Below, piece after piece: positions 1 through 64,000 of a DNA stretch of 64,000 nt. The notes under the pieces were generated by a model that did not search any database, had not been told where the DNA came from, and saw only the letters and a list, made by a program, of their open reading frames with translations. The number at the start of each line of letters is the position of its first letter. Position 1 is the stretch's first letter. A program made the position numbers and the translations under genes. The stretch is taken from contig JAIUNK010000020.1 of assembly GCA_020161845.1 (NCBI GenBank), positions 16,999-80,998 of the forward strand, in the 5' to 3' direction. Source of the DNA: Actinomycetota bacterium (GTDB taxonomy: Bacteria; Actinomycetota; Actinomycetes; Actinomycetales; Dermatophilaceae).

Positions 1-441
1 CGCCTGGGCGGCCAGCTCGCCGACGACGTCGAGCCGCAGCGGCAGCTCCGCCTCGGCACCCCGTCCCTGCGACACCGCGACCAGCGCCTCGGCCAGCGCG
101 AAACCGGCCACCGCAGCTGTAGCCGAGCTGCCCAGGCCCCGGCTGTGCGGGACGCGGTTGCGGCAGCTGAGTTCGAGCCCCGACGGTACGCCGTAGCCCG
201 CCGCGACCAGCCCCCGTGCCAAGCAGCGGTAGACCAGATGGCGGGCGTCGCGTGGCACCTGGGCGGCGCCCTCCCCGGTGACCTCGATACGCAGGCCGGC
301 CCCACCGATCCGCACCGTGTAGTCGTCCCAGAGCCCGAGCGCCAACCCAATGGAGTCGAAGCCGGGCCCGAGGTTGGCGCTGCTCGCGGGGACGGTGACA
401 GCGACGGCGAGGCCGTCGGCCAGGCCTGCCGCCTTGGTCAT
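1..441 (-). CDS. thrB: Homoserine kinase (partial, cut by window edge)
   Basis: GHMP-family kinase that phosphorylates L-homoserine to O-phosphohomoserine, the substrate of ThrC. The 147 N-terminal residues are visible; the C-terminal half lies beyond the left edge. The family N-terminal motif VPASSANLGPGFDS is at residues 17-30 and the ATP-binding glycine/serine loop PHSRGLGSSA at 98-107. The ATG at 441-439 follows the thrC stop after one base, so the two genes are almost certainly translationally coupled, in the order hom-thrC-thrB. No sequence oddity is seen in the visible part. Confidence 0.95.
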   Translation of the reverse strand, partial: MTKAAGLADGLAVAVTVPASSANLGPGFDSIGLALGLWDDYTVRIGGAGLRIEVTGEGAAQVPRDARHLVYRCLARGLVAAGYGVPSGLELSCRNRVPHSRGLGSSATAAVAGFALAEALVAVSQGRGAEAELPLRLDVVGELAAQA

Positions 442-442
442 C

Positions 443-1549
443 TCAGCGCTCGAGACCCAAGGCGCGCGCGGCGCTCACCGCGTCGACGGGGATCCGGGTG
501 GGCACGACCTCCGCGCCGTCCGCCGTCTTCAAGGCCCACCCCGGGTCCTTCAGACCATGCCCGGTGACGGTGCAGACGATCGTCGCGCCCGGCGGCACCT
601 GCCCGGCCGCATGACGCTTGAGCAGACCGGCGACGCTGGCCGCCGAGGCCGGCTCGACGAACACGCCCTCGGTCGAGCTCAGCAACCGATGCGCGGCGAG
701 AATCTCCTCGTCGGTGACGGATTCGATGACCCCGCCCGAGTCGTCCCGCGCCTCCTGCGCTTGCCGCCAGCTCGCCGGATTGCCGATCCGGATCGCGGTG
801 GCGATCGTCTCCGGTTCGTCGACGGGGTGGCCCAGCACGATCGGCGCGGCGCCGGCCGCCTGGAAACCCCACATCTGCGGGGTCCGGGTGGCCGGCCCGC
901 CGGTGCCGGCGGCGCCGGCAGCGCCCGGCGTACCTGCGACGTACTCGCGATAGCCCAGCCAGTACGCGGTGATGTTGCCCGCATTGCCCACCGGCAGGCA
1001 GTGGATGTCGGGGGCGTCGCCAAGGGCGTCGACAATCTCGAAGCTGGCGGTCTTCTGCCCCTCGATGCGGGCCGGGTTGACCGAGTTGACCAGCTCGATC
1101 GGATAGGACTCGGCGAGCTTGCGGGCCACCTCCAGGCAGGCGTCGAAGTTGCCGTCGACCTGCAGCAGGGTCGCGCCGTGGGCCACCGCCTGGGAGAGCT
1201 TGCCCATCGCGATCTTGCCCTCGGGCACCAGCACGCCGCAGGCCATCCCGGCCTTCGTCGCATAGGCCGCGGCCGAGGCGCTCGTGTTGCCGGTCGAGGC
1301 GCAGATCACGGCCTTGGCCCCGGCCCGGGCGGCCACCGAGATGGCCGTCGTCATGCCGCGGTCCTTGAACGAACCGGTCGGGTTGAGGCCCTCGAACTTC
1401 ACGAAGACCCGCGCGCCCACCCGCTGCGAGAGCTTCTCGACGGGGATCAGCGGCGTCCCACCCTCCAGGAGGGTCACCACCGGCGCGCCGACCAGCATCG
1501 GCAGCCGCTCCTCGTATTCGCGGATCACCCCGCGCCACTGCTGAGCCAT
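443..1549 (-). CDS. thrC: Threonine synthase
   Basis: PLP-dependent fold-type II lyase that converts O-phosphohomoserine to threonine in the cytoplasm. The 368 residues match the short actinobacterial/Bacillus-type enzyme. The PLP-binding lysine is K62 in [10 protein letters not shown], the phosphate/substrate loop [10 protein letters not shown] is at about 86-94, and a glycine-rich [10 protein letters not shown] loop that holds the PLP phosphate lies near 190. The ATG start is one base from the hom stop, and thrB begins one base after this stop, so the three genes form one operon. A [14 protein letters not shown] insert near residue 210 is low-complexity but in frame. Confidence 0.96.
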
Positions 1550-1550
1550 G

Positions 1551-2888
1551 TCAGTCCCCTTCCACGCGCATCACGCTGGTCACACCCCGCACGATCGACA
1601 TCGTCGACAGCGCGTCGACGGTGGCCGAAAGGGCCTCGTCCGGCGCCGTATGAGTGACGATGACCAGTTGCGCGCCCATCCGCTCCCCGTCGTCGTCCAG
1701 CCGCGCCTCCTGGCGGACCTGCTCGATCGACACCTCGTGGTCGGCGAAGACCCCGGCGATCTGGGCGAGCACCCCGGGCCGATCGACGACGTCGAGGCTG
1801 ATGTAGTACCGGGTCAGGGCGCGACCCATGAGCCGGACCGGGAGGTCCGCGTAGGCCGACTCGCGCGGCCCCAGCCCCCCACCGACCCGGTGTCGCGCGA
1901 CCGCGACGACATCGCCGAGGACTGCCGACGCGGTGGGATCGCCCCCCGCGCCCGGCCCGTAGAACATCAGCTGACCTGCGGCGCTGGCCTCGACGAAGAC
2001 CGCATTGAAGGCCTCCCGGACCCCGGCCAGCGGATGGGTCCGCGGGATCATCGCCGGGTGAACGCGCACGCTGACGCCCGGCGTACCGTCCTCCCCCGGC
2101 ACCCGCTCGCAGATCGCGAGCAGCTTGACGACGCACCCCATCTCGGTGGCGGCGTCGACATCGGCGGCAGTCACCTCGGTGATGCCCTCGCGGTAGACAT
2201 CGCGGCTGCTCACGCGCGTGTGAAAGGCCAGACTGCCCAGGATGGCGGCCTTCGCGGCGGCGTCGAAGCCCTCGATGTCGGCCGTCGGGTCGGCCTCGGC
2301 GTAGCCGAGCGCCTGGGCCTGCTCCACGGCCTCGGCGAAGCCGGCGCCCGTGGTGTCCATCTTGTCGAGGACGTAGTTGGTGGTGCCGTTGACGATGCCG
2401 AGCACTCGACGTACGTCGTCGCCGGCCAGCGACTCCCGCAACGGGCGCAGCAACGGGATCGCGCCCGCGACGGCGGCCTCGTAGTAGAGGTCGACGCCGT
2501 GCTGCGCGGCCGCGGCGTACAGGGTGGGGCCGTCCTCGGCGAGCAGGGCCTTGTTGGCCGTCACGACGCTGGCGCCGTGCTCGAAGGCCCGCAGGATCAG
2601 GCTGCGCGCGGGCTCGATCCCCCCGACGACCTCGATGACGATGTCGGCGCGGGCTACCAGGTCCTCGGCGTCGGTGGTGAACAGCTCCGGCGGCAGGTTC
2701 GTGTCGCTGCGATCGCGGCCGGTACGGCGTACGGCGACGCCGACGATCTCCAGCGGACGCCCGATCCGCGCCGCGAGGTCGGCGGCGTTGGCCGTCAGCA
2801 GCCGCGCCACGGAGGAGCCGACGACACCGCACCCGAGCAGGGCGACCCGCAGCGGCTCAGGTTCGCCTCGGGCAGCGTTCTCGCTCAC
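1551..2888 (-). CDS. hom: Homoserine dehydrogenase with ACT domain
   Basis: Catalyses NAD(P)H-dependent reduction of aspartate semialdehyde to homoserine, the branch point from lysine to threonine/methionine. The 445 residues show an N-terminal Rossmann motif (GCGVVGSS, residues 19-26), the TANKALLA segment near 112, the catalytic-domain signature [12 protein letters not shown] near 168 and a C-terminal ACT domain (about 360-440, [18 protein letters not shown]) typical of threonine feedback control. The start is a GTG at 2888 preceded by a GAGGAG ribosome site. It is the first gene of the hom-thrC-thrB run; the 130 bp upstream hold no other gene. Confidence 0.96.
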
Positions 2889-3018
2889 GTGCCAAGCTCC
2901 TCACGATCTCAGGGATGACGCCGGGAATCCTAGCCTGCCGCTGGTCCGTGCCCGGGGAGCGCGCCGTCTCGCCTCCCGAACCGCGCCGAGCCCGTTGGCC
3001 CCGTGGCCGGACCGCCGG

Positions 3019-3919
3019 TCAGGGGCCGAGCAGAGCCAGCGGGACGACCGCGACCCCGTCTCGGCGTCGGTAGGCGTCTGAGCCCGTGGTGATGACGACC
3101 CGATCTGCGAGGCGTTCCCCCAGCTGGTCATGCAGCCAATGCAGGTGCCGGACGTCCGCGTCCGACACCGTCGCAGCCAGCTTCACCTCGATCGCGACCA
3201 CGCGTCGGTCCGGGCCCTCGACGATGAGGTCGACCTCGCGGTCGGTGTTCTTGGTGCGCAGATGGCCGGTCGTCGCGTCGACTGCTTGGGCGTACACGCG
3301 GACGCTCTGTGTGGCCAGCGACTCGAAGAGTGCGCCGAGCCAGGTCGCCGTCGTCGTGGCAGGAGCCACGATCGGCTTCCGCTGGGCCCCCCCCGAGCAA
3401 GCCCTCGCGGCCGACGCCGACGAGCCGAGCGGACAGCGCCGGGTCCACCAGATGGTGCTTCGGGGTCCTGGTGAGCCGCTTCAACGGGGCGAATGTCGGC
3501 AACCACGCGGGCAGGGGGTCCAGGAGGAAGATGCGCGTGAGGTGGTCGCGATAGCCGTCGACGGTCTGCCGCGCCGGCCTATCGGGTTCGCCCGCCGTGG
3601 CGGCGTCGAGGATTGTGGAATAGGCCGCATCGGTCGAGGTCGCCGCGGCATACGCCGCGAGCCAGGACAGCAACACGGTCGGGCGCCGGACCGCGACGCC
3701 GCTCTCCTGCAGGTCACGCTCGACGACCCGCCGCAGGTAGCTGTTGATCTGTACGTCGCGCGCCCGTTGCGGTAGGTCCCTGATGCCGGGGAACCCGGAG
3801 GCGAGAATCTCCTCGACGTATTGCGAAAGGCCGACTTCGGTCTGGCCCGTCACCGCCGCGGAATCGCCCTGCAGAAGCCTGCTCAGCGACACGGTCGGCT
3901 CGCCCACGCCCCGTTCCAA
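3019..3919 (-). pseudogene. DUF4143 / AAA-ATPase-type protein, 5'-truncated and frameshifted
   Basis: Two reading frames together spell the C-terminal half of an ATPase/DUF4143 protein (the family with an N-terminal AAA domain and a C-terminal nuclease-like domain). The upstream frame (3919 to about 3390) has SQYVEEILASGFPGIRDL and SYLRRVVERDL. The downstream frame (about 3390 to 3019) has LGALFESLATQSVRVYAQ, then REVDLIVE and VAIEVKLA, the usual end of the family. The frames join at a run of eight G (coding strand) at 3387-3394. The Walker A/B ATPase half is absent, so the gene is broken even if the G-run is a sequencing error. Confidence 0.8.
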
Positions 3920-3991
3920 GGTTTCTAACTAACATTTGGACACCTTGCCACCTCACATCTCGACACACGATGGTGCTCGAAGTGCCAGCCG

Positions 3992-4129
3992 ATGGGCGAG
4001 GGGCCAGCACGCGTGGTCCCGGTCCGGCTCGACGACCCGCTCCTCGGAGCCTTGGACCAGCGCGCGGAGCACGACCACACGACCCGCTCGGACGTCATCC
4101 GTGCGGCCATCCGCGCCCACGTTGCGTGA
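3992..4129 (+). CDS. Small ribbon-helix-helix-like protein (possible antitoxin fragment)
   Basis: A 45-codon frame reads VVPVRLDDPLLGALDQRAE followed by TTRSDVIRAAIRAHV. This is the strand-helix-helix pattern of MetJ/Arc/CopG-type DNA-binding proteins, which usually serve as antitoxins or small repressors. The ATG at 3992 has no clear ribosome site, and the same frame stays open upstream, so this may be the tail of a longer gene. No toxin partner is visible beside it; it lies between the broken DUF4143 gene and a repeat field, in DNA that looks decayed. Confidence 0.35.
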   Translation: MGEGPARVVPVRLDDPLLGALDQRAEHDHTTRSDVIRAAIRAHVA

Positions 4130-4167
4130 AGGTCCACCGCTCCATCCTCAAACACGACGTCGGTGAA

Positions 4168-4231
4168 CCCAATCACCGGCGGACCCAATCACCGGCGAAC
4201 CCAATCACCGGCGAACCCAATCACCGGCGGT
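4168..4231. repeat. 16-bp tandem repeat, four copies
   Basis: The unit cccaatcaccggcgRN occurs four times back to back with exact 16-bp spacing (starts 4168, 4184, 4200, 4216). Only the last two bases vary. It is not in a convincing coding frame. With no unrelated spacers between units it is a simple tandem repeat, not a CRISPR. Confidence 0.9.
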
Positions 4232-4254
4232 GGCGGCATCGACCACACGGGCAT

Positions 4255-4314
4255 GACCGTTCGTGACCTGCCCTTTTGGCACCATGGTGCTAAAAGGGCA
4301 GGCGACGAACGGTC
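4255..4314. repeat. 60-bp near-perfect palindrome
   Basis: The left arm 4255-4283 and right arm 4286-4314 are 29 bases each, separated by two bases (AT), with three mismatches. The centre reads cctgccctttt-ggcacc / ggtgc-taaaagggcagg. It is too long for a simple operator. It could form a long hairpin or cruciform, or be the two ends of a short inverted element. It lies between the 16-bp and 91-bp repeat fields downstream of lysA and could also end lysA transcription. Confidence 0.85.
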
Positions 4315-4398
4315 GGCCTGTGGATAGGTCTTCGGCGAGCCAGGGCCTTATGTCGGCTTCCATCAGCGGCGCTGTGGACAACGGGGAGGCGGCGCGTT

Positions 4399-4604
4399 GC
4401 TGCGCGCTTCCTCAGCCGTCGAACCCCTCCCGACAGCCTCGTCGCACTCCGCTCCGGCCGGCCACTCGCTCCGCTCGCGGCCAACCTCCGCTGCGCGCTT
4501 CCTCAGCCGTCGAACCTTTCGCGACAGCTTCGTCGCACTCCGCTCCGGCCGGCCACTCGCTGCGCTCGCGGCCAACCTCCGCTGCGCGCTTCCTCAGCCG
4601 TCGA
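4399..4604. repeat. 91-bp tandem repeat that includes the lysA tail
   Basis: Units begin with gctgcgcgcttcctcagccg at 4399, 4490 and 4581. The first two are full 91-bp copies (4399-4489, 4490-4580) with a few differences; the third is only the first 24 bases (4581-4604). That partial copy contains the lysA stop codon and last codons. The unit also has the gcgagcggagcgagtgg-type motif that recurs in GC-rich genomes. The array looks like tandem duplication of sequence just downstream of the lysA end. Confidence 0.9.
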
Positions 4605-6063
4605 TGTCCAGGGCCAGGATGTCGTCGATGCTCTCCCGCCGTACGATCACCCGCGCCTGCCCCTGACCGGCACCATCACGCCGTACGGCGATCACCGGCG
4701 GCCGCGGCACATGGTTGTACTGGCTGGACAGCGCCCGGCAGTACGCGCCCGTGCCGGGCACCGCGAGCAGGTCGCCGGGACGAATGTCGGCAGGCAGGTA
4801 TTCGTCCATCACGATCACGTCGCCGCTCTCGCAGTGCTTGCCGACGACCCGGCTGATCATCGGCGGCGCCTCGCTGGCGCGGCTGGCCAGCGTCACCGAA
4901 TAATCTGCGCCGTAGAGCGCCGTGCGCACGTTGTCGCTCATCCCGCCGTCGACCGAGACGTAGGCGCGGCGGGCCCCGCCCTCGAGCTCGACCTCCTTGA
5001 TCGTGCCCACCTCATACAGCGTGAACGTGCTCGGACCGGCGATCGCCCGGCCCGGCTCGATCGACACCCGCGGCGTCGGCACGCCGGCAGCCCCGCACTC
5101 CCGGCGCACGATCCCGGCCAGCTGCTCCCCCAGCGCGGCCGTCGCCAGCGGAGTGTTCTCGCTGGTGTACGCGATGCCGAAGCCACCACCCAGATCCAGC
5201 TCCGGCATCTGCACGCCATGATCGACGGCGACGGCGGCGTGCAGCGCCAGGACCCGCCGGGCGGCCACCTCGAAGCCTGCCGTGTCGAAGATCTGGGAGC
5301 CGATGTGGCTGTGCAGCCCCCGCAGCGACAGCGTGTCCGGATGCGCGAGCACCTGCTGCACGGCCTTGGCCGCGTGCCCACCGGCGAGCGAGAAGCCGAA
5401 CTTCTGGTCCTCGTGCGCGGTGGCGATGAACTCGTGGGTGTGCGCCTCGACGCCGGCCGTCACCCGGATCATCACCGGCGCGACAACGCCCAGCTCGGCC
5501 GCCACTGCGGCGACACGCTCGATCTCGGTGTAGCTGTCCAGGACGATGCGGCCCACGCCGTAAGCCAGCGCCGCGCGGATCTCCGCGACCGACTTGTTGT
5601 TGCCGTGCATCCCGATCCGGGCGCCGGGGAAGCCGACCCGCTGCGCGACGGCCAGCTCGCCGCCGCTGCAGACGTCGAGCCCCAGCCCCTCCTGCTCCAC
5701 CCAGCGGGCGACGGCCGAGCAGAGGAAGGCCTTGCCGGCGTAGTACACGTCCAGACCCGGCCCGTCGTCATGCCCGTCAGCGCCGCCGAAGGGCGCGGCG
5801 AACTCGTCGCGGAAGCTGCGCGCGCGGGCCCGGAAGTCGTCTTCGTCCACGATGTACGCCGGGGTCCCGAACTCGGCCGCGAGCGCAGTCACCGAGATGC
5901 TTGCAATGGTGAGCACCCCGGTGTCGTCCTTGCCCACACCCTGGGCCCACAACACCGGCAGCAGGGCGTTGACGTCGCTCGGATGGGGCAGCCACTGGGG
6001 TGCCGCGCCGTAGCCGTCACTGTGCAGCGCGCCGGCCTCGTGCGGTCGCATCACCTTTCCCAT
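4594..6063 (-). CDS. lysA: Diaminopimelate decarboxylase
   Basis: Catalyses the last step of lysine synthesis, meso-diaminopimelate to L-lysine, in the cytoplasm. It has the alanine-racemase-type TIM barrel with the PLP lysine K111 in YYAGKAF, HSHIGSQIF, the PLP-phosphate motif EPGRAI and the dimer-partner CESGDV motif, ending in SQYNHVPRPPVIAV. At 489 residues it is somewhat longer than most LysA proteins, mainly at the N-terminus, so translation could start at an internal ATG such as MRPHEAG. It starts 19 bases after the argS stop. Its stop codon lies inside a partial 91-bp repeat copy. Confidence 0.95.
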   Translation of the reverse strand: MGKVMRPHEAGALHSDGYGAAPQWLPHPSDVNALLPVLWAQGVGKDDTGVLTIASISVTALAAEFGTPAYIVDEDDFRARARSFRDEFAAPFGGADGHDDGPGLDVYYAGKAFLCSAVARWVEQEGLGLDVCSGGELAVAQRVGFPGARIGMHGNNKSVAEIRAALAYGVGRIVLDSYTEIERVAAVAAELGVVAPVMIRVTAGVEAHTHEFIATAHEDQKFGFSLAGGHAAKAVQQVLAHPDTLSLRGLHSHIGSQIFDTAGFEVAARRVLALHAAVAVDHGVQMPELDLGGGFGIAYTSENTPLATAALGEQLAGIVRRECGAAGVPTPRVSIEPGRAIAGPSTFTLYEVGTIKEVELEGGARRAYVSVDGGMSDNVRTALYGADYSVTLASRASEAPPMISRVVGKHCESGDVIVMDEYLPADIRPGDLLAVPGTGAYCRALSSQYNHVPRPPVIAVRRDGAGQGQARVIVRRESIDDILALDIDG

Positions 6064-6082
6064 GCCCGAATCCTCGGCCCGC

Positions 6083-7756
6083 TCACAGCTGCTGCGGCGC
6101 GGACACGCCGAGCAGGTCGAGACCGTTGGCCAGCACCTGACGGGTCGCGTCGTTGAGCCACAGGCGGGTCCGGTGCAGGTCGGTCACCGGCTCTGTCACA
6201 CCGTCGAGCACCGCCGGGCGAACGCGGCACTCGTCGTACCACTTGTGATAGCGCGCCGCCAGGTCCTCCAGGTAGCGGGCCACCCGGTGCGGCTCCCGCA
6301 GCGCCGCCGCCTGCGCGACGATCCGCGGGTAGTCGCCCAGGATCGCCAGCAGCGCCGCCTCGGTCTGGTGGGTCAGCAGGGCGGGATCGAACCCGTCCTG
6401 GCGCCGTACGTCGTCGCCGGCGGCCAATCGGGCGACATTGCAGGTGCGGGCATGCGCGTACTGCACATAGAACACCGGGTTGTCGTTGGTGCGGCGCTTC
6501 ATCTCCTCGCTGTCCAGGGACAGCGGGGAATCGGCCGGATAGCGAGCCATCGAGTAGCGCACCGGGTCGGTGCCGATGTCCTCGATGAGATCGGTGAGGT
6601 AGATGGCGTTGCCCTTGCGCTTGCCCATCCGCACCCCCGCGATATTGATGAGCTGCCCGATCAGGACCTCGATATTGACCTCGGGGTCATCGCCGGCGCA
6701 GGCCGCGATGGCCTTCAGGCGGTTGACGTAGCCGTGGTGGTCCGCGCCGAGCATGTAGACCTTCTCCGGGAAGCCGCGATCCTTCTTGCTCAGGTAGTAG
6801 GCGGCGTCGGCGGCAAAATACGTCGGGACGCCGTCGGCGCGGATCAGCACGCGATCCTTGTCGTCGCCGAACGTGGTGGTGCGCAACCAGATCGCGCCGT
6901 CGGCCTCGAACACGTGGCCCTGGGCCCGGAGCCGGTCGATCGCGGCGGCCACCGCACCGGACTCGTGCAGGCTCTTCTCGCTGAACCACACATCGAAACT
7001 CACCCCGAACGCGGTCAGCGTGTCGCGGATGTGCGCCAGCTCCAGCTCATACCCCAGGTCCCGGGCGAGCCCGATGGCCGCGTCGGGATCGGCGACCGCC
7101 AGGTCGAGCAGGTCTGGCTGACGGTCCAGCACCTGCGCGGCGAGGTCGTCGACGTACTCCCCCGGATAGCCCCCCTCCGGCACCTCCGTGCCCGCCGCCT
7201 TGGCGATGATCGAGGCCCCGAATTTGTCCATCTGGGCGCCGGCGTCGTTGATGTAGTACTCGCTGGTGACCGAGGCCCCCGCCGCCGCGAGCAGTCGCCG
7301 CAGCGCGTCGCCGAGCGCCGCCCACCGGGTGTGCCCGATGTGCAGCGGACCGGTGGGGTTGGCGGAGATGAACTCCAGGTTCACGGTATGACCGGCGAGG
7401 GCGTCGCCACGGCCGTACGCCGGGCCGGCCTCGACGATTGTGCGGGCAAGCTCCCCGGCGCTCGCGGCGTCGAGGGTGATGTTGAGGAAGCCCGGACCAG
7501 CGACGTCCGCCCGGGCGATGCCGGGGGTCGCCGCCAGCCGCTGCGCCAACACGCTCGCCAGCTCGCGCGGATTCTGCCCCGCCTTCTTGGCCAGCTGCAT
7601 CGCGACGTTGGTGGACCAATCGCCGTGCGCCAGGTTGCGGGGCCGCTCGACGCGCACGTCGGCCGGTACGGCGTCCGCCGGCAACGGCGTCTGGCCCGCG
7701 GCGACGGCGGCGTGCAGGGCGGCGGTGATGGCTGAGGCGAGCTCGTCGGGTGTCAC
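6083..7756 (-). CDS. argS: Arginyl-tRNA synthetase
   Basis: Class I synthetase that charges tRNA-Arg. The 557 residues carry an N-terminal Add-1 tRNA-elbow domain (about 1-95), the HIGH signature as PTGPLHIGH at 134-142, a KMSKS-like MGKRKGN near 380 and the C-terminal DALR anticodon domain with YVQYAHAR. It heads the pair argS-lysA, a common actinobacterial arrangement. Upstream, tandem repeats and then a tRNA-Arg(CCG) gene on the other strand lie within 330 bp, so enzyme and one of its substrates are neighbours. Confidence 0.96.
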   Translation of the reverse strand: MTPDELASAITAALHAAVAAGQTPLPADAVPADVRVERPRNLAHGDWSTNVAMQLAKKAGQNPRELASVLAQRLAATPGIARADVAGPGFLNITLDAASAGELARTIVEAGPAYGRGDALAGHTVNLEFISANPTGPLHIGHTRWAALGDALRRLLAAAGASVTSEYYINDAGAQMDKFGASIIAKAAGTEVPEGGYPGEYVDDLAAQVLDRQPDLLDLAVADPDAAIGLARDLGYELELAHIRDTLTAFGVSFDVWFSEKSLHESGAVAAAIDRLRAQGHVFEADGAIWLRTTTFGDDKDRVLIRADGVPTYFAADAAYYLSKKDRGFPEKVYMLGADHHGYVNRLKAIAACAGDDPEVNIEVLIGQLINIAGVRMGKRKGNAIYLTDLIEDIGTDPVRYSMARYPADSPLSLDSEEMKRRTNDNPVFYVQYAHARTCNVARLAAGDDVRRQDGFDPALLTHQTEAALLAILGDYPRIVAQAAALREPHRVARYLEDLAARYHKWYDECRVRPAVLDGVTEPVTDLHRTRLWLNDATRQVLANGLDLLGVSAPQQL

Positions 7757-7800
7757 CTGGGCATTCTATGAAGCCGGAGCCCACCCCCAGAGCGCCGCCC

Positions 7801-7884
7801 GCGTCCCTGGACACCCCGCCCGCGTCCCACGCCACGCCACCTGCGTCCCTGGACACCCCGCCCGCGTCCCACGCCACGCCGCCC
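7801..7884. repeat. 42-bp tandem repeat, two copies, upstream of argS
   Basis: The unit starting gcgtccctggacaccccgcc occupies 7801-7842 and 7843-7884 with a single-base-level difference at the join (gcc/acct). Each unit itself contains two similar halves (gcgtccctgg, gcgtcccacg). It lies 45 bp upstream of the argS start, where the argS promoter would be expected. Confidence 0.8.
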
Positions 7885-7969
7885 GGCCCTCGACACTCCG
7901 AACGGAGCGTGGGTGGGGTCCAGACCCCCACAACACACCGATCGGAGCACCGAGGCCGGCGAGGGCGGC

Positions 7970-8019
7970 GACCAGCTGGTTCCTGGCCCCGGCCGACCAG
8001 CTGGTTCCTCGCCCCGGCC
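7970..8019. repeat. 25-bp tandem repeat, two copies, upstream of tRNA-Arg
   Basis: gaccagctggttcct followed by (g/c)gccccggcc is present at 7970-7994 and 7995-8019, and a degenerate third start (accgacctgg) follows. It lies 65 bp before the tRNA-Arg gene, in its probable promoter region. No gene is seen in 7757-8084. Confidence 0.8.
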
Positions 8020-8084
8020 ACCGACCTGGTAGCGTCTCCCCCGGCGCTGTGAGCCCTCCGCCAGGAGGTCTCCGGTGGCGACCA

Positions 8085-8156
8085 GCCCCCGTAGCTCAGG
8101 GGATAGAGCACCGCCCTCCGGAGGCGGGAGCGCAGGTTCGAATCCTGCCGGGGGCG
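8085..8156 (+). tRNA. tRNA-Arg (anticodon CCG)
   Basis: A full cloverleaf can be drawn: acceptor GCCCCCG/CGGGGGC, D stem GCTC/GAGC, anticodon stem CCGCC/GGCGG with loop CTCCGGA (anticodon CCG, reads CGG), four-base variable loop, T stem GCAGG/CCTGC with loop TTCGAAT, discriminator G. The 3' half is the integration site of the element to the right. After the discriminator the sequence is now CCC A; the displaced original continuation at 16811-16813 is CCA. Confidence 0.96.
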
Positions 8157-8158
8157 CC
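8133..8158 (+). other. attL core of the integrated element
   Basis: The 26-bp sequence starting caggttcgaatcctgcc, covering the T arm, acceptor 3' strand and discriminator of tRNA-Arg, is repeated exactly at 16787-16812. It is the left junction of a tyrosine-recombinase-integrated element; the integrase gene lies next to the other copy. Confidence 0.92.
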
Positions 8159-8164
8159 CACGAA

Positions 8165-8205
8165 AAAGGCCACCTGACCAGCGGAAACGCGATCAGGTGG
8201 CCTTT
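8165..8205 (+). terminator. Terminator just inside the element, after tRNA-Arg
   Basis: A perfect 13-bp stem, aaaggccacctga (8165-8177) with tcaggtggccttt (8193-8205), and a 15-base loop. It lies eight bases beyond the attL core, so it is supplied by the element and can end tRNA-Arg transcription after integration. Confidence 0.8.
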
Positions 8206-8223
8206 CGCGTGCACTCCACGTGC
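8206..8223. repeat. Candidate integrase arm site, left (pairs with 16649-16666)
   Basis: cgcgtgcactccacgtgc here and cgcgtgcactctacgtgc at 16649-16666 differ in one of 18 bases and have the same orientation. In the excised circle they would lie on opposite sides of the core, 47 bp to one side and 120 bp to the other, as integrase arm-type sites do. Confidence 0.55.
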
Positions 8224-8252
8224 ACCAGCCACCCTCGACCGAGGGGGTCAAA

Positions 8253-8561
8253 ATGAACACCACCACCACACCGTCCGTCGCCGACGAGGTCGTCGACCGC
8301 CTCGCCGCGATGATCGAATCCTGCGGCCTGGACGTCGACGAGGTCGCCGCCCGAGCCGGCCTGACCACCACCGTGCTGAGTCGGATCCTGGCCAGCCCGA
8401 GCCGGCTGACCGTCAACCAACTCGGGGCACTGGCCGACGCGCTCGGCCTATCGGTCGCGGCGTTGATCGGAGCCAGCCCGGACCCTTACGGCGAGCCGGC
8501 CACCCGTTGCGGGGTCATCGGCTGCCCGGATCCGTCCCACCAGTTGTCCGGGGCGTGGTGA
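8253..8561 (+). CDS. XRE-type HTH regulator of the element
   Basis: A 102-residue protein with a Cro/CI-type helix-turn-helix at about 15-62: VDEVAARAGLTTTVLSRILA, then LTVNQLGALADALGLSVAALIG. The ATG at 8253 was chosen because a GAGGGGG ribosome site lies just upstream; an earlier ATG at 8220 has none. It is the leftmost gene of the element and faces the structural operon, so it is a reasonable candidate for the repressor of excision or of the minus-strand genes. The C-terminal part (TRCGVIGCPDPSH) has two cysteines and no recognised function. Confidence 0.75.
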   Translation: MNTTTTPSVADEVVDRLAAMIESCGLDVDEVAARAGLTTTVLSRILASPSRLTVNQLGALADALGLSVAALIGASPDPYGEPATRCGVIGCPDPSHQLSGAW

Positions 8562-8617
8562 CCATGAGACCCCACCAGCCAGAAACAGAATCCACCCAAC
8601 CGAGGAAGGCATCCACC

Positions 8618-8815
8618 ATGCACACCATCGACACAGCCAAGTACATCGTCGCCAGCGCCCTTGGGTCTGCTGGCGACCGCCTCCGCAATGCCGGCGCCCG
8701 CGTTCACCACTCGGTCCCCGTCGCAGTCCGGACCGAGGACGTCACTCGGGCCGCAGTAGCGGCCTGGCATATCGGCGTGCGAGACGGGCGCCGCGTGACC
8801 ACTGGCCGGGCCTAG
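8618..8815 (+). CDS. Small hypothetical protein of the element
   Basis: A 65-residue protein starting MHTIDTAKYIVASALGSAGD, with a strong GAGGAAGG ribosome site eight to nine bases before the ATG. An earlier in-frame ATG at 8564 is possible, but it lies only two bases after the stop of the HTH gene and has no separate ribosome site. It probably shares a transcript with the XRE-type gene. The family is not recognised. It has a basic C-terminus (RDGRRVTTGRA) and no membrane segment. The stop at 8813-8815 is followed by about 50 bp before the transposase remnant. Confidence 0.5.
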   Translation: MHTIDTAKYIVASALGSAGDRLRNAGARVHHSVPVAVRTEDVTRAAVAAWHIGVRDGRRVTTGRA

Positions 8816-8871
8816 GGGGCGCGCCAGGGGGGGGCGTTCTTGATTCGGTTGGGGTGGTTTGGACCTGGGCG

Positions 8872-9166
8872 TTATGCGATCAGTTCGAGGAAGCGGTGCA
8901 GCTCGGCGTCGGCGGCCAGCACCATCCGCCGCAACGTCGAGATCGCCGGCCCGCCCGGACCTGGCCCGATCCGCGACAAGACCGATCGGGGCAGGTCGGC
9001 GATCCACTGGGCGGCCGCAGCGTAGGAGGTCACCCCCGCACAGGCCGCCGCGATCGATGCCGTCAATACAGCCGCGAAACCGATAACGGCCGGCCCTGCG
9101 CACGACGGGGATCAGGGGGGCGTGCACACTCGGAAGCCGATCCATTTCTGAGCAGTCGAGAGCCAC
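8872..9166 (-). pseudogene. Remnant of an ISAs1-like transposase N-terminus
   Basis: The frame ending at 8872 reads TASIAAACAGVTSYAAAAQW then IADLPRSVLSRIG and ISTLRRMVLAADAEL, matching by eye the N-terminal pattern of ISAs1/H-repeat transposases (alanine-rich helix, A-x-W-A-D-L-P, then a T-x-R-R helix). The upstream part (IPVVRRAGRYRF) is in another frame, so there is a frameshift near 9070. The DDE catalytic region is missing. It lies inside the element, suggesting an old insertion that was later deleted. 9167-9366 holds no gene I can support. Confidence 0.5.
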
Positions 9167-9366
9167 TCGTGACCAGTTTTGCGCGTCATTCTGGCCCCCT
9201 TCGGATTTGCTGTGTAGAGAAAGTGGCTAATCCCCGTGGTCCTTGGTTGTTGCATGGTGGGGGACTCCCCCCTGGTCGTGGGGGTGGTGGTTGTCGCTTT
9301 CGTTGCATTGTTAGTCGATGGTTGCTGAGCGTTTGATTACTGCGGCGAACGCGCGAGAGAACAAGC

Positions 9367-9415
9367 AAAGCCAGAGCGAGGCACGAGCCCTAACGTCGTG
9401 CCTCGCTCTGGCTTT
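9367..9415 (-). terminator. Strong terminator after the capsid gene
   Basis: A perfect 20-bp stem: 9367-9386 (aaagccagagcgaggcacga) with 9396-9415 and a nine-base loop, ending in TTT on both strands. It starts 13 bases beyond the capsid stop codon and probably ends the element's long minus-strand operon. Confidence 0.9.
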
Positions 9416-9428
9416 GGGACTTTGCGAA

Positions 9429-10277
9429 CTAGTCGGCGGCAACCGTCAGCTTGACAATACGGCTCGGTCGGACGGCCGCCCAGCCGATGCGCCACGTTGC
9501 TCGGATCGCGATAGCGTCATTGGCGAAGAATGCATGGTCAGACCGGTCGAGATGCAGCTGGCCGTACGCCGAAACGACTTCGGACTTGTCGATGACGATA
9601 GCCTTGCCCACTGTGACTGAGGGATGCACGGTGACGGGAAGGCCGCCAAGGATCCGCTCTGCGCCGTTGTGGGCGTCCGCGAGCAGGGACACGTTGGAAC
9701 CGGTCCCCATGGGAATGCGTGCGAGCTTCGCCCAGTCGAGCGGATTCATGAGCAGGTTGGTTGCCTGGCCGCCATCGTTCTCGATAGCGGCGATGGCGTC
9801 ATACAGGGCGTAGATATCGGGGCCCACGGATCCGCCGATATCCCCGCCGGCAACGATGCCGGCCGTGGTGAGCAGGCCGGCGGGACCGGATGCATTCGAG
9901 AGGAACGCCTGATCGGCCTTCCGAACGATGGAACGTCGCATCGAGTTGACGATCCGGGTCGCAGCCTGCGGCTGTTCGAGCACTTCGCGGGCGAACGTGG
10001 AGAGCACGGACACCTTGTGCGTGTCGATTGCGACCTGGTCATAGGCGCCGGCCGTGACCGGAATCGGTGCACCCTCGGCGATGAAGTCTGCCGCCGCGTC
10101 GGTTTTGACGTAGGGCACGAGGACGCGCGGCGCGTCGCCTTCAATCTCCCCCGCTCGGGAAGTGCAGGTGATGATCAGTGCTTCGGGGATCTGGTCGTCG
10201 GGGTCGAATGTCGAGACGACATTCGGGCGCCATCCCTCGGGAATCTGAGGCGTGGTGGCAGGGCTAGTAATGGGCAT
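9429..10277 (-). CDS. HK97-type phage major capsid protein
   Basis: A 282-residue shell protein. The fold's usual landmarks are visible: an N-terminal arm, the P-domain stretch FIAEGAPIPVTAGAYDQVAI, the long spine helix after TFAREVLEQ (IVNSMRRSIVRKADQAFL), LLMNPLDWAKLARI, GLPVTVHPSV and a C-terminal DHAFFANDAIAIRATWRIG strand. It lacks the long N-terminal delta domain of HK97 itself, and no prohead protease is encoded nearby, so a separate scaffold is likely; the two upstream genes are candidates. The ATG follows an AGAAAGG site. It is the last gene before a strong terminator. No portal, terminase or tail gene accompanies it. Confidence 0.88.
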   Translation of the reverse strand: MPITSPATTPQIPEGWRPNVVSTFDPDDQIPEALIITCTSRAGEIEGDAPRVLVPYVKTDAAADFIAEGAPIPVTAGAYDQVAIDTHKVSVLSTFAREVLEQPQAATRIVNSMRRSIVRKADQAFLSNASGPAGLLTTAGIVAGGDIGGSVGPDIYALYDAIAAIENDGGQATNLLMNPLDWAKLARIPMGTGSNVSLLADAHNGAERILGGLPVTVHPSVTVGKAIVIDKSEVVSAYGQLHLDRSDHAFFANDAIAIRATWRIGWAAVRPSRIVKLTVAAD

Positions 10278-10358
10278 TTGTTCTGGGGCCTTTCTCGGGG
10301 CTAAGTGTGTTTTCTGTCTGAGCGGAGGATCTACCTTCTACGCTCTTCGGCCCCCGGG

Positions 10359-10414
10359 CCTGTCCTCGGGTGCTGAGGCGACGCCTGGCCGCTTCTTCAC
10401 CACCCGAGGACAGG
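10359..10414 (-). terminator. Inverted repeat between the small scaffold-like gene and the capsid gene
   Basis: A perfect 14-bp stem, cctgtcctcgggtg (10359-10372) with cacccgaggacagg (10401-10414), and a 28-base loop. No T-run follows. It could be a partial terminator or an RNA-processing hairpin that sets the ratio of capsid to upstream proteins. Confidence 0.55.
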
Positions 10415-10441
10415 ATAGCGCAATATGGACGCGTTCCGCCA

Positions 10442-10750
10442 CTACTTCCGGGCTAGCCCGTATTCTCCGACCACGCGGTCGACGATTGCGGAAACCTTCT
10501 CAGGGTCAACGGCGCATTCGCTATCGAGGACGTCGCTCAATCTGACGCCGAGTTTCCACATTGCTGCTGGATTCTTCAGGTCGGCATGGCCCTCCGCGAC
10601 CCCGGTGAGGGACTCGCTGAGGAGGCTGAGGAGGACCTTTTCCTCATCGTAGAGCGCTAGGAGATGCCGCAGGCATCTCTTAGCATGTTCACGCTTTGCG
10701 ATCAAGATAGCGCCCTGATCAGCGGCAGTCATTCGCACCGTTGCTTCCAT
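10442..10750 (-). CDS. Small scaffold-like protein of the element
   Basis: A 102-residue, mostly helical protein. The N-terminal half (GAILIAKREHAKRCLRHLLA) looks like a coiled coil. The C-terminal half (PAAMWKLGVRLSDVLDSE, then VDPEKVSAIV and VGEYGL) matches the C-terminal half of the next upstream gene product (PSALWALGASVTDALDDD, VDPAKAAALG, AEQYGL). The ATG is preceded by AAGGGAA at good spacing. Its place between that protein and the capsid gene suggests a role in capsid assembly or size control; this is inference from context only. Confidence 0.7.
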   Translation of the reverse strand: MEATVRMTAADQGAILIAKREHAKRCLRHLLALYDEEKVLLSLLSESLTGVAEGHADLKNPAAMWKLGVRLSDVLDSECAVDPEKVSAIVDRVVGEYGLARK

Positions 10751-10786
10751 GACCGGATTCCCTTCTTTTGTTTGAGATTTTCGTTT

Positions 10787-11338
10787 TCAGCCGCGGCCCA
10801 TCACAATATCTTCGGGTCGAGCCGCGGCTGATCCACCGTCGCCGGGATGCATGCCCTCCAGCGGGGCGTAGCAGCCGCGCGGGGGCTGCAGGCCGTACTG
10901 CTCGGCGTACCGCTGGCCCAACGCGGCAGCCTTGGCCGGGTCGACGTTGCCGTCGTCGTCCAGGGCGTCCGTGACGGAGGCGCCCAGCGCCCAAAGCGCG
11001 CTGGGCGTACGCAGGCGGGTGTGCCGCTCGACCTCGCGTTGCTGGGCCACTGTGAGCCGTTCTGCGAGGCTGTCGCGCTCGACCTCTACCTCCCGCAGCC
11101 GGCGCCGGTACTTGGCCGCCTCGCGGCCTGCTGGCTCCGTCTCTGGGGCTACTTCCAGCTCGGCCCCTGGCGCTACCTCGGGCTCGGTCTCTGGCACCAC
11201 CTCGGGCTCGGTCTCTGGCACCACCTCGGGCTCGGTCTCTGGCGCTGCGTCTGCCGCCTCCCGGTCGGCCGTCGCCGTGTCGGCCGCCTCCGCGGCAGCT
11301 TCGGCCGCCGCTTCCTTTTCACTGTTTCGCTCCTGCAT
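10787..11338 (-). CDS. Putative capsid scaffolding protein with acidic repeats
   Basis: A 183-residue protein. The N-terminus is alanine/glutamate-rich, followed by an acidic PETEPEV repeat (about residues 34-70), a charged coiled coil (KYRRRLREVEVERDSLAERL) and a C-terminal domain shared with the 10442-10750 product. Acidic tail, coiled coil and position upstream of a capsid gene are typical of phage scaffolding proteins. The ATG at 11338 is preferred over the GTG two codons earlier because AAGGGAG lies nine bases before it. It begins 29 bases after the WhiB-like gene, probably in the same operon. Confidence 0.7.
   Translation of the reverse strand: MQERNSEKEAAAEAAAEAADTATADREAADAAPETEPEVVPETEPEVVPETEPEVAPGAELEVAPETEPAGREAAKYRRRLREVEVERDSLAERLTVAQQREVERHTRLRTPSALWALGASVTDALDDDGNVDPAKAAALGQRYAEQYGLQPPRGCYAPLEGMHPGDGGSAAARPEDIVMGRG
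11129..11248. repeat. 24-bp tandem repeat inside the scaffold-like gene
   Basis: ctcgggctcggtctctggc recurs at 11177, 11201 and 11225 with exact 24-bp spacing; two degenerate units precede (from 11129). On the coding strand this gives the eight-residue PETEPEVV repeat. Copy number can change by slippage without shifting the frame. Confidence 0.85.
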
Positions 11339-11367
11339 TTTCACGTGCTCCCTTTTCGTCGGGTTAT

Positions 11368-11664
11368 CTAATTTGCATTGCGTTTCTTGCGTGCTATCGG
11401 AGTTTGGTCAACACCTCCCCACACATGCCAGCCCTCATTGGCGAGGGCCGCGTATTCTGCGCACTCGATCAGCGCCGGGCATTCGGCGCAAGCCGCGACC
11501 GCGCGAGCCCTGCGCAGTACAGAGGTCGACGTCCAATCCTCAGAATCCTTCCCGCGGCATGGAACAGCGCCGAAGGCGCCGGCAATTGCTGCCGCGAGCC
11601 GAAGAGACGAACTGGCCGCCGCGCGCGACAACTGCGACTCTGAGTAGAGGGGCTGGGCGCTCAT
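11368..11664 (-). CDS. WhiB-like iron-sulfur regulator of the element
   Basis: A 98-residue protein with the four cysteines of a WhiB-type [4Fe-4S] cluster: C36, C59, C62 and C68 in the spacing C-x22-C-x2-C-x5-C (VPCRG ... CAECPALIEC), followed by the WHVWGGVD turn that matches the family G[VI]WGG loop and a basic tail (ARKKRNAN) for DNA binding. The ATG at 11664 overlaps the stop of the primase gene (ATGA), so the two are translationally coupled. WhiB-like proteins bind sigma factors or DNA; actinophages often carry one. It probably controls element or host genes. Confidence 0.82.
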   Translation of the reverse strand: MSAQPLYSESQLSRAAASSSLRLAAAIAGAFGAVPCRGKDSEDWTSTSVLRRARAVAACAECPALIECAEYAALANEGWHVWGGVDQTPIARKKRNAN

Positions 11665-14006
11665 ACGCTCACCACCCCCCGCCCACCAGAGGGGCATGAT
11701 GGGTGGGTCGCATGGCCCTCGGAAACGCTTAGGTCGTCGAGTGCCAGACCGCAGGAGCCGCACAGTGGTGCCGGTCGTGCCTTACGTCCGGGCGTTGGCG
11801 CGACTGGCACGACTGGCACGACTGTGGATGAGCTGGGCAGTTGTGCCCCAATACATACAGTTGTGCCATCTCCCCTAGACGTAGGCTCGACTGAGGCATG
11901 ACTGGGAGGTTCCGGACTGCTCTCCGCGGGAAGTTCCCAGTAGGTGACCCTTGGGTAGCCCGTCGACCTCGACGTCAGCCGCAGCCTTTCGCGGGCGCGT
12001 TGTATGGTTCTTTCGCTGTGTCCGGCCTTGCGCCCCTCGTTCTTGACGTCAATTGACCTGGCAATGCCGCCGTTCGTCTCCAGGTAGTCTCGCACCCAGC
12101 CCGCCGCTTCGGATACGGCCGATCGCTCGTCGTCAGTTGCGTTTGCACGCTTCATGCAATCGCTAATGGACTGGCCCGAAATACTCTCCCCCCATTCGAT
12201 CCTGCCCGTGTAAATCGGACCATCGGAGGTGTCTACTCGGTGGGAAGCGACCGTGTATGCGAGCGTTGGCAGATTGGCACGGCCCAGGTTGTTCTTTGGC
12301 GTCCCGAAGAGGCATCGGTTTTCGTCGTCAGGGTCAACAATGCATGTGTGCACCGAGCGAGCCACCGCCGTAAAGGCGCGGGATCCAGTGACCAAGTGCA
12401 ATGGGTCAGAGCTGCCCGACTTGTTGTGGTGGATCAGGCCGAGGATTGCGAAGCCGCACCGATCCGCGATGCGAACGATTGGCTCAAGGCCCTTTCGTAC
12501 CTCCGCGTCTCGGTGCGTGTCGAGTTCCCCGAGGCGTGATGTGAGCGGGTCGAAGAGGAGGAGGGCGGCGCCGACGTCTAACGCGTGCTTTTCAAGCTCC
12601 GAATTGTCTCGTGGCAACATTAGTCCTACGGGATCGTCGTTACTGTTGGTAACGTCGATGCGAAACACCTTGTCAAGGTCCGCGTTTGCCGCGATCAGCC
12701 TGGGGACAATCGTGTGTTCCCAACTGTCTTCCATCGCTGACACCAAGACTGCCCCCGGCTGTCCGAGTCGGTCGCCGGGCAACTCCCCGCGTGTCACGCG
12801 CGCTGCCAGCCAGTAGGCCAGCGTCGACTTCCCGATACCTTCACGGCCAGACAGGAGCCCCATCGTGGCAAGCGCTAGCCGGCCTTCCCATAGCCAACGG
12901 ACCGGACGTGGCGTGAACGCGGATGCCGGGGTAAGGGTTACCGTTCGGCCGGCGCCGCGTGCCACGTCCGACTTCGCCGCGCCGCCGCCCCCCATGGTCG
13001 GCTCGGCGGCCTCCAGCTCGGCCAGCGACTCTGCGAGAGAATCTGGCATCGGCGCGGGGCCACGTCGATGCCACTGGTCCCGCCACTTGTTGACTGCTGT
13101 GCACGCGCGGATCTGCTCAGGTAGCACCGAGTCGTACGCCGCGGCGCCGTCCTGCTCGGTCCAGGGCGTCCAGCTCGCGCGTGTGAGTCGGCCGAGCCTG
13201 TTGGCCAGGTCCGCGCAGCACTTTTCCCACCCGCGCCCCTGCTGGTCGCGGTGCCCCTCGGACCATATGGCAATCTCGGCGAACCGGGCGCTCTCGTCCG
13301 CGACGACCTGAGCAAGGTACGCCTCGATACGGCCCCTCTGGGCCTCGCTGAGCGCCGACCACGCGGGCGCGAGCCCCTCGGAAGGGATCGACGCCTGCGG
13401 CGCCCTCTTGGCGTCCACGCGAGCTTTCAGTGTGCCCGTCGAGTCGTCTGGCCCGTCGAGCGCAACCAGGTCCGGCTCATTGACCCATTCGTAGGCGGCC
13501 AGGTTTCCTGTCGACTTCGACAGCTTGACCGTGGGCGCGATCCAGATGAAGCCGTGCCCCCGCCCAGCGGCCCCGGCCTTCAGGTCCAGCCCTTGGTCTA
13601 CGCCGTCCATGGATCGACACCCAGTGGCCGCGATCAGGTCATGCCACCCACCCGAAGGCGTGAGCTGCCGGCCGTACGACGTCGGCCACACCCCAGCACC
13701 CCCCCATTGGTGGGCTGTGGCGTCCCCTCCATTTCTGGGGTCGACGTCGAGGCAGTCGACCGGGCCCGGGGCGCCCATCACGGCAGCGAGGGCGTCGCCC
13801 GGCCGCCACGTGTCGACGACGGCCGGGTCTGGGGTGGTGGCCTGCCAGCCGGCGGGCAGCACGTAGCCGGATTGGCCACTGCCGCCTTTCGGGTCCCACT
13901 GGCCGTCCGCTCCGAGCGCGGGGTGGGCGATGAAGATCGGGATTCCGCGGGCGGCGAGCCGGCGGGCCGTTGTGAGCGCTGAGGCTGTCTTTTCAGGTGA
14001 GGTCAT
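11661..14006 (-). CDS. Primase-polymerase / RepA-type helicase replication protein
   Basis: A 781-residue fusion. The N-terminal bifunctional primase-polymerase domain (about 10-200) shows the metal-binding DVD motif (CLDVDPRNGG, 85-94) and the GGWHDL motif (119-124). A RecA-like AAA_25 ATPase follows with Walker A GREGIGKST (387-395), a Walker B-like ALLLFDPLTS near 480 and GLIHHNKSGS. The region around 640-700 is a helix-turn-helix (HSERTIQRARERL), and the C-terminus has a CGSC...HPSC zinc-knuckle pattern. Such proteins start replication of satellites and integrative plasmids, so the element probably replicates by itself after excision. It overlaps both neighbours by four bases. Confidence 0.85.
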   Translation of the reverse strand: MTSPEKTASALTTARRLAARGIPIFIAHPALGADGQWDPKGGSGQSGYVLPAGWQATTPDPAVVDTWRPGDALAAVMGAPGPVDCLDVDPRNGGDATAHQWGGAGVWPTSYGRQLTPSGGWHDLIAATGCRSMDGVDQGLDLKAGAAGRGHGFIWIAPTVKLSKSTGNLAAYEWVNEPDLVALDGPDDSTGTLKARVDAKRAPQASIPSEGLAPAWSALSEAQRGRIEAYLAQVVADESARFAEIAIWSEGHRDQQGRGWEKCCADLANRLGRLTRASWTPWTEQDGAAAYDSVLPEQIRACTAVNKWRDQWHRRGPAPMPDSLAESLAELEAAEPTMGGGGAAKSDVARGAGRTVTLTPASAFTPRPVRWLWEGRLALATMGLLSGREGIGKSTLAYWLAARVTRGELPGDRLGQPGAVLVSAMEDSWEHTIVPRLIAANADLDKVFRIDVTNSNDDPVGLMLPRDNSELEKHALDVGAALLLFDPLTSRLGELDTHRDAEVRKGLEPIVRIADRCGFAILGLIHHNKSGSSDPLHLVTGSRAFTAVARSVHTCIVDPDDENRCLFGTPKNNLGRANLPTLAYTVASHRVDTSDGPIYTGRIEWGESISGQSISDCMKRANATDDERSAVSEAAGWVRDYLETNGGIARSIDVKNEGRKAGHSERTIQRARERLRLTSRSTGYPRVTYWELPAESSPEPPSHASVEPTSRGDGTTVCIGAQLPSSSTVVPVVPVAPTPGRKARPAPLCGSCGLALDDLSVSEGHATHPSCPSGGRGVVSV

Positions 14007-14368
14007 GACGACTCACCAGAAATCGCCATAGCCGCATCGAACGCCGCACTGACGGTCGTGTAGTCGCGCCAGTCGTGCCCTGAAAACTGCTCGGCCCGAA
14101 TGATGGCAACGGCATGTGGCGCGCCCCGCTTAGCTGCTGCAACGACTGCTCGCTCCGCGGCGGCCAGAGTGAGGAAGATCCTTCTATGCCACTGCCCATT
14201 TCCTCGTCTTACGGAAACCTGCAGGGCCAGTGAGGGGCGCGTCGTATGGGTTGTTGCGGCGCCCGTAGGGACGCGGCTAGCCTGTGAATCGGAGTTCCCA
14301 CTTCGTCGCGTTTCGTCCGGGGTCGGGCCGCCTTCTCCTGAGGCGGCCCGATTTCGCGTTTTGGTCAT
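14003..14368 (-). CDS. Hypothetical protein of the element
   Basis: A 121-residue protein with a polar N-terminus and a folded part from about 45: LALQVSVRRGNGQWHRRIFL, then ERAVVAAAKRGAPHAVAIIR and FSGHDWRDYTTVSAAFDAAM. The family is not recognised. Its stop overlaps the primase start (ATGA) and its start lies three bases after the excisionase-like gene, so it is part of the replication/excision operon. The tightly conserved arrangement, not the sequence, suggests a role in replication control. Confidence 0.65.
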   Translation of the reverse strand: MTKTRNRAASGEGGPTPDETRRSGNSDSQASRVPTGAATTHTTRPSLALQVSVRRGNGQWHRRIFLTLAAAERAVVAAAKRGAPHAVAIIRAEQFSGHDWRDYTTVSAAFDAAMAISGESS

Positions 14369-14371
14369 CGC

Positions 14372-14572
14372 TCACTGGCCCCCTAGGATCGGGGTGAGCA
14401 TGCGGTCAATCTCGCGAGCGTCGTACCTGAGTAGTCTCGGACCCATGCGCATTGCCCGGAGGTCGCCCCTAGACGCCATCCGACGAACCGTGATTACAGA
14501 GACGCCTAGGTATTCGGCTACCTGTTCTTGTGAAAGCCAGCGGCGTTCGGTTTTGACATGTGCGCCGCTCAT
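14372..14572 (-). CDS. Excisionase-like HTH protein
   Basis: A 66-residue winged-helix (HTH_17/AlpA-type) protein: WLSQEQVAEYLGVSVITVRR, then GDLRAMRMGPRLLRYDAREI. Such proteins act as recombination directionality factors or as activators of integrase and replication genes in actinobacterial elements. The ATG at 14572 overlaps the stop of the small upstream ORF (ATGA), which favours it over the ATG three codons earlier (MCTMSGAH). The following gene starts after three bases. Confidence 0.8.
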   Translation of the reverse strand: MSGAHVKTERRWLSQEQVAEYLGVSVITVRRMASRGDLRAMRMGPRLLRYDAREIDRMLTPILGGQ

Positions 14573-14775
14573 AGTGCACACGCTTCCGTCAGTCGGCCAG
14601 CGGTCCTTGCGTCGTCTCGCAGCGTCGCGCCCCGGCAGGACGGCCGCGCACCGACGTGCGTCCCACCCTGGGAGGTTTTCGCTTGACTAACCTCGGTGCG
14701 CGATTGCTCGACTCTGCGATTAAGGCCCAGAGCGAGGCGTCGGCGCACTGACGCCCGATGGCTGAAATTGGGCAT
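14569..14775 (-). CDS. Small basic hypothetical protein coupled to the excisionase-like gene
   Basis: A 68-residue frame starting MPNFSHRASVRRRLALGLNR, rich in arginine. Support for a real gene is a good ribosome site (GAAAGGTGATC) just before the ATG and the ATGA overlap with the next gene. Against it, the composition is what any GC-rich frame could give, and no family is recognised. It could be a leader ORF whose translation controls the excisionase-like gene. Confidence 0.4.
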   Translation of the reverse strand: MPNFSHRASVRRRLALGLNRRVEQSRTEVSQAKTSQGGTHVGARPSCRGATLRDDARTAGRLTEACAL

Positions 14776-14903
14776 GGTAGATCACCTTTCGTGATGAAAG
14801 GCGACCCGCCCTGCAGTCGCGTTCACCGGACGCGTCCGGCACGTTGGCCCGAAGTGGGCACCGCTGAGGCTTGTTCTTGAGTTGGCTTACTGATGTCGTG
14901 CTT

Positions 14904-15182
14904 CTATGCGACCCTGACTTTCCACTCTGGTCGTAATCCGTCATTAAGGACTGGCCTCGATAGCGCTATCTTGATATCAGCGCGGAGGGATTCAATTTCC
15001 GGCACTGTGCCACACTCGCACGGGTCCCGATGCGCCCTCTTGTCATCCCAGTACGCCGTTAGAATCGCGGCGTCGACATTGCTGGTGTCCGACACACATA
15101 GCCTTCCACGGATATGCCCGCAGAGTTTGCAACGAGCCACGATTACCGGCTCTGGTGCAGTGAATTGTTCCCACATAATCAT
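14904..15182 (-). CDS. Zinc-ribbon-like small protein of the element
   Basis: A 92-residue protein with CKLCGHIRG near residue 18 and HRDPCECG near 52. Two CxxC/CxC knuckles are spaced as in a zinc ribbon, with a helical C-terminus (IESLRADIKIAL). The ATG at 15182 is preceded by AAGGAA. It lies between the integrase and the excision/replication operon. The family is not recognised; in such elements small zinc proteins are often DNA-binding or anti-host factors. 15183-15403 has no gene I can support. Confidence 0.55.
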   Translation of the reverse strand: MIMWEQFTAPEPVIVARCKLCGHIRGRLCVSDTSNVDAAILTAYWDDKRAHRDPCECGTVPEIESLRADIKIALSRPVLNDGLRPEWKVRVA

Positions 15183-15403
15183 CGCTTTCGAAGTTCCTTA
15201 GGTTCCGCTTGTGTCCGTTCCGCGCATGCGCCCGGGCCGAGCGATCGCGCCTCCTCCATAGTCACCTTAGACTAACGTAAATGTCAACCCCCCGCCCCCG
15301 GGCCCGCCGGCCCCGGCTCGGCGAGTCCGAAGTTCAGGGGCTCATGCCTCCAAGGTCCAGTTCGGAGAGGCGCGCTTAGAAATCGTGGCCGTCGGATGGT
15401 GCG

Positions 15404-15497
15404 TTCTTAATGTCGACTAGTTTTCGCGGGTTCTTAATGTCAACTAGTCTTCGTGCGTTATTAATGTCGACTAGTTTTCGTGCGTTCTTAATGTCGA
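15404..15497. repeat. 27-bp tandem repeat at the integrase 3' end
   Basis: Units start with ttcttaatgtcgactagtt at 15404, 15431 (caactagtc variant), 15458 (ttattaatg variant) and a partial one at 15485, with exact 27-bp spacing. The integrase stop codon is inside the third unit. The repeat is AT-richer than its surroundings. Without spacers it is not a CRISPR; iteron-like replication sites or protein-binding sites are possible. Confidence 0.88.
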
Positions 15498-16622
15498 GGT
15501 TCCGTTCGCAAGTTTCGACATGGCCGCAGCGATCGCGGCGTCCCGTCCTTGCGCAGCGTGCTGGTAGCGGAGGGCTGCCGCTGGGGTACTGTGCCCCACC
15601 CGAGCCATCAGCTCGGCGAGCGTGGCGCCCGTCTGCGCCGCCCAGGTCGCCCCCGTATGGCGCAGATCGTGCAACCTCAGATCGGGCCGCCCTGCCGCCT
15701 CCCGGGCCCGGGCGTAGGCCTTGGTGGTCTCCGTATGGCTCAAGTGCCGGTTCCCCTCGCGGGCGAACAGCAGTGCGTTGCCGGCGCGGCCGACGTACTC
15801 CACCAGGTGTCGTTCGACGTCGGGAATCAGGTGCGGCGGGATCGCGACCGTCCGGCGACCCGCAGCGCTCTTCGGCGGCCCCACCAGATCCTCACCGTTG
15901 ACCCGCACGACGGCCCTGTCGACGCGGACGGTGCCCTTCTCGACGTCAATGTCCCGGCGCCGCAGCTCGGCCAGCTCGCCGTACCGCATCCCGCACCAGG
16001 CAGCGAGCAGCACGAACAGCCGCAGCCGGCCCGGGACGATGGCCTCAGCGATCGCCTGGACCTCCGCCGGCGTGGCCGTGCTGATGTCGCGGACGCGGCG
16101 GGTTGTCCCAGCGCCTCGGATCTTGGCCGGGTTCTCCCGGAGCAGTCCCTCATCGACGGCCTGGCCGAGCAGGGTCCGCAGGAGGCTGTAAGCGTGGGCT
16201 CGTTGGGTCGGCTTGCCGGCCGGCAGGTTGTCGTGCCAGCGCCGTACGACCTCGCCCGTGATCCCCCGCAGGGGCAGCTCTCCGAGCCCGGGCAGGACGA
16301 GGCGGTCGAGCTGGGAGCGGTACAGCGCCAGCGTCCGGGGGCGCAAGGGCTGTCCCCTAACGCGGCGACGCTCCAGGGCGCCGGGGGCGTATTGCACAAG
16401 CGTCGCGCCGTGGGTAGCGACCCGCCGCGCGGCTGGCGGGCGCCATTCGTCTCGCTCGATCAGGCGGCGCTCTGCGGCCAACCACGCCTCGCCGTCGATC
16501 TTGACTGTGAAGGTCTCGGGCGCTAAATGGCGCAGCCCGTCCGGGCCGGAGTAGTACGCCTGCCAGCGGCCGGACGGCAGTTTGCGGAGCCCGCCGAAGC
16601 CTCTCCTGCGCCGTGCTGGCAT
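15471..16622 (-). CDS. int: Tyrosine-recombinase integrase
   Basis: A 383-residue site-specific recombinase that integrates and excises the element at tRNA-Arg. An N-terminal arm-binding part (RGFGGLRKLPSGRWQAYY) is followed by a core-binding SAM-like domain (about 75-165) and a catalytic domain with R213 (GMRYGEL), K251, H318-x-x-R321 (LHDLRHTG), H344 (VGHST) and nucleophile Y353 (ALRYQH); all catalytic residues are present. The ATG at 16622 lies 165 bp from the attR core. The last codons lie in a 27-bp repeat, so the C-terminal tail TSTLRTHEN is repeat-derived. Confidence 0.95.
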   Translation of the reverse strand: MPARRRRGFGGLRKLPSGRWQAYYSGPDGLRHLAPETFTVKIDGEAWLAAERRLIERDEWRPPAARRVATHGATLVQYAPGALERRRVRGQPLRPRTLALYRSQLDRLVLPGLGELPLRGITGEVVRRWHDNLPAGKPTQRAHAYSLLRTLLGQAVDEGLLRENPAKIRGAGTTRRVRDISTATPAEVQAIAEAIVPGRLRLFVLLAAWCGMRYGELAELRRRDIDVEKGTVRVDRAVVRVNGEDLVGPPKSAAGRRTVAIPPHLIPDVERHLVEYVGRAGNALLFAREGNRHLSHTETTKAYARAREAAGRPDLRLHDLRHTGATWAAQTGATLAELMARVGHSTPAAALRYQHAAQGRDAAIAAAMSKLANGTSTLRTHEN

Positions 16623-16648
16623 GATCCTGTCGCCATCCTGTCGGGAAT

Positions 16649-16666
16649 CGCGTGCACTCTACGTGC
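16649..16666. repeat. Candidate integrase arm site, right
   Basis: cgcgtgcactctacgtgc, the partner of 8206-8223 with one difference. It lies just upstream of the integrase start and 120 bp before the attR core, so it could also let integrase regulate its own promoter. Confidence 0.55.
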
Positions 16667-16786
16667 GCTAAGCGAGTCTATACGAGAGTGTCTAAGTTGA
16701 GTTATGATAGCCGGGCGAAGTGACAACATCGCTGTTCAGACCCTTAATTGTGCTGGCTGCCGTCGCGGGGCCGAATCTGGAAAGCA

Positions 16787-16812
16787 CAGGTTCGAATCCT
16801 GCCGGGGGCGCC
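16787..16812 (+). other. attR core of the integrated element
   Basis: An exact copy of the 26 bp at 8133-8158 (tRNA-Arg T arm to discriminator), followed by acc, so the original tRNA gene encoded its CCA end. Host sequence continues to the right. Confidence 0.92.
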
Positions 16813-16820
16813 ACCAGCGA

Positions 16821-16854
16821 AAGGACCGGTACGCCGCACGACGTACCGGTCCTT
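16821..16854 (+). terminator. Displaced original terminator of tRNA-Arg
   Basis: A perfect 13-bp stem, aaggaccggtacg (16821-16833) with cgtaccggtcctt (16842-16854). It lies eight bases past the attR core, the same distance as the element's own terminator from attL, so it is the tRNA terminator separated from its gene by integration. Confidence 0.8.
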
Positions 16855-16947
16855 CTCCGTCCCCTGCTCGACCCCGGGCGCGTCAATCCAGGTCCCCGGG
16901 GCGCGCCGGGGTCACCACCGCACCACCCACGGCGCCCGGGAGAGCCG

Positions 16948-18306
16948 ATGAGCGACAGGCCCACCACACCGATCTACCGACGTGAGCCGGACAAGGTGGC
17001 GACCTACGAACCCCGCCGCGTGGTGACCAGCGCGCTCGTCGAGGACCTGTTCTTCGGCGCGGTGATGCTGTTCACGTTCGTCTTCGCGTTCGTGCTGCTC
17101 CGCCAGGGCGTGACGCGGTGGACGTCGGTGGCCTATCTGATCGTGTTCTGGGCGGTGCTGGCCTACCTCGCGCTGCCGCGGCTGCACCGGGTGCTCACCG
17201 CGATCTACGTGCCGGGGTATTTCATCGGCCGCTCCCGCACCACCGACGGCCTGCTCGGCGACCCCATCAACCTGGCGCTGCGGGGCACCGCGGACCAGAT
17301 CCACGCGGCGATGACCCGCGCGGGCTGGATCAAGGCCGACCCCGTCGACGTCGGCTCGAGCTGGCGCATCGTGCGGGACTCGCTGGCCCGGCGCAGTTAC
17401 CCCCAGGCGCCGGTCAGCCCCCTGGTGCTGTTCGGTTCCATCCAGGACTTCGCCTACCAGCAGGAGGTCGAAGGCAGTCCCGCGCAGCGGCACCACGTGC
17501 GCTTCTGGCCCACCCCGCCCGGGTGGTTGCTGCCCGGCGGGCACCGCGTCGACTGGCTCGCGGCCGGGACGTTCGACCGCGCCGTCGGGCTGTCCCTGTT
17601 CACGCTGCAGGTGACCCACAAGATCGACCGAAACATCGACATCGAGCGCGACTACATCGTGGACTCGGTGCGGGCCGCCGTCCCGCAGACCCGCGTCGAG
17701 GTCATCGAGGACTTCTCCACCGGCTACCACTCCCGCAACGGAGGCGGGGACGCCGTGGCTACCGACGGCGATCTGCCGATCGTGGACGTGCGAGCGGTCG
17801 GGGTCCCCGCGGGAAGCGTCGGTACGTCGACCGCGGCGGGACCTGCAGCGGGCGTGGCGCGACGCCCGTTCGCCGTCGTGGCCGCCGGCGTCCTGACCGC
17901 CGTGTCGTTGTCGATCTCCCTGGTCACGGGCCTGGCGGAGATCCTCGGGACGGACTGGGCCAGCGAGGCTCTGGCCGACGGCGTCTCGGAGGACCTGGGC
18001 CAGGTCGGCCTGTGGCTGGTGGTGATCGCCATCGCGACGTACGCCGTGCTGTTCCTGCTCGCCTGGTTGACCTACCGGGGCAGCGGCTGGGCGCGCTGGT
18101 GCATGCTCGTGCTGCTCAGCTTCTCGCTGCTCAGCCAGCTGCTGCCCGCCCTCGGCAGCGACCGCCCCACGGCCCAGACCCTGGCTGCGATGAGCCTGGA
18201 TCTTCTGACCATCTATGCGCTGACCACGATGTCCGCCCGCGGGTGGACGGCCCGGCACGATGCCGCGCGGCGCGACCGTCGGTCCGCTCGCCCGGTCCTC
18301 CCGTAG
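16948..18306 (+). CDS. LssY_C-domain membrane protein
   Basis: A 452-residue protein. Two membrane segments near the N-terminus (FFGAVMLFTFVFAFVLL; AYLIVFWAVLAYLAL) are followed by a soluble LssY-type C-terminal domain (about 90-260) with DPINLALRGTADQIHAAM, AGW and HHVRFW, WLAAGTFDRAVGL and HKIDRNIDIERDYI. Further membrane segments follow (VVAAGVLTAVSLSISLV and two near the end). The role of LssY_C proteins is not firmly established; they are often near lipid phosphatases. The start at 16948 was chosen because the longer frame runs back into the attachment site; AGAG precedes the ATG. Confidence 0.8.
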   Translation: MSDRPTTPIYRREPDKVATYEPRRVVTSALVEDLFFGAVMLFTFVFAFVLLRQGVTRWTSVAYLIVFWAVLAYLALPRLHRVLTAIYVPGYFIGRSRTTDGLLGDPINLALRGTADQIHAAMTRAGWIKADPVDVGSSWRIVRDSLARRSYPQAPVSPLVLFGSIQDFAYQQEVEGSPAQRHHVRFWPTPPGWLLPGGHRVDWLAAGTFDRAVGLSLFTLQVTHKIDRNIDIERDYIVDSVRAAVPQTRVEVIEDFSTGYHSRNGGGDAVATDGDLPIVDVRAVGVPAGSVGTSTAAGPAAGVARRPFAVVAAGVLTAVSLSISLVTGLAEILGTDWASEALADGVSEDLGQVGLWLVVIAIATYAVLFLLAWLTYRGSGWARWCMLVLLSFSLLSQLLPALGSDRPTAQTLAAMSLDLLTIYALTTMSARGWTARHDAARRDRRSARPVLP

Positions 18307-18336
18307 CGGCGGGGCTCCTCACCCCACGGCGGGCGG

Positions 18337-18723
18337 CTATTGGGCGACGAAGACGGTCCGGGCCACGTGGTCGGCCAGGTGAGCGCCGTCGCCCCGGTCG
18401 ACCGCGGGCACTGGCGCCGGGATCCGCCGCAGCGCCACCCCGGACCCGAACACCGATTCGCCCCAGGTCGGCTCGTGCGGAATCGCCTCGTAGTCGAGCA
18501 CGGCGCCCGGCGCGGCCGAATAGCGCAACGCCGAGCTGAAGAAGATGCCGTTGCGGATCTGCAGGATGTGGGTGCCGGCGGGCACCGTGATCTCGGTGAT
18601 GTCCTGCGCGGCGGGCAGGCTCGCCACCGGCAGGCGGTTCACGCCGATGCCACGCCCGAGCAGGGTCTTGCGATCCAGCTCCGCGTGGTGGATGCGGATG
18701 GTCGCGGTCGCATCGGTGGCCAT
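18337..18723 (-). CDS. Conserved hypothetical protein
   Basis: A 128-residue protein starting MATDATATIRIHHAELDRK. It is mostly beta-strand-like (ITEITVPAGTHILQIRNGIF, YSAAPGAVLDYEAI), which would fit a small barrel or jelly-roll domain. The GGAGGA site seven bases before the ATG is very strong, suggesting high expression. The longer frame running upstream into the next gene is a shadow. The family is not recognised. It converges with the LssY_C gene. Confidence 0.7.
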   Translation of the reverse strand: MATDATATIRIHHAELDRKTLLGRGIGVNRLPVASLPAAQDITEITVPAGTHILQIRNGIFFSSALRYSAAPGAVLDYEAIPHEPTWGESVFGSGVALRRIPAPVPAVDRGDGAHLADHVARTVFVAQ

Positions 18724-18803
18724 AGCGGTTTCCTCCGTCGCAGAACAGGGTTCCCCAGTTGTTACCCAGATCACAGAGTAGACCCTAAGTTCGCCGACGG
18801 GAA

Positions 18804-19853
18804 TCAGGCGTGGCGCGACCGCTGAGTCGAATCGGTGACCTCGCCGACCAACTCCTCCAGCACATCCTCCAGAAACACGATCCCCGTGACGGTGTCCTGC
18901 GCGGTCATGACCCGGGCCAGGTGGGAGCCGGTCTCCTGCATCGTCTCCAGGACGTCCTCGACCTCGTCGTCGGGCCGGACGGTGGCCAGCCGCCGGATCC
19001 GCTTGACCGGCACGGGCCGAAGGCGCTCCTCCTCGTCGGCGTAGAGCACGTCCTTGAGGTGCACGTAGCCGCCGAGCTCGCCCGATTCGTGGGTGATCGG
19101 GATCCTGCTGAAGCCGCGCTTGGCGACCAACCGCTCGACGTCCGCCGGCGTGCACCCGAACGGAAGGGTGGCCAGCTCGCCGACCGGGACCGCCACATCG
19201 CCCGCCACCCGGTCGCTGAACTCCAGGACCCGCCGGGCCAGGTGCTGCTGCTGCTCCTGCAGCAGGCCCTCGCGGGCCGACTCGACGACGATCGCGTCCA
19301 CCTCCTGGGCCGTGTAGGCGCTGGCCACCTCGTCCTTCGGCTCGATCCCCAACAGCCGCACGAGCGCCTTGGCCAGCCACTCCAGCACCCGGATCACGGG
19401 GCGCAGGCCCTGGGTCAGCAGCAGCAGCGCCGGCGCCAGCCACAGCGCGGCCCGATCCGGCCCGGCGATCGCGATGTTCTTGGGGACCATTTCGCCGATC
19501 ACCACGTGGAAGTACGCGACGATCAGCAGCGCGAGCGCCAGCCCGAGGGCGTGACCGAGCGTCCCGGACAGTCCGACCCGCTCCAGCACCGGCGCAATCA
19601 GGTGGTGGATCGCGTCCTCGGCCAGGGCACCGAGCAGTACCGAGCACACGGTGATGCCCAGCTGGGCGCACGCCAGCAGCGAGGCGACCCGCTCCAGGGC
19701 CTGCAACGCGAGCTGGGCGCTGCGTCGACCGGCGGCCGCCAGCGGCTCCAGTTGACTGCGCCGCGCTGCCAGGACCGCGAATTCGGCACCGACGAAGAAC
19801 GCGTTGCCGAGCAGGAGCAGCACCGACAGGGACAGGGCCAGCGCGGGGCTCAC
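18804..19853 (-). CDS. CNNM/DUF21 transmembrane protein with CBS pair
   Basis: A 349-residue HlyC/CorC-family membrane protein. The N-terminal DUF21 domain (1-200) has several membrane segments (ALSLSVLLLLGNAFFVGAEF; ALGLALALLIVAYFHVVIGE) and the conserved GEMVPKNIAI. Two CBS motifs follow (FSRIPITHESGELGGYVHL; TGIVFLEDVLEELVGEVTD). The family is linked to magnesium/cobalt export. The GTG start overlaps the stop of the upstream paralogue (GTGA). Unlike its neighbour, it ends right after the CBS pair and lacks the C-terminal CorC/HlyC domain. Confidence 0.85.
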   Translation of the reverse strand: MSPALALSLSVLLLLGNAFFVGAEFAVLAARRSQLEPLAAAGRRSAQLALQALERVASLLACAQLGITVCSVLLGALAEDAIHHLIAPVLERVGLSGTLGHALGLALALLIVAYFHVVIGEMVPKNIAIAGPDRAALWLAPALLLLTQGLRPVIRVLEWLAKALVRLLGIEPKDEVASAYTAQEVDAIVVESAREGLLQEQQQHLARRVLEFSDRVAGDVAVPVGELATLPFGCTPADVERLVAKRGFSRIPITHESGELGGYVHLKDVLYADEEERLRPVPVKRIRRLATVRPDDEVEDVLETMQETGSHLARVMTAQDTVTGIVFLEDVLEELVGEVTDSTQRSRHA

Positions 19854-21166
19854 GGCGTACCGCCCTCCCGCGGCACGAACCGCAGCCGGTCCACCCGCCG
19901 GCCGTCCATCCCCTCGACCCGAACCGCCCAGCCGGGCACGACGACCTCGTCGCCGACCGCGGGGAGCCGCCCGAGTGCGGCCATCACGAAGCCGCCGACC
20001 GTTTCGTACGCCGCGGAGTCGGGCACCGCCGCCCCGATCCGGTCGCGCACCTCGTCGGGCCGCCACATCCCCGGCACGCTCCAGCGGCCGCGAGCGTCGC
20101 GCCGCGCGGTGTTGCGCTGTCGATCGTGCTCGTCGGCCACCTCCCCGACCAGCTCCTCCACGACGTCCTCCAGCGTGACCACCCCGGAGGTCCCGCCGTA
20201 TTCGTCCACGACGACGGCGATCTGGCCGTCCGCGCGACGCAGCAGGAGCAGCAGCGGATCCAGGCCGATGGTCTCCGGCACGAAGGTCGGCGGCGTCATC
20301 AGACCCGACACCGGGACCTTGCCGCGGCGCTCGTGCGGCACCGCGACCGCCCGCTTGACGTGCACCATCCCATCGACGTCGTCCCAGTCGTCGCCGAGCA
20401 CCGGAAATCTCGAGTGCCCGGTCTGACGCGCCAGCTCGACAACGTCGGCGACAGTCGCCGTACGGTCCACCGAGACGCACCGCACCCGCGGCGTCATCAC
20501 ATCGGCTGCCACCCGCGTCCCGAAGTCCAGCGAACGCGTCATCCGCTGCGCCAGATCCTCATCCAGCGTCCCCGCCTGGGCGCTGCGCCGGACGATCGAG
20601 GCCAGCTCCTGCGGCGTGCGGGCCGCCGACAGCTCCTCCTGAGGCTCGATGCCGAACGACTCCAGCATCGCGTTGGCGGACCCGTTGAGGACGACGATCA
20701 GCGGCCGCATCAGTAGTGCGAACAGCCGCACCGGAGGGGCCACCAGGGCCGCCATCGACAGCGGCGCCGAGATGCCCAGGAACTGGGGGACGAGCTCGCC
20801 GAAGACCATGGAAAACAGCGTGGCCAGCACCAGCGCCGCCACCGAGGCAACGGCCAGCGCGCTCTCCGGCGGCACCCCGACCCGCTGCAGCGGGTCGAGA
20901 AGGAGCAGCCCCACCGACGGCGTCGCGAGATAGCCCAACGCCAGCGTCGTCAACGTGATGCCGACCTGGGCGGCAGAGAGCTGGGTGGACAGCGCACGCA
21001 GCGACGGCAGGACGCTGCGGGCCTTGCTGTCCCCCGCCTCCGCCGCGCTACTGACGCTGGACCGGTCGAGCGAGACCAGGGAGAACTCGGCGGTCACGAA
21101 CAACGCCGTGCCCATCGTCAGCAGTACGCCGACGCCGGTGAGCAGCCATTCGGTCATAGTGGGCAC
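19850..21166 (-). CDS. HlyC/CorC-family transporter, CNNM + CBS + CorC_HlyC domains
   Basis: A 438-residue membrane protein with a DUF21 domain (about 1-200; LFVTAEFSLVSLDRSSVSS, FGELVPQFLGISAP), a CBS pair (HSRFPVLGDDWDDVDGMVHV; IAVVVDEYGGTSGVVTLEDV) and a C-terminal CorC_HlyC domain (YETVGGFVMAALGRLP ... VEGMDGRRVDRLRFV). It is a probable Mg2+/Co2+ efflux or transport regulator. It is translationally coupled to a shorter paralogue downstream; such pairs are common in actinobacteria and may form a heterodimer. A start at the second ATG (MTEWLL) is also possible. Confidence 0.9.
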   Translation of the reverse strand: MPTMTEWLLTGVGVLLTMGTALFVTAEFSLVSLDRSSVSSAAEAGDSKARSVLPSLRALSTQLSAAQVGITLTTLALGYLATPSVGLLLLDPLQRVGVPPESALAVASVAALVLATLFSMVFGELVPQFLGISAPLSMAALVAPPVRLFALLMRPLIVVLNGSANAMLESFGIEPQEELSAARTPQELASIVRRSAQAGTLDEDLAQRMTRSLDFGTRVAADVMTPRVRCVSVDRTATVADVVELARQTGHSRFPVLGDDWDDVDGMVHVKRAVAVPHERRGKVPVSGLMTPPTFVPETIGLDPLLLLLRRADGQIAVVVDEYGGTSGVVTLEDVVEELVGEVADEHDRQRNTARRDARGRWSVPGMWRPDEVRDRIGAAVPDSAAYETVGGFVMAALGRLPAVGDEVVVPGWAVRVEGMDGRRVDRLRFVPREGGTP

Positions 21167-21350
21167 ATCTTAGGCAGCCCCACCGACAGGGGCGCCGCAG
21201 CCGCGGCGGGCCGCAGCGCGGGGGCGTGACCCAGCCCACCCTTCCGAGCCGCCCGCACGGTAGCCTGGCACCGGCGGACCAGCGAAGTCGTCGGATGGGC
21301 CGTCGATCCCCGGCCGATTTCCGGCGACGAGCGAGAGAGACGAGTACGCC

Positions 21351-24300
21351 GTGGCACAGCTGCCCGCTCAGAGCGACCCCACCGCAGGTTTCGGACCGAA
21401 TCAGTGGCTGGTCGATGAGCTCTACGAGCAGTACCTCCAGGACAAGAACTCGGTCGATGAGGCCTGGTGGCCGTTCTTCGACGGGTACAAGTCCCGCGGC
21501 GTCCAAGGCAGCTCGACCACCGGCGGCAATGGCGCCGGTCCCGCACCGCGGGCCGCCGCGCCGTCGCCCGCCCCGGCCCCCGCCCCGGCGGCCGCGCCGA
21601 CGCCCGGCCAGAACCGGACCGCTCCCCGCGAGCCCGCGACCGCCCCGCCGGCCGCCACCCCGCGGGCGACGACCTCTGCCACTGGCGCGAAGGCCGCCGC
21701 CCCGCCGGCCACACCCGCGCCCGCACCCGCCGCTGCGAGCGCGGCCGGCGAGGGCGATCGCGCCGCCGGTCAACCGGCCCCCGAGCGTGCCGCCAACGCC
21801 TCCAGCGGCGCCGAGTCCAAGGCCGCCAGTGCCGGCGGCGACGAGACCAGCCCGGCCGCCCCCGCCCCCGGCGCCAAGGCCTCGCCCACCCCGCGCGACA
21901 CCCCGCAGGTGAAGAACCCGAAGGCCGACGACCAGGAGGTCGTCAAGGCGATCAAGGGCCCGGCCGCCCGGATCGTCACGAACATGGACGCCTCGCTCGC
22001 CGTGCCGACGGCGACCAGCGTGCGCGCCGTCCCGGCCAAGGTGATGATCGACAACCGGGCCGCCATCAACGCCCACCTGCGCCGGACCCGCGGCGGCAAG
22101 ATCAGCTTCACGCACCTGATCGGCTTCGCGATCGTGCAGGCGCTCAAGGCGTTGCCCGAGATGAACGCCAACTACCGGCTCGACGAGGCCGGCAAGCCTC
22201 AGGTGGTGCAGCCGGCGCACATCAACTTCGGTCTGGCGATCGACCTGCCCAAGCCGGACGGCACCCGCAGCCTCGTGGTCCCGTCGGTCAAGGCCGCCGA
22301 GAAGATGGACTTCTTCCACTTCTGGAACGGCTACGAGGAGCTGGTCCGCAAGGCTCGGTCCGGCAAGCTCGCCGTCGAAGACTTCGCCGGCACCACGATC
22401 ACCCTGACCAACCCCGGCGGCATCGGCACCGTGCAGTCGGTGCCGCGGCTCATGCAGGGGCAGGGGGCCATCATCGGCGCCGGCGCCCTGGAATACCCGG
22501 CCGAGTGGCAGGGCGCCTCGATGGAGACCATCGCGCGCCAGGGCATCAGCAAGGTCATCACGTTGACCAGCACTTACGACCACCGCATCATTCAGGGCGC
22601 GACCTCCGGGGAGTTCCTCAAGATCGTCCACCAGCTGCTGCTGGGCGAGGACGACTTCTACGACGAGATCTACCGGTCCCTGCGGATCCCCTACGAGCCG
22701 GTCCGGTGGGCCCGAGACGTCCTGTCCAACCACGAGGACGACCTCGGCAAGGCCGCCCGGGTGCAGCAGATCATCCACTCCTACCGGGTCCGCGGGCACC
22801 TGCTGGCGGACACTGACCCGCTGGAATACCGGATGCGCAAGCACCCGGACACCGACCTGGAGACCTACGGCCTGACCCTGTGGGATCTGGACCGCGAGGT
22901 CGCGACGGGCGGCTTCGGCGGCAAGGAACGGGCCACTCTCCGGGAGATCCTCGATGTGCTGCAGGACAGCTACTGCCGCACCATCGGGGTGGAGTTCATG
23001 CATATCCAGGACCCCGACCAACGGCACTGGATCCAGGAGAAGGTCGAGGCCAAGGGCGCCAAGATCAGCCGCGACGAGCAGATGCGGATCCTGCGCCGAC
23101 TCAACGCGGCCGAGGCCTTCGAGACCTTCCTGCAGACCAAATACGTCGGCCAGAAGCGATTCAGCCTGGAGGGCGGGGAGTCCGTCATCGCGCTGCTCGA
23201 CCGCGTGCTGGTCCGCTCGGCCGAAGAGGGCATGGACGAGGTGTGCATCGGCATGCCGCACCGTGGCCGCCTCAACGTGCTCGCCAACATCGCCGGCAAG
23301 AGCTACGCCCAGATCTTCCGCGAGTTCGAGGGCACCCAGGACCCGGGCAGTGTGCAGGGCAGCGGCGACGTGAAATACCACCTCGGCACCGAGGGCGTCT
23401 TCTCCAGCGAGGACGGTCAGACCACCCGGGTCTACCTGGCCGCGAACCCCAGTCACCTGGAGGCCGTCAACCCGGTCCTGGAGGGCATCGTCCGGGCCAA
23501 GCAGGACCGCATCAACAAGGCCGGCGAAGAGTTCACGGTGCTGCCGATCCTGATGCACGGCGACGCGGCGTTCGCCGGGCAGGGCGTGGTGCTGGAGACG
23601 CTGCAGCTGTCCCAGCTGCGGGGCTACCGCACCGGCGGCACGATCCACGTCGTCGTCAACAACCAGGTCGGCTTCACCACCGCGCCGTCGAGCTCGCGCA
23701 GTTCGGTCTACTCCACCGACCTGGCTCGCACCGTGCAGGCGCCGGTCTTCCACGTCAACGGCGACGACCCCGAGGCCTGCGTGCGGGTCGCGGAGCTGGC
23801 CTATGAGTTCCGCCAGAAGTTCGCCAAGGACGTCGTCGTCGACATGATCTGTTATCGGCGCCGGGGCCACAACGAGGGCGACGACCCCTCGATGACCCAG
23901 CCGCTGATGTACAAGCTCATCGAGGCCAAGCGCAGCGTCCGCAAGCTCTACACGGAGTCGCTGGTCGGCCGTGGCGACATCACCCTGGAAGACGCGCAGG
24001 CCGCGCTACAGGACTACCAGAACCGGCTTGAGCAGGTCTTCGTGGAGACCAAGGAGGCCACCCGCGCCCGGCCCGCCAGCACGGCCAGCAACACCGCGAT
24101 CATGGACGGCCTCGAGCGGCCCGAGGCGCAGGTCGAGGACGAGCTGCGCAGCCACCGCACCCGCTCGACGGCGATCAGCACCGAGCTGCTGCACAAGATC
24201 GGGGACCTGTGGACCAGCTGGCCCGAGTCCTTCGAGCCGCACAAGAAGCTGCGGCAGATGCTGGAACGGCGTACGGCGATGACCCGCGACGGCGGGGTCG

Positions 24301-25331
24301 ACTGGGGCATGGGTGAGTTGATCGCCTTCGGGTCGCTGCTCGCCGAAGGTACGCCGGTGCGGCTGGCCGGTCAGGACAGCCGGCGCGGCACCTTCGTGCA
24401 GCGGCACGCCGTGCTGATCGACCGCAGCAACGCCGAAGAGTGGACCCCGCTGCTCTACCTCGGCGACGGTCAGGCCCGGTTCTGGGTCTACGACTCGCTG
24501 CTGTCCGAGTACGCCGCGATGGGCTTCGAATACGGCTACTCGGTGGAGCGGCCCGACGCCCTGGTGCTGTGGGAGGCCCAGTTCGGCGACTTCGCCAACG
24601 GCGCGCAGACCATCGTCGATGAGTTCATCTCCAGCTCGGAGCAGAAGTGGAACCAGCGCTCCTCGGTCGTGCTGCTGCTGCCGCACGGCTATGAGGGTCA
24701 GGGCCCGGACCACAGCTCGGCGCGCATCGAGCGCTACCTGCAGCTGTGTGCCCAGGACAACATGACCGTCGCCTACCCGAGCACCCCGGCGAGCCACTTC
24801 CACCTGCTGCGCCGCCAGGCCTACGCCCGGCCGCGCAAGCCGCTGATCGTGTTCACCCCCAAACAGCTGCTCCGGCTCAAGGCGGCCACCAGCTCGGTGG
24901 AGGACTTCACGACCGGTCGCTTCGAGCCGGTGCTGCGCGACAAGGCCCCCCTGGACGGGCGCGCGGTCACGCGGGTCCTGCTGGCCTCCGCCCGAGTGAT
25001 CTACGACCTGGAGGAGGAGCGGGCCAAGCGGGAGGACGGCTCGACCGCCATCGTCCGGGTCGAGCAGCTCTATCCCATTCCCGCCCGGGAGATCGCGGAC
25101 GCGGTGCAGGCCTATCCCAACGCCGAGCTGTTCTGGTGCCAGGACGAGCCGGCCAACCAGGGCGCCTGGTCGTTCATGCACGCCAACCTCCCCGGGATGC
25201 TCGCGGAGCTTGGCGAGGAGCGGCCGCTCGGCGTCGTCTCCCGGCCGGAGTCGGCGGCGCCGTCGACCGGGTCACACAAGCAGCACGACCGGGAGCGTGA
25301 GGCGCTGCTGCGGGCGGCCTTCGACCGCTGA
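21351..25331 (+). CDS. kgd: Multifunctional 2-oxoglutarate dehydrogenase / decarboxylase
   Basis: A 1326-residue actinobacterial fusion of E2-like and E1 activities in the TCA cycle. It starts with the SucA N-terminal motif (FGPNQWLVDELYEQYL), followed by an Ala/Pro-rich linker (about 55-190). The succinyltransferase-like catalytic domain has TLTNPGGIGTVQSVPRLM and the active-site STYDHRIIQG. The ThDP-dependent E1 part has MPHRGRLNVLANI, HGDAAFAGQG and NNQVGFTT and ends with the transketolase C-terminal region (CQDEPANQGAWSFM). There is no lipoyl domain, as usual for this fusion. The GTG start at 21351 gives the standard N-terminus. In the family, activity is controlled by the FHA protein OdhI/GarA. 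Confidence 0.96.
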   Translation: MAQLPAQSDPTAGFGPNQWLVDELYEQYLQDKNSVDEAWWPFFDGYKSRGVQGSSTTGGNGAGPAPRAAAPSPAPAPAPAAAPTPGQNRTAPREPATAPPAATPRATTSATGAKAAAPPATPAPAPAAASAAGEGDRAAGQPAPERAANASSGAESKAASAGGDETSPAAPAPGAKASPTPRDTPQVKNPKADDQEVVKAIKGPAARIVTNMDASLAVPTATSVRAVPAKVMIDNRAAINAHLRRTRGGKISFTHLIGFAIVQALKALPEMNANYRLDEAGKPQVVQPAHINFGLAIDLPKPDGTRSLVVPSVKAAEKMDFFHFWNGYEELVRKARSGKLAVEDFAGTTITLTNPGGIGTVQSVPRLMQGQGAIIGAGALEYPAEWQGASMETIARQGISKVITLTSTYDHRIIQGATSGEFLKIVHQLLLGEDDFYDEIYRSLRIPYEPVRWARDVLSNHEDDLGKAARVQQIIHSYRVRGHLLADTDPLEYRMRKHPDTDLETYGLTLWDLDREVATGGFGGKERATLREILDVLQDSYCRTIGVEFMHIQDPDQRHWIQEKVEAKGAKISRDEQMRILRRLNAAEAFETFLQTKYVGQKRFSLEGGESVIALLDRVLVRSAEEGMDEVCIGMPHRGRLNVLANIAGKSYAQIFREFEGTQDPGSVQGSGDVKYHLGTEGVFSSEDGQTTRVYLAANPSHLEAVNPVLEGIVRAKQDRINKAGEEFTVLPILMHGDAAFAGQGVVLETLQLSQLRGYRTGGTIHVVVNNQVGFTTAPSSSRSSVYSTDLARTVQAPVFHVNGDDPEACVRVAELAYEFRQKFAKDVVVDMICYRRRGHNEGDDPSMTQPLMYKLIEAKRSVRKLYTESLVGRGDITLEDAQAALQDYQNRLEQVFVETKEATRARPASTASNTAIMDGLERPEAQVEDELRSHRTRSTAISTELLHKIGDLWTSWPESFEPHKKLRQMLERRTAMTRDGGVDWGMGELIAFGSLLAEGTPVRLAGQDSRRGTFVQRHAVLIDRSNAEEWTPLLYLGDGQARFWVYDSLLSEYAAMGFEYGYSVERPDALVLWEAQFGDFANGAQTIVDEFISSSEQKWNQRSSVVLLLPHGYEGQGPDHSSARIERYLQLCAQDNMTVAYPSTPASHFHLLRRQAYARPRKPLIVFTPKQLLRLKAATSSVEDFTTGRFEPVLRDKAPLDGRAVTRVLLASARVIYDLEEERAKREDGSTAIVRVEQLYPIPAREIADAVQAYPNAELFWCQDEPANQGAWSFMHANLPGMLAELGEERPLGVVSRPESAAPSTGSHKQHDREREALLRAAFDR

Positions 25332-25402
25332 TCGCCGGCCGGGGGCAGGCGGCCGAAAGGCCGTGTCCCCGGCGGGTGCTCGGGTACGGCAGAATGCTGA
25401 CC

Positions 25403-25576
25403 GTGTACTTCACCGACCGCGGTATCGAGGAACTGGCGGCCCGCCGCGGCCACGAGGAGGTCACCCTGGGCTGGCTAGCCGAGGAGTTGCGCACGTTCGT
25501 CGATCTGAACCCCGAATTCGAGGTTCCGATCGAGCGCTTCGCCACCTGGCTTGCGCGCCCGGAGGACGACGACTAG
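25403..25576 (+). CDS. DUF6104-type small conserved protein
   Basis: A 57-residue acidic protein starting VYFTDRGIEELAARRGHEEV, with WLAEELRTFVDLNPEFEVP and ERFATWLARPEDDD. The sequence and the place just after kgd fit a small actinobacterial family of unknown function (DUF6104). The start is taken as the GTG at 25403 because family members begin with YFTDRG; an ATG three codons upstream is the alternative. No enzyme motif is visible. Confidence 0.75.
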   Translation: MYFTDRGIEELAARRGHEEVTLGWLAEELRTFVDLNPEFEVPIERFATWLARPEDDD

Positions 25577-25626
25577 CCAGTCCGGAGGAGCCGGCGGCTA
25601 GCCAACCGACGAGGACGAGTAGGGCT

Positions 25627-26307
25627 GTGAGCATCGACAACAGCAGGGAAAGCGACGGGGGCCTGCCCCCCATGGAATTCATCGCCAGCGCGGACGCCCT
25701 TGCGGCGGACGGACCCCGGGACGTGGGCCTGATCTTCGTCGGAGACTCCTTCGTCGCCGGTTATGGCGACCCCAAGGCGCTGGGCTGGGTGAACCGGGTC
25801 GTGGCCCGCACAACGCACCCCGACCTCGATCTCACGGCGTACAACCTCGGCATCCGCGGCCAATCCTCGGCGGACCTGCTGACCCGGTGGCGCTCCGAGG
25901 GGCTGCCCCGCTGGGCCGAGCGCCGGGAGCGCCGCCTCGTGGTGGGCATCGGCCAGGCCGATCTCGACCAGGACCTGACGATCGCCCGGTCCCGGCTGAA
26001 CCTGGCCAACATGCTCGACGACGCCACGGCGCGGGGCATTTCGCCCTTCGTGGTGGGTCCCCCGCCGACCCTCGACCCCGAATTCAACCGGGGCCTGGAG
26101 TTGCTGGTCGAGGCGCAGAGCGACGTCTGCGGGCGGCGCAGCGTGCCCTACATCGACTGCTACTACCCGCTGCTCGAGCACGATCAGTGGCTGCAGGAGC
26201 TGGCCAGCTCGGCCGACCAACGGCACCCCGGCCAGGCCGGATATGGCCTGCTCGCGTGGCTGGTGCTGCACGGCGGCTGGGAGCACTGGCTGCAGATCGC
26301 CCCCTGA
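25627..26307 (+). CDS. SGNH/GDSL-family hydrolase
   Basis: A 226-residue esterase/lipase-like protein. Block I is IFVGDSFVAGYGD with the nucleophile serine, block II is the glycine in YNLGIRGQSS, and the C-terminal D-x-x-H is SADQRHPGQAGY. Block III is less clear: the usual G-x-N-D is replaced by VVGIGQADLDQD, that is GQAD. No signal peptide is seen, so it is probably cytoplasmic. The GTG start at 25627 gives an N-terminus of normal length. The next gene starts one base after its stop, so the two are probably cotranscribed. Confidence 0.82.
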   Translation: MSIDNSRESDGGLPPMEFIASADALAADGPRDVGLIFVGDSFVAGYGDPKALGWVNRVVARTTHPDLDLTAYNLGIRGQSSADLLTRWRSEGLPRWAERRERRLVVGIGQADLDQDLTIARSRLNLANMLDDATARGISPFVVGPPPTLDPEFNRGLELLVEAQSDVCGRRSVPYIDCYYPLLEHDQWLQELASSADQRHPGQAGYGLLAWLVLHGGWEHWLQIAP

Positions 26308-26308
26308 C

Positions 26309-27148
26309 ATGGGCGGACCGTGGTCGCTGAGCGAGCCGGGTGTCCTCGACATCCCGGACGTGGGCGGGGCTGCGGTCGCGATCGTCCTGGTGGGCGGCAG
26401 CCTCGCGGTGCTGACCGGACAGGGGCGGGACGCCCGCGTCGAGGTCTCGCGCGTCGCCGGCCCGCCGCTGGCCGTCTCCTTCGACGGGCGCACGCTGCGC
26501 ATCGAGCACCACAAGGAGACGGATGGTTCCCTGCTGGGCGGCCTGCGCCGGATGCTCCAGGAACGCGCGTATCCCTCGGCGGATGTCGCCGTGACCGTGC
26601 CACCCGACACCGCGGTGCGGGTCACCACCGTGACGGCGGGGGTCTACGCGGCGGAGCTGGGCGCGCGGCTGAGTGTCACCACGGGATCCGGCGCCGTGGC
26701 GACGGATCGGATCGCCGGCGATCTGGACCTCAAGACCGGGGTCGGCGCGATCGCCGTACGCCGTTCGGCGGCGCGCCGCATCGCGCTGGTGACCGTCGGC
26801 GGCGCCCTCGAGGTCGACCTGGCCGAACCCGACTGCCTGCTCACCGCCCGCGGCGCCGGCTCGCTGGCGGTGACCGCGCCCCCCACCGGCCTCGACCTCA
26901 CGGCCACCACCCGCGGAGCGGTGCTCGTGGACGGCCGCGAAATCGTGCCCGACGACGTCCAGGACGCGCTGCCCGGGGACGAGGCGCCGGGTGAGCCGGC
27001 GAAGCGAGCCGACGTCCCGGCCCGCCATCACGCCGACGGCGACCGCGCGCTGGTGATCAAGGCCAAGCTGCGCTCCGGCGACGTGCGGGTCGACCGAGCT
27101 GACCGGGTCGACCGGGACGACCGGGTCGACCCGCACGTCACGCCGTGA
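26309..27148 (+). CDS. DUF4097-like beta-repeat protein
   Basis: A 279-residue protein made of short repeating beta-strand units (ALVTVGGALEVDLAEP, GSLAVTAPPTGLDLTATT, VRVTTVTAGVYAAELG), the pattern of DUF4097/adhesin-like beta-helix proteins. No signal peptide or membrane segment is seen. The C-terminus is a charged VDRADRVDRDDRVD repeat. It begins one base after the SGNH hydrolase and its last 11 bases overlap the end of the convergent oxidoreductase gene. Its function is unknown. Confidence 0.7.
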   Translation: MGGPWSLSEPGVLDIPDVGGAAVAIVLVGGSLAVLTGQGRDARVEVSRVAGPPLAVSFDGRTLRIEHHKETDGSLLGGLRRMLQERAYPSADVAVTVPPDTAVRVTTVTAGVYAAELGARLSVTTGSGAVATDRIAGDLDLKTGVGAIAVRRSAARRIALVTVGGALEVDLAEPDCLLTARGAGSLAVTAPPTGLDLTATTRGAVLVDGREIVPDDVQDALPGDEAPGEPAKRADVPARHHADGDRALVIKAKLRSGDVRVDRADRVDRDDRVDPHVTP

Positions 27149-28106
27149 AGGCGACCTTGCCGAAGACGTCGCCCTTGGCGAGCAGCTCGAACCCGCGCCG
27201 CGCCTGACTCATCGGCAGGACGGTCTCGATCTGCGGCTGGATGTTGCGGGTCACGACCAGCTTGGTGAGCCGCTCCAGCTCGTGCCGGTTGCCCATCGTG
27301 GAGCCGATCACCTTCAGCTGTCGGAAGAAGATCTTCGTCAACTCCGTCTTCGGCGGGGCGTCACCGCTGGTCGCGCCGGAGATGACGATGGCCCCGCCGG
27401 GGCGCAGCACATTCACCGAGTGGGACCAGGTGGCCGCCCCCACGGTCTCCATCACCGCATCGACCTTCTCGGGCAGCCGGGCCCCCGACTCGAACGCCGC
27501 CTCGGCCCCGAGCGCCAGGGCCTGGCGCCGCCGTTCTTCGGTGCGGCTGGTCACCCACACGCGCAACCCGGCCGCGACGCCGAGCTGGATGCACGCGGTG
27601 GCCACCCCGCCGCCCGCGCCCTGGACGAGCACCAACGAGCCGGGGGTGACCTCGGCGTTGGTGAACAGCATGCGGTACGCCGTGAGCCAGGCCGTCGGCA
27701 GCGCCGCGGCGACCTCCCAGCTCATGCCCTCCGGCTTGGGAATCAGGTTGGCGTCGGGCACCAGCACCCGCTCGCTGAAGGTGCCCTGGTGCACCTCGGA
27801 GAACAGCGACCGCTTCGGGTCCAGCGTCTCGTCCCCACTCCAGCCCGGTGAGGCGATCACCGCGTGGATGATGACCTCCCGGCCATCGGGCGTGACGCCG
27901 GCGCCGTCGCAGCCCAGGATCATCGGCAGCCGGTCCGCCGGCAGACCGACCCCCTGCAACGACCACAGGTCGTGGTGGTTGAGAGTGGCCGCCTTGAGAT
28001 CGACGACGGTCCACCCGGGCCGGGCCTGCGGCTCGGGGCGCTCCCCCACCACCAGGCCGGCGAGAGGATCGGATTTCGACTGGCTTTCGCAAGAGACGGC
28101 GAGCAT
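27138..28106 (-). CDS. Zinc-independent alcohol dehydrogenase / quinone-oxidoreductase-like protein
   Basis: A 322-residue MDR-superfamily reductase. GroES-like N-terminus (DLKAATLNHHDLWSLQGVG; LGCDGAGV), then a Rossmann domain with LVLVQGAGGGVATACIQLGV as the NADP-binding motif and GGAIVISGATSG. The zinc-binding cysteines of the classical enzymes are missing, which fits the quinone-reductase-like group. The ATG at 28106 was chosen over one 35 codons upstream that would lie inside the adjoining insertion-sequence remnant. It converges with the previous gene, overlapping by 11 bases. Confidence 0.88.
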   Translation of the reverse strand: MLAVSCESQSKSDPLAGLVVGERPEPQARPGWTVVDLKAATLNHHDLWSLQGVGLPADRLPMILGCDGAGVTPDGREVIIHAVIASPGWSGDETLDPKRSLFSEVHQGTFSERVLVPDANLIPKPEGMSWEVAAALPTAWLTAYRMLFTNAEVTPGSLVLVQGAGGGVATACIQLGVAAGLRVWVTSRTEERRRQALALGAEAAFESGARLPEKVDAVMETVGAATWSHSVNVLRPGGAIVISGATSGDAPPKTELTKIFFRQLKVIGSTMGNRHELERLTKLVVTRNIQPQIETVLPMSQARRGFELLAKGDVFGKVAFTA

Positions 28107-28169
28107 GGCATCGAGCCTAGTTGTTCTGCGCAGGGAGGTTGGTGACGGTGGCGTGGCGTGTAGGTAGGC

Positions 28170-28230
28170 GAGGGTCCTTCTTGGTTCGGTGTGTTGCGAC
28201 CAAGCAAACACTCCGGGAAGAAGGACCCTC
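28170..28230. repeat. Inverted repeat upstream of the IS481 remnant
   Basis: gagggtccttctt (28170-28182) pairs perfectly with aagaaggaccctc (28218-28230), just before the remnant's ATG. It is probably the leader hairpin or inner part of the insertion-sequence end; the left terminal repeat probably starts at about 28159 (tgtaggtagg). Confidence 0.7.
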
Positions 28231-28231
28231 G

Positions 28232-28602
28232 ATGACCCGCCTTAATGCTCCGTTGACCTCTGAAGGGCGGCGGCGTTTGTGCGAGCGTGTCGATGCTGGC
28301 CGGGCGATTTGTCACGTCGCGGCCGAGGCTGGGATCGCACGGCAGACCCTGGGCAGTGGTACTCGCGGTGGCTCCTGGAGGGCGAGGCCGGGCTGCAGGA
28401 CCGCTCCAGTCGGCCAAGCTCCAGCCCGAACCAGACCGATGCGAGCATCAAGGCCCGTGTGGTGGCGCTACGCAGCGAGCATAACGTCGAACCGGTCCAG
28501 TTGGTCGGGCTGGCCGCCCAGGAGGGCATCGTGCTGCTTGGCGTCCACGATTGGGTGTGCCAGTCTGATTTGGCCCCACTCGGAGCCGTAGTGCTGGCTT
28601 GA
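28232..28602 (+). pseudogene. IS481-family transposase remnant
   Basis: The frame from ATG 28232 reads TRLNAPLTSEGRRRLCERV, GRAICHVAAEAGIARQTL, the N-terminal HTH of IS481 transposases, then shifts frame near 28355. The other frame continues QWYSRWLLEGEAGLQDRSSR, SIKARVVALRSEH and ends at 28602. The DDE catalytic core is absent. It is therefore a frameshifted and truncated copy, inserted between the oxidoreductase and the NYN-domain gene. Confidence 0.82.
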
Positions 28603-29160
28603 AGTGGACCCGCCCCTAACGTCCGCAGACCAACGCAAGGTCGAGCGGGTCGTGGTTGCAGCCGGCGTTGCCGGGTAGGGGTTGTGCTGACGACCCTGAT
28701 CATGCAGCTATGGCTGCAGTCTCGCGGATGAGACGGGTAGCTCGGCGGGCGTTTCCACCGAGGGGATGGGTAGCCCGCCTGTCGTTCCCGCCACGGCCGA
28801 ACATGCAGTGACTCTCATCGGCGCCTTCCCCAGCACTGGGCACCGCGTCGCGAACTGCGGCGTCGCCTCCCAAGCGGCGAGCGGGTGGTACGACGACGGC
28901 GGGTTCAGCCTGAGATTCCAGGCCGACCCGGCCGTCGCATGGGCAGCGCACGGTGTCACCAACCTCGCGGCGTAGTACGCCAACTGAACCCGGACCATGC
29001 CCGCGGGCCGTCACGTCGGGCCTTCGCCACGAGCTCGAATCGCGCTGCCTGGCAGTAGGTTCGAAACACCGTCACATCGGCCGGGGCAGGACGCCGGCAG
29101 CGACCCGCCGGCGCCGTGGCGGGGGCGACACGTCAGGGGGAAACCAACCAGGGGGTGCTC
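28603..29160. other. 558-bp region without a supported gene
   Basis: This stretch follows the IS481 remnant. Open frames on both strands exist (plus 28766-28975, AVTLIGAFPSTGHRVANCGV...; minus 28708-28998), but they overlap each other fully, have no ribosome site and match nothing I recognise. The DNA may be insertion-sequence scar. The last 50 bases hold the promoter side and the AGGGGG ribosome site of the following gene. Confidence 0.5.
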
Positions 29161-30432
29161 ATGTCGGTCTCGCGATCCGTCCTGCTCATCGACTTCGACA
29201 ACTTCGTCAGCGGACTGATGGACCTTGATCCGTCGGCCGCCCGGGAATGCGCCCAGGATCCGGGGCGCTGGGTGGCGACCCTCGCCGAGCGGTACACCGT
29301 CGAGGGGCCGCGTCACTGGCTCGTCCGACGCGTCTATCTCAACCCAGGCGGCTTCGTCGTTGACCCGCGCGACCGGGAGCGCCTGTATTTCTCCCGGGTC
29401 CGCCTCTTCTACACCAACGCCGGCTTCGAGGTCATCGACTGCCCGTCCCTGACCAAAGGGATGAAGAACGGTGCCGACATCCGGATGGCCCTCGACGTCG
29501 TCGACCTCCTGGCGGGACCGGTGGAGTATGGCGAGTTCATCCTCGCCTCCAGCGACGCTGACTTCACCCCGGTGCTGCATCGCATCCGGGCGCACGGCCG
29601 CCGGGTGACGGTACTCACCACGGGTCAGTCGGCCGTGGCCTTTCGGGCGGTGGCCGACACCGTCATCGACGGTCCGGCCGTGGTGGATCTCATCCGACCG
29701 CTGGCGGAGCCCAGTGGCCCGCTCGATGCGGACTCCGACAAGGCGGCGCACCACCCGCCGGCGCCGGTCGGCCCGGCCCACCCGTCCTGGGAGGCGTTCG
29801 GCACGTACGTCCGCGCACGGTATGAGCAGGCGACCGAGCCGCTGAACATCGCCACCCTCGCGCTGGAGACCCGGCGTGCCGTCGGGGACGAGAACGTCGG
29901 CCCGTGGTTCGGCCTGGGCAAGTTCCTTCCCTCGCTGCAAGCTCTGAATCTGCCGAGAGCCAAGTTCTCCCAGCACCATCTATGGGACGAGCAGCGCCAC
30001 CAGGCACCAGCGGCCGCCGAGCACATCGTCGATCTCCCGCCGATCGTGGCGCAGGTGGCGACCGTGACAGAGCTGCCGCGTCTCGACCGCGACAGCTGGC
30101 GGGAGCTCTTCGAGGTGTTGGAGGAGTACGCCAGGACCCACGACTTCGACCTCACCGACTCGACGATGTGGTCCCGCGACACCCTCGCCGATCGGGGCTA
30201 CCACGTGGGCCGCCAGGCGATCGGCATCGTCGTGCGGGGGACCCAGTTCGGCGGCGCGCCGCTGAACCGAACCCCGGCGCCGGACGGCGGCGAAATCGCC
30301 ATTGCCTTCACCCGGAACGTCCTTCGTCGGGCCGTCCAATCCGGCCTCGACCTCAACGACGACGAGCTGGAGACCGTCTGCGACTGGCTGGGCGTCGCCG
30401 TCCAGGACGCCCAGCCGGACAACGGCGAGTAG
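29161..30432 (+). CDS. NYN-domain protein, possible RNase with OST-HTH-like tail
   Basis: A 423-residue protein. The N-terminal NYN/PIN-like nuclease domain (1-165) has the acidic metal-binding residues in LLIDFDNFVSG, NGADIRMALDVVDLL and FILASSDADFTPVL. After a linker, a central helical region (SWEAFGTYVRARYEQ ... GLGKFLPSLQAL) and a C-terminal one (WSRDTLADRGYHVGRQAIGI) look like winged-helix OST-HTH/LOTUS-type modules; this second assignment is by pattern only. Such proteins are thought to cut or process RNA. The ATG at 29161 has an AGGGGG site; the earlier start at 29116 is weaker. It precedes the polysaccharide cluster but is probably separate from it. Confidence 0.8.
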   Translation: MSVSRSVLLIDFDNFVSGLMDLDPSAARECAQDPGRWVATLAERYTVEGPRHWLVRRVYLNPGGFVVDPRDRERLYFSRVRLFYTNAGFEVIDCPSLTKGMKNGADIRMALDVVDLLAGPVEYGEFILASSDADFTPVLHRIRAHGRRVTVLTTGQSAVAFRAVADTVIDGPAVVDLIRPLAEPSGPLDADSDKAAHHPPAPVGPAHPSWEAFGTYVRARYEQATEPLNIATLALETRRAVGDENVGPWFGLGKFLPSLQALNLPRAKFSQHHLWDEQRHQAPAAAEHIVDLPPIVAQVATVTELPRLDRDSWRELFEVLEEYARTHDFDLTDSTMWSRDTLADRGYHVGRQAIGIVVRGTQFGGAPLNRTPAPDGGEIAIAFTRNVLRRAVQSGLDLNDDELETVCDWLGVAVQDAQPDNGE

Positions 30433-30552
30433 CCCGCGGACATCGCGAGGTGGCCCGCAGCGGGCCCGCCACCGGGCGTGCCACGCGGGAGCCGCCTTCG
30501 CGCACAGTTAGGCTGGGGGCGCCAGCTCAGGGCTCATCGGAGGGACGGATTC

Positions 30553-32529
30553 GTGCGGACGCAGTCGCCGACGACTCGGGCGAGCGTCCGTCGCTGGTTC
30601 TGGGCCGCGGTCGACGTCGTGGTCTGGGTCGGCGCCATCTTCGCGATGTCCTACCTGCGCTACGACGTCCTCAACGGGCAGCTTCCCCCGCGGGCGCTCT
30701 TCGTCCCCACCGCCGTCCTCGCGGCCGGTTGCGGCCTCGGTCAGCTGCTCAGTGGTTCGCTCCTCGGCCCCTACCGGGTCAGTCACGCCCGCGGCTCCTA
30801 CGAGGAGGCCTTCGACCTGATGCGGTCGATGCTCCTGACGACGCTCGTGGCGACCGGGGTGGTCTTCCTGTTCTGGCACCCGACGTACCTGCCCCGCACC
30901 ACCCCCCTGCTCGGCGGCGGGTTCGCGTTGCTGGGCTCGTTCGCGCTGCGGATGCTGTTCCGGTCGTTCCGCACGCACGAGATCCGCGGCCGGGGCAGCG
31001 TGGCCCAGCGGGCGATGGTGTACGGCGCGGGCGACACCGGTCGCCGCCTCATCAAGAGCGCCCTGCGCGAACAGGACGCCGGCATCCTGCCCGTGGCGAT
31101 CCTCGACGACACCAAGGACCGGCAGCGCCTCAAGATCGACGGCATCCCGGTGCGCGGCGGCAAGGCCGACGTGGCGGCGGTCGCCCGGACGGTCGAGGCG
31201 ACCATGCTGATCGTGGCCGCCCCGCACGCAACCGCCGCCGATCTGCGCGAGCTGTCCGAGGGGGCCAACCAGGCCGGCCTGACCGTGAAGATCCTGCCGA
31301 GCCTGTCGGACGTGCTCGACGCGACCGAGGGCGGCGGTCCCTCTGGTGGCGTCCGCGACCTGCGCGATCTCGACCTCACCGACCTGCTGAGCCGGCCCCC
31401 GGTGCAGCTCGACACGACCTCGATCGCCCAGCAGATCCAGGGCCGCCGGGTCCTCGTCACCGGCGCGGGCGGGTCCATCGGTTCCGAGCTGTGCCGCCAG
31501 CTGGCCCGGTTCGCCCCGCAGCGGCTCTACCTGCTCGACCGCGACGAGTCCGGCCTGCAGGCCACCCAGATGTCCCTGACCGGGCAGGGCCTGCTCGACA
31601 CCGACGACGTGCTGCTCGCGGACATCCGCGACCCCGAGGGCCTACGCCTCGTCTTCGCGGCGGCCCGTCCGCAGGTCGTCTTCCACGCCGCAGCCCTGAA
31701 GCACCTGCCCCTGTTGGAGAGCTTCCCGTTGGAGGCGTGGAAGACCAACGTCTGCGGCACCCTCAACGTGCTGCAGGCCGCCGCGGACGTGGGCGTCGAG
31801 GCGTTCGTCAACGTCTCCACCGACAAGGCGGCCGACCCCACCTCCACGCTGGGGTTCAGCAAGCGCTGCACGGAGCGGCTCACGTCGTACTTCGCCGATA
31901 CCCAGCCCGGCCGCTACGTCTCGGTACGGTTCGGCAACGTGCTCGGCAGCCGCGGGTCGATGCTGCACGCCTTCACCGCGCAGATCGAGGCCGGCGGCCC
32001 CGTCACCGTCACCCACCCCGACGTGCAGCGCTACTTCATGCTGATCCCGGAGGCCTGCCAGCTCGTGTTGCAGGCGGGCGCCATCGGTCACGACGGGGAG
32101 GTCATGGTGCTCGAGATGGGCGAGCAGGTGAAGATCCTGGAGGTCGCCCGCAACCTGATCCGGGTCTCCGGCAAGAAGGACGTCAAGATCGTCTTCACCG
32201 GCCTGCGGCCCGGGGAGAAGCTCGGCGAGGACCTGTTCGCCGACGCCGAACCCCGCCGCAAGACCGCCCATCCCCTGGTCGACGCCGTCGACGTGCCGCT
32301 GCTGCGAGCGCAGGTCGTGCGGCACGCCAGACTGTCCGACGCGGTCACGGCGTACCAATGGATGCGCGGGGCCGCCCTCGGCACCGATCCCGCCGCGGTC
32401 ACCCCGGCCGGCGGCACCCACCCGGTGGCCGCCAGCGGCAGCCCCCTGGACAGCGGCGGATCCCTGGACAGCGGCAGCCCCGAGCCCGCCCCGGGTCCGG
32501 CCGACCCCGAGCCGAAGGAGCAGTCATGA
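30553..32529 (+). CDS. FlaA1/PglF-like nucleotide-sugar 4,6-dehydratase, membrane-bound
   Basis: A 658-residue polysaccharide biosynthesis protein. Four N-terminal membrane segments (about 12-125), a first Rossmann-like region (VYGAGDTGRRLIKSAL) and a C-terminal extended SDR domain with VTGAGGSIGSELCRQL and the catalytic VSTDKA. It probably removes water from a UDP-HexNAc for deoxysugar synthesis. In the usual T-D-K ... M-x-x-x-K active site the methionine position is leucine here (TSTLGFSKR), by eye alignment. The GTG at 30553 follows GGAGGG. The C-terminal tail after about 620 is a low-complexity Gly/Ser/Pro stretch. The stop overlaps the capE start (ATGA). Confidence 0.88.
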   Translation: MRTQSPTTRASVRRWFWAAVDVVVWVGAIFAMSYLRYDVLNGQLPPRALFVPTAVLAAGCGLGQLLSGSLLGPYRVSHARGSYEEAFDLMRSMLLTTLVATGVVFLFWHPTYLPRTTPLLGGGFALLGSFALRMLFRSFRTHEIRGRGSVAQRAMVYGAGDTGRRLIKSALREQDAGILPVAILDDTKDRQRLKIDGIPVRGGKADVAAVARTVEATMLIVAAPHATAADLRELSEGANQAGLTVKILPSLSDVLDATEGGGPSGGVRDLRDLDLTDLLSRPPVQLDTTSIAQQIQGRRVLVTGAGGSIGSELCRQLARFAPQRLYLLDRDESGLQATQMSLTGQGLLDTDDVLLADIRDPEGLRLVFAAARPQVVFHAAALKHLPLLESFPLEAWKTNVCGTLNVLQAAADVGVEAFVNVSTDKAADPTSTLGFSKRCTERLTSYFADTQPGRYVSVRFGNVLGSRGSMLHAFTAQIEAGGPVTVTHPDVQRYFMLIPEACQLVLQAGAIGHDGEVMVLEMGEQVKILEVARNLIRVSGKKDVKIVFTGLRPGEKLGEDLFADAEPRRKTAHPLVDAVDVPLLRAQVVRHARLSDAVTAYQWMRGAALGTDPAAVTPAGGTHPVAASGSPLDSGGSLDSGSPEPAPGPADPEPKEQS

Positions 32530-33551
32530 CCAGCCTGTCCGGAGCCACCGTGGCGATCACCGGGGGGACCGGGTCGTTCGGCTCGACGATGGCGCGGCAC
32601 CTGCTCGACGACGGGGTGGCCGCGGTCCACGTGTTCAGCCGGGACGAGGCCAAGCAACACGACATGCGGCTGCGGTTCGGTGACCCGCGGCTGCGGTTCT
32701 TCCTCGGCGACGTCCGTGACTACGAGTCCGTGGCCAAGGCCTTCGCCGGCGCCGACCACGTCTTTCACGCCGCCGCGCTGAAACAGGTCCCCAGCTGCGA
32801 GTTCTTCCCCCAGCAAGCGGTCAAGACCAACGTGCTCGGCAGCCATCACGTGATCGAGGCGGCGGCCGCCGCCGGGGTGCGCTCGCTGGTCTGCCTGTCC
32901 ACCGACAAGGCGGTCTACCCGGTCAATGCGATGGGCATGACGAAGGCGCTGATGGAGAAGACCGCGCAGGCCTTCGCCCGGCAACACCCGCGGTCGGCGA
33001 CGACGATCAGCGTGACCCGCTACGGCAACGTCATGTATTCCCGCGGGTCGGTCATCCCGTTGTTCGTCCAGCAGGTGCTGGCCGGGCGGCCGTTGACGAT
33101 CACCGAGCCGAGCATGACGCGCTTCCTGATGAGCCTGGAGGAGTCCGTCGACCTGGTGCGCTACGCGTTCGGGCACGCCGCACCCGGGGACCTGTTCGTC
33201 CGCAAGGCGCCCGCCTCGACCGTGCAGGTGCTCGCCCGCGCCGTCGCCGAGCTGCTCGGTCGCCCCGACCACCCGATCCAGGTCATCGGCTCGCGGCACG
33301 GCGAGAAGCTGCACGAGACCCTGCTCTCGCGCGAGGAGATGGTCAAGGCCGACGACCACGGGGACTACTACCGGGTGCCGGTGGACGCGCGCTCGATGCA
33401 ATACGAGCAGTACTTCGAGGAGGGCAGCCCCGGCGTCGCCGAGCTGACCGACTACACCTCGGAGAACACCGACCGGCTCGACGTCGCCGCGACCAAGCAG
33501 ATGCTCCTGACGCTGCCGGAGATGCAGCAGATCGTGGCGGGCCGCTCATGA
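32526..33551 (+). CDS. capE: UDP-GlcNAc 4,6-dehydratase/5-epimerase (CapE/FnlA type)
   Basis: A 341-residue short-chain dehydrogenase that starts UDP-N-acetyl-L-fucosamine synthesis from UDP-GlcNAc. It has the N-terminal NAD motif ITGGTGSFGSTMARHLL, catalytic STDKAVYPVNAMGMTKALME (T-D-K, M and K present), RYGNVMYSRGS and the C-terminal GSRHGEKLHETLLSREE typical of the CapE/FnlA branch. It overlaps both neighbours by four bases. With capF and capG downstream the complete three-enzyme pathway is present. Confidence 0.93.
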   Translation: MTSLSGATVAITGGTGSFGSTMARHLLDDGVAAVHVFSRDEAKQHDMRLRFGDPRLRFFLGDVRDYESVAKAFAGADHVFHAAALKQVPSCEFFPQQAVKTNVLGSHHVIEAAAAAGVRSLVCLSTDKAVYPVNAMGMTKALMEKTAQAFARQHPRSATTISVTRYGNVMYSRGSVIPLFVQQVLAGRPLTITEPSMTRFLMSLEESVDLVRYAFGHAAPGDLFVRKAPASTVQVLARAVAELLGRPDHPIQVIGSRHGEKLHETLLSREEMVKADDHGDYYRVPVDARSMQYEQYFEEGSPGVAELTDYTSENTDRLDVAATKQMLLTLPEMQQIVAGRS

Positions 33552-34705
33552 GGCTGCTCATCACGGGCGCGGCCGGCTTCCTCGGCTGGCACACGCTCGC
33601 GCGGGTCGCGACGCTGGCTCCCGTGACGGCGGTCCCGATCGACCGTACGGCGTTCGCCGGTGCCGCCCTGGAGGAGGCGCTGAGCACCCTCGGCCCGGAC
33701 GACGCCGTGCTGCACATCGCCGGCGTGAACCGCGCGGACGGCCCCGACCAGGAGCCGGTGCGGGACGGCAACATCGCGCTGGCGGACCGGCTGATCGAGG
33801 CCTATGACGCGGCGGGCTGCCCGGCCCGGCTCGTCGTGGCCGGGTCGCTGCAGGCCGATATGACGGGCGCGGCGGAGTCGCCGTACGGCATCGGCAAGAA
33901 GCTCGCCGCGCAGCGCCTCGCAGCGTACGCCGAGCGTGCCGGGCGGACCTGCGTGGAGGTGCGGCTGCCGAACCTGTACGGCGAGCACGGCCGGCCCTAC
34001 TACAACTCTTTCGTCGCCACGTTCGCGCACCGCCTCGCCGCGGGCGAAACGCCCCAGGTGTCCGGCGACCGCGAGCTGCCGATGCTGCACGTCCAGGATG
34101 CCGTCGCCGACCTGCTCGCCGCGGCCGTCGAGCCCGATCCCCCGGTGCTGATCCGACCGACCGCCGTGACGCCGCTACGGATCTCCTGGGTGGCCGAGCG
34201 ACTCGCGGATTTCCACGCGGTCTATGCCCGTGGGCAGATCCCGGTCCTCTCCGACGCGATCGACGTCCGGCTGTTCAACGTGCTGCGCGCCGCGATGTGG
34301 GATCAGGGCCTTCGGAGTTTCCCGCTGCAGCCCCACGCGGACGACCGTGGCGCCTTCGTCGAGGTGCTACGTCAGCACGGCGGTGCGGGCCAGAGCTCCT
34401 TCTCCACCACGGTCCCCGGGGTCACCCGCGGCGACCACGTGCACTTTCGCAAGATCGAGCGGTTCATCGTCGTGCGCGGCACCGGCGTGATCCGGCTGCG
34501 CAAGCTGGGCACCGGCGAGGTCGTCGAGATCGAGGTGTCCGGCGCGGCGCCGACCGCCGTGGACATGCCGACGCTGTGGACGCACTCGATCACCAACACC
34601 GGAGAGGGCGAGATGCTGACGCTGTTCTGGATCAACGAGCTCTACGATCCGGCCGATGCCGACACCCATCCGCACCGGGTGCTGCCGGACGGCGGCCCGT
34701 CGTGA
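33548..34705 (+). CDS. capF: CapF/FnlB-type bifunctional reductase/epimerase
   Basis: A 385-residue two-domain enzyme that converts the CapE product towards UDP-N-acetyl-L-talosamine. The N-terminal SDR reductase (LLITGAAGFLGWHTLARV, SPYGIGKK with the YxxxK pair, LPNLYGEHGRPYYNS) is followed by a C-terminal cupin (about 250-385; PHADDRGAFVEVLRQHGGAG, DHVHFRKIERFIVVRGTG, LWTHSITNTG). The cupin histidines that bind zinc in the family are visible in the HVHFRK segment. It is coupled by ATGA to capE and by GTGA to capG. Confidence 0.93.
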   Translation: MRLLITGAAGFLGWHTLARVATLAPVTAVPIDRTAFAGAALEEALSTLGPDDAVLHIAGVNRADGPDQEPVRDGNIALADRLIEAYDAAGCPARLVVAGSLQADMTGAAESPYGIGKKLAAQRLAAYAERAGRTCVEVRLPNLYGEHGRPYYNSFVATFAHRLAAGETPQVSGDRELPMLHVQDAVADLLAAAVEPDPPVLIRPTAVTPLRISWVAERLADFHAVYARGQIPVLSDAIDVRLFNVLRAAMWDQGLRSFPLQPHADDRGAFVEVLRQHGGAGQSSFSTTVPGVTRGDHVHFRKIERFIVVRGTGVIRLRKLGTGEVVEIEVSGAAPTAVDMPTLWTHSITNTGEGEMLTLFWINELYDPADADTHPHRVLPDGGPS

Positions 34706-35844
34706 CCCGGGTGATGACGGTCGTCGGCACCCGGCCGGAGATCATCCGGCTCTCCCGCGTGATGGCCCGCCTGGACGCGAGCGTGGACCACGTGCTGGTG
34801 CACACCGGGCAGAACTACGACTACGAGCTGAACGGGATCTTCTTCGACGAGATGGGGATCCGCCGCCCGGACCGCTTCCTGGAGGTCGACACGGGTTCGC
34901 TGGGGACGGTCCTCGGGGGTGTCCTCGCCAAGACCGAGGAGGCGATCCTGGCCGAGAAGCCCGACGCGCTGCTGGTCCTGGGCGACACCAACTCGTGCAT
35001 CGCGGCGCTGATGGCTCGCCGGATGAAGGTGCCGGTCTATCACATGGAGGCCGGCAACCGCTGCTTCGACCTCAACGTGCCCGAGGAGACCAACCGCCGG
35101 ATGGTGGACCACGTTTCCGACTACAACCTCGTCTACACCGAACACGCCCGGCGCAATCTGCTCGCCGAGGGCATGCATCCGCGCCGGATCCTGCTCACCG
35201 GCTCGCCCATGAAGGAGGTGCTGGCGCACCACCGCGAGCAGTTTGCGGCCTCGACGGTGCTCGCCGATTCCGGGCTCACTCGCCGGGAGTTCCTGCTGGT
35301 CAGCGCCCATCGTGAGGAGAACGTCGACTCCCCGGCCCGGCTGTCGGCGCTGCTCGACGCCCTGGTGGCGGCCCAGCGCGCGTACGACGTACCGATGCTC
35401 GTCTCCACCCACCCACGCACCCGCAAGCGGCTCGACGCCCTCCTGGCCGACACCGGCCGCGAACTCCCCGAGGCCATCGTCTGGCACAAGCCGCTCGGCT
35501 TCGTCGACTACGTGCGCTTGCAACAGGAAGCACTCGCGGTGCTCTCCGATTCGGGGACGATCAGCGAGGAGTCGGCGCTGCTGGGATTCCCGGCCGTGAC
35601 CCTACGCGACTCGATCGAGCGGCCGGAGGCGCTCGACACCGGCGCGATCGTGATGACCGGACTCGATCCGGACAACGTCGTCGAAGCCCTCGAGACCGTG
35701 CTCGCCGGCCGCGACGCGGCCGGCGACGTACACCCGGTGGTGCCGGCTGACTACGCCATCGACAACTGCTCCGAACGGGCGGTGAAGTTCATCCTGTCCA
35801 CGCACCGGCGGCACGAGCAGTGGTCCGGGATCCGCACGTCGTGA
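34702..35844 (+). CDS. capG: UDP-N-acetylglucosamine 2-epimerase (CapG/FnlC type)
   Basis: A 380-residue non-hydrolysing 2-epimerase with a GT-B fold. It has VVGTRPEIIRLSRVM, LVHTGQNYD, VLGDTNSC, VYHMEAGNRCFDLNVPEE, SAHREENV and DSGTISEESALLGFPAVTLR. In this context it turns UDP-N-acetyl-L-talosamine into UDP-L-FucNAc, the last step after CapE and CapF. The GTG at 34702 overlaps the capF stop (GTGA), as in the other joins of this operon. Confidence 0.93.
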   Translation: MTRVMTVVGTRPEIIRLSRVMARLDASVDHVLVHTGQNYDYELNGIFFDEMGIRRPDRFLEVDTGSLGTVLGGVLAKTEEAILAEKPDALLVLGDTNSCIAALMARRMKVPVYHMEAGNRCFDLNVPEETNRRMVDHVSDYNLVYTEHARRNLLAEGMHPRRILLTGSPMKEVLAHHREQFAASTVLADSGLTRREFLLVSAHREENVDSPARLSALLDALVAAQRAYDVPMLVSTHPRTRKRLDALLADTGRELPEAIVWHKPLGFVDYVRLQQEALAVLSDSGTISEESALLGFPAVTLRDSIERPEALDTGAIVMTGLDPDNVVEALETVLAGRDAAGDVHPVVPADYAIDNCSERAVKFILSTHRRHEQWSGIRTS

Positions 35845-37178
35845 CGCCGCGGTCGCCTCGCGGGATCGCGCTGGCCCGCGCGGCGGCGCCGTGGAGCATC
35901 GCGGTGCTGGGGGTGCTGCTGGCCTGGTACAGCCAGATTTCCCTGCGCGTCGGCGGCCTGGGGCGGGTCCCGCTGGCCCTCGTGGTGGTCGCCATCGGGG
36001 CGATCGCGCTCGCCAACGTGGCGCACTCGCGATGGTGGCGGATCCGCCCGGTGCAGGCGTGGCTGGCCTGGTGGCTGGCCATGGCCGTGGCCGCGGCGCT
36101 CACCTGGCGATCGCTGCCGGTCGGCGAGGACCGGGTGCTCGCCGAGGTTCGGGCCGTCGTCACCGCCCGCGAGGAGATGGCGCTGCTCGCGGCGGGAGCC
36201 GTGGCGGGCACCGTGCTCATCGGGACCGCTCGCGGCTCGCGGCGGGGCGTGGCCGGCTTCCGTTGGCTCTGGCTGGGCGTGCTGCTCAGCACCGCTCCCG
36301 TCGCGCTGTGGGAGATCGCCACCGACCAGCACATCGTGGTGACGCGGTGGCTCGACTGGTACTTCACGCCGCACACCCCGGCGGCGACCTTCGCCAATCC
36401 GAACAATTACGGCTGCGTGCTGGTGGCCGTCGTCGGCACGCTGCTGGCCTGGTCGCTGGATGCCGTGTCCCGGTGGCTCGCCGCGCTGCTGCTGGCCCTG
36501 GCGGCCTGCGCCGCCTGGCTGACCTGGGCCACCCTGTCCCGCGGGGCGTTCGCCGCGATCGCCGTCCAGGTGCTCATCGCCGGGATTGGCCTCGCCGCGC
36601 GGCGGGGCTGGCTCGCCCGGATGCGGGCCACGCCGCAAAACCGCCGTCGGTCCGCGGCCGGGGGGGTCGTCCTGGCGCTGCTCGCCGCGGCGACCTTCGT
36701 CGTGCCGGCGCTGGCGGCCCGCAATCCGCTGCTGCGCGCGCCGAAGGCGGGCGAGGGGGCCTCCGACGACGCCCGGGTCGAGCTGGTGCGCGCGGCGTGG
36801 CGCTACTGGCAGACCAGCCCCCTGGTGGGGACCGGGCCGGGCACGTACGAATACCACCTGACGATGGAGCGGCCCGCCGGGGTGCCCGACCCGACCACCA
36901 ACGCGCACAACGCCTTCGCGGAGATCCTGTCGCAATACGGGCTGCTCGGGTCCGTCCCGTTGGTCGTGCTGCTGGGGCTGTTGCTCTGGTACGTCGTGCG
37001 CCCGGCCCCGGACATCGCCCGACGCGTCGAATTGGCCTGCGTGCTGGTGGCGTTCGTCGTCACCGGTCTGGTGGTGAGCTCCGCGCTCGCGCTACCTCTG
37101 TGGTTCGTCATGCTGGCCCATGCCGTCGCGGTGGGCTGGTCGCTGCAGCGCGACACGGACAACCCGGACCCGGCGTGA
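35841..37178 (+). CDS. O-antigen ligase/polymerase-like membrane protein
   Basis: A 445-residue protein with about ten to twelve membrane segments and the Wzy_C/WaaL-type region in the middle (ATFANPNNYGCVLVAVVG; LTWATLSRGAFAAIAVQVLI), then the periplasmic loop VGTGPGTYEYHL ... PTTNAHNAFAEILSQYGLLG. These proteins polymerise or ligate lipid-linked glycans outside the membrane. The GTG at 35841 is chosen because it overlaps the capG stop in the operon's GTGA pattern; an ATG seven codons upstream is the alternative. It is probably the polymerase for the FucNAc-containing polymer. Confidence 0.85.
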   Translation: MTPRSPRGIALARAAAPWSIAVLGVLLAWYSQISLRVGGLGRVPLALVVVAIGAIALANVAHSRWWRIRPVQAWLAWWLAMAVAAALTWRSLPVGEDRVLAEVRAVVTAREEMALLAAGAVAGTVLIGTARGSRRGVAGFRWLWLGVLLSTAPVALWEIATDQHIVVTRWLDWYFTPHTPAATFANPNNYGCVLVAVVGTLLAWSLDAVSRWLAALLLALAACAAWLTWATLSRGAFAAIAVQVLIAGIGLAARRGWLARMRATPQNRRRSAAGGVVLALLAAATFVVPALAARNPLLRAPKAGEGASDDARVELVRAAWRYWQTSPLVGTGPGTYEYHLTMERPAGVPDPTTNAHNAFAEILSQYGLLGSVPLVVLLGLLLWYVVRPAPDIARRVELACVLVAFVVTGLVVSSALALPLWFVMLAHAVAVGWSLQRDTDNPDPA

Positions 37179-37540
37179 TCCGACTGGGGATGGTGATCGT
37201 CCGGGGTCGGTCCATGCTGCCCACCCTGCGCGACGGCGACCGGCTGCTGGTCGGCTACGGCGTACGACCCCGGCCGGGACGGCTGGTGCTGTGCGATCTC
37301 CCCCCGGACGCCGACGGCACCCCGCGCCCGCTGTCGGTGAAGCGGCTGGCCGGACCCGCGCAGCAGCACGGTCTGAACGGTCCGGGCTGGTGGGTCGAGC
37401 GCGACAATCCGGCCGAAGGCGTCGACTCGTGGCTGGTCGGCGCGCTCGAGCCGGCCGCCATCCGGGCGGTGGTGCTGTGCCGGCTGCCGCCACGGCTACC
37501 CTTGCGCCCCGAAAGGGTGCCGTCCCTCCCGCCCGAGTAA
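37175..37540 (+). CDS. sodX: S26-family peptidase, probable Ni-SOD maturation protease
   Basis: A 121-residue signal-peptidase-like protein without a membrane segment. The catalytic serine is S13 in RGRSMLPTLRDGDRLLV and the lysine is K56 in LSVKRLAG. GWWVERDNPAEGVDS near 71 is the family GDN box with E-R-D-N in place of G-D-N. Its small size and lack of an anchor fit the nickel-SOD maturation protease, which removes the N-terminal propeptide of SodN. sodN lies 775 bp downstream, with one transporter gene between. The GTG overlaps the stop of the polymerase gene, so it is translated from the polysaccharide operon. Confidence 0.75.
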   Translation: MIRLGMVIVRGRSMLPTLRDGDRLLVGYGVRPRPGRLVLCDLPPDADGTPRPLSVKRLAGPAQQHGLNGPGWWVERDNPAEGVDSWLVGALEPAAIRAVVLCRLPPRLPLRPERVPSLPPE

Positions 37541-37549
37541 GGCAGCGTG

Positions 37550-38131
37550 ATGTCCGCTTTTCTGCTCTCCACCGCCGTGATCTTCGTCGCGGAGCTCGGC
37601 GACAAGAGCCAACTGATGGCCCTGACCTTCGCCGCTCGATACCGCGCCCGCGACGTGCTCCTCGGCATCACCGCCGCCACCGCCGTGGTGCATCTGGCCT
37701 CGGTCGGGATCGGCGCGGTGGTCGGCACGGCGTTCGCCGCGCACCAGTGGATCGTCTCGCTGCTCGCCGGCATCGCCTTCCTCGGGTTCGCCGCGTGGAC
37801 CCTGCGCGGCGACGAGCTGACCGAGTCCGAGGCGGAGAAGGCTCAGCGCACCGCCCGCTCCGCCCTGTGGGCCGTCGGCATCGCGTTCTTCCTCGCCGAA
37901 CTGGGCGACAAGACCATGCTGGCCACGATCGCCCTGGCGACCCGGGAGGAGTGGTTCGGCACCTGGCTGGGCAGCACCCTCGGCATGGTCGCCGCGGATG
38001 CCCTGGCCATCGGGGTCGGCGCCCTGTTGGGCCGCCGGCTGCCGGAGCGGACGATCCGGATCGGGGCCGCCGTCGCCTTCGTCGTGTTCGGCCTGCTGCT
38101 GATTGCGGAGGCGCTGGGGCTCCTGGCCTGA
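37550..38131 (+). CDS. GDT1/UPF0016-family cation transporter
   Basis: A 193-residue membrane protein with two copies of the family signature E-x-G-D-K-(S/T): FVAELGDKSQLMALT near 12-26 and FLAELGDKTMLATIA near 112-126, each starting a three-helix bundle, six segments in all. Relatives export Mn2+ or Ca2+ or act as H+ antiporters. The ATG at 37550 was chosen; a GTG one codon earlier is possible. It lies nine bases after the S26 peptidase, between it and sodN. Manganese/nickel handling would fit superoxide defence but is only inferred. Confidence 0.88.
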   Translation: MSAFLLSTAVIFVAELGDKSQLMALTFAARYRARDVLLGITAATAVVHLASVGIGAVVGTAFAAHQWIVSLLAGIAFLGFAAWTLRGDELTESEAEKAQRTARSALWAVGIAFFLAELGDKTMLATIALATREEWFGTWLGSTLGMVAADALAIGVGALLGRRLPERTIRIGAAVAFVVFGLLLIAEALGLLA

Positions 38132-38314
38132 CGGTGTGCCGGAGCAGCGGCGCGGAGCCGACCAGCGCCCCGGGGCATTGGGGATCAGCCCAGATCAGGG
38201 CCACTATTGCTAACGATTGGCGATAGGGGTCGGGATGTGCGCCCCGGGTCGTCGGGTCGCCTCTGGGTGAGTAAGTTGGAGCCGTACGGCACCCGTGCCC
38301 CGAAGGGAGACACC

Positions 38315-38713
38315 ATGTTCCGCCTGTTCGCCCCCACCGTCGAGGTCAGCGCCCACTGCGACCTTCCCTGTGGCGTCTACGACCCCGCCCAGGCCCGCAT
38401 CGAGGCCGAGTCGGTCAAGGCGATCTGCCAGAAGGTCGCGGACAACAACGACCCCGACTTCCGCACCCGCGCCGCCATCATCAAGGAACAGCGCAGCCAC
38501 CTGGTCAAGGAGCACCTGTGGGTGCTGTGGACCGACTACTTCAAGCCGCCGCACTTCGAGAAGTACCCGCAGCTGCACACCCTCTTCAACGAGGCCACCA
38601 AGCTCGCCGGTGCGGCCGGCACCAAGGGTGCCTTCGACGTCGCCAACGCCGACAAGCTGCTGGCCAAGATCGACGAGATCGCAGAGATCTTCGCCGAGAC
38701 GAAGAAGGCCTGA
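38315..38713 (+). CDS. sodN: Nickel superoxide dismutase
   Basis: A 132-residue precursor of Ni-SOD, which dismutates superoxide in the cytoplasm. The nickel hook HCDLPCGVYDP starts at residue 14. Mature His1, Cys2 and Cys6 correspond to H14, C15 and C19, so a 13-residue propeptide ending VEVSA must be cut off. The rest is the four-helix subunit (PAQARIEAESVKAICQKV, EHLWVLWTDYFKPPHFEKYP). The ATG follows AAGGGAGA. It has its own 180-bp upstream region and is probably transcribed alone; family members are typically controlled by the nickel sensor Nur, whose site I could not place. Confidence 0.95.
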   Translation: MFRLFAPTVEVSAHCDLPCGVYDPAQARIEAESVKAICQKVADNNDPDFRTRAAIIKEQRSHLVKEHLWVLWTDYFKPPHFEKYPQLHTLFNEATKLAGAAGTKGAFDVANADKLLAKIDEIAEIFAETKKA

Positions 38714-38763
38714 CCCAGCTAGTCAAATCGCCACGGCTTACGACGTACAACACGGCGTACTTC

Positions 38764-38792
38764 GGCCGGGTCACCCGCACGGGGACCCGGCC
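38764..38792. terminator. Hairpin between convergent sodN and MOSC genes
   Basis: ggccgggtc (38764-38772) pairs with gacccggcc (38784-38792) with an 11-base loop, 50 bp past the sodN stop and 64 bp from the end of the MOSC gene. There is no T-run. It probably serves as a bidirectional terminator. Confidence 0.55.
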
Positions 38793-38856
38793 GTCGTCGT
38801 ACCCCGGGGTCACGCCGAACCCCTGGCGAACGCTGGTCACCAGCCCAGGGAGCCGC

Positions 38857-39600
38857 TCAGCCCAGGGAGTACGTGCGCCCCTGCTCGCCCATCTCGCGGG
38901 CCTCGTCGCACAGGTCGGGCACGGCGGCCAGGATCGCCGGCCAGCGCTGCGGTTGCGTGGTCATCGCGCGATAGAGGTCGCAGATCCGTACGTCGTGGTC
39001 GGGCCGCCACGCGACCTCGACGGGCGCGCCCGCCACCACCTCGCCCGGCTCCAGCACCGCGAGATAGGCGCCCGGCAGGCCCTGCTCGACGAACGTCCGC
39101 AGCCAGCCCAGCGCCCCGATCCAGGCCCGGAACGTCCCGCACGGGATGCGCGGCACCCGCACGGCCAGGAGCGGGCCGTCCGCCCCGACCCGCCACCGCT
39201 CCCCCAGCAGCGCGCCGCTGACGTCGACGCCGACCGTGGTCAGGTTTTCCCCGAACGCCCCGTCCGCTAGCCCCCGCCCGAGCAGCCCCTCGAAATGGTC
39301 CAGGTCTTCGCGGGCGTAGGCATAGACGGCCTGGTCATCGCCGCCGTGGTGGCGCCGGCTCACGATCGTGTCGCCGACCAGACCGCTGCCGAGGCCGGTC
39401 GCCCGCGGCCCCGGCGCCCGCACGGCCACCGGACCAGACACGGGGGTTTTGCCGATGCCGCTGGAGCTCACGCGGCGACCGGCGCCCACCGTCGTCGCCT
39501 GCGCCGCCAGGTTGACGCTGCGGAGCCGGCCGGGGCCGGCGTACTCGATCGCTGCCCGCTCCGCCGGTGGTTCGGCCGCTGGTTGCGCTGCCTGTTTCAC
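38857..39600 (-). CDS. MOSC-domain protein (YiiM-like)
   Basis: A 247-residue MOSC protein. It has SSGIGKTPVSGPV, the family GDTIVSRRHHGGDDQAVYAY stretch, GAFGENLTTVGVDVSGALLG and GERWRVG, then VRVPRIPCGTF with the molybdenum-ligand-type cysteine. YiiM-like proteins reduce N-hydroxylated compounds such as 6-hydroxylaminopurine with the molybdenum cofactor. It starts 21 bases after the end of the acetyltransferase gene, probably as the last gene of that operon, though its job does not relate to sugars. Confidence 0.88.
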   Translation of the reverse strand: MKQAAQPAAEPPAERAAIEYAGPGRLRSVNLAAQATTVGAGRRVSSSGIGKTPVSGPVAVRAPGPRATGLGSGLVGDTIVSRRHHGGDDQAVYAYAREDLDHFEGLLGRGLADGAFGENLTTVGVDVSGALLGERWRVGADGPLLAVRVPRIPCGTFRAWIGALGWLRTFVEQGLPGAYLAVLEPGEVVAGAPVEVAWRPDHDVRICDLYRAMTTQPQRWPAILAAVPDLCDEAREMGEQGRTYSLG

Positions 39601-39621
39601 CCGGCCGAGGATAGCCCCCGG

Positions 39622-40215
39622 TCAGGGCAGTCGCGTGAGCCGCTCGCCACTCTCGCGATAGGTCCACCCCGTCTTGGGGCACTGGAACATGTTGCCGCCC
39701 ATGCTCACCAGCGGCACGCCGGCCTCACCGACCCAGCGCACCCGGCGCGCGGGGTTGCCCACGCACAGGGCGTAGGGCGGGACGTCGTTGATGACCACCG
39801 AGCCGGCCGCGACCAGGGCCCAGGCGCCGACCGTGACGGGCGCGACGCACACCGCCCGGGCCCCGATGGAGGCGCCGTCCTCGATCGTGACGCCGACATG
39901 GTCCCAATCGTCGCCGGTCTTGATCGCCCCGTCCGGGGTGACCGCGCGCGGGTAGTGGTCGTTGGTGAGGATGACCTGGGGGCCGATGAAGACGCCGTTG
40001 CCGAGCTTGGCCGGTTCATAGACGAGGGCATAGTTCTGCACCTTGCAGTTGTCCCCCATGACCACCCCGGTTCCGATGTAGGCCCCGCGGCCGACGATGC
40101 AGTTCGCCCCGAGGACGGCGCCCTCCCGGACCTGCGCCAGGTGCCAGATCGAACTGCCGTCGCCGATCGTGGCGGACTCGGCGACATCGGCGCTGTCGAT
40201 GATGCGGACGGCCAT
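39622..40215 (-). CDS. Hexapeptide-repeat (UDP-sugar) N-acetyltransferase
   Basis: A 197-residue left-handed beta-helix acyltransferase. Hexapeptide units run through most of the chain (IGDGSSIWHLAQVREGAVLG, VGRGAYIGTGVVMGDNCKVQ, IEDGASIGARAVCVAPVTVG), with the acceptor-site segment ILTNDHYPRA. The layout, with its IWH and the C-terminal GGNMFQCPKTGWTYRE, resembles WlbB/WbpD-type enzymes that acetylate an amino sugar nucleotide. The ATG overlaps the last base of the preceding glycosyltransferase stop (TGATG). It probably supplies an acetylated amino sugar to the polymer. Confidence 0.88.
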   Translation of the reverse strand: MAVRIIDSADVAESATIGDGSSIWHLAQVREGAVLGANCIVGRGAYIGTGVVMGDNCKVQNYALVYEPAKLGNGVFIGPQVILTNDHYPRAVTPDGAIKTGDDWDHVGVTIEDGASIGARAVCVAPVTVGAWALVAAGSVVINDVPPYALCVGNPARRVRWVGEAGVPLVSMGGNMFQCPKTGWTYRESGERLTRLP

Positions 40216-41435
40216 CAGGTCTCCTTCGGGGTCGGGTGCGGCGGTGCTGCCTCGAGCGGTCCTGTCGGGGGTGCGGAGGTCGGGGGTGCCGCGGGCGCTG
40301 CCGACCGTGCGGGCAACAGGTCCAGGATGGCATCGGCGAGCTCGTCGTACGGCGTGCGTTGGCCGGTGAGCTGCACCGCGGCGGCCGCCAAGGAGTCCCG
40401 GAAGGCGTCCAGCTCGGCGGGGCGGGCCGCCCAGCCGCGCAGCAGCTCGGCGACCGCCTCGGCGACCGCCTCGTCCTCGCCGGCCGGCACCACCGCCCCG
40501 GCGCGCCGCTCGCGGACCAGGGCCGCCGATCGCGGCAGGTCGGTGCTGACCACCGGCAGCCCACAGGCCAGGTATTCGTAGAGCTTGCTCGGGACCGCAT
40601 CGACGAACGCCCGGGTCGGGGTCAGCAGCAGCAGGCCGACCCAGGCCGCCGAGCCGACCTGCCAGGCCTGCGCCGGCGGCCGCCGCCCGTGCAGCCGGAC
40701 CCGCGCCGCGAGATCGGGATCGGCCGCGAGCAGCGCATCGAGCCGGCCGGCGTCGCCGGGCGCGACGGGTCCCACCAGGTCGAGGTGCCAACCCGGCGCA
40801 CGACGTACCGCCTCGAGCATCGCGAACAGCCCCCGGGAGGCCCTCAGGTCCCCGACATACAGGGCCCGGGGCACCGCGGCCCGCGGCGCGGGCGGCGGCA
40901 GCATCGACAGGTCCGGCAGGTTGCGTACGACGAGTCGCCGCCGCGCGGTCGGCGGCGGCACGTGCTCGTCCGCGACGACGACGAGGTCGGCGCGGCGGAA
41001 GACGCGCAGACCGACCCGGACGAGGAGGCGACCGAGCTGGCCCGGCACCCCGCCCCAGCGCCGCGCCCAGGCCCGGTCGCCGAGCAGCGCGGCGTAGTCC
41101 TCGTGGACATCGACGACGACCCGGCGGCGCAGGACCCGTCCCCACAGGCAGGCCGTCAGTCCGGAATCGGGGTCGAGCGCGATCAGCGCCCGACCGCGGG
41201 CCACCGCCGGCAGCCGCAGCGCCAGCGCGGCCCGGCCGGCGAGCCCCGGACGTGCCCAGGTGCGGGTCGAGGTGCCCGCCGGTGCGTCCGCGACCCGGCC
41301 CAGCCCGAGGACCTCCACAGTCAGCCCGTGCGCCCGCAGCGCCGCGACGCAACGGTGCAGGCGTGCGTCGGCCACGTCGTGGCCGCTGGTGATCACGCTG
41401 ACGTCGATCCGCGCGGCGGCCCCTGGCGACCTCAC
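40215..41435 (-). CDS. Glycosyltransferase, GT4-like
   Basis: A 406-residue GT-B transferase. The N-terminal acceptor domain has DVSVITSGHDVADARLHRCV and VVVDVHEDYAALLGD. The C-terminal donor domain has RALYVGDLRASRGLFAMLEA and the sugar-nucleotide site VPSKLYEYLACGLPVVSTDL. The E-x7-E motif is only partly recognisable. The GTG at 41435 overlaps the stop of the GT2 gene (GTGA). The last 30 residues are a Pro/Ala-rich tail. Its donor sugar cannot be told from sequence; the nearby capEFG genes make UDP-FucNAc one candidate. Confidence 0.85.
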   Translation of the reverse strand: MRSPGAAARIDVSVITSGHDVADARLHRCVAALRAHGLTVEVLGLGRVADAPAGTSTRTWARPGLAGRAALALRLPAVARGRALIALDPDSGLTACLWGRVLRRRVVVDVHEDYAALLGDRAWARRWGGVPGQLGRLLVRVGLRVFRRADLVVVADEHVPPPTARRRLVVRNLPDLSMLPPPAPRAAVPRALYVGDLRASRGLFAMLEAVRRAPGWHLDLVGPVAPGDAGRLDALLAADPDLAARVRLHGRRPPAQAWQVGSAAWVGLLLLTPTRAFVDAVPSKLYEYLACGLPVVSTDLPRSAALVRERRAGAVVPAGEDEAVAEAVAELLRGWAARPAELDAFRDSLAAAAVQLTGQRTPYDELADAILDLLPARSAAPAAPPTSAPPTGPLEAAPPHPTPKET

Positions 41436-42496
41436 GACGCGGTGTTCCGGCGCAGTGCCGCGGGGCTGGTCAGGAAGCCGAGCCCCCACGACCAGTGCAT
41501 GGTGGCGAGCACGATCGGCAGCAGGGCCCGGGTCCGCGGCGATTCGCCACGCCCGACGGCCATGCCGCCGGCCGTGACCCCCGCGGCATAGCCCGCCGGG
41601 ATCGCGAGCGCGGCACGCGCCCAGGGGCGGCGACCCCCCGCCACCCCCGCGACGGCGGCCGCGGTGGTGGCCACCACCATGGCCGGGGGGGCGAGATAGC
41701 GCACCGAGATGGTCGCGTGGCGGGCGGCGACGACACGGCGCCAGCGACCGTATTCGAAGTACTGCTTGGCCAGGGCCCGCACGTTCGGGCGGGGCCGGTA
41801 GGTGACCCGTAGCTGCGGGGTGAACCACACGGTCCCGCCGGCCTGCCGGAGGCGGTGATTGAGTTCCCAATCCTGCGCCCGGCTGAAATGCGGGTCGTAG
41901 CCCCCCGCGGCCAGCAGCGTGTCGCGCCGGAAGACCCCCAGGTAGACCGTGTCCGCGGCACCGGCGCCGCCGCCCACGTGGAAGCGGGCGCTGCCGACGC
42001 CGAGTCGGGATTTCATCGCGGCAGCCACGGCCCGCTCGAACGGCGTGCGGCCCTGAGCGTCCATGATCCCGCCGACGTTGACCGCGCCGGTGCGCTCCAG
42101 CTCGGCCACGGCCGTGGTCAGATAGCCGGCGCAGAGTTCCGCGTGACCGTCGACCCGCACCACGATCTCGTGGCGGGCTGCCGCGAGCGCGGCGTTCAGA
42201 CCGTCCGGGGTGCGCCCGCTGGGATTGTCGACCACCCGGATGCGGGCATCGGCGGCCGCCAGCCGCCGCGCGATCTGCCGGGTCGCGTCGCGGCAGGGCC
42301 CGATGGCAAGCACGATCTCCAGCGGGCCGGGATAGCGCTGCGCCAGCACGCGCTGCACGGCGTCGGCGAGATGGCGTTCCTCGTTCAGAATCGGCATCAC
42401 CACCGAGACACCCGGCCGGGCGGGGGTCTCGGCGGCACCTGCGTCGGTGACGTCGTCGGCGTGGGTGACGGTGACGGGGAGGTCCGCCGCGCTCAT
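41432..42496 (-). CDS. Family 2 glycosyltransferase (ExoA-like)
   Basis: A 354-residue inverting GT-A transferase. The nucleotide-binding start GVSVVMPILNEERHLADAVQ is followed by the metal-binding VRVDGHAE (D-x-H variant of D-x-D), the acceptor region DTVYLGVFRRDTLLAAGGYD and HFSRAQDWELNHRL with the catalytic E/D. Two to three hydrophobic segments near the C-terminus suggest membrane association. The D-x-H and RAQDWE pattern resembles ExoA-type succinoglycan transferases. It is coupled by ATGA to the LCP gene upstream. Confidence 0.87.
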   Translation of the reverse strand: MSAADLPVTVTHADDVTDAGAAETPARPGVSVVMPILNEERHLADAVQRVLAQRYPGPLEIVLAIGPCRDATRQIARRLAAADARIRVVDNPSGRTPDGLNAALAAARHEIVVRVDGHAELCAGYLTTAVAELERTGAVNVGGIMDAQGRTPFERAVAAAMKSRLGVGSARFHVGGGAGAADTVYLGVFRRDTLLAAGGYDPHFSRAQDWELNHRLRQAGGTVWFTPQLRVTYRPRPNVRALAKQYFEYGRWRRVVAARHATISVRYLAPPAMVVATTAAAVAGVAGGRRPWARAALAIPAGYAAGVTAGGMAVGRGESPRTRALLPIVLATMHWSWGLGFLTSPAALRRNTAS

Positions 42497-44208
42497 GGCA
42501 CCGTGCAGATGTCGGCCTCGCCAGCCTGGGCGGCGCGGCTGGCCTCGGCCTTGCTGGAATCCGCCGCGCCACCGCCCGCACCGCCCGCACCGCTCGCCCC
42601 GGACCGAACCGAGGTCGACGGGACGGGGGAACCCGGCCCGGTGCTGCGTGGGGCGGTGCTGCGGCCCCCCGAGCCGGTCGTCGAGCCGGTCGCCGAGCCG
42701 GTCGAGGAGTCGGTCTGGGGCGCGGCGACGGCCTGGGCCACGGCGGCACGGATCACGGCAGGATCGTAGTCCCACGGGTTGATCAAGGGCGGTGTGAAGT
42801 TCACGCTGCGCATCGGCAGGGACCGGGACTTCACCACCAGATCGGCGAGGGCGCCCAGGTCACCTTGCGGGATGTCGGTGTGCAGCATGTCCTGCCCGGC
42901 CGCCGCGAGTTCGCGGAATCGCAGCAGCACGGTCTGCGGGTCCACCTGCTTGCTGGCCGCTTGCAGCACGCATTTCTGCCGGGCCATCCGTTCGTAGTTG
43001 GTGGCGCCTTCCCGCGACCGCGCATACCAGAGCGCGTGCGTGCCGTCGAGGTGCTGGCGGCCCGGTTCGATGTAGTAGTAGATCGGCGAGCTGCCGCCCC
43101 CGACGGGCACCCGGACCTTGTTGATCACGTCGATGCCGCCGACAGCGTCGATCATCGTCTGAAAGCCCTGCAGGTCGACGAGCGCGTAGTACTGGATGTC
43201 CAGCCCCGAGAGCGCCTCGACGGCCTCCTTGGTGGCCAGCGCGCCAGGATCGGCGACGTCCGCCGGGAACTGGTCCTTGCGCTCGGTGGCCCACATGTAG
43301 AGGCCGTTGAGCAGGCACTCGTCGCCGCAGTTCCACCCCTGCGGCATCAGCCGAGCCATGGTCGAGCCGGGCCGGAAGTTGATGTTCTCGGTGTCCCGGG
43401 CGAATCCGAACGTGACCGTCTGCCCGGTCTGGGCGTCGAGGCTGGCCAGCATGATCGTGTCCGGCCGGGTCCCGATCCGGCCGGTCCCGGAGTCGCCGCC
43501 GAGCAGCAGGATGTTGTATCGGCCCTGGTCCGGGGGCCGAGTGGGGCCAGCGCCGAAGACGGCGCGCAGCGCGGACCCTCCGGCGTACAGCGAACTCGCC
43601 GCCCACCCCAGCGGCACCGCCGTCAGGATCATCCCGAGCACGGTGAGCGCCACGACGCCTCGGCGCGTCGACCCCGGCAGCCCGCGCACCCGGGCCAACC
43701 GGGCGGTGTCGACGAAGGCGATCAGCCAGACCACCGCGAGCAGCACGCACAGCGCAGCCACGCCCCACAGCACCCAGGTGCTGGTGGCGAAGCCGAGCAG
43801 CCAATTGCGTTTGACGAGCGCCAGCACCACGGCGACACCGACCAGGGCCAGCCCGAGGAACCACACCCGCAGGCCGAGCCGGCCGAGCCGCTTGTTGCCG
43901 GCCACGATCTGCGCCGCGCCCGGCGCCGCATAGGTCAAGCCCACCAGCGCGAACGCCCGACGTCGCCGCAACCGCGGGCTGAGCACGTCCGGGTCGGCCA
44001 GGATGCGCCGGACCAGCGGTCGCCCGGCGCGGCGGGGCTCGTACGCCGCATCCGGCGCGCCTCGGCGCGCCTCACCGCGACCGTACGTCGTGGCCTCGGC
44101 GGCATCCCCGGCTCGCTCCCCCTGGACCTGTCGCGGGTCGCGGGGATTTCGCGGGTCGCGAGGATCGCGAGGATCACGGGCAGGCGGCATCCCAGCGTGG
44201 CGGTTCAT
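42493..44208 (-). CDS. LytR-CpsA-Psr (LCP) family cell-wall ligase
   Basis: A 571-residue membrane protein. A proline-rich cytoplasmic N-terminus (DPRDPRDPRNPRDPR) is followed by four hydrophobic segments (about 75-210), then the extracellular LCP domain: YNILLLGGDSGTGRIGTRPD, DTIMLASLD, FGFARDTENINF, QYYALVDLQGFQTMIDAVGG and HALWYARSREGATNYERMARQ with the phosphate-binding arginines. LCP proteins transfer lipid-linked glycans onto peptidoglycan. The C-terminus is a long Ser/Gly/Ala-rich tail ending DICTVP. The start at 44208 follows GGGGG; an earlier ATG at 44280 has no ribosome site. It leads the minus-strand glycan operon. Confidence 0.9.
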   Translation of the reverse strand: MNRHAGMPPARDPRDPRDPRNPRDPRQVQGERAGDAAEATTYGRGEARRGAPDAAYEPRRAGRPLVRRILADPDVLSPRLRRRRAFALVGLTYAAPGAAQIVAGNKRLGRLGLRVWFLGLALVGVAVVLALVKRNWLLGFATSTWVLWGVAALCVLLAVVWLIAFVDTARLARVRGLPGSTRRGVVALTVLGMILTAVPLGWAASSLYAGGSALRAVFGAGPTRPPDQGRYNILLLGGDSGTGRIGTRPDTIMLASLDAQTGQTVTFGFARDTENINFRPGSTMARLMPQGWNCGDECLLNGLYMWATERKDQFPADVADPGALATKEAVEALSGLDIQYYALVDLQGFQTMIDAVGGIDVINKVRVPVGGGSSPIYYYIEPGRQHLDGTHALWYARSREGATNYERMARQKCVLQAASKQVDPQTVLLRFRELAAAGQDMLHTDIPQGDLGALADLVVKSRSLPMRSVNFTPPLINPWDYDPAVIRAAVAQAVAAPQTDSSTGSATGSTTGSGGRSTAPRSTGPGSPVPSTSVRSGASGAGGAGGGAADSSKAEASRAAQAGEADICTVP

Positions 44209-44327
44209 GATGCCCCCAGTATCGACGCCGTTCCTGGCGAAACGCTGGAGGCCACGGGCGATTCGCCAAGAGACCCCCACGCACCGGTTCGCCCGGTTCG
44301 CCGCAGCGGCCAGTCCAGGTGAGTCCG

Positions 44328-44353
44328 ATGCTGCAGTGATATCACTGCAGCAT
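44328..44353. promoter_or_regulatory. 26-bp perfect palindrome, probable antitoxin operator
   Basis: atgctgcagtgat followed by atcactgcagcat is a perfect 26-bp inverted repeat. Its last two bases are the A and T of the antitoxin start codon. FitA/VapB-type antitoxins bind such palindromes in their own promoter, so this is most likely the autoregulatory operator. Confidence 0.8.
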
Positions 44354-44597
44354 GACGGCCATCACCATCCGCAACCTCCCCCAGGACACCAAAGAACGCC
44401 TGCGGTTGCGCGCGGCGGCACGGGGCACGTCGATGGAGGCCGAGGCCCGGGCCATTCTGATCGCGGGCCTGGCGGCCCCCATCGCGACCGACCTGACGTG
44501 GATCGAGCAGCTCATCCAGATCGGCGCCGAGTCCGGCGGCGTCGACCTCCCGGTGATGGCTGACGATCCCGCCCCGGTCGCGCGGCTCGACGGATGA
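44352..44597 (+). CDS. FitA/VapB-type antitoxin, orphan
   Basis: An 81-residue ribbon-helix-helix protein: ITIRNLPQDTKERLRLRAAA followed by RGTSMEAEARAILI, the FitA-like antitoxin pattern, then a C-terminal toxin-binding tail. The start codon overlaps the 26-bp palindrome and there is no ribosome site, so the mRNA may be leaderless. The stop overlaps an ATG (ATGA) that opens a PIN-toxin-like start, but that frame has lost everything after about eight codons. The antitoxin is complete but has no partner here. Confidence 0.85.
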   Translation: MTAITIRNLPQDTKERLRLRAAARGTSMEAEARAILIAGLAAPIATDLTWIEQLIQIGAESGGVDLPVMADDPAPVARLDG

Positions 44598-44617
44598 TCA
44601 TCCTCGACACGGCCGTG
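44594..44617 (+). pseudogene. Stub of a PIN-domain (FitB/VapC) toxin gene
   Basis: ATG at 44594, overlapping the antitoxin stop, begins MIILDTAV, which matches the universal start of PIN toxins (MI-h-LDT-x-V with the first catalytic aspartate). The following bases run into the terminator hairpin and the end of the acyl-CoA dehydrogenase gene, with no other PIN motif. The toxin body was evidently deleted. Confidence 0.6.
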
Positions 44618-44626
44618 ACGACGGCA

Positions 44627-44662
44627 CCGGCTCCGCCGGACGGACCCGACCGGCGGAGCCGG
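44627..44662. terminator. Hairpin between the antitoxin and the acyl-CoA dehydrogenase gene
   Basis: A perfect 11-bp stem, ccggctccgcc (44627-44637) with ggcggagccgg (44652-44662), placed between convergent genes; it ends eight bases from the dehydrogenase stop. Confidence 0.7.
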
Positions 44663-44669
44663 CCACACG

Positions 44670-45833
44670 TCACTGCAGCAGCTGGCGCGCCATCACGATC
44701 CGCTGGATCTGGTTGGTGCCCTCGTAGATCTGGGTGATCTTCGCGTCGCGCATCATCCGCTCGACCGGGTGGTCCTCCACGAATCCGGCCCCACCGAGGA
44801 GTTGGACGGCGTCCACGGTCACCTTCATCGCCACGTCCGCCGCGTAGCACTTGGCCGCCGCGCCGAAGAAGGGCAGGTCCGGGTCGTTGCGCTCGGACTT
44901 GGCCGCCGCGACATAGACCATCTGGCGCGCCGCCTCCAGCTCCATCGCCATGTCCGCGAGCATGAACTGCAGCCCCTGGAACTGCGCGATCGCCTTGCCG
45001 AACTGCTTGCGCTCCTTGACATAGCCGAGCGCGTAGTCCAGGGCGCCCTGGGCGATCCCGACCGCTTGCGCGCCGATCGTGACGCGGGTGTGGTCCAGGG
45101 TGCGCAGCGCGATCTTCAGACCCTCGCCCTCGGCGCCGACCAGGCGGTCCCCCGGGATGCGGCAGTTGTCGAAGTGCAGCTCGCGGGTCGGGCTGCCCTT
45201 GATGCCGAGCTTGCGCTCCTTCTCCCCGAAGCCGAAACCGGGGTCGGACTTCTCGACCACGAAGGCCGAGACGTTCGCGCCGCGCCGGCCCTCCGGATCG
45301 GTGACGGCCAGCACCGTGTAGAACTCCGACACCCCCGCGTTGGTGATCCAGCTCTTCTGACCGGACAGGATCCAGTCGTCGCCGTCGCGCCGGGCGCGGC
45401 ACTTCATGCCTGCGGTGTCCGAGCCCGCCTCGCGCTCGGACAGGCCGTAGCTGATCATGGCCTCGCCCTTGGCGACCGGCGGCAGGTACTTGCTCTTGAT
45501 CTCCTCGCTGGCCGCCAAGAGCAGGGGCATCGAGCCGAGCTTGTTCACCGCGGGGATGAGACTGGAGGAGGCACAGGCGCGAGCCACCTCCTCGATAACG
45601 ATGCAGGTGGCCAGGGCGTCGGCGCCCATCCCGCCGTACTCCTCCGGCACGTGCGGGGCGTGGAAGTCGGCGCGCCGCAGCGCGTCGTAGGCGTGCTGCG
45701 GGAACTCGGAGGTCTTGTCGACCTCGGCGGCGTACGGGGCGATCTGCTCCTGCGCAATCACCCGGATCGCGGCGCGCAGCTCCTCGTGGTCCTCGGACGT
45801 CTTGAACAGGTCGAAGTCAGGGTTACCAGCCAT
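44670..45833 (-). CDS. Acyl-CoA dehydrogenase
   Basis: A 387-residue FAD flavoprotein that forms the trans-2-enoyl-CoA in fatty-acid or branched-chain acyl-CoA breakdown. It has LSEREAGSDTAGM, SGQKSWITNAGVSEFY (FAD/substrate motifs), QLLGGAGFVEDHPVERMMRD, and KITQIYEGTNQIQRIVMARQ, where the E in IYEGT is the catalytic base. The ATG at 45833 gives the normal family length. Together with purE/purK, birA and accD this is the conserved actinobacterial neighbourhood of fadE25-like genes. Confidence 0.93.
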   Translation of the reverse strand: MAGNPDFDLFKTSEDHEELRAAIRVIAQEQIAPYAAEVDKTSEFPQHAYDALRRADFHAPHVPEEYGGMGADALATCIVIEEVARACASSSLIPAVNKLGSMPLLLAASEEIKSKYLPPVAKGEAMISYGLSEREAGSDTAGMKCRARRDGDDWILSGQKSWITNAGVSEFYTVLAVTDPEGRRGANVSAFVVEKSDPGFGFGEKERKLGIKGSPTRELHFDNCRIPGDRLVGAEGEGLKIALRTLDHTRVTIGAQAVGIAQGALDYALGYVKERKQFGKAIAQFQGLQFMLADMAMELEAARQMVYVAAAKSERNDPDLPFFGAAAKCYAADVAMKVTVDAVQLLGGAGFVEDHPVERMMRDAKITQIYEGTNQIQRIVMARQLLQ

Positions 45834-45976
45834 GCCCGCATCCTGCCCCTTCCAGGGCCGCGGCGCGCCCGACGGGAGTCCGACGATGTCGCGGGTGTGA
45901 CCAAGAAGACGCGCCCACCGGCCCCGCCGTACGGTCATCGGTCGGTCCCTGCGCAGGTCCGGCCCTGCGGCGGCCA

Positions 45977-45982
45977 TACTGT
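45977..45982 (+). promoter_or_regulatory. -10 element for a probable leaderless PaiB-like gene
   Basis: TACTGT ends five bases before the ATG at 45988, and there is no ribosome site. This is the TAnnnT-to-ATG spacing of actinobacterial leaderless genes. Confidence 0.4.
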
Positions 45983-45987
45983 TGCGC

Positions 45988-46725
45988 ATGTACGTGCCCG
46001 CCCACTTCGCCCTCGCCACCGACGACTGCGTGGCCGTGTTGCGCTCGCTCGGAGCGGCGGATCTGGTCACGGTGCACGAGGACGGCCCCGACGCGACGTA
46101 CCTTCCCCTGCAGTACGTCGAGGGGGGCGCGACCCTGCCCGGCGGCGGCGAACCCGGCCCGCTCGGCTCGTTGATCGGTCACGTGGCCCGCAACAACCCG
46201 CAGGGCAGCCGAGCCCCGCTCGGGCCGGCACTGGTCATTGCGCACGCCGGAGACCACTACGTCTCGCCGGTCGACATGCCCAGCCACGCCGGCCACGGCA
46301 AGATCGTGCCCACCTGGGACTACGTCACCGTGCACGCGCACGGCACGCTCGTGCATCACGAGGATCCCGACTGGATCCTGGCGAGCATGCGCGACCTCAC
46401 CGACCGCCACGAACGCACCTGGGCGGGCACGGCGCCCGGGCCGAACGCGCCCACCTGGTCGGTCCAGGACCCACCCGCGGAGTTCGTGGCCCGGATGGTC
46501 AAGGCCGTGGTCGGACTCGAGCTGCGGATCACTCGACTGGTCGGCAAGGCCAAGATGAGCCAGAACAAGGCACCCCAGGACGTCGAGGGCCAGATCGAGG
46601 CCCTGCGCGCCCGCGGCATGAGCGACCTCGCGAGCTACAAGAACGAGATCTCCCTGCCGGCGGCGCGCCGGCGCCACGAGCTCCTGGCCGACGTCGGGCG
46701 CCGGCACCGGGAGCGACAGTCGTAG
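45988..46725 (+). CDS. PaiB-family FMN-binding regulator-like protein
   Basis: A 245-residue protein with the PaiB/flavin-reductase-like split barrel: MYVPAHFALATDDCVAVLRS, GSLIGHVARNNPQ, GPHYVSP-like AGDHYVSPVD, VPTWDYVTVHAHGT and the C-terminal VGLELRITRLVGKAKMSQNK. In Bacillus PaiB is a negative regulator of sporulation and protease genes; biochemical roles elsewhere are not clear. The ATG at 45988 is preferred to a TTG two codons earlier. It is divergent from the acyl-CoA dehydrogenase gene. Confidence 0.9.
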   Translation: MYVPAHFALATDDCVAVLRSLGAADLVTVHEDGPDATYLPLQYVEGGATLPGGGEPGPLGSLIGHVARNNPQGSRAPLGPALVIAHAGDHYVSPVDMPSHAGHGKIVPTWDYVTVHAHGTLVHHEDPDWILASMRDLTDRHERTWAGTAPGPNAPTWSVQDPPAEFVARMVKAVVGLELRITRLVGKAKMSQNKAPQDVEGQIEALRARGMSDLASYKNEISLPAARRRHELLADVGRRHRERQS

Positions 46726-46755
46726 CCCTGGCCGTGGCCGTGGCCGTAGCCGACC

Positions 46756-47268
46756 TCAGGTCGCCGCGACCGTGATCTCCACCAGCACCTCGTGGGCGAT
46801 CCGTTCCAGGTCGGCGCGCAGCGCCTCCAGGTTCGCATCGGCGGGCACCGGGGCCGACAATCGGGCCTCGAACAACCGGCCTCCGGCCATCGGCGCCTCT
46901 CGGGTGGCGGTGGCCATCTCGGCGATGCTCAGGCCGTGCCGGGCCAGCACCCCGGACACCTCGCGCACGATGCCGGGCCGGTCGTTGCCGATGATCTCCA
47001 CGGCGACGGTGGGGCCGGCGCCGGCTGCGCCCGAGGTGCCGGTGTGGACGGTGATGTCCAACAGGCCGTCGAGCGGACGCAGCGCGGCGACGAGGTCCTC
47101 GACCCCCGCGTCCGGGACCGTCACGACCACGATTCCGGCGAACTTGCCGGCCAGTTCGGCCAGGTGGCTGCCCTCCCAGTTGCCCCCGCCTTCGGAGACC
47201 ACCTGCGCCAGGGCGTTGACCAGCCCACTCTGGTCGTCGCCGATCACGGTCAGGACGAGCGTCGCCAT
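46756..47268 (-). CDS. Two-ACT-domain regulatory protein (GcvR-like)
   Basis: A 170-residue protein with two tandem ACT domains: LVLTVIGDDQSGLVNALAQV at the start and AVEIIGNDRPGIVREVSGVL near 90. The D-x-x-G-(L/I)-V loops bind amino acids in the family. The arrangement resembles the glycine-cleavage regulator GcvR. No DNA-binding domain is present, so it probably acts through a partner protein. It starts three bases after the LLM oxidoreductase stop, in one operon. Confidence 0.85.
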   Translation of the reverse strand: MATLVLTVIGDDQSGLVNALAQVVSEGGGNWEGSHLAELAGKFAGIVVVTVPDAGVEDLVAALRPLDGLLDITVHTGTSGAAGAGPTVAVEIIGNDRPGIVREVSGVLARHGLSIAEMATATREAPMAGGRLFEARLSAPVPADANLEALRADLERIAHEVLVEITVAAT

Positions 47269-47271
47269 GAC

Positions 47272-48369
47272 TCACCGCCCTCCGAAGAGGCCGTGCCGGG
47301 TGTGCTGATGGTCGTGCCCGGCGCGCTCGGCCGCGCCGGGATGGGTGCCCACGCCCCGCAATTCGGGGATCACGGCGCGCTCGAACAGGTCAAGGCCGCT
47401 GGTGTCGTAGGCGGCCTCGGCGAAATAGCAGATGGCATAGGTCATGCCCTGCGCACGGAGCCCGGCCAGCACCTCGATGATCTGCTCCGGCGTGCCCACC
47501 AGCGGCTGGCGCATCAGGTTCTCGGTGCCGGCCAGGGCCTTCGCCTCGGGGACGCCGGCGCTGAGGTGGTGGTCGCGGTACCAGTCCAGCCGGTCCCGCA
47601 CCTCCGCCTCGTCGCGGCCGATCACCACGTTGTAGTTGGCGCTGCGCACGATCTCGTCGAAGTCCCGGCCCACCGCCCGGCAGTGCTCGGCGAGGATCGC
47701 GCTCTTGTCCCCGAAGGTCTGCGGGGTGCCGTCGAAGTTCGTGTAATCGGCGTATTCGGCCGCCAGCCGAAGGGTCTTCTTCTCCCCACCGCCGGCAATC
47801 CACATCGGGATCCCGTTGCGCGCCGACCCCGGCACCGAGGTGCCCTGCAGCGGGCGCGGCTGCACCAGCGCCCCGTCCACCTGGTAATAGTCTCCGGCCA
47901 GTGTCGCGGAGCCGGTGGTCCAGGCCTGGCGGAAGATCTCCACCCCCTCGCGCAGCATCCCCAGCCGGTCCGCGATGCCGGGGAATCCATAGCCGTAGGC
48001 GCGCCATTCGTGCTCGTACCAGCCGCCCCCGATGCCCATCTCCAGGCGGCCCTCGGAGATGATGTCGACCGTGGCGGCGACCTTCGCCAGATAGGCGGGG
48101 TTGCGATAGGCCATGCAGGTGCACATCTGCCCGAGCCGCACCCGACCGGTCACGGCCGCCAGGGCGCTCATCAGCGACCAGGCCTCGTGGGTGGCCTCCT
48201 CGCTGGGCACCGGCACCGTGTGGAAGTGGTCATAGACCCACACGCTGGTCCAGTCTTCGCTGGAATCCGCGCGGCGCGCCAGCCCCGCCATGACGCCCCA
48301 ATGCTGCATCGGGTCTATCCCGACCAGGTCCATCCGCCAGCCCTGCGGGATGAACAAACCGAACCGCAT
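47272..48369 (-). CDS. LLM-class F420-dependent oxidoreductase
   Basis: A 365-residue luciferase-like TIM-barrel enzyme. It has MRFGLFIPQGWRMDLVGIDP, DWTSVWVYDHFHTVP, VRLGQMCTCMAYRNPAYLAK, ISEGRLEMGIGGGWYEHEWR and GIPMWIAGGGEKKTLRLAAE. The DHF and GGGW stretches are as in F420-binding members; substrate unknown. The C-terminal tail is histidine-rich (GHDHQHTRHG). An ACT-domain protein follows after three bases. Confidence 0.92.
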   Translation of the reverse strand: MRFGLFIPQGWRMDLVGIDPMQHWGVMAGLARRADSSEDWTSVWVYDHFHTVPVPSEEATHEAWSLMSALAAVTGRVRLGQMCTCMAYRNPAYLAKVAATVDIISEGRLEMGIGGGWYEHEWRAYGYGFPGIADRLGMLREGVEIFRQAWTTGSATLAGDYYQVDGALVQPRPLQGTSVPGSARNGIPMWIAGGGEKKTLRLAAEYADYTNFDGTPQTFGDKSAILAEHCRAVGRDFDEIVRSANYNVVIGRDEAEVRDRLDWYRDHHLSAGVPEAKALAGTENLMRQPLVGTPEQIIEVLAGLRAQGMTYAICYFAEAAYDTSGLDLFERAVIPELRGVGTHPGAAERAGHDHQHTRHGLFGGR

Positions 48370-48561
48370 CCTGACCTCCTGCTGCCGGGAGCACGCGGGA
48401 CCGTACGCCGTACCGGCGACCTTACCCCTGTCGGCACGGCGCGCGCCGACCGGCGGACGCTGGCGCGCAAGCGCCGGTACGTCGTCGCCGACGCCCCCGA
48501 GGAGTCGCGAATCGCCGCGTGGCGGTAGGCCGCTCGTGATCGGTCATGCGATCCTGACTCC

Positions 48562-48903
48562 ATGTCGGAGGACTTCCGCGCGGCGACGGCGCAGGAGCTG
48601 GCGTTGCTGGAATACCTGGTGCGCGCGCCCGGGGCACCCGCGCAGGGGCTGCTGCCCCAGCTGCAGGGCATCGAGGCCAAGGCGGACTGCACCTGTGGTT
48701 GCCCGAGCGTGGCGCTGCGCCCCCAGCAGGGCGTGCCGGCCGCCGACGAGGCCAGCCTGGAGATCACGGCCGGCTGCCCCGGCGGCATCCTGGTGTTGTT
48801 CGTGCGCGAGGGCCGACTCGCCAGCCTCGAGCTGGCCTGCCTCGACAGCGTCATGGCGCAATGGCCCGCCCTGGAGGTCGTGACGCCGCCGAGCGCCTCC
48901 TGA
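48562..48903 (+). CDS. Conserved hypothetical protein with CxCGCP motif
   Basis: A 113-residue protein starting MSEDFRAATAQELALLEYLV. DCTCGCPS near residue 43 and later cysteines (TAGCPGGI, ELACLD) stand out; four to five cysteines could bind a metal. It ends with a folded segment VLFVREGRLASLELACLDSV. No ribosome site is evident. It converges with purE, the stops being seven bases apart. The family is not recognised, though the even spacing with purE suggests a stable chromosomal gene. Confidence 0.7.
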   Translation: MSEDFRAATAQELALLEYLVRAPGAPAQGLLPQLQGIEAKADCTCGCPSVALRPQQGVPAADEASLEITAGCPGGILVLFVREGRLASLELACLDSVMAQWPALEVVTPPSAS

Positions 48904-48910
48904 CGGGCGC

Positions 48911-49435
48911 TCAGGCGCGGCGCTCGCGCAGGGCCGCGCCCTTGGCGTGCGCCACCTCGCGCAGCTCCGCCTGGAAGGCGACCATCCGGGCCCGCACGGC
49001 CGCGTCGGCCTCCGTCGTCCCGGCCCCGATGATCCGCGCCGCCAACAACCCCGCATTGCGGGCGCCACCGATGGAGACCGTCGCCACCGGCACCCCCGCG
49101 GGCATCTGCACGATCGAGAGCAGCGAGTCCATACCGTCCAGGTACTTCAGCGGCACCGGCACCCCGATCACCGGCAGCGGCGTCACCGCGGCCAGCATGC
49201 CCGGCAGGTGCGCCGCCCCACCGGCCCCCGCGATGACGACCCGCAGGCCCCGCGCGGCGGCACCCTGCCCATAGGCGATCATCTCGGTGGGCATCCGGTG
49301 CGCCGAGACGACATCGGCCTCGTAGCCGATCCCCAGCTCGTCCAGGGCGCGCGCCGCCTCGACCAGCACCGGCCAGTCGCTGTCGCTGCCCATCACGATG
49401 CCGACGATCGGGCCGGGCGAGCTCTGCTGGATCAT
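48911..49435 (-). CDS. purE: N5-carboxyaminoimidazole ribonucleotide mutase
   Basis: A 174-residue class I PurE that moves the carboxyl group of N5-CAIR to give CAIR in purine synthesis. The N-terminus has [28 protein letters not shown] carries the catalytic histidine; [20 protein letters not shown] and PVIGVPV are the remaining substrate-binding loops. The ATG overlaps the purK stop (ATGA), so PurK and PurE, consecutive enzymes, are translated together. Confidence 0.96.
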
Positions 49436-50685
49436 TCCTGGATCACTCCCGCCAGATAGTCGGTCGCATGGCGTGCCCGGTCGCGCAGGTTAGCCAGGTC
49501 GGTGCCACACAGGTTCACGTGCCCGATCTTGCGGCCGGGCTGCACGTCCTTGCCGTACAGATGCATCCGCAACTCCGGGTCGCGGGCCAACAGGTGCCGG
49601 TAGGTCGAGTACAGCTCGGCGTACCCCGCTCCGCCCAGCACGTTGCCCATCACCGTCCAGGGCGCCCGGGCCCGCGGCGAACCCAGCGGCAGGTCCAGCA
49701 CCGCGCGCAGGTGCTGCTCGAACTGGCTGGTCACGGCGCCGTCGATGGTCCAGTGGCCGCTGTTGTGCGGCCGCATCGCGAGCTCGTTCACGACGTACGA
49801 CGAGCCGCCGCCGGCCCCTTGCGGACCGGCCACCTCGAACAGCTCCACCGCGAGCACCCCGGTGACCTGCAGCTCCCCCGCGATCCGCAGCGCGACCTGC
49901 GTCGCGGCGATCGCCACCTCGTCGGCCAGGTTCGGCGCGGGGGCCAGCACCTCGGTGCAGATCCCGTCGGTCTGCACCGTCTCGACGACCGGCCACGCCG
50001 CGGCCTGCCCGGACGGGCTGCGCGCCACGAGGGCGGCCAGCTCGCGCCGGAAGACGACCCGTTCCTCGGCGAGGATGCCGTCCGCGAAGGCGGGCCGGGC
50101 CTCCGGGCCGCCGGCCGCCGAGCGCCTGGCCAGCTCCGCCTCGTCACGCCGAACCAGGTCGAACCAGTCCTGGGCCGCGGCCAGGTCGTCCACGACGAGG
50201 ACACCCTTGCCGTCGTAGCCGCCCCGGGGCGCCTTCAGCACCACCGGCCAGCCCACCTGCGCGGCGAAACTCGCCAGTTCCGAAGGCTCGCGGATCTGCC
50301 GCCACCGGGGACAGGGCACGCCCAGCTCGTCGAGACGGTGCCGCATGGCGAGCTTGTCCTGGGCATAACGCAGCGCCGCCGGGGACGGCTGCAGGTTCAC
50401 CCCGTCCGCCACCAGCGCCGCCAGCACCGGCGCCGGCACGTGTTCGTGGTCGAAGGTCACCACGTCGCAGTCCGCGGCGAAGGCCCGCACCGCCGCGAGG
50501 TCGTCGTGCGCGCCGACGGGCGCGGAGGGTACGACGAGGGCGGCCGACGCGGTCGTCGACTCGGCCAACACACTGAGCTGCACCCCCAGGCCCACCGCGG
50601 GGGGCGCGCACATCCGGGCGAGCTGGCCGCCACCGATGATGCCGACGACCGGGAAGCCGCCGGGGGCCCGCTGCACACGACTCAC
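49432..50685 (-). CDS. purK: N5-carboxyaminoimidazole ribonucleotide synthase
   Basis: A 417-residue ATP-grasp enzyme that makes N5-CAIR from AIR, ATP and bicarbonate. It has [48 protein letters not shown] (ATP-binding loop), [20 protein letters not shown] and [12 protein letters not shown]. The GTG at 50685 follows GAGGAG. It is directly coupled to purE. Length and motifs are normal. Confidence 0.96.
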
Positions 50686-50704
50686 GGGTTTCTCCTCTGT
50701 CAGG

Positions 50705-51757
50705 CTATCCGTCCAGCCGCTGCGGCAGGTCGAGGGTGGGTTCGGCCGCCGACAGGAACAGCGCGAACACGACGGGATAGCCCTGCACCAGCTCCAGGCG
50801 ACCGCCGTGGCTCTCGGCGAGGTCGCGCGCCAGGCCCAGGCCCAGGCCGGTGCTCTTGGTGGAGACGCTGCGTTCGAAGATGTGCGGGGCCAGCTCGGGG
50901 GAGACGCCCGGGCCCTGGTCGGAGACCTCGACGACGACCGAGGGGCCGGAGCGACGGGCGTCGATGCGCACCAGGCCACGGCCGTGCACCAGGGAGTTCT
51001 CGATGAGCGTCGAGAGAATCTGAGCGAGCACCACCGGCGTCGTCACCAGGCGCAGGCCGCGTTCGCCGCTGACCCGCACGGTCCGCTGCGCCGCCTCGAA
51101 CGCCGGCATCCACTCGCGCTGCAGCTGCGCCAGGACCGCATCGAGCGAGGTCGGCGCGGCCGTGGCGGTGGGGGCGTGGGTCCGCGAGCGCGCCAACAGC
51201 GCATCGACCGTGGCGTTGAGGCGCTCCACCTGGTCGATGGCGATATTGGCCTCCTCGCGGGCCACGTCGAGGTCCTCGGTGAGCGAGATCTCCTCCAAGC
51301 GCATCAACAGCGCGGTCAGCGGGGTGCGCAGCTGATGCGAGGCGTCGGAGGCGAAGTCGCGTTCGGAGGACAACGAGGCCAGCAGCTGCTGGGCGCTGTT
51401 CGAGAGCACATCGGAGACGCGGTCGATCTCGGCGATCCCGGACCGGATCCGCTCGTAGCGCGCGTCCCCGGCCCCCAACCGCTCCGCCTGCTCGGTCAGC
51501 CGCTGCATGGGATCGACGAAGCGATCCGCCTGCCGGACGCTGACCCACAGTCCGACGACGAACGCCAGCACCGCCATCGCCAGGGCGATCGCGAGGGCCC
51601 ACCACGGGTTGTACGTCGTGGTGGGGCACCCGTACTCGGCGTCGATCCCGAGGTGCCGCTGAACGGTGAACCCGGCCAGCACCGCGAGCGGAACGAAGAA
51701 GACGATCAACCCAACCGAACTCGCCAGGGCGGTTGAGCGCATCAGCAGCCGCCGCAC
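50705..51757 (-). CDS. Sensor histidine kinase
   Basis: A 350-residue membrane kinase. Two membrane segments (about 12-32 and 52-74) enclose a very short external loop of about 20 residues containing one cysteine (YGCPTTTYNP). A HAMP domain, the H-box FASDASHQLRTPLTALLMRL, N-box LSTLIENSLVHG and G boxes VSDQGPGVSPE and TGLGLGLAR follow. The short loop suggests it senses membrane or intramembrane signals. It starts three bases after the response-regulator gene, its obvious partner. Confidence 0.93.
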   Translation of the reverse strand: MRRLLMRSTALASSVGLIVFFVPLAVLAGFTVQRHLGIDAEYGCPTTTYNPWWALAIALAMAVLAFVVGLWVSVRQADRFVDPMQRLTEQAERLGAGDARYERIRSGIAEIDRVSDVLSNSAQQLLASLSSERDFASDASHQLRTPLTALLMRLEEISLTEDLDVAREEANIAIDQVERLNATVDALLARSRTHAPTATAAPTSLDAVLAQLQREWMPAFEAAQRTVRVSGERGLRLVTTPVVLAQILSTLIENSLVHGRGLVRIDARRSGPSVVVEVSDQGPGVSPELAPHIFERSVSTKSTGLGLGLARDLAESHGGRLELVQGYPVVFALFLSAAEPTLDLPQRLDG

Positions 51758-51760
51758 GGC

Positions 51761-52441
51761 TCAGCTCGGTCCCTCGGGCCGCTCGAAGCGGAACCCCACA
51801 CCCCGGACCGTGGTGATATATCGCGGCCGGGTCGCGTCGTCGCCGAGTTTTCGGCGCAGCACCGAGACGTGCATGTCCAGGGTCTTGGTCGACCCGAACC
51901 ATTGGGTCTCCCACACCTCCCGCATCAACTGCTCGCGCGAAACGACCTTTCCCTGCTCCCGCACCAGCACCCGGAGCAGGTCGAACTCCTTGGCGGTGAG
52001 CTGCAGCTCCTCGTCGTTCATGTAGGCCCGCCGGGCCTGCGCGTCGATGCGGACGCCGCCGTCCTCCTCGCCGCCGGCGCTCGGGGTACGCCGCAGCAGG
52101 GCGCGGACGCGAGCCAGCAGCTCGGCCAGCCGGAACGGCTTGGTGACATAGTCGTCGGCGCCGGCGTCCAGGCCAACGACCGTATCGACCTCGTCGGCGC
52201 GGGCGGTCAGGATCAGGATCGGCGCGGTGCGGCCCTCGGCCCGCAGCCGACGACATACCTCCAGGCCGTCCATCGAGGGCAGCCCCAGATCGAGGATGAC
52301 CAGGTCGGGGTTGTCCTGGGCGGCCGATAGCGCGCGGAGCCCGTCGTCGGAGACACCGACGTCGTAACCCTCGCGACGCAGCGCCCGCGCCAGCGGCTCG
52401 CTGATCGCCGGGTCGTCCTCGGCCAGCAGGACACGGATCAT
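51761..52441 (-). CDS. OmpR-family response regulator
   Basis: A 226-residue two-domain regulator. The receiver domain has VLLAEDDPAISEPLARAL (acid pocket), phosphorylated D in LVILDLGLPSMDGLEV, T in ILTARADE and K in DDYVTKPF. The C-terminal winged-helix domain has LTAKEFDLLRVLVREQGKVV, VWETQWFGSTKTLDMHVSVL and VRGVGFRFERP. It is cotranscribed with the histidine kinase. A TAGGAT -10 box lies six bases before the ATG with no ribosome site, so the transcript is probably leaderless. Confidence 0.95.
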   Translation of the reverse strand: MIRVLLAEDDPAISEPLARALRREGYDVGVSDDGLRALSAAQDNPDLVILDLGLPSMDGLEVCRRLRAEGRTAPILILTARADEVDTVVGLDAGADDYVTKPFRLAELLARVRALLRRTPSAGGEEDGGVRIDAQARRAYMNDEELQLTAKEFDLLRVLVREQGKVVSREQLMREVWETQWFGSTKTLDMHVSVLRRKLGDDATRPRYITTVRGVGFRFERPEGPS

Positions 52442-52447
52442 GCCGTC

Positions 52448-52453
52448 ATCCTA
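52448..52453 (-). promoter_or_regulatory. -10 element for the leaderless response-regulator gene
   Basis: On the minus strand TAGGAT is followed by six bases (GACGGC) and the ATG at 52441. The TAnnnT-to-start spacing places the transcription start on or next to the A of the start codon. Confidence 0.45.
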
Positions 52454-52543
52454 GGGGTCACGACCGCCGACACCGTGTTCGCCGCCGCGGAACGCGCCGT
52501 CGAACGACGTTTCGTGGCAACGAACTTCGGCGCCTGCGCAGGT

Positions 52544-53341
52544 CTACTCCCCCGGCCAGCGCGGCGGCCGCTTCTCGTTGAACGCGGCCACGCCCTCGGC
52601 CCGGTCGCCGCTGAAGGCGGTGGCCCGCCAGCAGGCGTCCTCGATCTCCAGGCCGGCTCGCAGGTCGACATCGCTGCCGAGGCGCATCGCCTTCTTGGCG
52701 TTGCGCATCCCGACCGGGGAGTTCTTCGCGATCTGAGCGGCAAGCTCCAGGGCCTGATCGCGGGCCGTCCCGGCGGGGGCGAGCAGGTCGGCCAGCCCGT
52801 ACTCGACCGCTTGTGCCCCGCTGAGCCGCTTGGTGCTGAAGATCAGCAGGGCGGCCTTGGACCAGCCGATCCGCCGGGTCAACAGCTGGGTGCCCCCGCC
52901 GCCGGGGATGACCCCGACCGAGACCTCGGGCAGGCCCATCGTGGCCTCCTCACCGGCCACGACGATGTCGCAGGACAGCGCGATCTCGCAGCCGCCGCCG
53001 AGGGCGAAACCGGCCACCGCCGCGATGCTCGGCACCGGCAGGTCCAACACCCCGGTGTACGCCGCGCGCGCCCGCGGTCGCTGCCGGATGAGGTCGGCGT
53101 CGGTGAAGCTGTTGCGCTCCTTGAGGTCGGCGCCCACGCAAAAGGCCTTGGGGTGGCTACTTGTCACCACCACGCACCGGACGCTGCGGTCCGCAGCAAG
53201 GCCGGCGGTGGCCTCGGCGAGCGCCTCGGCCATCGCGGTGGAGACGGCGTTCATGGCGCTCGGCCGATCCAGGACGAGTTCGGCGACATGCCCCTCCTGT
53301 CCGTGCCGGGTGATCGTGACCATGGCCTCGGTGTTGCTCAT
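52544..53341 (-). CDS. Enoyl-CoA hydratase/isomerase-family protein
   Basis: A 265-residue crotonase-fold protein. It has VAELVLDRPSAMNAVSTAMA, FCVGADLKERNS (oxyanion-hole alanine), SIAAVAGFALGGGCEIALSC (second oxyanion hole), MGLPEVSVGVIPGGGGTQLL and ATMGLPE. The catalytic glutamates are present at PEVSVG and, less certainly, in the preceding region. The ATG at 53341 has GGAAGG at good spacing; an upstream in-frame ATG at 53428 would overlap the next gene. It could act with the acyl-CoA dehydrogenase and carboxylase genes nearby in acyl-CoA turnover. Confidence 0.92.
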   Translation of the reverse strand: MSNTEAMVTITRHGQEGHVAELVLDRPSAMNAVSTAMAEALAEATAGLAADRSVRCVVVTSSHPKAFCVGADLKERNSFTDADLIRQRPRARAAYTGVLDLPVPSIAAVAGFALGGGCEIALSCDIVVAGEEATMGLPEVSVGVIPGGGGTQLLTRRIGWSKAALLIFSTKRLSGAQAVEYGLADLLAPAGTARDQALELAAQIAKNSPVGMRNAKKAMRLGSDVDLRAGLEIEDACWRATAFSGDRAEGVAAFNEKRPPRWPGE

Positions 53342-53424
53342 CGCGCGCCTTCCGGGTGAGTGCGGGTGCTGGACGGTGCCTGCTGGCAGCGGGCGTGCCG
53401 GGGATGACGGGTGCGTGCTGGAGT

Positions 53425-54504
53425 TCACCGCCGCAGCGCGGCGGGGTCGGGGGGGCCGTTCGGGCCGGGCCGGAGCACCAGGGCGCGGGTCGGCCCGAGC
53501 CCGCGCAGATCGCGGGGCCGCATCGGCGAGAGCTTGACGTCCGCACAGTCGTAGAGCTGGCGGGCGAGCGCCACGTCGACCAGGACGGTGTCCGGATGCG
53601 CGAGGCTGGTCAGCCGGGCGGCGCGATTGACGGTGGTCCCGAAGAGATCGCCCAGCCGGGACACCACCGGCCCATAGGCCAGACCGACCCGCAGCGGCGG
53701 CATGTCCCCGGCCGCGTGCACGCCGTCGATCAGGGTCAGCGCGATCCCCGCCGCATCGAGCGCGTCGCGCGCGGAGAACAGCACCTCGTCGCCGAGCGTC
53801 TTGACCACCCGACCGCCGTACGCCGCGACCGTGTCGGAGGCGACCGCCTCGAAGCGCTGCACCATGCGGCCGAGGGCGCGTTCGGTGAGGTGCCGCACCG
53901 TCTGGGTGAACCCGACCATGTCGGCGAAGCCGACGACCGCCGGGTGCTCCGTGCCCAGCACCTCGGGCTGGGCGGCCTGCGAGGCCAGCTGGGCCACGGC
54001 GGCGGCGAGGTGCCGGCGCCAGGCGTAGACCAGCAGCGGCTCCATCTCGTCGGCGAGCTGGATCATCAGCTCCGCCGCGGCGGTCTCCACCGGCACAGCC
54101 TCCGGTGGGCCCCCGGCCTCGGCCGCGAGCTGCCGTCGGTCCTGCAGCATCTCCCAGACCATCTGGGTCTGCCAGGCCGCGAGCCGGTCGGCGGTGCGCG
54201 CCATCGCCCGGGTCAGCGACAGGGCGCTGTCGTCGTCCAGCACGCCGGCGCGCACCAGGGAGACCACCCGATCCAGCGCCTGCACGTCGGCCTCGGTGAA
54301 CACCACGTCGTCGTCGCCGACGCGGGGAAAGCCCAGCGCGTGCCAGAAGCGCCGCGCGGACAGCAGCGAGACCCCGACCGCGTCGCTGACCTCCCGGCGC
54401 ATGTATTCGTGCGGGTGCCCCAGCAGCGCCGGGTGGGGGTCGTCGGCGATGCTCCGGGGGCCGGGGCGCTCGGGTGCCATCTCCGGCCCGGGCTCCTCGC
54501 TCAT
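53425..54504 (-). CDS. Class III adenylate/guanylate cyclase with N-terminal regulatory part
   Basis: A 359-residue cytoplasmic protein. The N-terminal half (about 40-190) is helical with a MerR-like/HTH look (VGVSLLSARRFWHALGFPRV, LSLTRAMARTADRL). The C-terminal CHD-type catalytic domain has VVGFADMVGFTQTV with the first metal aspartate, VVKTLGDEVLFSA with the second, and LRVGLAYGPVVSRLGDLFGT and TTVNRAARLTSLAHPDTV. Both metal aspartates and the purine-loop K/D pair (VKTLGDE) are visible, so it is probably active. It is ATGA-coupled to birA. A cyclase between birA and purK is conserved in actinobacteria. Confidence 0.9.
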   Translation of the reverse strand: MSEEPGPEMAPERPGPRSIADDPHPALLGHPHEYMRREVSDAVGVSLLSARRFWHALGFPRVGDDDVVFTEADVQALDRVVSLVRAGVLDDDSALSLTRAMARTADRLAAWQTQMVWEMLQDRRQLAAEAGGPPEAVPVETAAAELMIQLADEMEPLLVYAWRRHLAAAVAQLASQAAQPEVLGTEHPAVVGFADMVGFTQTVRHLTERALGRMVQRFEAVASDTVAAYGGRVVKTLGDEVLFSARDALDAAGIALTLIDGVHAAGDMPPLRVGLAYGPVVSRLGDLFGTTVNRAARLTSLAHPDTVLVDVALARQLYDCADVKLSPMRPRDLRGLGPTRALVLRPGPNGPPDPAALRR

Positions 54505-55361
54505 GGCCTGATCATGCCATCGGCGAGTCGCAGGTGGACGACGTCTCCGGCGGCGAACGTCCGGCGCTGCGCGCCCTCGGGCCCGCTGCCCTGCACGACC
54601 AGCTCGCCGCCGGGGGCGATGTCCAGGGCCTCGCCGTGGCTGGTGCTGCCGTCGGGCAGGTGGACGGCGACCTGGGCGCCGAGGGTGCAGCAGCGGGTCC
54701 GGTACGCCGCGAGCAGGTCCGCCATCGCCCCGGCGTACCACTGCCGGTGCCAGCGGGCGAAGGCCTGGGCGACCGCGACGACCAGCGCGTCGCCGCTCGG
54801 CGCCGGATGTCCGGCGAGCGTCAGCGAGGTGGCGCCCGGCACCGGGAGATCCTGACGCGCGATGGCGACGTTGACCCCGACGCCGGCCACCACGAGCGGC
54901 GTGGGCGCCTGCTCGGCGCCGGCTCCCGCTCCGGCGCCGGGGGCGAGTTCGCACAGGATCCCGCACAGCTTGAGCCAGCGTCCGCCCTCCTCCGCAAGCA
55001 CGTCGTTGGGCCACTTCAGGGCGAACCGCTCGGCCGCCCCGGTCATGGCCCCGAGGGCGTCCACCACGGCCAGCCCGGTGACCAGCGGGAGCCACCCCCA
55101 CCGCTGCGGGTCGGCCGCCATCGGCACGGTCATCGAGAGCACCATCGAGGTCCCGGGCGGCGAATCCCAGGACCGATCGCGCCTGCCGCGACCAGCGCGT
55201 TGATGCCGGCTGGTGACCACCCGCCAGGGCCGCGGATCGATCAGCGATTGCGCGTTGGTGGAGTCGATCTCGTCGTGGCACTCGACCTCCCGCCAGGGCT
55301 GGGAGGCCGTGACGAGGGCCTCACGGATGGGGGTCTCGCTCAGGGCCATCGTCATGTCCAC
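54501..55361 (-). CDS. birA: Biotin-[acetyl-CoA-carboxylase] ligase
   Basis: A 286-residue biotin protein ligase that attaches biotin to acyl-CoA carboxylase. It has ECHDEIDSTNAQSLI, the biotinyl-AMP loop HQRAGRGRRDRSWDSPPGTS, LKWPNDVLAEEGGRWLKLCG and VVAGVGVNVAI, with the C-terminal SH3-like cap (GEALDIAPGGELVVQG). There is no N-terminal HTH domain, so it does not act as repressor. It is divergent from accD with only 17 bases between the starts. The start may also be one of the next two ATGs (MTMALSE, MALSE). Confidence 0.95.
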   Translation of the reverse strand: MDMTMALSETPIREALVTASQPWREVECHDEIDSTNAQSLIDPRPWRVVTSRHQRAGRGRRDRSWDSPPGTSMVLSMTVPMAADPQRWGWLPLVTGLAVVDALGAMTGAAERFALKWPNDVLAEEGGRWLKLCGILCELAPGAGAGAGAEQAPTPLVVAGVGVNVAIARQDLPVPGATSLTLAGHPAPSGDALVVAVAQAFARWHRQWYAGAMADLLAAYRTRCCTLGAQVAVHLPDGSTSHGEALDIAPGGELVVQGSGPEGAQRRTFAAGDVVHLRLADGMIRP

Positions 55362-55366
55362 AAGGC

Positions 55367-55372
55367 TAGGCT
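55367..55372 (+). promoter_or_regulatory. -10 element for the leaderless accD gene
   Basis: TAGGCT is followed by six bases (GCGGCC) and the accD ATG at 55379. There is no ribosome site in the 17-bp birA-accD gap, so transcription probably starts at the ATG, with the promoter core overlapping the birA start. Confidence 0.5.
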
Positions 55373-55378
55373 GCGGCC

Positions 55379-56989
55379 ATGACCGATGCTGCCACGACCG
55401 GGGCCAACACCCCTGATCTGCACACGACCGCCGGCAAGCTGGCCGATTTCCGTCGCCGCAACGACGAGCTGTTGCATGCGGGCTCCGAGCGAGCAGTCGA
55501 GAAGCAGCACGCGAAGGGCAAGAAGACGGCCCGCGAGCGCATCGAACAACTCCTCGACGAGGACAGCTTCGTCGAACTCGACGGCCTGGCGCGGCACCGG
55601 TCCAGCAACTTCGGGCAGGATCGCAACCGGCCCTATGGGGACGGCGTGATCACCGGCTATGGCACGGTCGACCACCGGCCCGTGTGCGTCTTCGCCCAGG
55701 ACTTCACCGTCTTCGGCGGCTCCCTCGGCGAGGTCTTCGGCGAGAAGATCGTCAAGGTCATGGACCTGGCGATGAAGATCGGCTGTCCGGTCATCGGCAT
55801 CAACGACTCCGGCGGCGCGCGCATCCAGGAGGGGGTCGTCTCCCTGGGGCTGTACGGCGAGATCTTCCGCCGCAATGTGCACGCCTCCGGCGTGATCCCG
55901 CAGATCAGCCTGATCATGGGTCCGTGCGCCGGCGGCGCGGTCTACTCCCCCGCCATCACCGACTTCATCGTCATGGTCGAGAACACCTCGCACATGTTCA
56001 TCACCGGTCCCGACGTCATCAAGACGGTCACCGGCGAGGACGTCGCCTTCGAGGATCTGGGCGGCGCCCGGGCGCACAACACCAAGTCGGGCGTGGCGCA
56101 CTACGCGGCCTCCGACGAGGACGACGCGATCGAATACGTGCGGGAGCTGCTGAGCTATCTGCCGCAGAACAACCTGGAGGAATCCAGCGTCTTCGAATAC
56201 GACGACGAACCGCTCATCAACGCCGATGACGAGGCGCTCAACAACTTCATCCCCGACTCGGCGAACATGCCCTACGACATGCACACGGTCATCGAGACGG
56301 TGCTCGACGACGGCGCCTTCACCGAGGTGCACGCCCTGTTCGCGCCCAACATGATCTGCGGCTTCGGTCGGGTCGAGGGCCGCAGCGTCGGCATCGTCGC
56401 CAACCAGCCGATGCAGTTCGCCGGCACCTTGGACATCGACGCCTCGGAGAAGGCGGCCCGGTTCGTGCGCACCTGCGATGCCTTCCACATCCCGGTGATC
56501 ACCTTCGTCGACGTACCAGGCTTCCTGCCCGGCACCGATCAGGAGTGGAACGGCATCATCCGCCGCGGCGCCAAGCTCATCTACGCCTACGCCGAGGCGA
56601 CGGTGCCGCTGGTCACGATCATCACCCGCAAGGCGTACGGCGGGGCCTACGACGTCATGGGCTCCAAGCACCTCGGCGCCGACATCAACCTGGCGTGGCC
56701 GACCGCGCAGATCGCCGTGATGGGCGCCCAGGGCGCGGTGAACATCCTCTACCGCAAGCAGCTCGCGGATGCCGCCAAGGAGGGTCGCGACGTCAACGAG
56801 GCCCGCAAGGAGTTCATTCAGCTCTACGAGACGACGCTGGCCAACCCCTATATCGCGGCCGAGCGGGGCTACATCGACGCCGTCATCGAGCCGGCCGAGA
56901 CCCGGGTCCAGATCATCAGGTCGTTGCGTGCGTTGCGCAGCAAGCACCAGAAGCTGCCGCCCAAGAAGCACGGCAACATCCCGCTGTAA
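55379..56989 (+). CDS. accD: Acyl-CoA (propionyl/acetyl) carboxylase beta subunit
   Basis: A 536-residue carboxyltransferase of the AccD5 type. It moves the carboxyl group from biotin on the alpha chain to acetyl- or propionyl-CoA for fatty-acid synthesis. It has [76 protein letters not shown] with the first oxyanion glycines, and [20 protein letters not shown] with the second. It is followed 51 bases later by the epsilon subunit accE. The biotinylated alpha chain is not in the window. Confidence 0.95.
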
Positions 56990-57040
56990 AGCCGGCCGGC
57001 GCCCGCGCCGACGACGTCCGTGCAGACCCGAGGAGATCCC

Positions 57041-57268
57041 ATGTCCGAGCAGGCGAGCAACCCGGCGGAGGCGACCCCGCTGCCCCGGATCGTCATCGAC
57101 CGGGGCGCGGCGACCCCCGAGGAGATCGCGACCTTGCTGGTCCTGTTCGCGGCGGCCTCGGGCGGGGACATGAGCACCGACCCGCAGGCACGCGGGGGTT
57201 GGACGCGCAAGGTTCGCACGTTCAACGCCGGTGCCGTCCGCGGCGCGGGTTGGGGCGGCGGCCTCTGA
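57041..57268 (+). CDS. accE: Acyl-CoA carboxylase epsilon subunit
   Basis: A 75-residue protein starting MSEQASNPAEATPLPRIVID, with GAATPEEIATLLVLFAAASG and the C-terminal tryptophans (GGWTRKVRTF, GAGWGGGL). Sequence, size and position after accD match the actinobacterial epsilon subunit that stimulates the alpha/beta carboxylase complex. The ATG at 57041 was chosen because GAGGAGA precedes it by six bases. Confidence 0.88.
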   Translation: MSEQASNPAEATPLPRIVIDRGAATPEEIATLLVLFAAASGGDMSTDPQARGGWTRKVRTFNAGAVRGAGWGGGL

Positions 57269-57296
57269 GCGCCGCTGACGCGCTGCTCTCCTGGGG

Positions 57297-57302
57297 TACG
57301 TT
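57297..57302 (+). promoter_or_regulatory. -10 element for the leaderless DUF885 gene
   Basis: TACGTT is followed by six bases (CGGAGC) and the GTG at 57309. CTGACG lies 16 bases before it and could be the -35 box. There is no ribosome site. Confidence 0.45.
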
Positions 57303-57308
57303 CGGAGC

Positions 57309-58991
57309 GTGACCGTCCCCCACACCGGGCCTCTTGCGGCCCCCCGCACCCCGTCCGCGGTCGACCACATCGCCGAGAACTTCGTCGCCACGTCTGTCGA
57401 GCTGAGCCCGCTCGATGCGACCCATCTCGGCCTGCCGGGCCGGCACGACGACTACGACGACTTCTCGCCCGCCGGGTGGGAGGCGCTCTCCCGATTGCGT
57501 CGGGAGACGCTGGCCGCGCTCGACACGGCGGTCGCGGTGGACGATGTCGATGCCGTCACCGTGGAGGCGATGCGGGAACGGCTCGGGCTGGCCGAGGAGG
57601 TCTACGCCGCCGGGCTCGATCTCGCCCAGCTCAACAACCTCGCCTCGCCGCTGCAGGCGGTGCGCGACGTGCTGGACCTCATGCCCACCGACACTCCGGA
57701 GGATCTGGCCACCTTCGCCGGTCGGCTGCAGCGCATCCCCCGGGCGTTGGCCCAGTGGGAGGAATCGCTGGCGGTCGCCGCGAGCCAGGGTCGGCGCCCC
57801 GCTCGGCGGCAGGTCCAGGCCTGCCTGGAGCAGGCCCGCGAGCTCGCCGACGACGACGGCTATTTCGCGACGGTGGGCGACCTGGCCGGTGCCGACGACC
57901 ACGCGCGGCACCGGCTGGAGGAGGCCGCGGCGCAGGCCCGGCGGGGGTACGCCGAGGCCGCGGAGCGCTTGGCCGCCCGGCTGGCGGATAGTCCGGATCA
58001 CGACCCGGTGGGGCGCGAGATCTACGAGCTGTGCTCCCGGCAGTTCCTGGGCGCCCGGATCGATCTTGAGGAGACCTACGCCTGGGGCCAGGAGGAGGCG
58101 GCCCGGATCACCGCGGAGATGGCCCACATCGCCGACGACCTGAGTCCCGGGGCCAGTGTGGCCCAGGCCGCCGAGCTGCTCGACCAGGACCCGGCGTACC
58201 GCCTGGACGGCGTCGAGGCCCTGCGGGCCTGGATGCAGGAGACCGCGGACGAAGCGATCGACCGCCTCGACGGCACCCACTTCGACATCCCGGAGCCGGT
58301 CCGCCGCATCGAGTGCTGCATCGCGCCGACGAACAGCGGGGGGGTCTATTACACGGGCCCCTCGGACGACTTCACCCGGCCAGGCCGGATGTGGTGGTCG
58401 GTGCCCAAGGGCGTGACGACGTTCGGCACCTGGCGGGAGCGCACCACGGTGTATCACGAGGGGGTGCCGGGCCATCACCTGCAGGTGGCGCAGACCGCCT
58501 ACCGCAGCGACACCCTGAACCGGTGGCGCCGCCTGATGTCGTGGACCTCCGGGCACGGCGAGGGGTGGGCGCTGTATGCCGAGCGGCTGATGGCGGAGCT
58601 GGGCTTCATGTCCGAGCCGGGCGACCGGTTGGGGCTGCTCGACGCCCAATCGCTGCGCGCCGCTCGGGTCGTGCTCGACATCGGGGTGCACTGCGGTTTC
58701 GCGGCGCCGGCCGAGGTCGGCGGCGGCTCCTGGACCTATGCGAAGGCCTGGGACTACCTGTCCGCGCACTCCACCATGGACGACGCCGTCCTGCGGTTCG
58801 AGTTGGACCGCTACCTGGGCTGGCCGGGACAGGCGCCGTCGTACAAGGTTGGCGAGCGGCTCTGGCTGCAGCTGCGGGACGAGGTCCGCCAGCGCGAGGG
58901 GGCCGCGTTCGATCTCAAGGCTTTCCACCGGCGGGCCCTCGACATCGGCGGGGTCGGGCTCGACACGCTGCGCCGCGCGGTGTTGGGCTGA
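57309..58991 (+). CDS. DUF885-family metallopeptidase-like protein
   Basis: A 560-residue, mostly helical cytoplasmic protein. The zinc site is near residue 385: TTVYHEGVPGHHLQVAQ, the DUF885 variant of H-E-x-x-H with H-E-G-V-P-G-H-H. A later glutamate in GEGWALYAERLMAELGF is the third ligand. Also typical are GVYYTGPSDDF and GGSWTYAKAWDYL. The family is related to M3/M32 carboxypeptidases. The GTG start agrees with a leaderless promoter. maf follows after three bases, so both are probably on one transcript. Confidence 0.9.
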   Translation: MTVPHTGPLAAPRTPSAVDHIAENFVATSVELSPLDATHLGLPGRHDDYDDFSPAGWEALSRLRRETLAALDTAVAVDDVDAVTVEAMRERLGLAEEVYAAGLDLAQLNNLASPLQAVRDVLDLMPTDTPEDLATFAGRLQRIPRALAQWEESLAVAASQGRRPARRQVQACLEQARELADDDGYFATVGDLAGADDHARHRLEEAAAQARRGYAEAAERLAARLADSPDHDPVGREIYELCSRQFLGARIDLEETYAWGQEEAARITAEMAHIADDLSPGASVAQAAELLDQDPAYRLDGVEALRAWMQETADEAIDRLDGTHFDIPEPVRRIECCIAPTNSGGVYYTGPSDDFTRPGRMWWSVPKGVTTFGTWRERTTVYHEGVPGHHLQVAQTAYRSDTLNRWRRLMSWTSGHGEGWALYAERLMAELGFMSEPGDRLGLLDAQSLRAARVVLDIGVHCGFAAPAEVGGGSWTYAKAWDYLSAHSTMDDAVLRFELDRYLGWPGQAPSYKVGERLWLQLRDEVRQREGAAFDLKAFHRRALDIGGVGLDTLRRAVLG

Positions 58992-58994
58992 CTC

Positions 58995-59678
58995 GTGGGT
59001 GCGCAGGCGACGCGCGTGCGGCTGGTGCTGGCGTCGGCCTCCCCGGCGCGGTCGGCCACCCTGCGGGCGGCGGGCATCGATCCGCTGGTGGTGGTGTCGT
59101 GCGTCGACGAGGACGCGGTGCTCGCCGACGCCGCCCGCCGATTCGGTCCGCTGGAGCCGGCCGACGCCGCGCTGCTGCTGGCCCGGGCCAAGTGCGAGGA
59201 CGTCGCGGCGCGGCTCGAGGGGGCCGACCCGCCCGAGCAGCCGGAGGCGCAGCTGGTGCTCGGCTGCGACTCGATCTTCGAGCTGGACGGCACGGCGTAC
59301 GGCAAGCCGACCGGACCCGACGACGCCCGCGAGCGGTGGCGGCGGATGGCCGGCCGCACCGGTCTGCTGCACACCGGCCATTGGCTGATCGACCTGCGCG
59401 ATCCCGCCGCCGGCGGGACCGGCGCCACGCTCGGGGAGACGGTGACGACGCAGGTCGACTTCGCGGCCGTGACCGAGGCGGAGATCACCGCGTACGTCGC
59501 CACCGGCGAGCCGCTGGGGTGCGCGGGGGCCTTCACGATCGACGGGTACGGCGGCGCGTTCGTCGCGGGCGTCCGTGGCGACCATCACAACGTCGTCGGC
59601 GTGTCGCTGCCTGCGCTGCGGGGATTGGTCACCCAGGTCGACGTCCCCTGGCCCGCGCTGTGGGCCCGTGCCGATTGA
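58995..59678 (+). CDS. Maf-family nucleotide pyrophosphatase
   Basis: A 227-residue Maf protein, a house-cleaning pyrophosphatase that removes modified or canonical nucleoside triphosphates. It has RLVLASASPARSATLRAAGI with the S-x-S-x-x-R motif, ARAKCEDVA, VLGCDSIFELDGTAYGKP, AGRTGLLHTGHWLI, the later YVATGEPLGCAGAFTIDGYG and VRGDHHNVVGVSLPAL. The start is GTG at 58995. It is a little longer than most Maf proteins because of an insert at RDPAAGGTGATLGE. It starts three bases after the DUF885 stop. Confidence 0.92.
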   Translation: MGAQATRVRLVLASASPARSATLRAAGIDPLVVVSCVDEDAVLADAARRFGPLEPADAALLLARAKCEDVAARLEGADPPEQPEAQLVLGCDSIFELDGTAYGKPTGPDDARERWRRMAGRTGLLHTGHWLIDLRDPAAGGTGATLGETVTTQVDFAAVTEAEITAYVATGEPLGCAGAFTIDGYGGAFVAGVRGDHHNVVGVSLPALRGLVTQVDVPWPALWARAD

Positions 59679-59716
59679 GGGGGGTCAGGAGCGTCAACTG
59701 AGGTCGCCAACGACCG

Positions 59717-61795
59717 ATGGGAGGGGTAGACCCGGACACGTCGGCCGACGCGGGGATCGCGGTCCGGTGGATGGGAGTCAAGACGGTGCGGGGTGCCCTG
59801 GAGCAGGTGGTGCGACGCCGACCCGGCGACGTCATCACGGCTGCCATGCTGGTCACCACGATCGCCTTCACCATGGTGCAGTTCCTGGCCGACCGCGGCG
59901 TACTGGGGCTCCCCACGACGTACGCGGTGCACGCCCCCATGCTGATCGCGCTCGCGCCGCATTGGCGGGAGCACGGCCTACCCCGCACCCGGCGCGCCGC
60001 GACGGTCATGGCGCTGCTGATGCTCGCCTCCATCATCACGGCGCTCTCGCTCGGTCAGAACATCGGCATCGCGGTCGCGACGGCCGGGGGGGCACTGGCC
60101 TACGCCATCGCGGTCGGCACGCTCTACCGGCGCCGATCCGCCTCCTGGATGCCGCGGTCGGCGAGCCAATTGCTGCGCCTCACGGGCCTGTCGGTGCTGT
60201 GTTCGCCGATCCCGCTGGTCGTCGCCGGGTACGTCGGAGTCGGCTGGTCCACCCTCGTCGAGGCGCCCCACGTCGCTCTCGTCGCCTGCTTGCGCGGGGC
60301 CGAGGCCATGATCATCGGCGGCACCACCGTGCTGCCGATCTGCCTCGCGGGACGGCCTGCCCCGCGCCGCCGACCCCTCGTGCTCAACCTGGTGCTTGTG
60401 GCCGCGGCGACGACGACACCCTGGCTGGTGCCGACCATCCCGAACACGCCCATCTCCTGGGTGCTGGTGCTGCCGATGGTGGTCGCTGCCGTCCTCACCA
60501 CGATCCGCTGGGTGGCCGCGATCGCGTTCATCTCGTGCATCAGCGAGATGTTCGTGCCCAACCCGCCGTACGCGGACCTATGGGCCGGGCGACTGCCGGG
60601 AGCCCTCGGGCTCGACCTGCTGTTCGGCTTCATGCCGCTGTTCGCCCTGCTGATCGCGCTGGCCAGGGACCACACGGCCCGGCTGAGCCGGCAGCTGCAG
60701 GAGGCGACCGACGCGGAACAGGACCAGGCCGCCTTGCTGAGCCGGGTCTACGAGGTCATGACCGACGGGATGATCGTCGCCGACGAGACCGGCACGGTCA
60801 CCGTCGCCAACGGCGCCGCCGCGCGGCTGGCCGGCGTCCCGATTCCGGCGCGCATCTCCGACGACTGGGTGCGCACCGTCAACGCGCAGGCCATGGACGC
60901 GAGCCGGATGGCGCGCAGGCAGGATGTGGGGGCGCTGCTGGCCGCCTCGGGCGACGCCGCCACGGTGGAGCTGATGCTGCCGGGCGACCACGGCGATGCC
61001 CGCGTGCTGTCCTTGTCGCGGCGCCGGCTGCGCACCACCGATCGAGAATTGCTGCTGCACCTCATCACCGACATCACCGCCGAACGGCGCGCCTATCGGG
61101 AGCTGGAGTCCTTCGCCGGCACCGTCGCCCACGACCTCAAGAGCCCGCTCACCGCCCTCATGGGCTGGCTGGAGACCACGCTGGACCTCATCGGAACCGA
61201 CGGGCCCGACGGGCCCGCCAAGCCCGACCGTGCCGGGATGGCTGGGCTGCGGCACGCCCAAAGCGCGGCGCAGCGGATGCACGGCCTCATCGATGACTAC
61301 CTCGCGTACGCCGTGGCCCGCGAGGGGGCGCTGCACCTGTGCGACGTACCGCTGGACCGGCTCATGGACGAGCTGCGCGGCTTCTACGAAACCGATGGCC
61401 CGCAGGCCGTCTCGATCACGGTGGCGGCACCGCACACGGTGCACGCGGACCCTTCCCTGACGCGGCAGCTCCTGGGGAACCTGATCGGCAACAGCATCAA
61501 GTACTCCCGGCCGGAGCTAGGCACGCGCGTGCAGGTGCGCAGCATCGACCACGAGCCGGGCTGGGTGCAGGTGCAGGTCGCGGATCGGGGCGTCGGCCTG
61601 ACGCCTGGGGACGAGCAGCGGATCTTCGAGGCGTTCAACCGGTCGGCCAAGGACGCCGGCAACCACGCGGGGATCGGTCTGGGGTTGGCGCTGTGCAGCG
61701 CGATCGTGGCGCGGCACGGCGGTCGGATCTGGGCCGAGGCCAACGAGTGGGGCGGGGCGACGTTCCGGTTCACCCTCCCCGAGGGGGTGTCATGA
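59717..61795 (+). CDS. Membrane sensor histidine kinase with PAS domain (first of a tandem pair)
   Basis: A 692-residue kinase. Seven to eight N-terminal membrane segments (about 35-310) form a MASE1-like sensor. A PAS domain (about 330-450; MTDGMIVADETGTVTVANGA), then HisKA with FAGTVAHDLKSPLTALMGWL and HATPase_c with RQLLGNLIGNSIKYSRPELG, VQVADRGVGLTPGD and HAGIGLGLALCSAIVARHGG. It overlaps the next kinase by four bases. The first ATG has no clear ribosome site, and a start at 59771 (MGVKTV) would lose only soluble residues. No response regulator is adjacent. Confidence 0.9.
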   Translation: MGGVDPDTSADAGIAVRWMGVKTVRGALEQVVRRRPGDVITAAMLVTTIAFTMVQFLADRGVLGLPTTYAVHAPMLIALAPHWREHGLPRTRRAATVMALLMLASIITALSLGQNIGIAVATAGGALAYAIAVGTLYRRRSASWMPRSASQLLRLTGLSVLCSPIPLVVAGYVGVGWSTLVEAPHVALVACLRGAEAMIIGGTTVLPICLAGRPAPRRRPLVLNLVLVAAATTTPWLVPTIPNTPISWVLVLPMVVAAVLTTIRWVAAIAFISCISEMFVPNPPYADLWAGRLPGALGLDLLFGFMPLFALLIALARDHTARLSRQLQEATDAEQDQAALLSRVYEVMTDGMIVADETGTVTVANGAAARLAGVPIPARISDDWVRTVNAQAMDASRMARRQDVGALLAASGDAATVELMLPGDHGDARVLSLSRRRLRTTDRELLLHLITDITAERRAYRELESFAGTVAHDLKSPLTALMGWLETTLDLIGTDGPDGPAKPDRAGMAGLRHAQSAAQRMHGLIDDYLAYAVAREGALHLCDVPLDRLMDELRGFYETDGPQAVSITVAAPHTVHADPSLTRQLLGNLIGNSIKYSRPELGTRVQVRSIDHEPGWVQVQVADRGVGLTPGDEQRIFEAFNRSAKDAGNHAGIGLGLALCSAIVARHGGRIWAEANEWGGATFRFTLPEGVS

Positions 61796-63822
61796 CGGCG
61801 CCGGGCGGGCCACCCGCCAGCCTGCCCTCGCTACTCTCCCGGCCCCGGCGCGGGCTGTGGACGGTCCTGGCCCTGGCCAACGTGACTCTGACCTGGCTGA
61901 GCTACATGCTGCTCGGGCGGCACGGTGAGGACACCCAATCGTGGTTCCCGCCCGTAGCCGGTCTCGCGCTCGCCGCCGCGGGGTGGCCGCTGGTCGCGAA
62001 CCGGAAGTGGCGCGCGGTGACGGCGATCGCCCTGGTGTTCGTCACGACGGGGGCGCTGGGCGGCGTGCTGAGCGGGCAGCCGATCCTGCCGTCCGTGCAC
62101 CTCAGCCTGGTGAGCTTAGCGATCAGTGGGCTGTTCGTCGCGACCTGGCAGCGGCTGAAGAGCGGGCCTGGGTTGGCTCCGGGCGGCGCGCGGGACGTGG
62201 TCACGCTCAACCTGCTCCTGGCCGGCGCAGCAGCGCTGACGATCCTGGCCGGCGGGGCCCCGACCGGGCCCGGCGTCGGCGCGGGCCGTAGCGAGCTGCT
62301 CTGGTTCATCCGAATCACATCGAATCTCATCGTCGCCGCGCCGTTCATCCTCGTCGTGTGGCTGGGCCGCGACGCCCCCATCCTGCCCCGGGCCCGCCCC
62401 ACCCGCGGCAATGTCGCGATGGGCCTGCTGTCCCTGGCTTGCCTGGTCGTCCCACATCTAGTGCCCAAGGCGCCGCTGGGCTGGGCCATCTTCATCCCGG
62501 TCATTTGGGCCGGGTTGACGTTAGCGCCCCGCACCGTCGCGGGCCTGATCCTGATCGCCCCTGCCGCGACCCTGGTGGGTGCGCTACTGCCCTACGGGCG
62601 CCAACGGTCCGACGCCTTCATTCCGCCGAGCACGATGATGCAGGCCCTCGCGGCCACCGTCGCCTCCGTGGCCCTGCTGATCGCCTACCAACGCGTGGAC
62701 AACACCCGGTTGACCCAGCTTCTCGGGGCGCAGCACGCGGCCGCCCAGGCGCAGAACGCCGTGCTCACCGGCATCTTCCGCGGCATGCGCGAGGGCCTGC
62801 TCCTGGCCACGGGCGACGGCAGGATCACGCTGGCCAACCCCTCCGCCCGCACCCTCCTCGGGCACCGCATGCCCACGACGCTGGATCCTGCGGCGTGGCT
62901 GCGCGCCTTCAGGTTCACCACGGTCGGCAGCACCGCCCCCCTGGACACCGGCACCCTACGGAACTTCCTGCAACCCCGCAGCGGGGCATCGGCCACGCTC
63001 ACGGTCACCGTTGAGGCGCCCGGCCGCAAGGCGACATTGGCCATGGTCAACGAGCCGCTCCCGGCCAAGGGGGCGGCCGCGCAACGGGTGATCCTGATGC
63101 GCGACGTCACAGCAAACCAGGAGCGGCAGCAGCACCTGAAGGCCTTCGCCGCGACGGTCGCCCACGACCTGAAGAACCCGCTCACCAGCGTCCTGCTCTG
63201 GATGGACACGGCGGAGGCATCCCTCGGCGACGAGCACATCGGCGAGGCCGTCGATGCGGTGCGGCAGGCCTGCGATGCGGCGGTCCGGATGAACCGGCTC
63301 ATTGACGACTACCTCGCCTATACGGTCTCCCGGGAGGGCGTCAGCCGACCGGCGCCGCTGCTCTTGGCCCCGATTCTGGACGAGATGTCCGCCGGAGACG
63401 ACCCCGGCCGGGTGGTCCTGACCCATGCGGCGCCGCACGCGGTCACCGCCGACGACACCCTGCTGCGGCAGTTGCTGGGCAATCTCATCGACAACGCCAT
63501 GAAGTATGCGCGGCCCGGCGGCCCCGCGCGCATCCTCGTGACGTCCGAGCGCGATCACGAGCGTCCGGGGTGGGTGGTCGTCCGCGTCGCCGACGAGGGC
63601 ATCGGGCTGCGACCCGGGACGGAAACCAGAATCTTCGACGCCTTCGCCCGCTCTCATCGCGACCTCGGAGCGGGGGCCGGTCTCGGACTCGCGCTGTGTC
63701 GCGCGGTGGTGGAGCGCCACGGCGGGACGATCTCGGCGCACACCAACGAGGCGGGGGGCACCACGATCACGTTCTCCCTGCCGGAGGCGGACCTCGACGA
63801 CGCGAGCGAACACGCGGGTTAG
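61792..63822 (+). CDS. Membrane sensor histidine kinase with PAS domain (second of a tandem pair)
   Basis: A 676-residue kinase with the same plan as its upstream neighbour: membrane sensor (about 20-310), a PAS-like part (FRGMREGLLLATGDGRITLA), H-box FAATVAHDLKNPLTSVLLWM, N-box RQLLGNLIDNAMKYARPGGP and G boxes VRVADEGIGLRPG and GAGLGLALCRAVVERHGGTI. The kinase cores of the two are clearly related (LIDDYLAY(T/A)V(S/A)REG in both), so they arose by duplication. The ATG at 61792 overlaps the stop of the first kinase (ATGA). They may form heterodimers. Confidence 0.9.
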   Translation: MTAPGGPPASLPSLLSRPRRGLWTVLALANVTLTWLSYMLLGRHGEDTQSWFPPVAGLALAAAGWPLVANRKWRAVTAIALVFVTTGALGGVLSGQPILPSVHLSLVSLAISGLFVATWQRLKSGPGLAPGGARDVVTLNLLLAGAAALTILAGGAPTGPGVGAGRSELLWFIRITSNLIVAAPFILVVWLGRDAPILPRARPTRGNVAMGLLSLACLVVPHLVPKAPLGWAIFIPVIWAGLTLAPRTVAGLILIAPAATLVGALLPYGRQRSDAFIPPSTMMQALAATVASVALLIAYQRVDNTRLTQLLGAQHAAAQAQNAVLTGIFRGMREGLLLATGDGRITLANPSARTLLGHRMPTTLDPAAWLRAFRFTTVGSTAPLDTGTLRNFLQPRSGASATLTVTVEAPGRKATLAMVNEPLPAKGAAAQRVILMRDVTANQERQQHLKAFAATVAHDLKNPLTSVLLWMDTAEASLGDEHIGEAVDAVRQACDAAVRMNRLIDDYLAYTVSREGVSRPAPLLLAPILDEMSAGDDPGRVVLTHAAPHAVTADDTLLRQLLGNLIDNAMKYARPGGPARILVTSERDHERPGWVVVRVADEGIGLRPGTETRIFDAFARSHRDLGAGAGLGLALCRAVVERHGGTISAHTNEAGGTTITFSLPEADLDDASEHAG

Positions 63823-63873
63823 CGAACGCGCGGAGGGCTCTCCACGCGCCGCGCGAAGGGGCTCTCCACGCGC

Positions 63874-63907
63874 GAAGGGGCTCTACCCTCACGGGTAGAG
63901 CCCCTTC
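63874..63907. terminator. Bidirectional terminator between the kinase gene and the rRNA operon
   Basis: A perfect 15-bp stem, gaaggggctctaccc (63874-63888) with gggtagagccccttc (63893-63907), and a four-base loop. A second copy of gcgcgaaggggctct lies at 63851, giving a short direct repeat. It can end both the kinase transcript and the minus-strand rRNA operon. Confidence 0.9.
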
Positions 63908-63920
63908 ACCTTTCAATGAT

Positions 63921-64000
63921 TGTCCGGCGGCGTCCTACTCTCCCACACCGTCACCAGTGCAGTACCATCGGCGCTGTCAGGCTTAGCTTCCGGGTTCGGA
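63921..64000 (-). rRNA. rrf: 5S ribosomal RNA (3' part, cut by window edge)
   Basis: The reverse complement reads TCCGAACCCGGAAGCTAAGC, then GACAGCGCCGATGGTACTGC and GGTGACGGTGTGGGAGAGTA, ending GGACGCCGCCGGACA, the standard 3' two-thirds of actinobacterial 5S rRNA. The 5' third and the 23S gene are expected beyond the right edge. The terminator hairpin starts 13 bases past its 3' end. Confidence 0.95.

Follow-up and report, generated by a model that had tools for sequence, protein, structure and literature searches.

A candidate phage satellite with its own capsid gene and no recognised portal, terminase or tail genes in an actinobacterial tRNA-Arg gene

In the published accounts, as far as the sections cited here describe them, phage satellites either reshape the capsid of a helper phage or bring a full head-and-packaging set. 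SaPI and P4 redirect the capsid protein of the helper (PMC10690885, PMC12409344, PMC5644958). The cf-PICIs encode a capsid, a protease, a portal, connectors and both terminases, and the Streptomyces satellites MulchRoom and MiniFlayer, the former with an integrase, encode a portal and both terminases (PMC10690885). Candidate PICIs of Mycobacterium, phiRv1 and phiRv2 included, were defined by integration machinery together with a major capsid gene; some lie at tRNA genes with a tyrosine integrase, and some carry replication, terminase or scaffold genes (PMC10654092).

The window analysed here is the whole 64,000-nt stretch of actinobacterial DNA. It contained a bounded element of 8.7 kb located in a tRNA-Arg gene, with the following features.

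8129..8158, no strand: attL, the 3' end of tRNA-Arg(ccg) (tRNA at 8085-8158)
8253..8561, plus: XRE-type repressor-like gene, 102 aa (HTH_3, E 8.3e-7; phage repressor PHROGs)
9366..9416, no strand: terminator-like inverted repeat after the capsid gene, 21 bp without mismatch, loop of 9 nt
9429..10277, minus: HK97-fold major capsid protein, 282 aa (PF05065, E 3.3e-24; model pLDDT 78.4)
10278..10441, minus: intergenic leader of 164 nt before the capsid gene, containing a long hairpin
10442..10750, minus: short scaffold-like protein, 102 aa
10787..11344, minus: scaffold protein, 185 aa, aligning with relatives
11368..11664, minus: WhiB-like regulator, 98 aa from the ATG at 11664 (PF02467, E 1e-7; the ORF opens at 11763)
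11661..14006, minus: replication protein with an AAA_25 helicase domain, 781 aa (PF13481, E 6.9e-25; phrog_10729, E 2.5e-44)
14003..14368, minus: 121-aa protein (p121) without a confident Pfam or PHROGs match
14372..14581, minus: HTH_17 excisionase-like protein, 69 aa, GTG start (PF12728, E 1.1e-10; excisionase phrog_66, E 5.6e-9)
14904..15182, minus: Cys-rich protein, 92 aa, zinc-ribbon-like by eye, without a Pfam match
15399..15497, no strand: 27-bp tandem repeat, 3.7 copies, spanning the 3' end of the integrase gene
15471..16622, minus: tyrosine integrase, 383 aa (PF00589, E 3.5e-19; PHROG integrase, E 3.4e-57)
16783..16812, no strand: attR, 29/30 identical to attL

This was a real, bounded and intact-looking integrated element. 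The last 26 bases of the 30-nt repeat were without mismatch, and the left copy began at 8129, not at 8133 where the earlier note had placed it. All nine minus-strand genes were open. In two of the three other genomes of the same genus (L053 and L054), argS, the tRNA-Arg gene and the right-hand gene adjoined without the element, while in the third the tRNA was not found at the corresponding site. The integrase, excisionase-like protein, WhiB and capsid that had been listed from the sequence were each matched by Pfam. The start of the repressor-like gene was taken from the gene caller, its ORF being open from 8220, and the 27-bp tandem repeat may represent an origin or sites for Xis or a regulator.

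The element thus had the composition of phage satellites in general, a small integrated element with an integrase, a regulator, a replication gene and a partial virion set, and lacked the portal, terminase and tail genes of an intact prophage. Searches of the 10 element proteins against Pfam and PHROGs found no portal, protease or tail family beyond chance-level listings. A terminase was listed only once, when the 69-aa HTH protein matched a small-terminase PHROG at E 0.0014; the excisionase match of this protein was the stronger one. The absence of terminase, portal, protease and tail genes, asserted in the earlier note, was therefore borne out. No TerS, adaptor or HNH gene that could redirect packaging was recognised in the element either. 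Genome G000 gave no match to PF04860, PF05133 or PF03354, so that these families reveal no helper prophage resident in it.

The genes had also been described as a gap-free operon with four-base overlaps that ends at a perfect terminator. Overlaps of 4 nt were confirmed at the p121/replication and replication/WhiB junctions, but the other six junctions were spaced by 288, 322, 3, 23, 36 and 164 nt, so that the operon was not gap-free. The perfect repeat was present after the capsid gene; a terminator scan with a loop limit of 8 did not list it, its loop being 9 nt. The label of primase-polymerase was not confirmed for the replication protein and was set aside. PF09250 did not match the locus even with E values of up to 1 allowed, and the match to phrog_10729, labelled 'DNA polymerase/primase', covered residues 354-696, the helicase half of the protein. 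A PDB sequence search with the N-terminal 350 aa returned seven weak matches, all unrelated.

The leader before the capsid gene had a folding z of -2.7 in the window, and the mean over 36 such gaps was -4.4. Rfam detected no family at the window leader, nor, at gathering level, at the leaders of six relatives (L016-L018, L027-L029). An RNA alignment of 11 whole leaders contained 14 pairs, eight of them changed on both sides, with an unfavourable covariation term (+0.25), and that of the second half of seven leaders contained 10 pairs, two of them changed on both sides. We take the folding leader in front of the capsid gene to be conserved. A GGTAnnnT motif was judged by eye to be -10-like.

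The 185-aa scaffold matched the scaffold profile at E 6.8e-42, being itself a row of that profile, and gave no match to phages at E 0.01. The profile was built from 21 scaffolds with the short 102-aa protein left out, and recovered the latter at E 2.2e-10 over positions 87-135 of 167 only, in agreement with the original reading of two scaffold-like proteins. The closest relatives of the capsid (44% within the family, 46% elsewhere) both lay in satellite-like elements, and its identity to the phage capsids in the collection was 26-32%; the window capsid was thus not the near-copy of a prophage capsid that would have spoken against a satellite. There was no match to plasmid records, and a scan of IMG/VR with query A1 gave five weak relatives. 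With the window capsid as lone query, the contig scan confirmed nothing, and a five-row capsid alignment as query to the genome contigs found 16 loci.

Related gene sets in other genomes, the second point on which the satellite reading could have failed, were indeed found. Mapping in actinobacteria added 41 elements whose capsid is related and which lack both a portal and a large terminase (42 including the window element), spanning at least eight families and differing in integrases and replication genes. An integrase was found in 39 of the 42, the other three being located where a contig ends or on contigs that are very short, and a scaffold in 37 (36 of 41 in one scan, plus L034). The window element resembled this shell-only group in having an integrase, a replication gene and a scaffold before the capsid, with neither portal nor large terminase (TerL). 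Several elements had no assigned replication gene; the replication genes that were assigned varied among AAA_25, DUF3987, DUF3631, D5_N and Prim-Pol types, while the scaffold-capsid pair was retained. WhiB occurred in the window element, L018, L017 (by motif) and, weakly, L037, and is thus an optional extra. Some integrated relatives also carried TerS, a head-tail adaptor or HNH.

These elements came from three sets. The first comprised 10 stretches representing 11 of 15 family places, the remaining four being the window and the three weakest places; the second was the 16 loci found with the five-row alignment; and the third was 20 of the 25 best places, the other five being the window, two already included, and G290 and G329 (with stops). 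Two duplicates were dropped (L033, the same locus as L017; L069, the same contig as L034), as were L084, whose capsid reached the contig end uncalled, L020, whose capsid was broken, and L024 and the second element of L028, which carried portal and TerL; L026 (WillG) was counted apart. The intact capsid loci mapped were 42 shell-only versus two that were not. Portal and TerL scans took in all genomes concerned, with PF04860 on the first 21 genomes, and gave on-contig matches only in L028, within a separate neighbouring element. As the Pfam and PHROGs tallies of 52 large neighbourhood proteins gave the best 25 of 36 and of 46 families, respectively, the absence of portal and TerL rests mainly on the genome Pfam scans and locus mapping. 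The gene caller was home-made and missed short genes. The integrase lay downstream of the capsid in L039 and more than 7 kb away in L074, L075, L079 and L087, so that the ends of these five elements were not fixed.

In the capsid tree, the window fell in a branch of 27 rows (support 100/97) made up exclusively of shell-only elements. A sister branch also held the WillG group and one capsid, G188:C58, located beside portal and TerL; the second tree included two more portal/TerL capsids. As G188:C58 falls inside the WillG branch, the assignment of the whole capsid group to satellites was dropped, and the wider group is not exclusive to shell-only elements. The WillG group consists of Mycolicibacterium aichiense 'phages' (WillG, Anya and others; 12 records, 10.9-11.1 kb), on which a search of one literature collection for M. 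aichiense mini-phages found nothing. WillG was deposited as an isolated 10.9-kb phage. Like the window element, it has a related capsid (31.6%), a scaffold and an integrase, and its annotation names no portal, the only 'terminase' being the small subunit; unlike the window element, its integrase is of the serine type, and TerS, Ad1, Hc1 and a 651-aa tape measure are added. The annotation of this one record of the group is too gene-poor for a phage. The WillG capsid was matched in 141 of 396 genomes of the genus of G186 (best 92%), with no identical capsid seen among them; three of these loci, together with G188:C58 and G193:C30, were read at length.

The results supported the satellite interpretation of the earlier note and favoured, at a probability of roughly two in three, a phage satellite with a self-made shell, and with portal, motor and tail borrowed from a helper. 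The element would be excised by its own integrase and the HTH protein and copied by its AAA_25 replication protein. In the presence of an active helper phage, WhiB, the scaffold(s) and the HK97-fold capsid protein of the element would be expressed, and the helper would provide the portal, large terminase, connectors, tail and lysis. The DNA would be packed into the satellite-made shell, probably sized for the 8.7-kb genome or a concatemer. We infer induction, helper dependence and identity, packaging, chimeric shell-plus-portal assembly and particle size; such a shell would require a helper portal to fit a foreign capsid.

Alternatively, the satellite capsid and scaffold(s) might mix with or poison the assembly of the helper capsid, giving smaller helper heads or a blocked helper yield in the manner of SaPI CpmB, which acts with a scaffold mimic. 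The short second scaffold, retaining one part of the scaffold profile only, much as CpmB has a C-terminal motif in common with the phage scaffold (PMC5644958), and the lack of a portal gene to start a separate shell are compatible with this. The short scaffold, however, is without the C-terminal tail that other scaffolds keep, and of the 41 elements scanned the window element and L037 alone gave more than one scaffold match. At 26-32% identity to any phage capsid in the collection, direct co-assembly with a helper capsid is improbable unless the helper is unsampled, and we regard this explanation as unlikely.

Much less probable is a decaying prophage that kept the capsid gene by chance. Deletion could yield capsid-only remnants, and some related capsids are broken (L020 in two frames; G290, G329, G379 and G496 with stops), but the open genes, site and repeats of the window element are intact, and a similar non-random subset was kept throughout the 42 elements in spite of their differing families, integrases and replication genes. 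A domesticated encapsulin-like nanocompartment or a host gene transfer, suggested by a shell protein without portal or terminase, is the least probable, as a scaffold precedes the capsid gene, the element that carries it is integrated and has an integrase and a replication gene, no cargo gene was recognised, and the best 50 of 671 PDB matches in the fold search were phage, GTA or SaPI1 capsids, phage capsids first, with no encapsulin among them.

Extending the own-shell satellite to the whole group is more tentative, and we put it a little short of even. Shell-only satellites would be widespread in actinobacteria, placing their own shell and scaffold on the stolen portal, motor and tail of unrelated helpers; the capsid lineage of the window branch would occur only there, the leader would set capsid output, and relatives would also encode connectors and a tape measure of reduced length, and would have been deposited as 10.9-11.1-kb phages without being recognised. 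If true, the portal-to-shell interface could be bridged by partners from unrelated phages, and there would be an explanation for many of the capsid-bearing 'remnants' of actinobacteria. The WillG group is a possible test system, a plausible helper type being a Herbertwm-like phage from the same host species and the same town of isolation.

Among the described elements, the phiRv elements carry a protease. The window element fits the definition of the Mycobacterium candidate PICIs (PMC10654092) in a host that is not Mycobacterium; that account, in the sections cited, covers Mycobacterium only and does not discuss missing portal or large terminase genes. The novelty first proposed for the element is weakened by the integrase-plus-capsid candidates already published for Mycobacterium and by the optional nature of WhiB. 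SaPI and P4 (CpmA/B, Sid) are likewise small satellites with scaffold-like proteins acting on the shell, but they resize a helper capsid and encode none, whereas the window element carries a capsid gene. MulchRoom and MiniFlayer are also actinobacterial, with their own capsid and scaffold. The cf-PICIs likewise have an own capsid and take tails from the helper, but the window element lacks their portal, protease, connectors and both terminases. What is new here is a conserved strategy based on the shell-only gene set, together with the conserved folding leader.

The element is integrated and intact in a genome of 4.39 Mb, whose family (Intrasporangiaceae in NCBI naming) includes Knoellia koreensis.

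Features of the window element
8085-8158, tRNA-Arg(ccg), followed by the 8.7-kb insert
minus strand, tyrosine integrase
minus strand, 92-aa Cys-rich protein
minus strand, HTH_17 excisionase-like protein
minus strand, 121-aa protein
minus strand, AAA_25 replication protein, 781 aa
minus strand, WhiB
minus strand, scaffold, 185 aa
minus strand, scaffold-like protein, 102 aa
minus strand, capsid protein, 282 aa
plus strand, XRE-type repressor
16783-16812, repeat of the tRNA 3' end, closing the insert; 29 of 30 bases identical

The GC content was 65.3% within the element and 71.6% across the remaining window. An uninterrupted arrangement of argS, tRNA-Arg(ccg) and the right-hand gene, with the insert absent, was found in two of the three other genomes of the genus; in the third, the tRNA was not found at the corresponding place. 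All nine minus-strand frames were open from start to stop. The earlier note had described a gap-free operon with four-base overlaps; the overlaps were confirmed at two junctions, but six other junctions were gapped, with 164 nt before the capsid gene. The perfect inverted repeat reported downstream of the capsid gene was indeed present, and the label of primase-polymerase for the replication protein was not confirmed, as the Prim-Pol family PF09250 gave no match at the locus. A 27-bp repeat of 3.7 copies (window 15399-15497) spanned the integrase 3' end. No comparable repeat was detected there in 18 other elements run through TRF; the 21-36-bp tandem arrays of loci L028 and L029 lay at other places.

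Searches of ten proteins of the element against Pfam and PHROGs gave no match to portal, protease or tail families. The sole terminase listing was that of the HTH protein against a small-terminase PHROG (E 0.0014), with the excisionase match ranking far higher. When the capsid structure model built from a 17-row alignment (pLDDT 78.4) was searched against PDB, D3, phiXacJX1 and HK97 topped the matches and SaPI1 was among the best 50 of 671, from which encapsulin was absent.

Within the family, 13 of 186 genomes had a match to the window capsid, its own genome counted, and a 17-row capsid profile gave matches in 42 of 396 genomes taken from the order. A scan of named genomes detected 16 capsid loci, hosted by Mycobacterium, Leucobacter, Xylanimicrobium, Knoellia, Brevibacterium, Flaviflexus, Propionibacterium and Rhodococcus. 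The family, order and named-genome searches together yielded 42 distinct shell-only elements, without portal and large terminase (TerL), the window element included. Their common layout runs from an integrase at an end through a replication-type gene and small genes to scaffold and capsid. Integrase was found in 39 of the 42; the three without one (L034, L077 and L078) sit at the end of a contig or on a short one. In the 38 elements measured, integrase to capsid end spanned 4.9-9.3 kb. Scaffold was detected in 36 of 41 tabulated elements and also in L034. A replication-type gene was assigned, though not in every one of the 42 elements; in a set of 52 large proteins from the neighbourhoods, some of them from host genes, we found AAA_25 (17), DUF3987 (4), DUF3631 (3), D5_N (3) and Prim-Pol (3). 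WhiB occurred in the window element and L018, by motif in L017 and as a weak match in L037, where this match (E 0.0055) and, behind it, a scaffold-like stretch (E 3.7e-8) belonged to a single ORF (7923-8687). The Knoellia koreensis element L017 also encoded a 228-aa protein (7331-8017), tail-fibre-like by eye. The shell-only element at L016 (14382-17455) has a serine recombinase and apparently interrupts a comM-like gene, again by eye. Decayed capsid genes with split frame or in-frame stops were seen in genomes G120 (L020), G290, G329, G379 and G496.

Phage Christian, L024 and the neighbour element in L028 supplied portal and TerL as protein queries, which had no match within the 42 elements. 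Whole-genome Pfam scans for portal and TerL covered every genome concerned, in sets of 21 and 19. PF04860, for which the scan covered the first 21 genomes only, was matched in 2 of them, PF05133 in 6 and PF03354 in 5; PF03354 and PF05133 were each matched in 2 of the further 19. The matches lay away from the 42 elements by contig or position, except at L028 (4733-19948, Mycobacterium sp. ENV421), where the shell-only element adjoins a second one in opposite orientation that itself encodes capsid, scaffold, portal and TerL; those in G061 were the genes of L024. A head-tail adaptor was found in L028, L029, L040 and perhaps L085, the small terminase (TerS) in L035, L081, L087, L088 and perhaps L086, and HNH in L017, L019, L028, L077, L078 and perhaps L039.

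We regard the window element as a satellite because of its gene set and the recurrence of this set. With a scaffold-capsid pair kept across 42 elements that lack portal and TerL, the best-fitting reading is an element that would build its own shell and take portal, motor and tail from a helper phage.

The gap upstream of the capsid gene was 100-205 nt long in 36 of 42 cases measured (41 elements and WillG, locus L026, a small record deposited as a phage), preceded by scaffold in 33 of the 36; it was 46 and 31 nt in two full phages. Folding of these 36 gaps was far stronger than that of shuffled controls (mean z -4.4; 26 below -3 and 30 below -2), which was not so for 72 capsid-coding windows from the same loci (mean z -0.28; 4 below -2 and none below -3). 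The window's gap (10278-10441) showed a weaker fold (z -2.7). A strongly folding leader of similar length was seen at the capsid gap in most of L016-L042 and L070-L088. Of 11 pairs compared in seven sequences that were picked for likeness in the first hairpin, 6 had changes on both sides, though two outer pairs failed in 3 of the 7 sequences. Rfam gave no match at the leader in the window and the relatives searched. Of 37 gaps, 20 had the motif GGTAnnnT, -10-like by eye, within their first 70 nt.

The first capsid tree, with 46 rows, placed WillG and 41 of the 42 shell-only capsids on one side of a branch (93/90, slightly below the program's starred level) and three capsids accompanied by portal and TerL on the other. 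With only three such capsids in the tree, chance could account for this clustering (101 of 500 shuffles were as low). L025 was placed outside together with Christian, unsurely, as both have long branches. A second tree added two capsids beside portal and TerL (G188:C58 and G193:C30). One grouped with L024 and the L028 neighbour; that of G188:C58 was nested in the branch of WillG (100/99). Shell-only elements are thus not the only ones in the wider capsid group. This capsid, adjoining TerL and portal at L109 (G188:C58:134295-138767), is possibly a full-head relative or source of the WillG-type capsid. The window's own branch (27 rows, 100/97) was all shell-only among the capsids examined. The window capsid had 31 matches in 50,697 phage records (20 to Arthrobacter phages at about 26% and, at 31.6%, 11 to the WillG group), that of L018 one, that of L027 none and that of L023 24 (12 WillG group, 12 partial). 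The WillG capsid had 110, of which 98 were below 60% identity, mostly Streptococcus phages with 64% of the length aligned.

The WillG group comprises twelve records (OR387110-OR387121, 10.87-11.08 kb) deposited as Mycolicibacterium aichiense phages, which have their capsid and tape measure in common. The annotation of one, WillG (OR387121), was examined: its 17 genes include TerS, the connector genes Ad1 and Hc1, scaffold and capsid, a serine integrase, a replication-initiator-like protein and a tape measure of 651 aa, and the names portal and tail tube are given to none of them. PHROG searches of 10 of the 17 proteins assigned the 97-aa 'terminase' to the small subunit. We read WillG as a putative satellite; its gene set is too small for a phage. 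Herbertwm, a Fromanvirus from Williamsburg, was isolated on M. aichiense ATCC 27280, and WillG was likewise isolated on M. aichiense. The two shared 49% identity in Ad1, 45% in Hc1 and 63% over the first 350 residues of the tape measure (651 vs 807 aa in total), but their capsids did not resemble each other (23% over 109 residues). In the WillG branch, therefore, the shell stays apart and the interface genes look phage-like. The tape measure (L026 8075-10030) may represent tail shortening by the satellite. Five integrated or contig relatives (L104-L108) had several WillG genes, with the tape measure in L105 only; nothing in them matched the TerL, portal or protease of Herbertwm. The WillG group supports, short of proof, that such elements would travel in particles.

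Alternatively, the capsid and short scaffold may interfere with helper heads or resize them. The 102-aa scaffold-like protein resembles CpmB, the scaffold mimic of SaPI (PMC5644958), but is without the C-terminal tail of scaffold. As to the preferred reading, of a shell built by the element with the remainder borrowed, no description of a class limited to scaffold and capsid was found in the open-licence literature searched. Mycobacterium regions with integrase and capsid have already been named candidate PICIs (PMC10654092).
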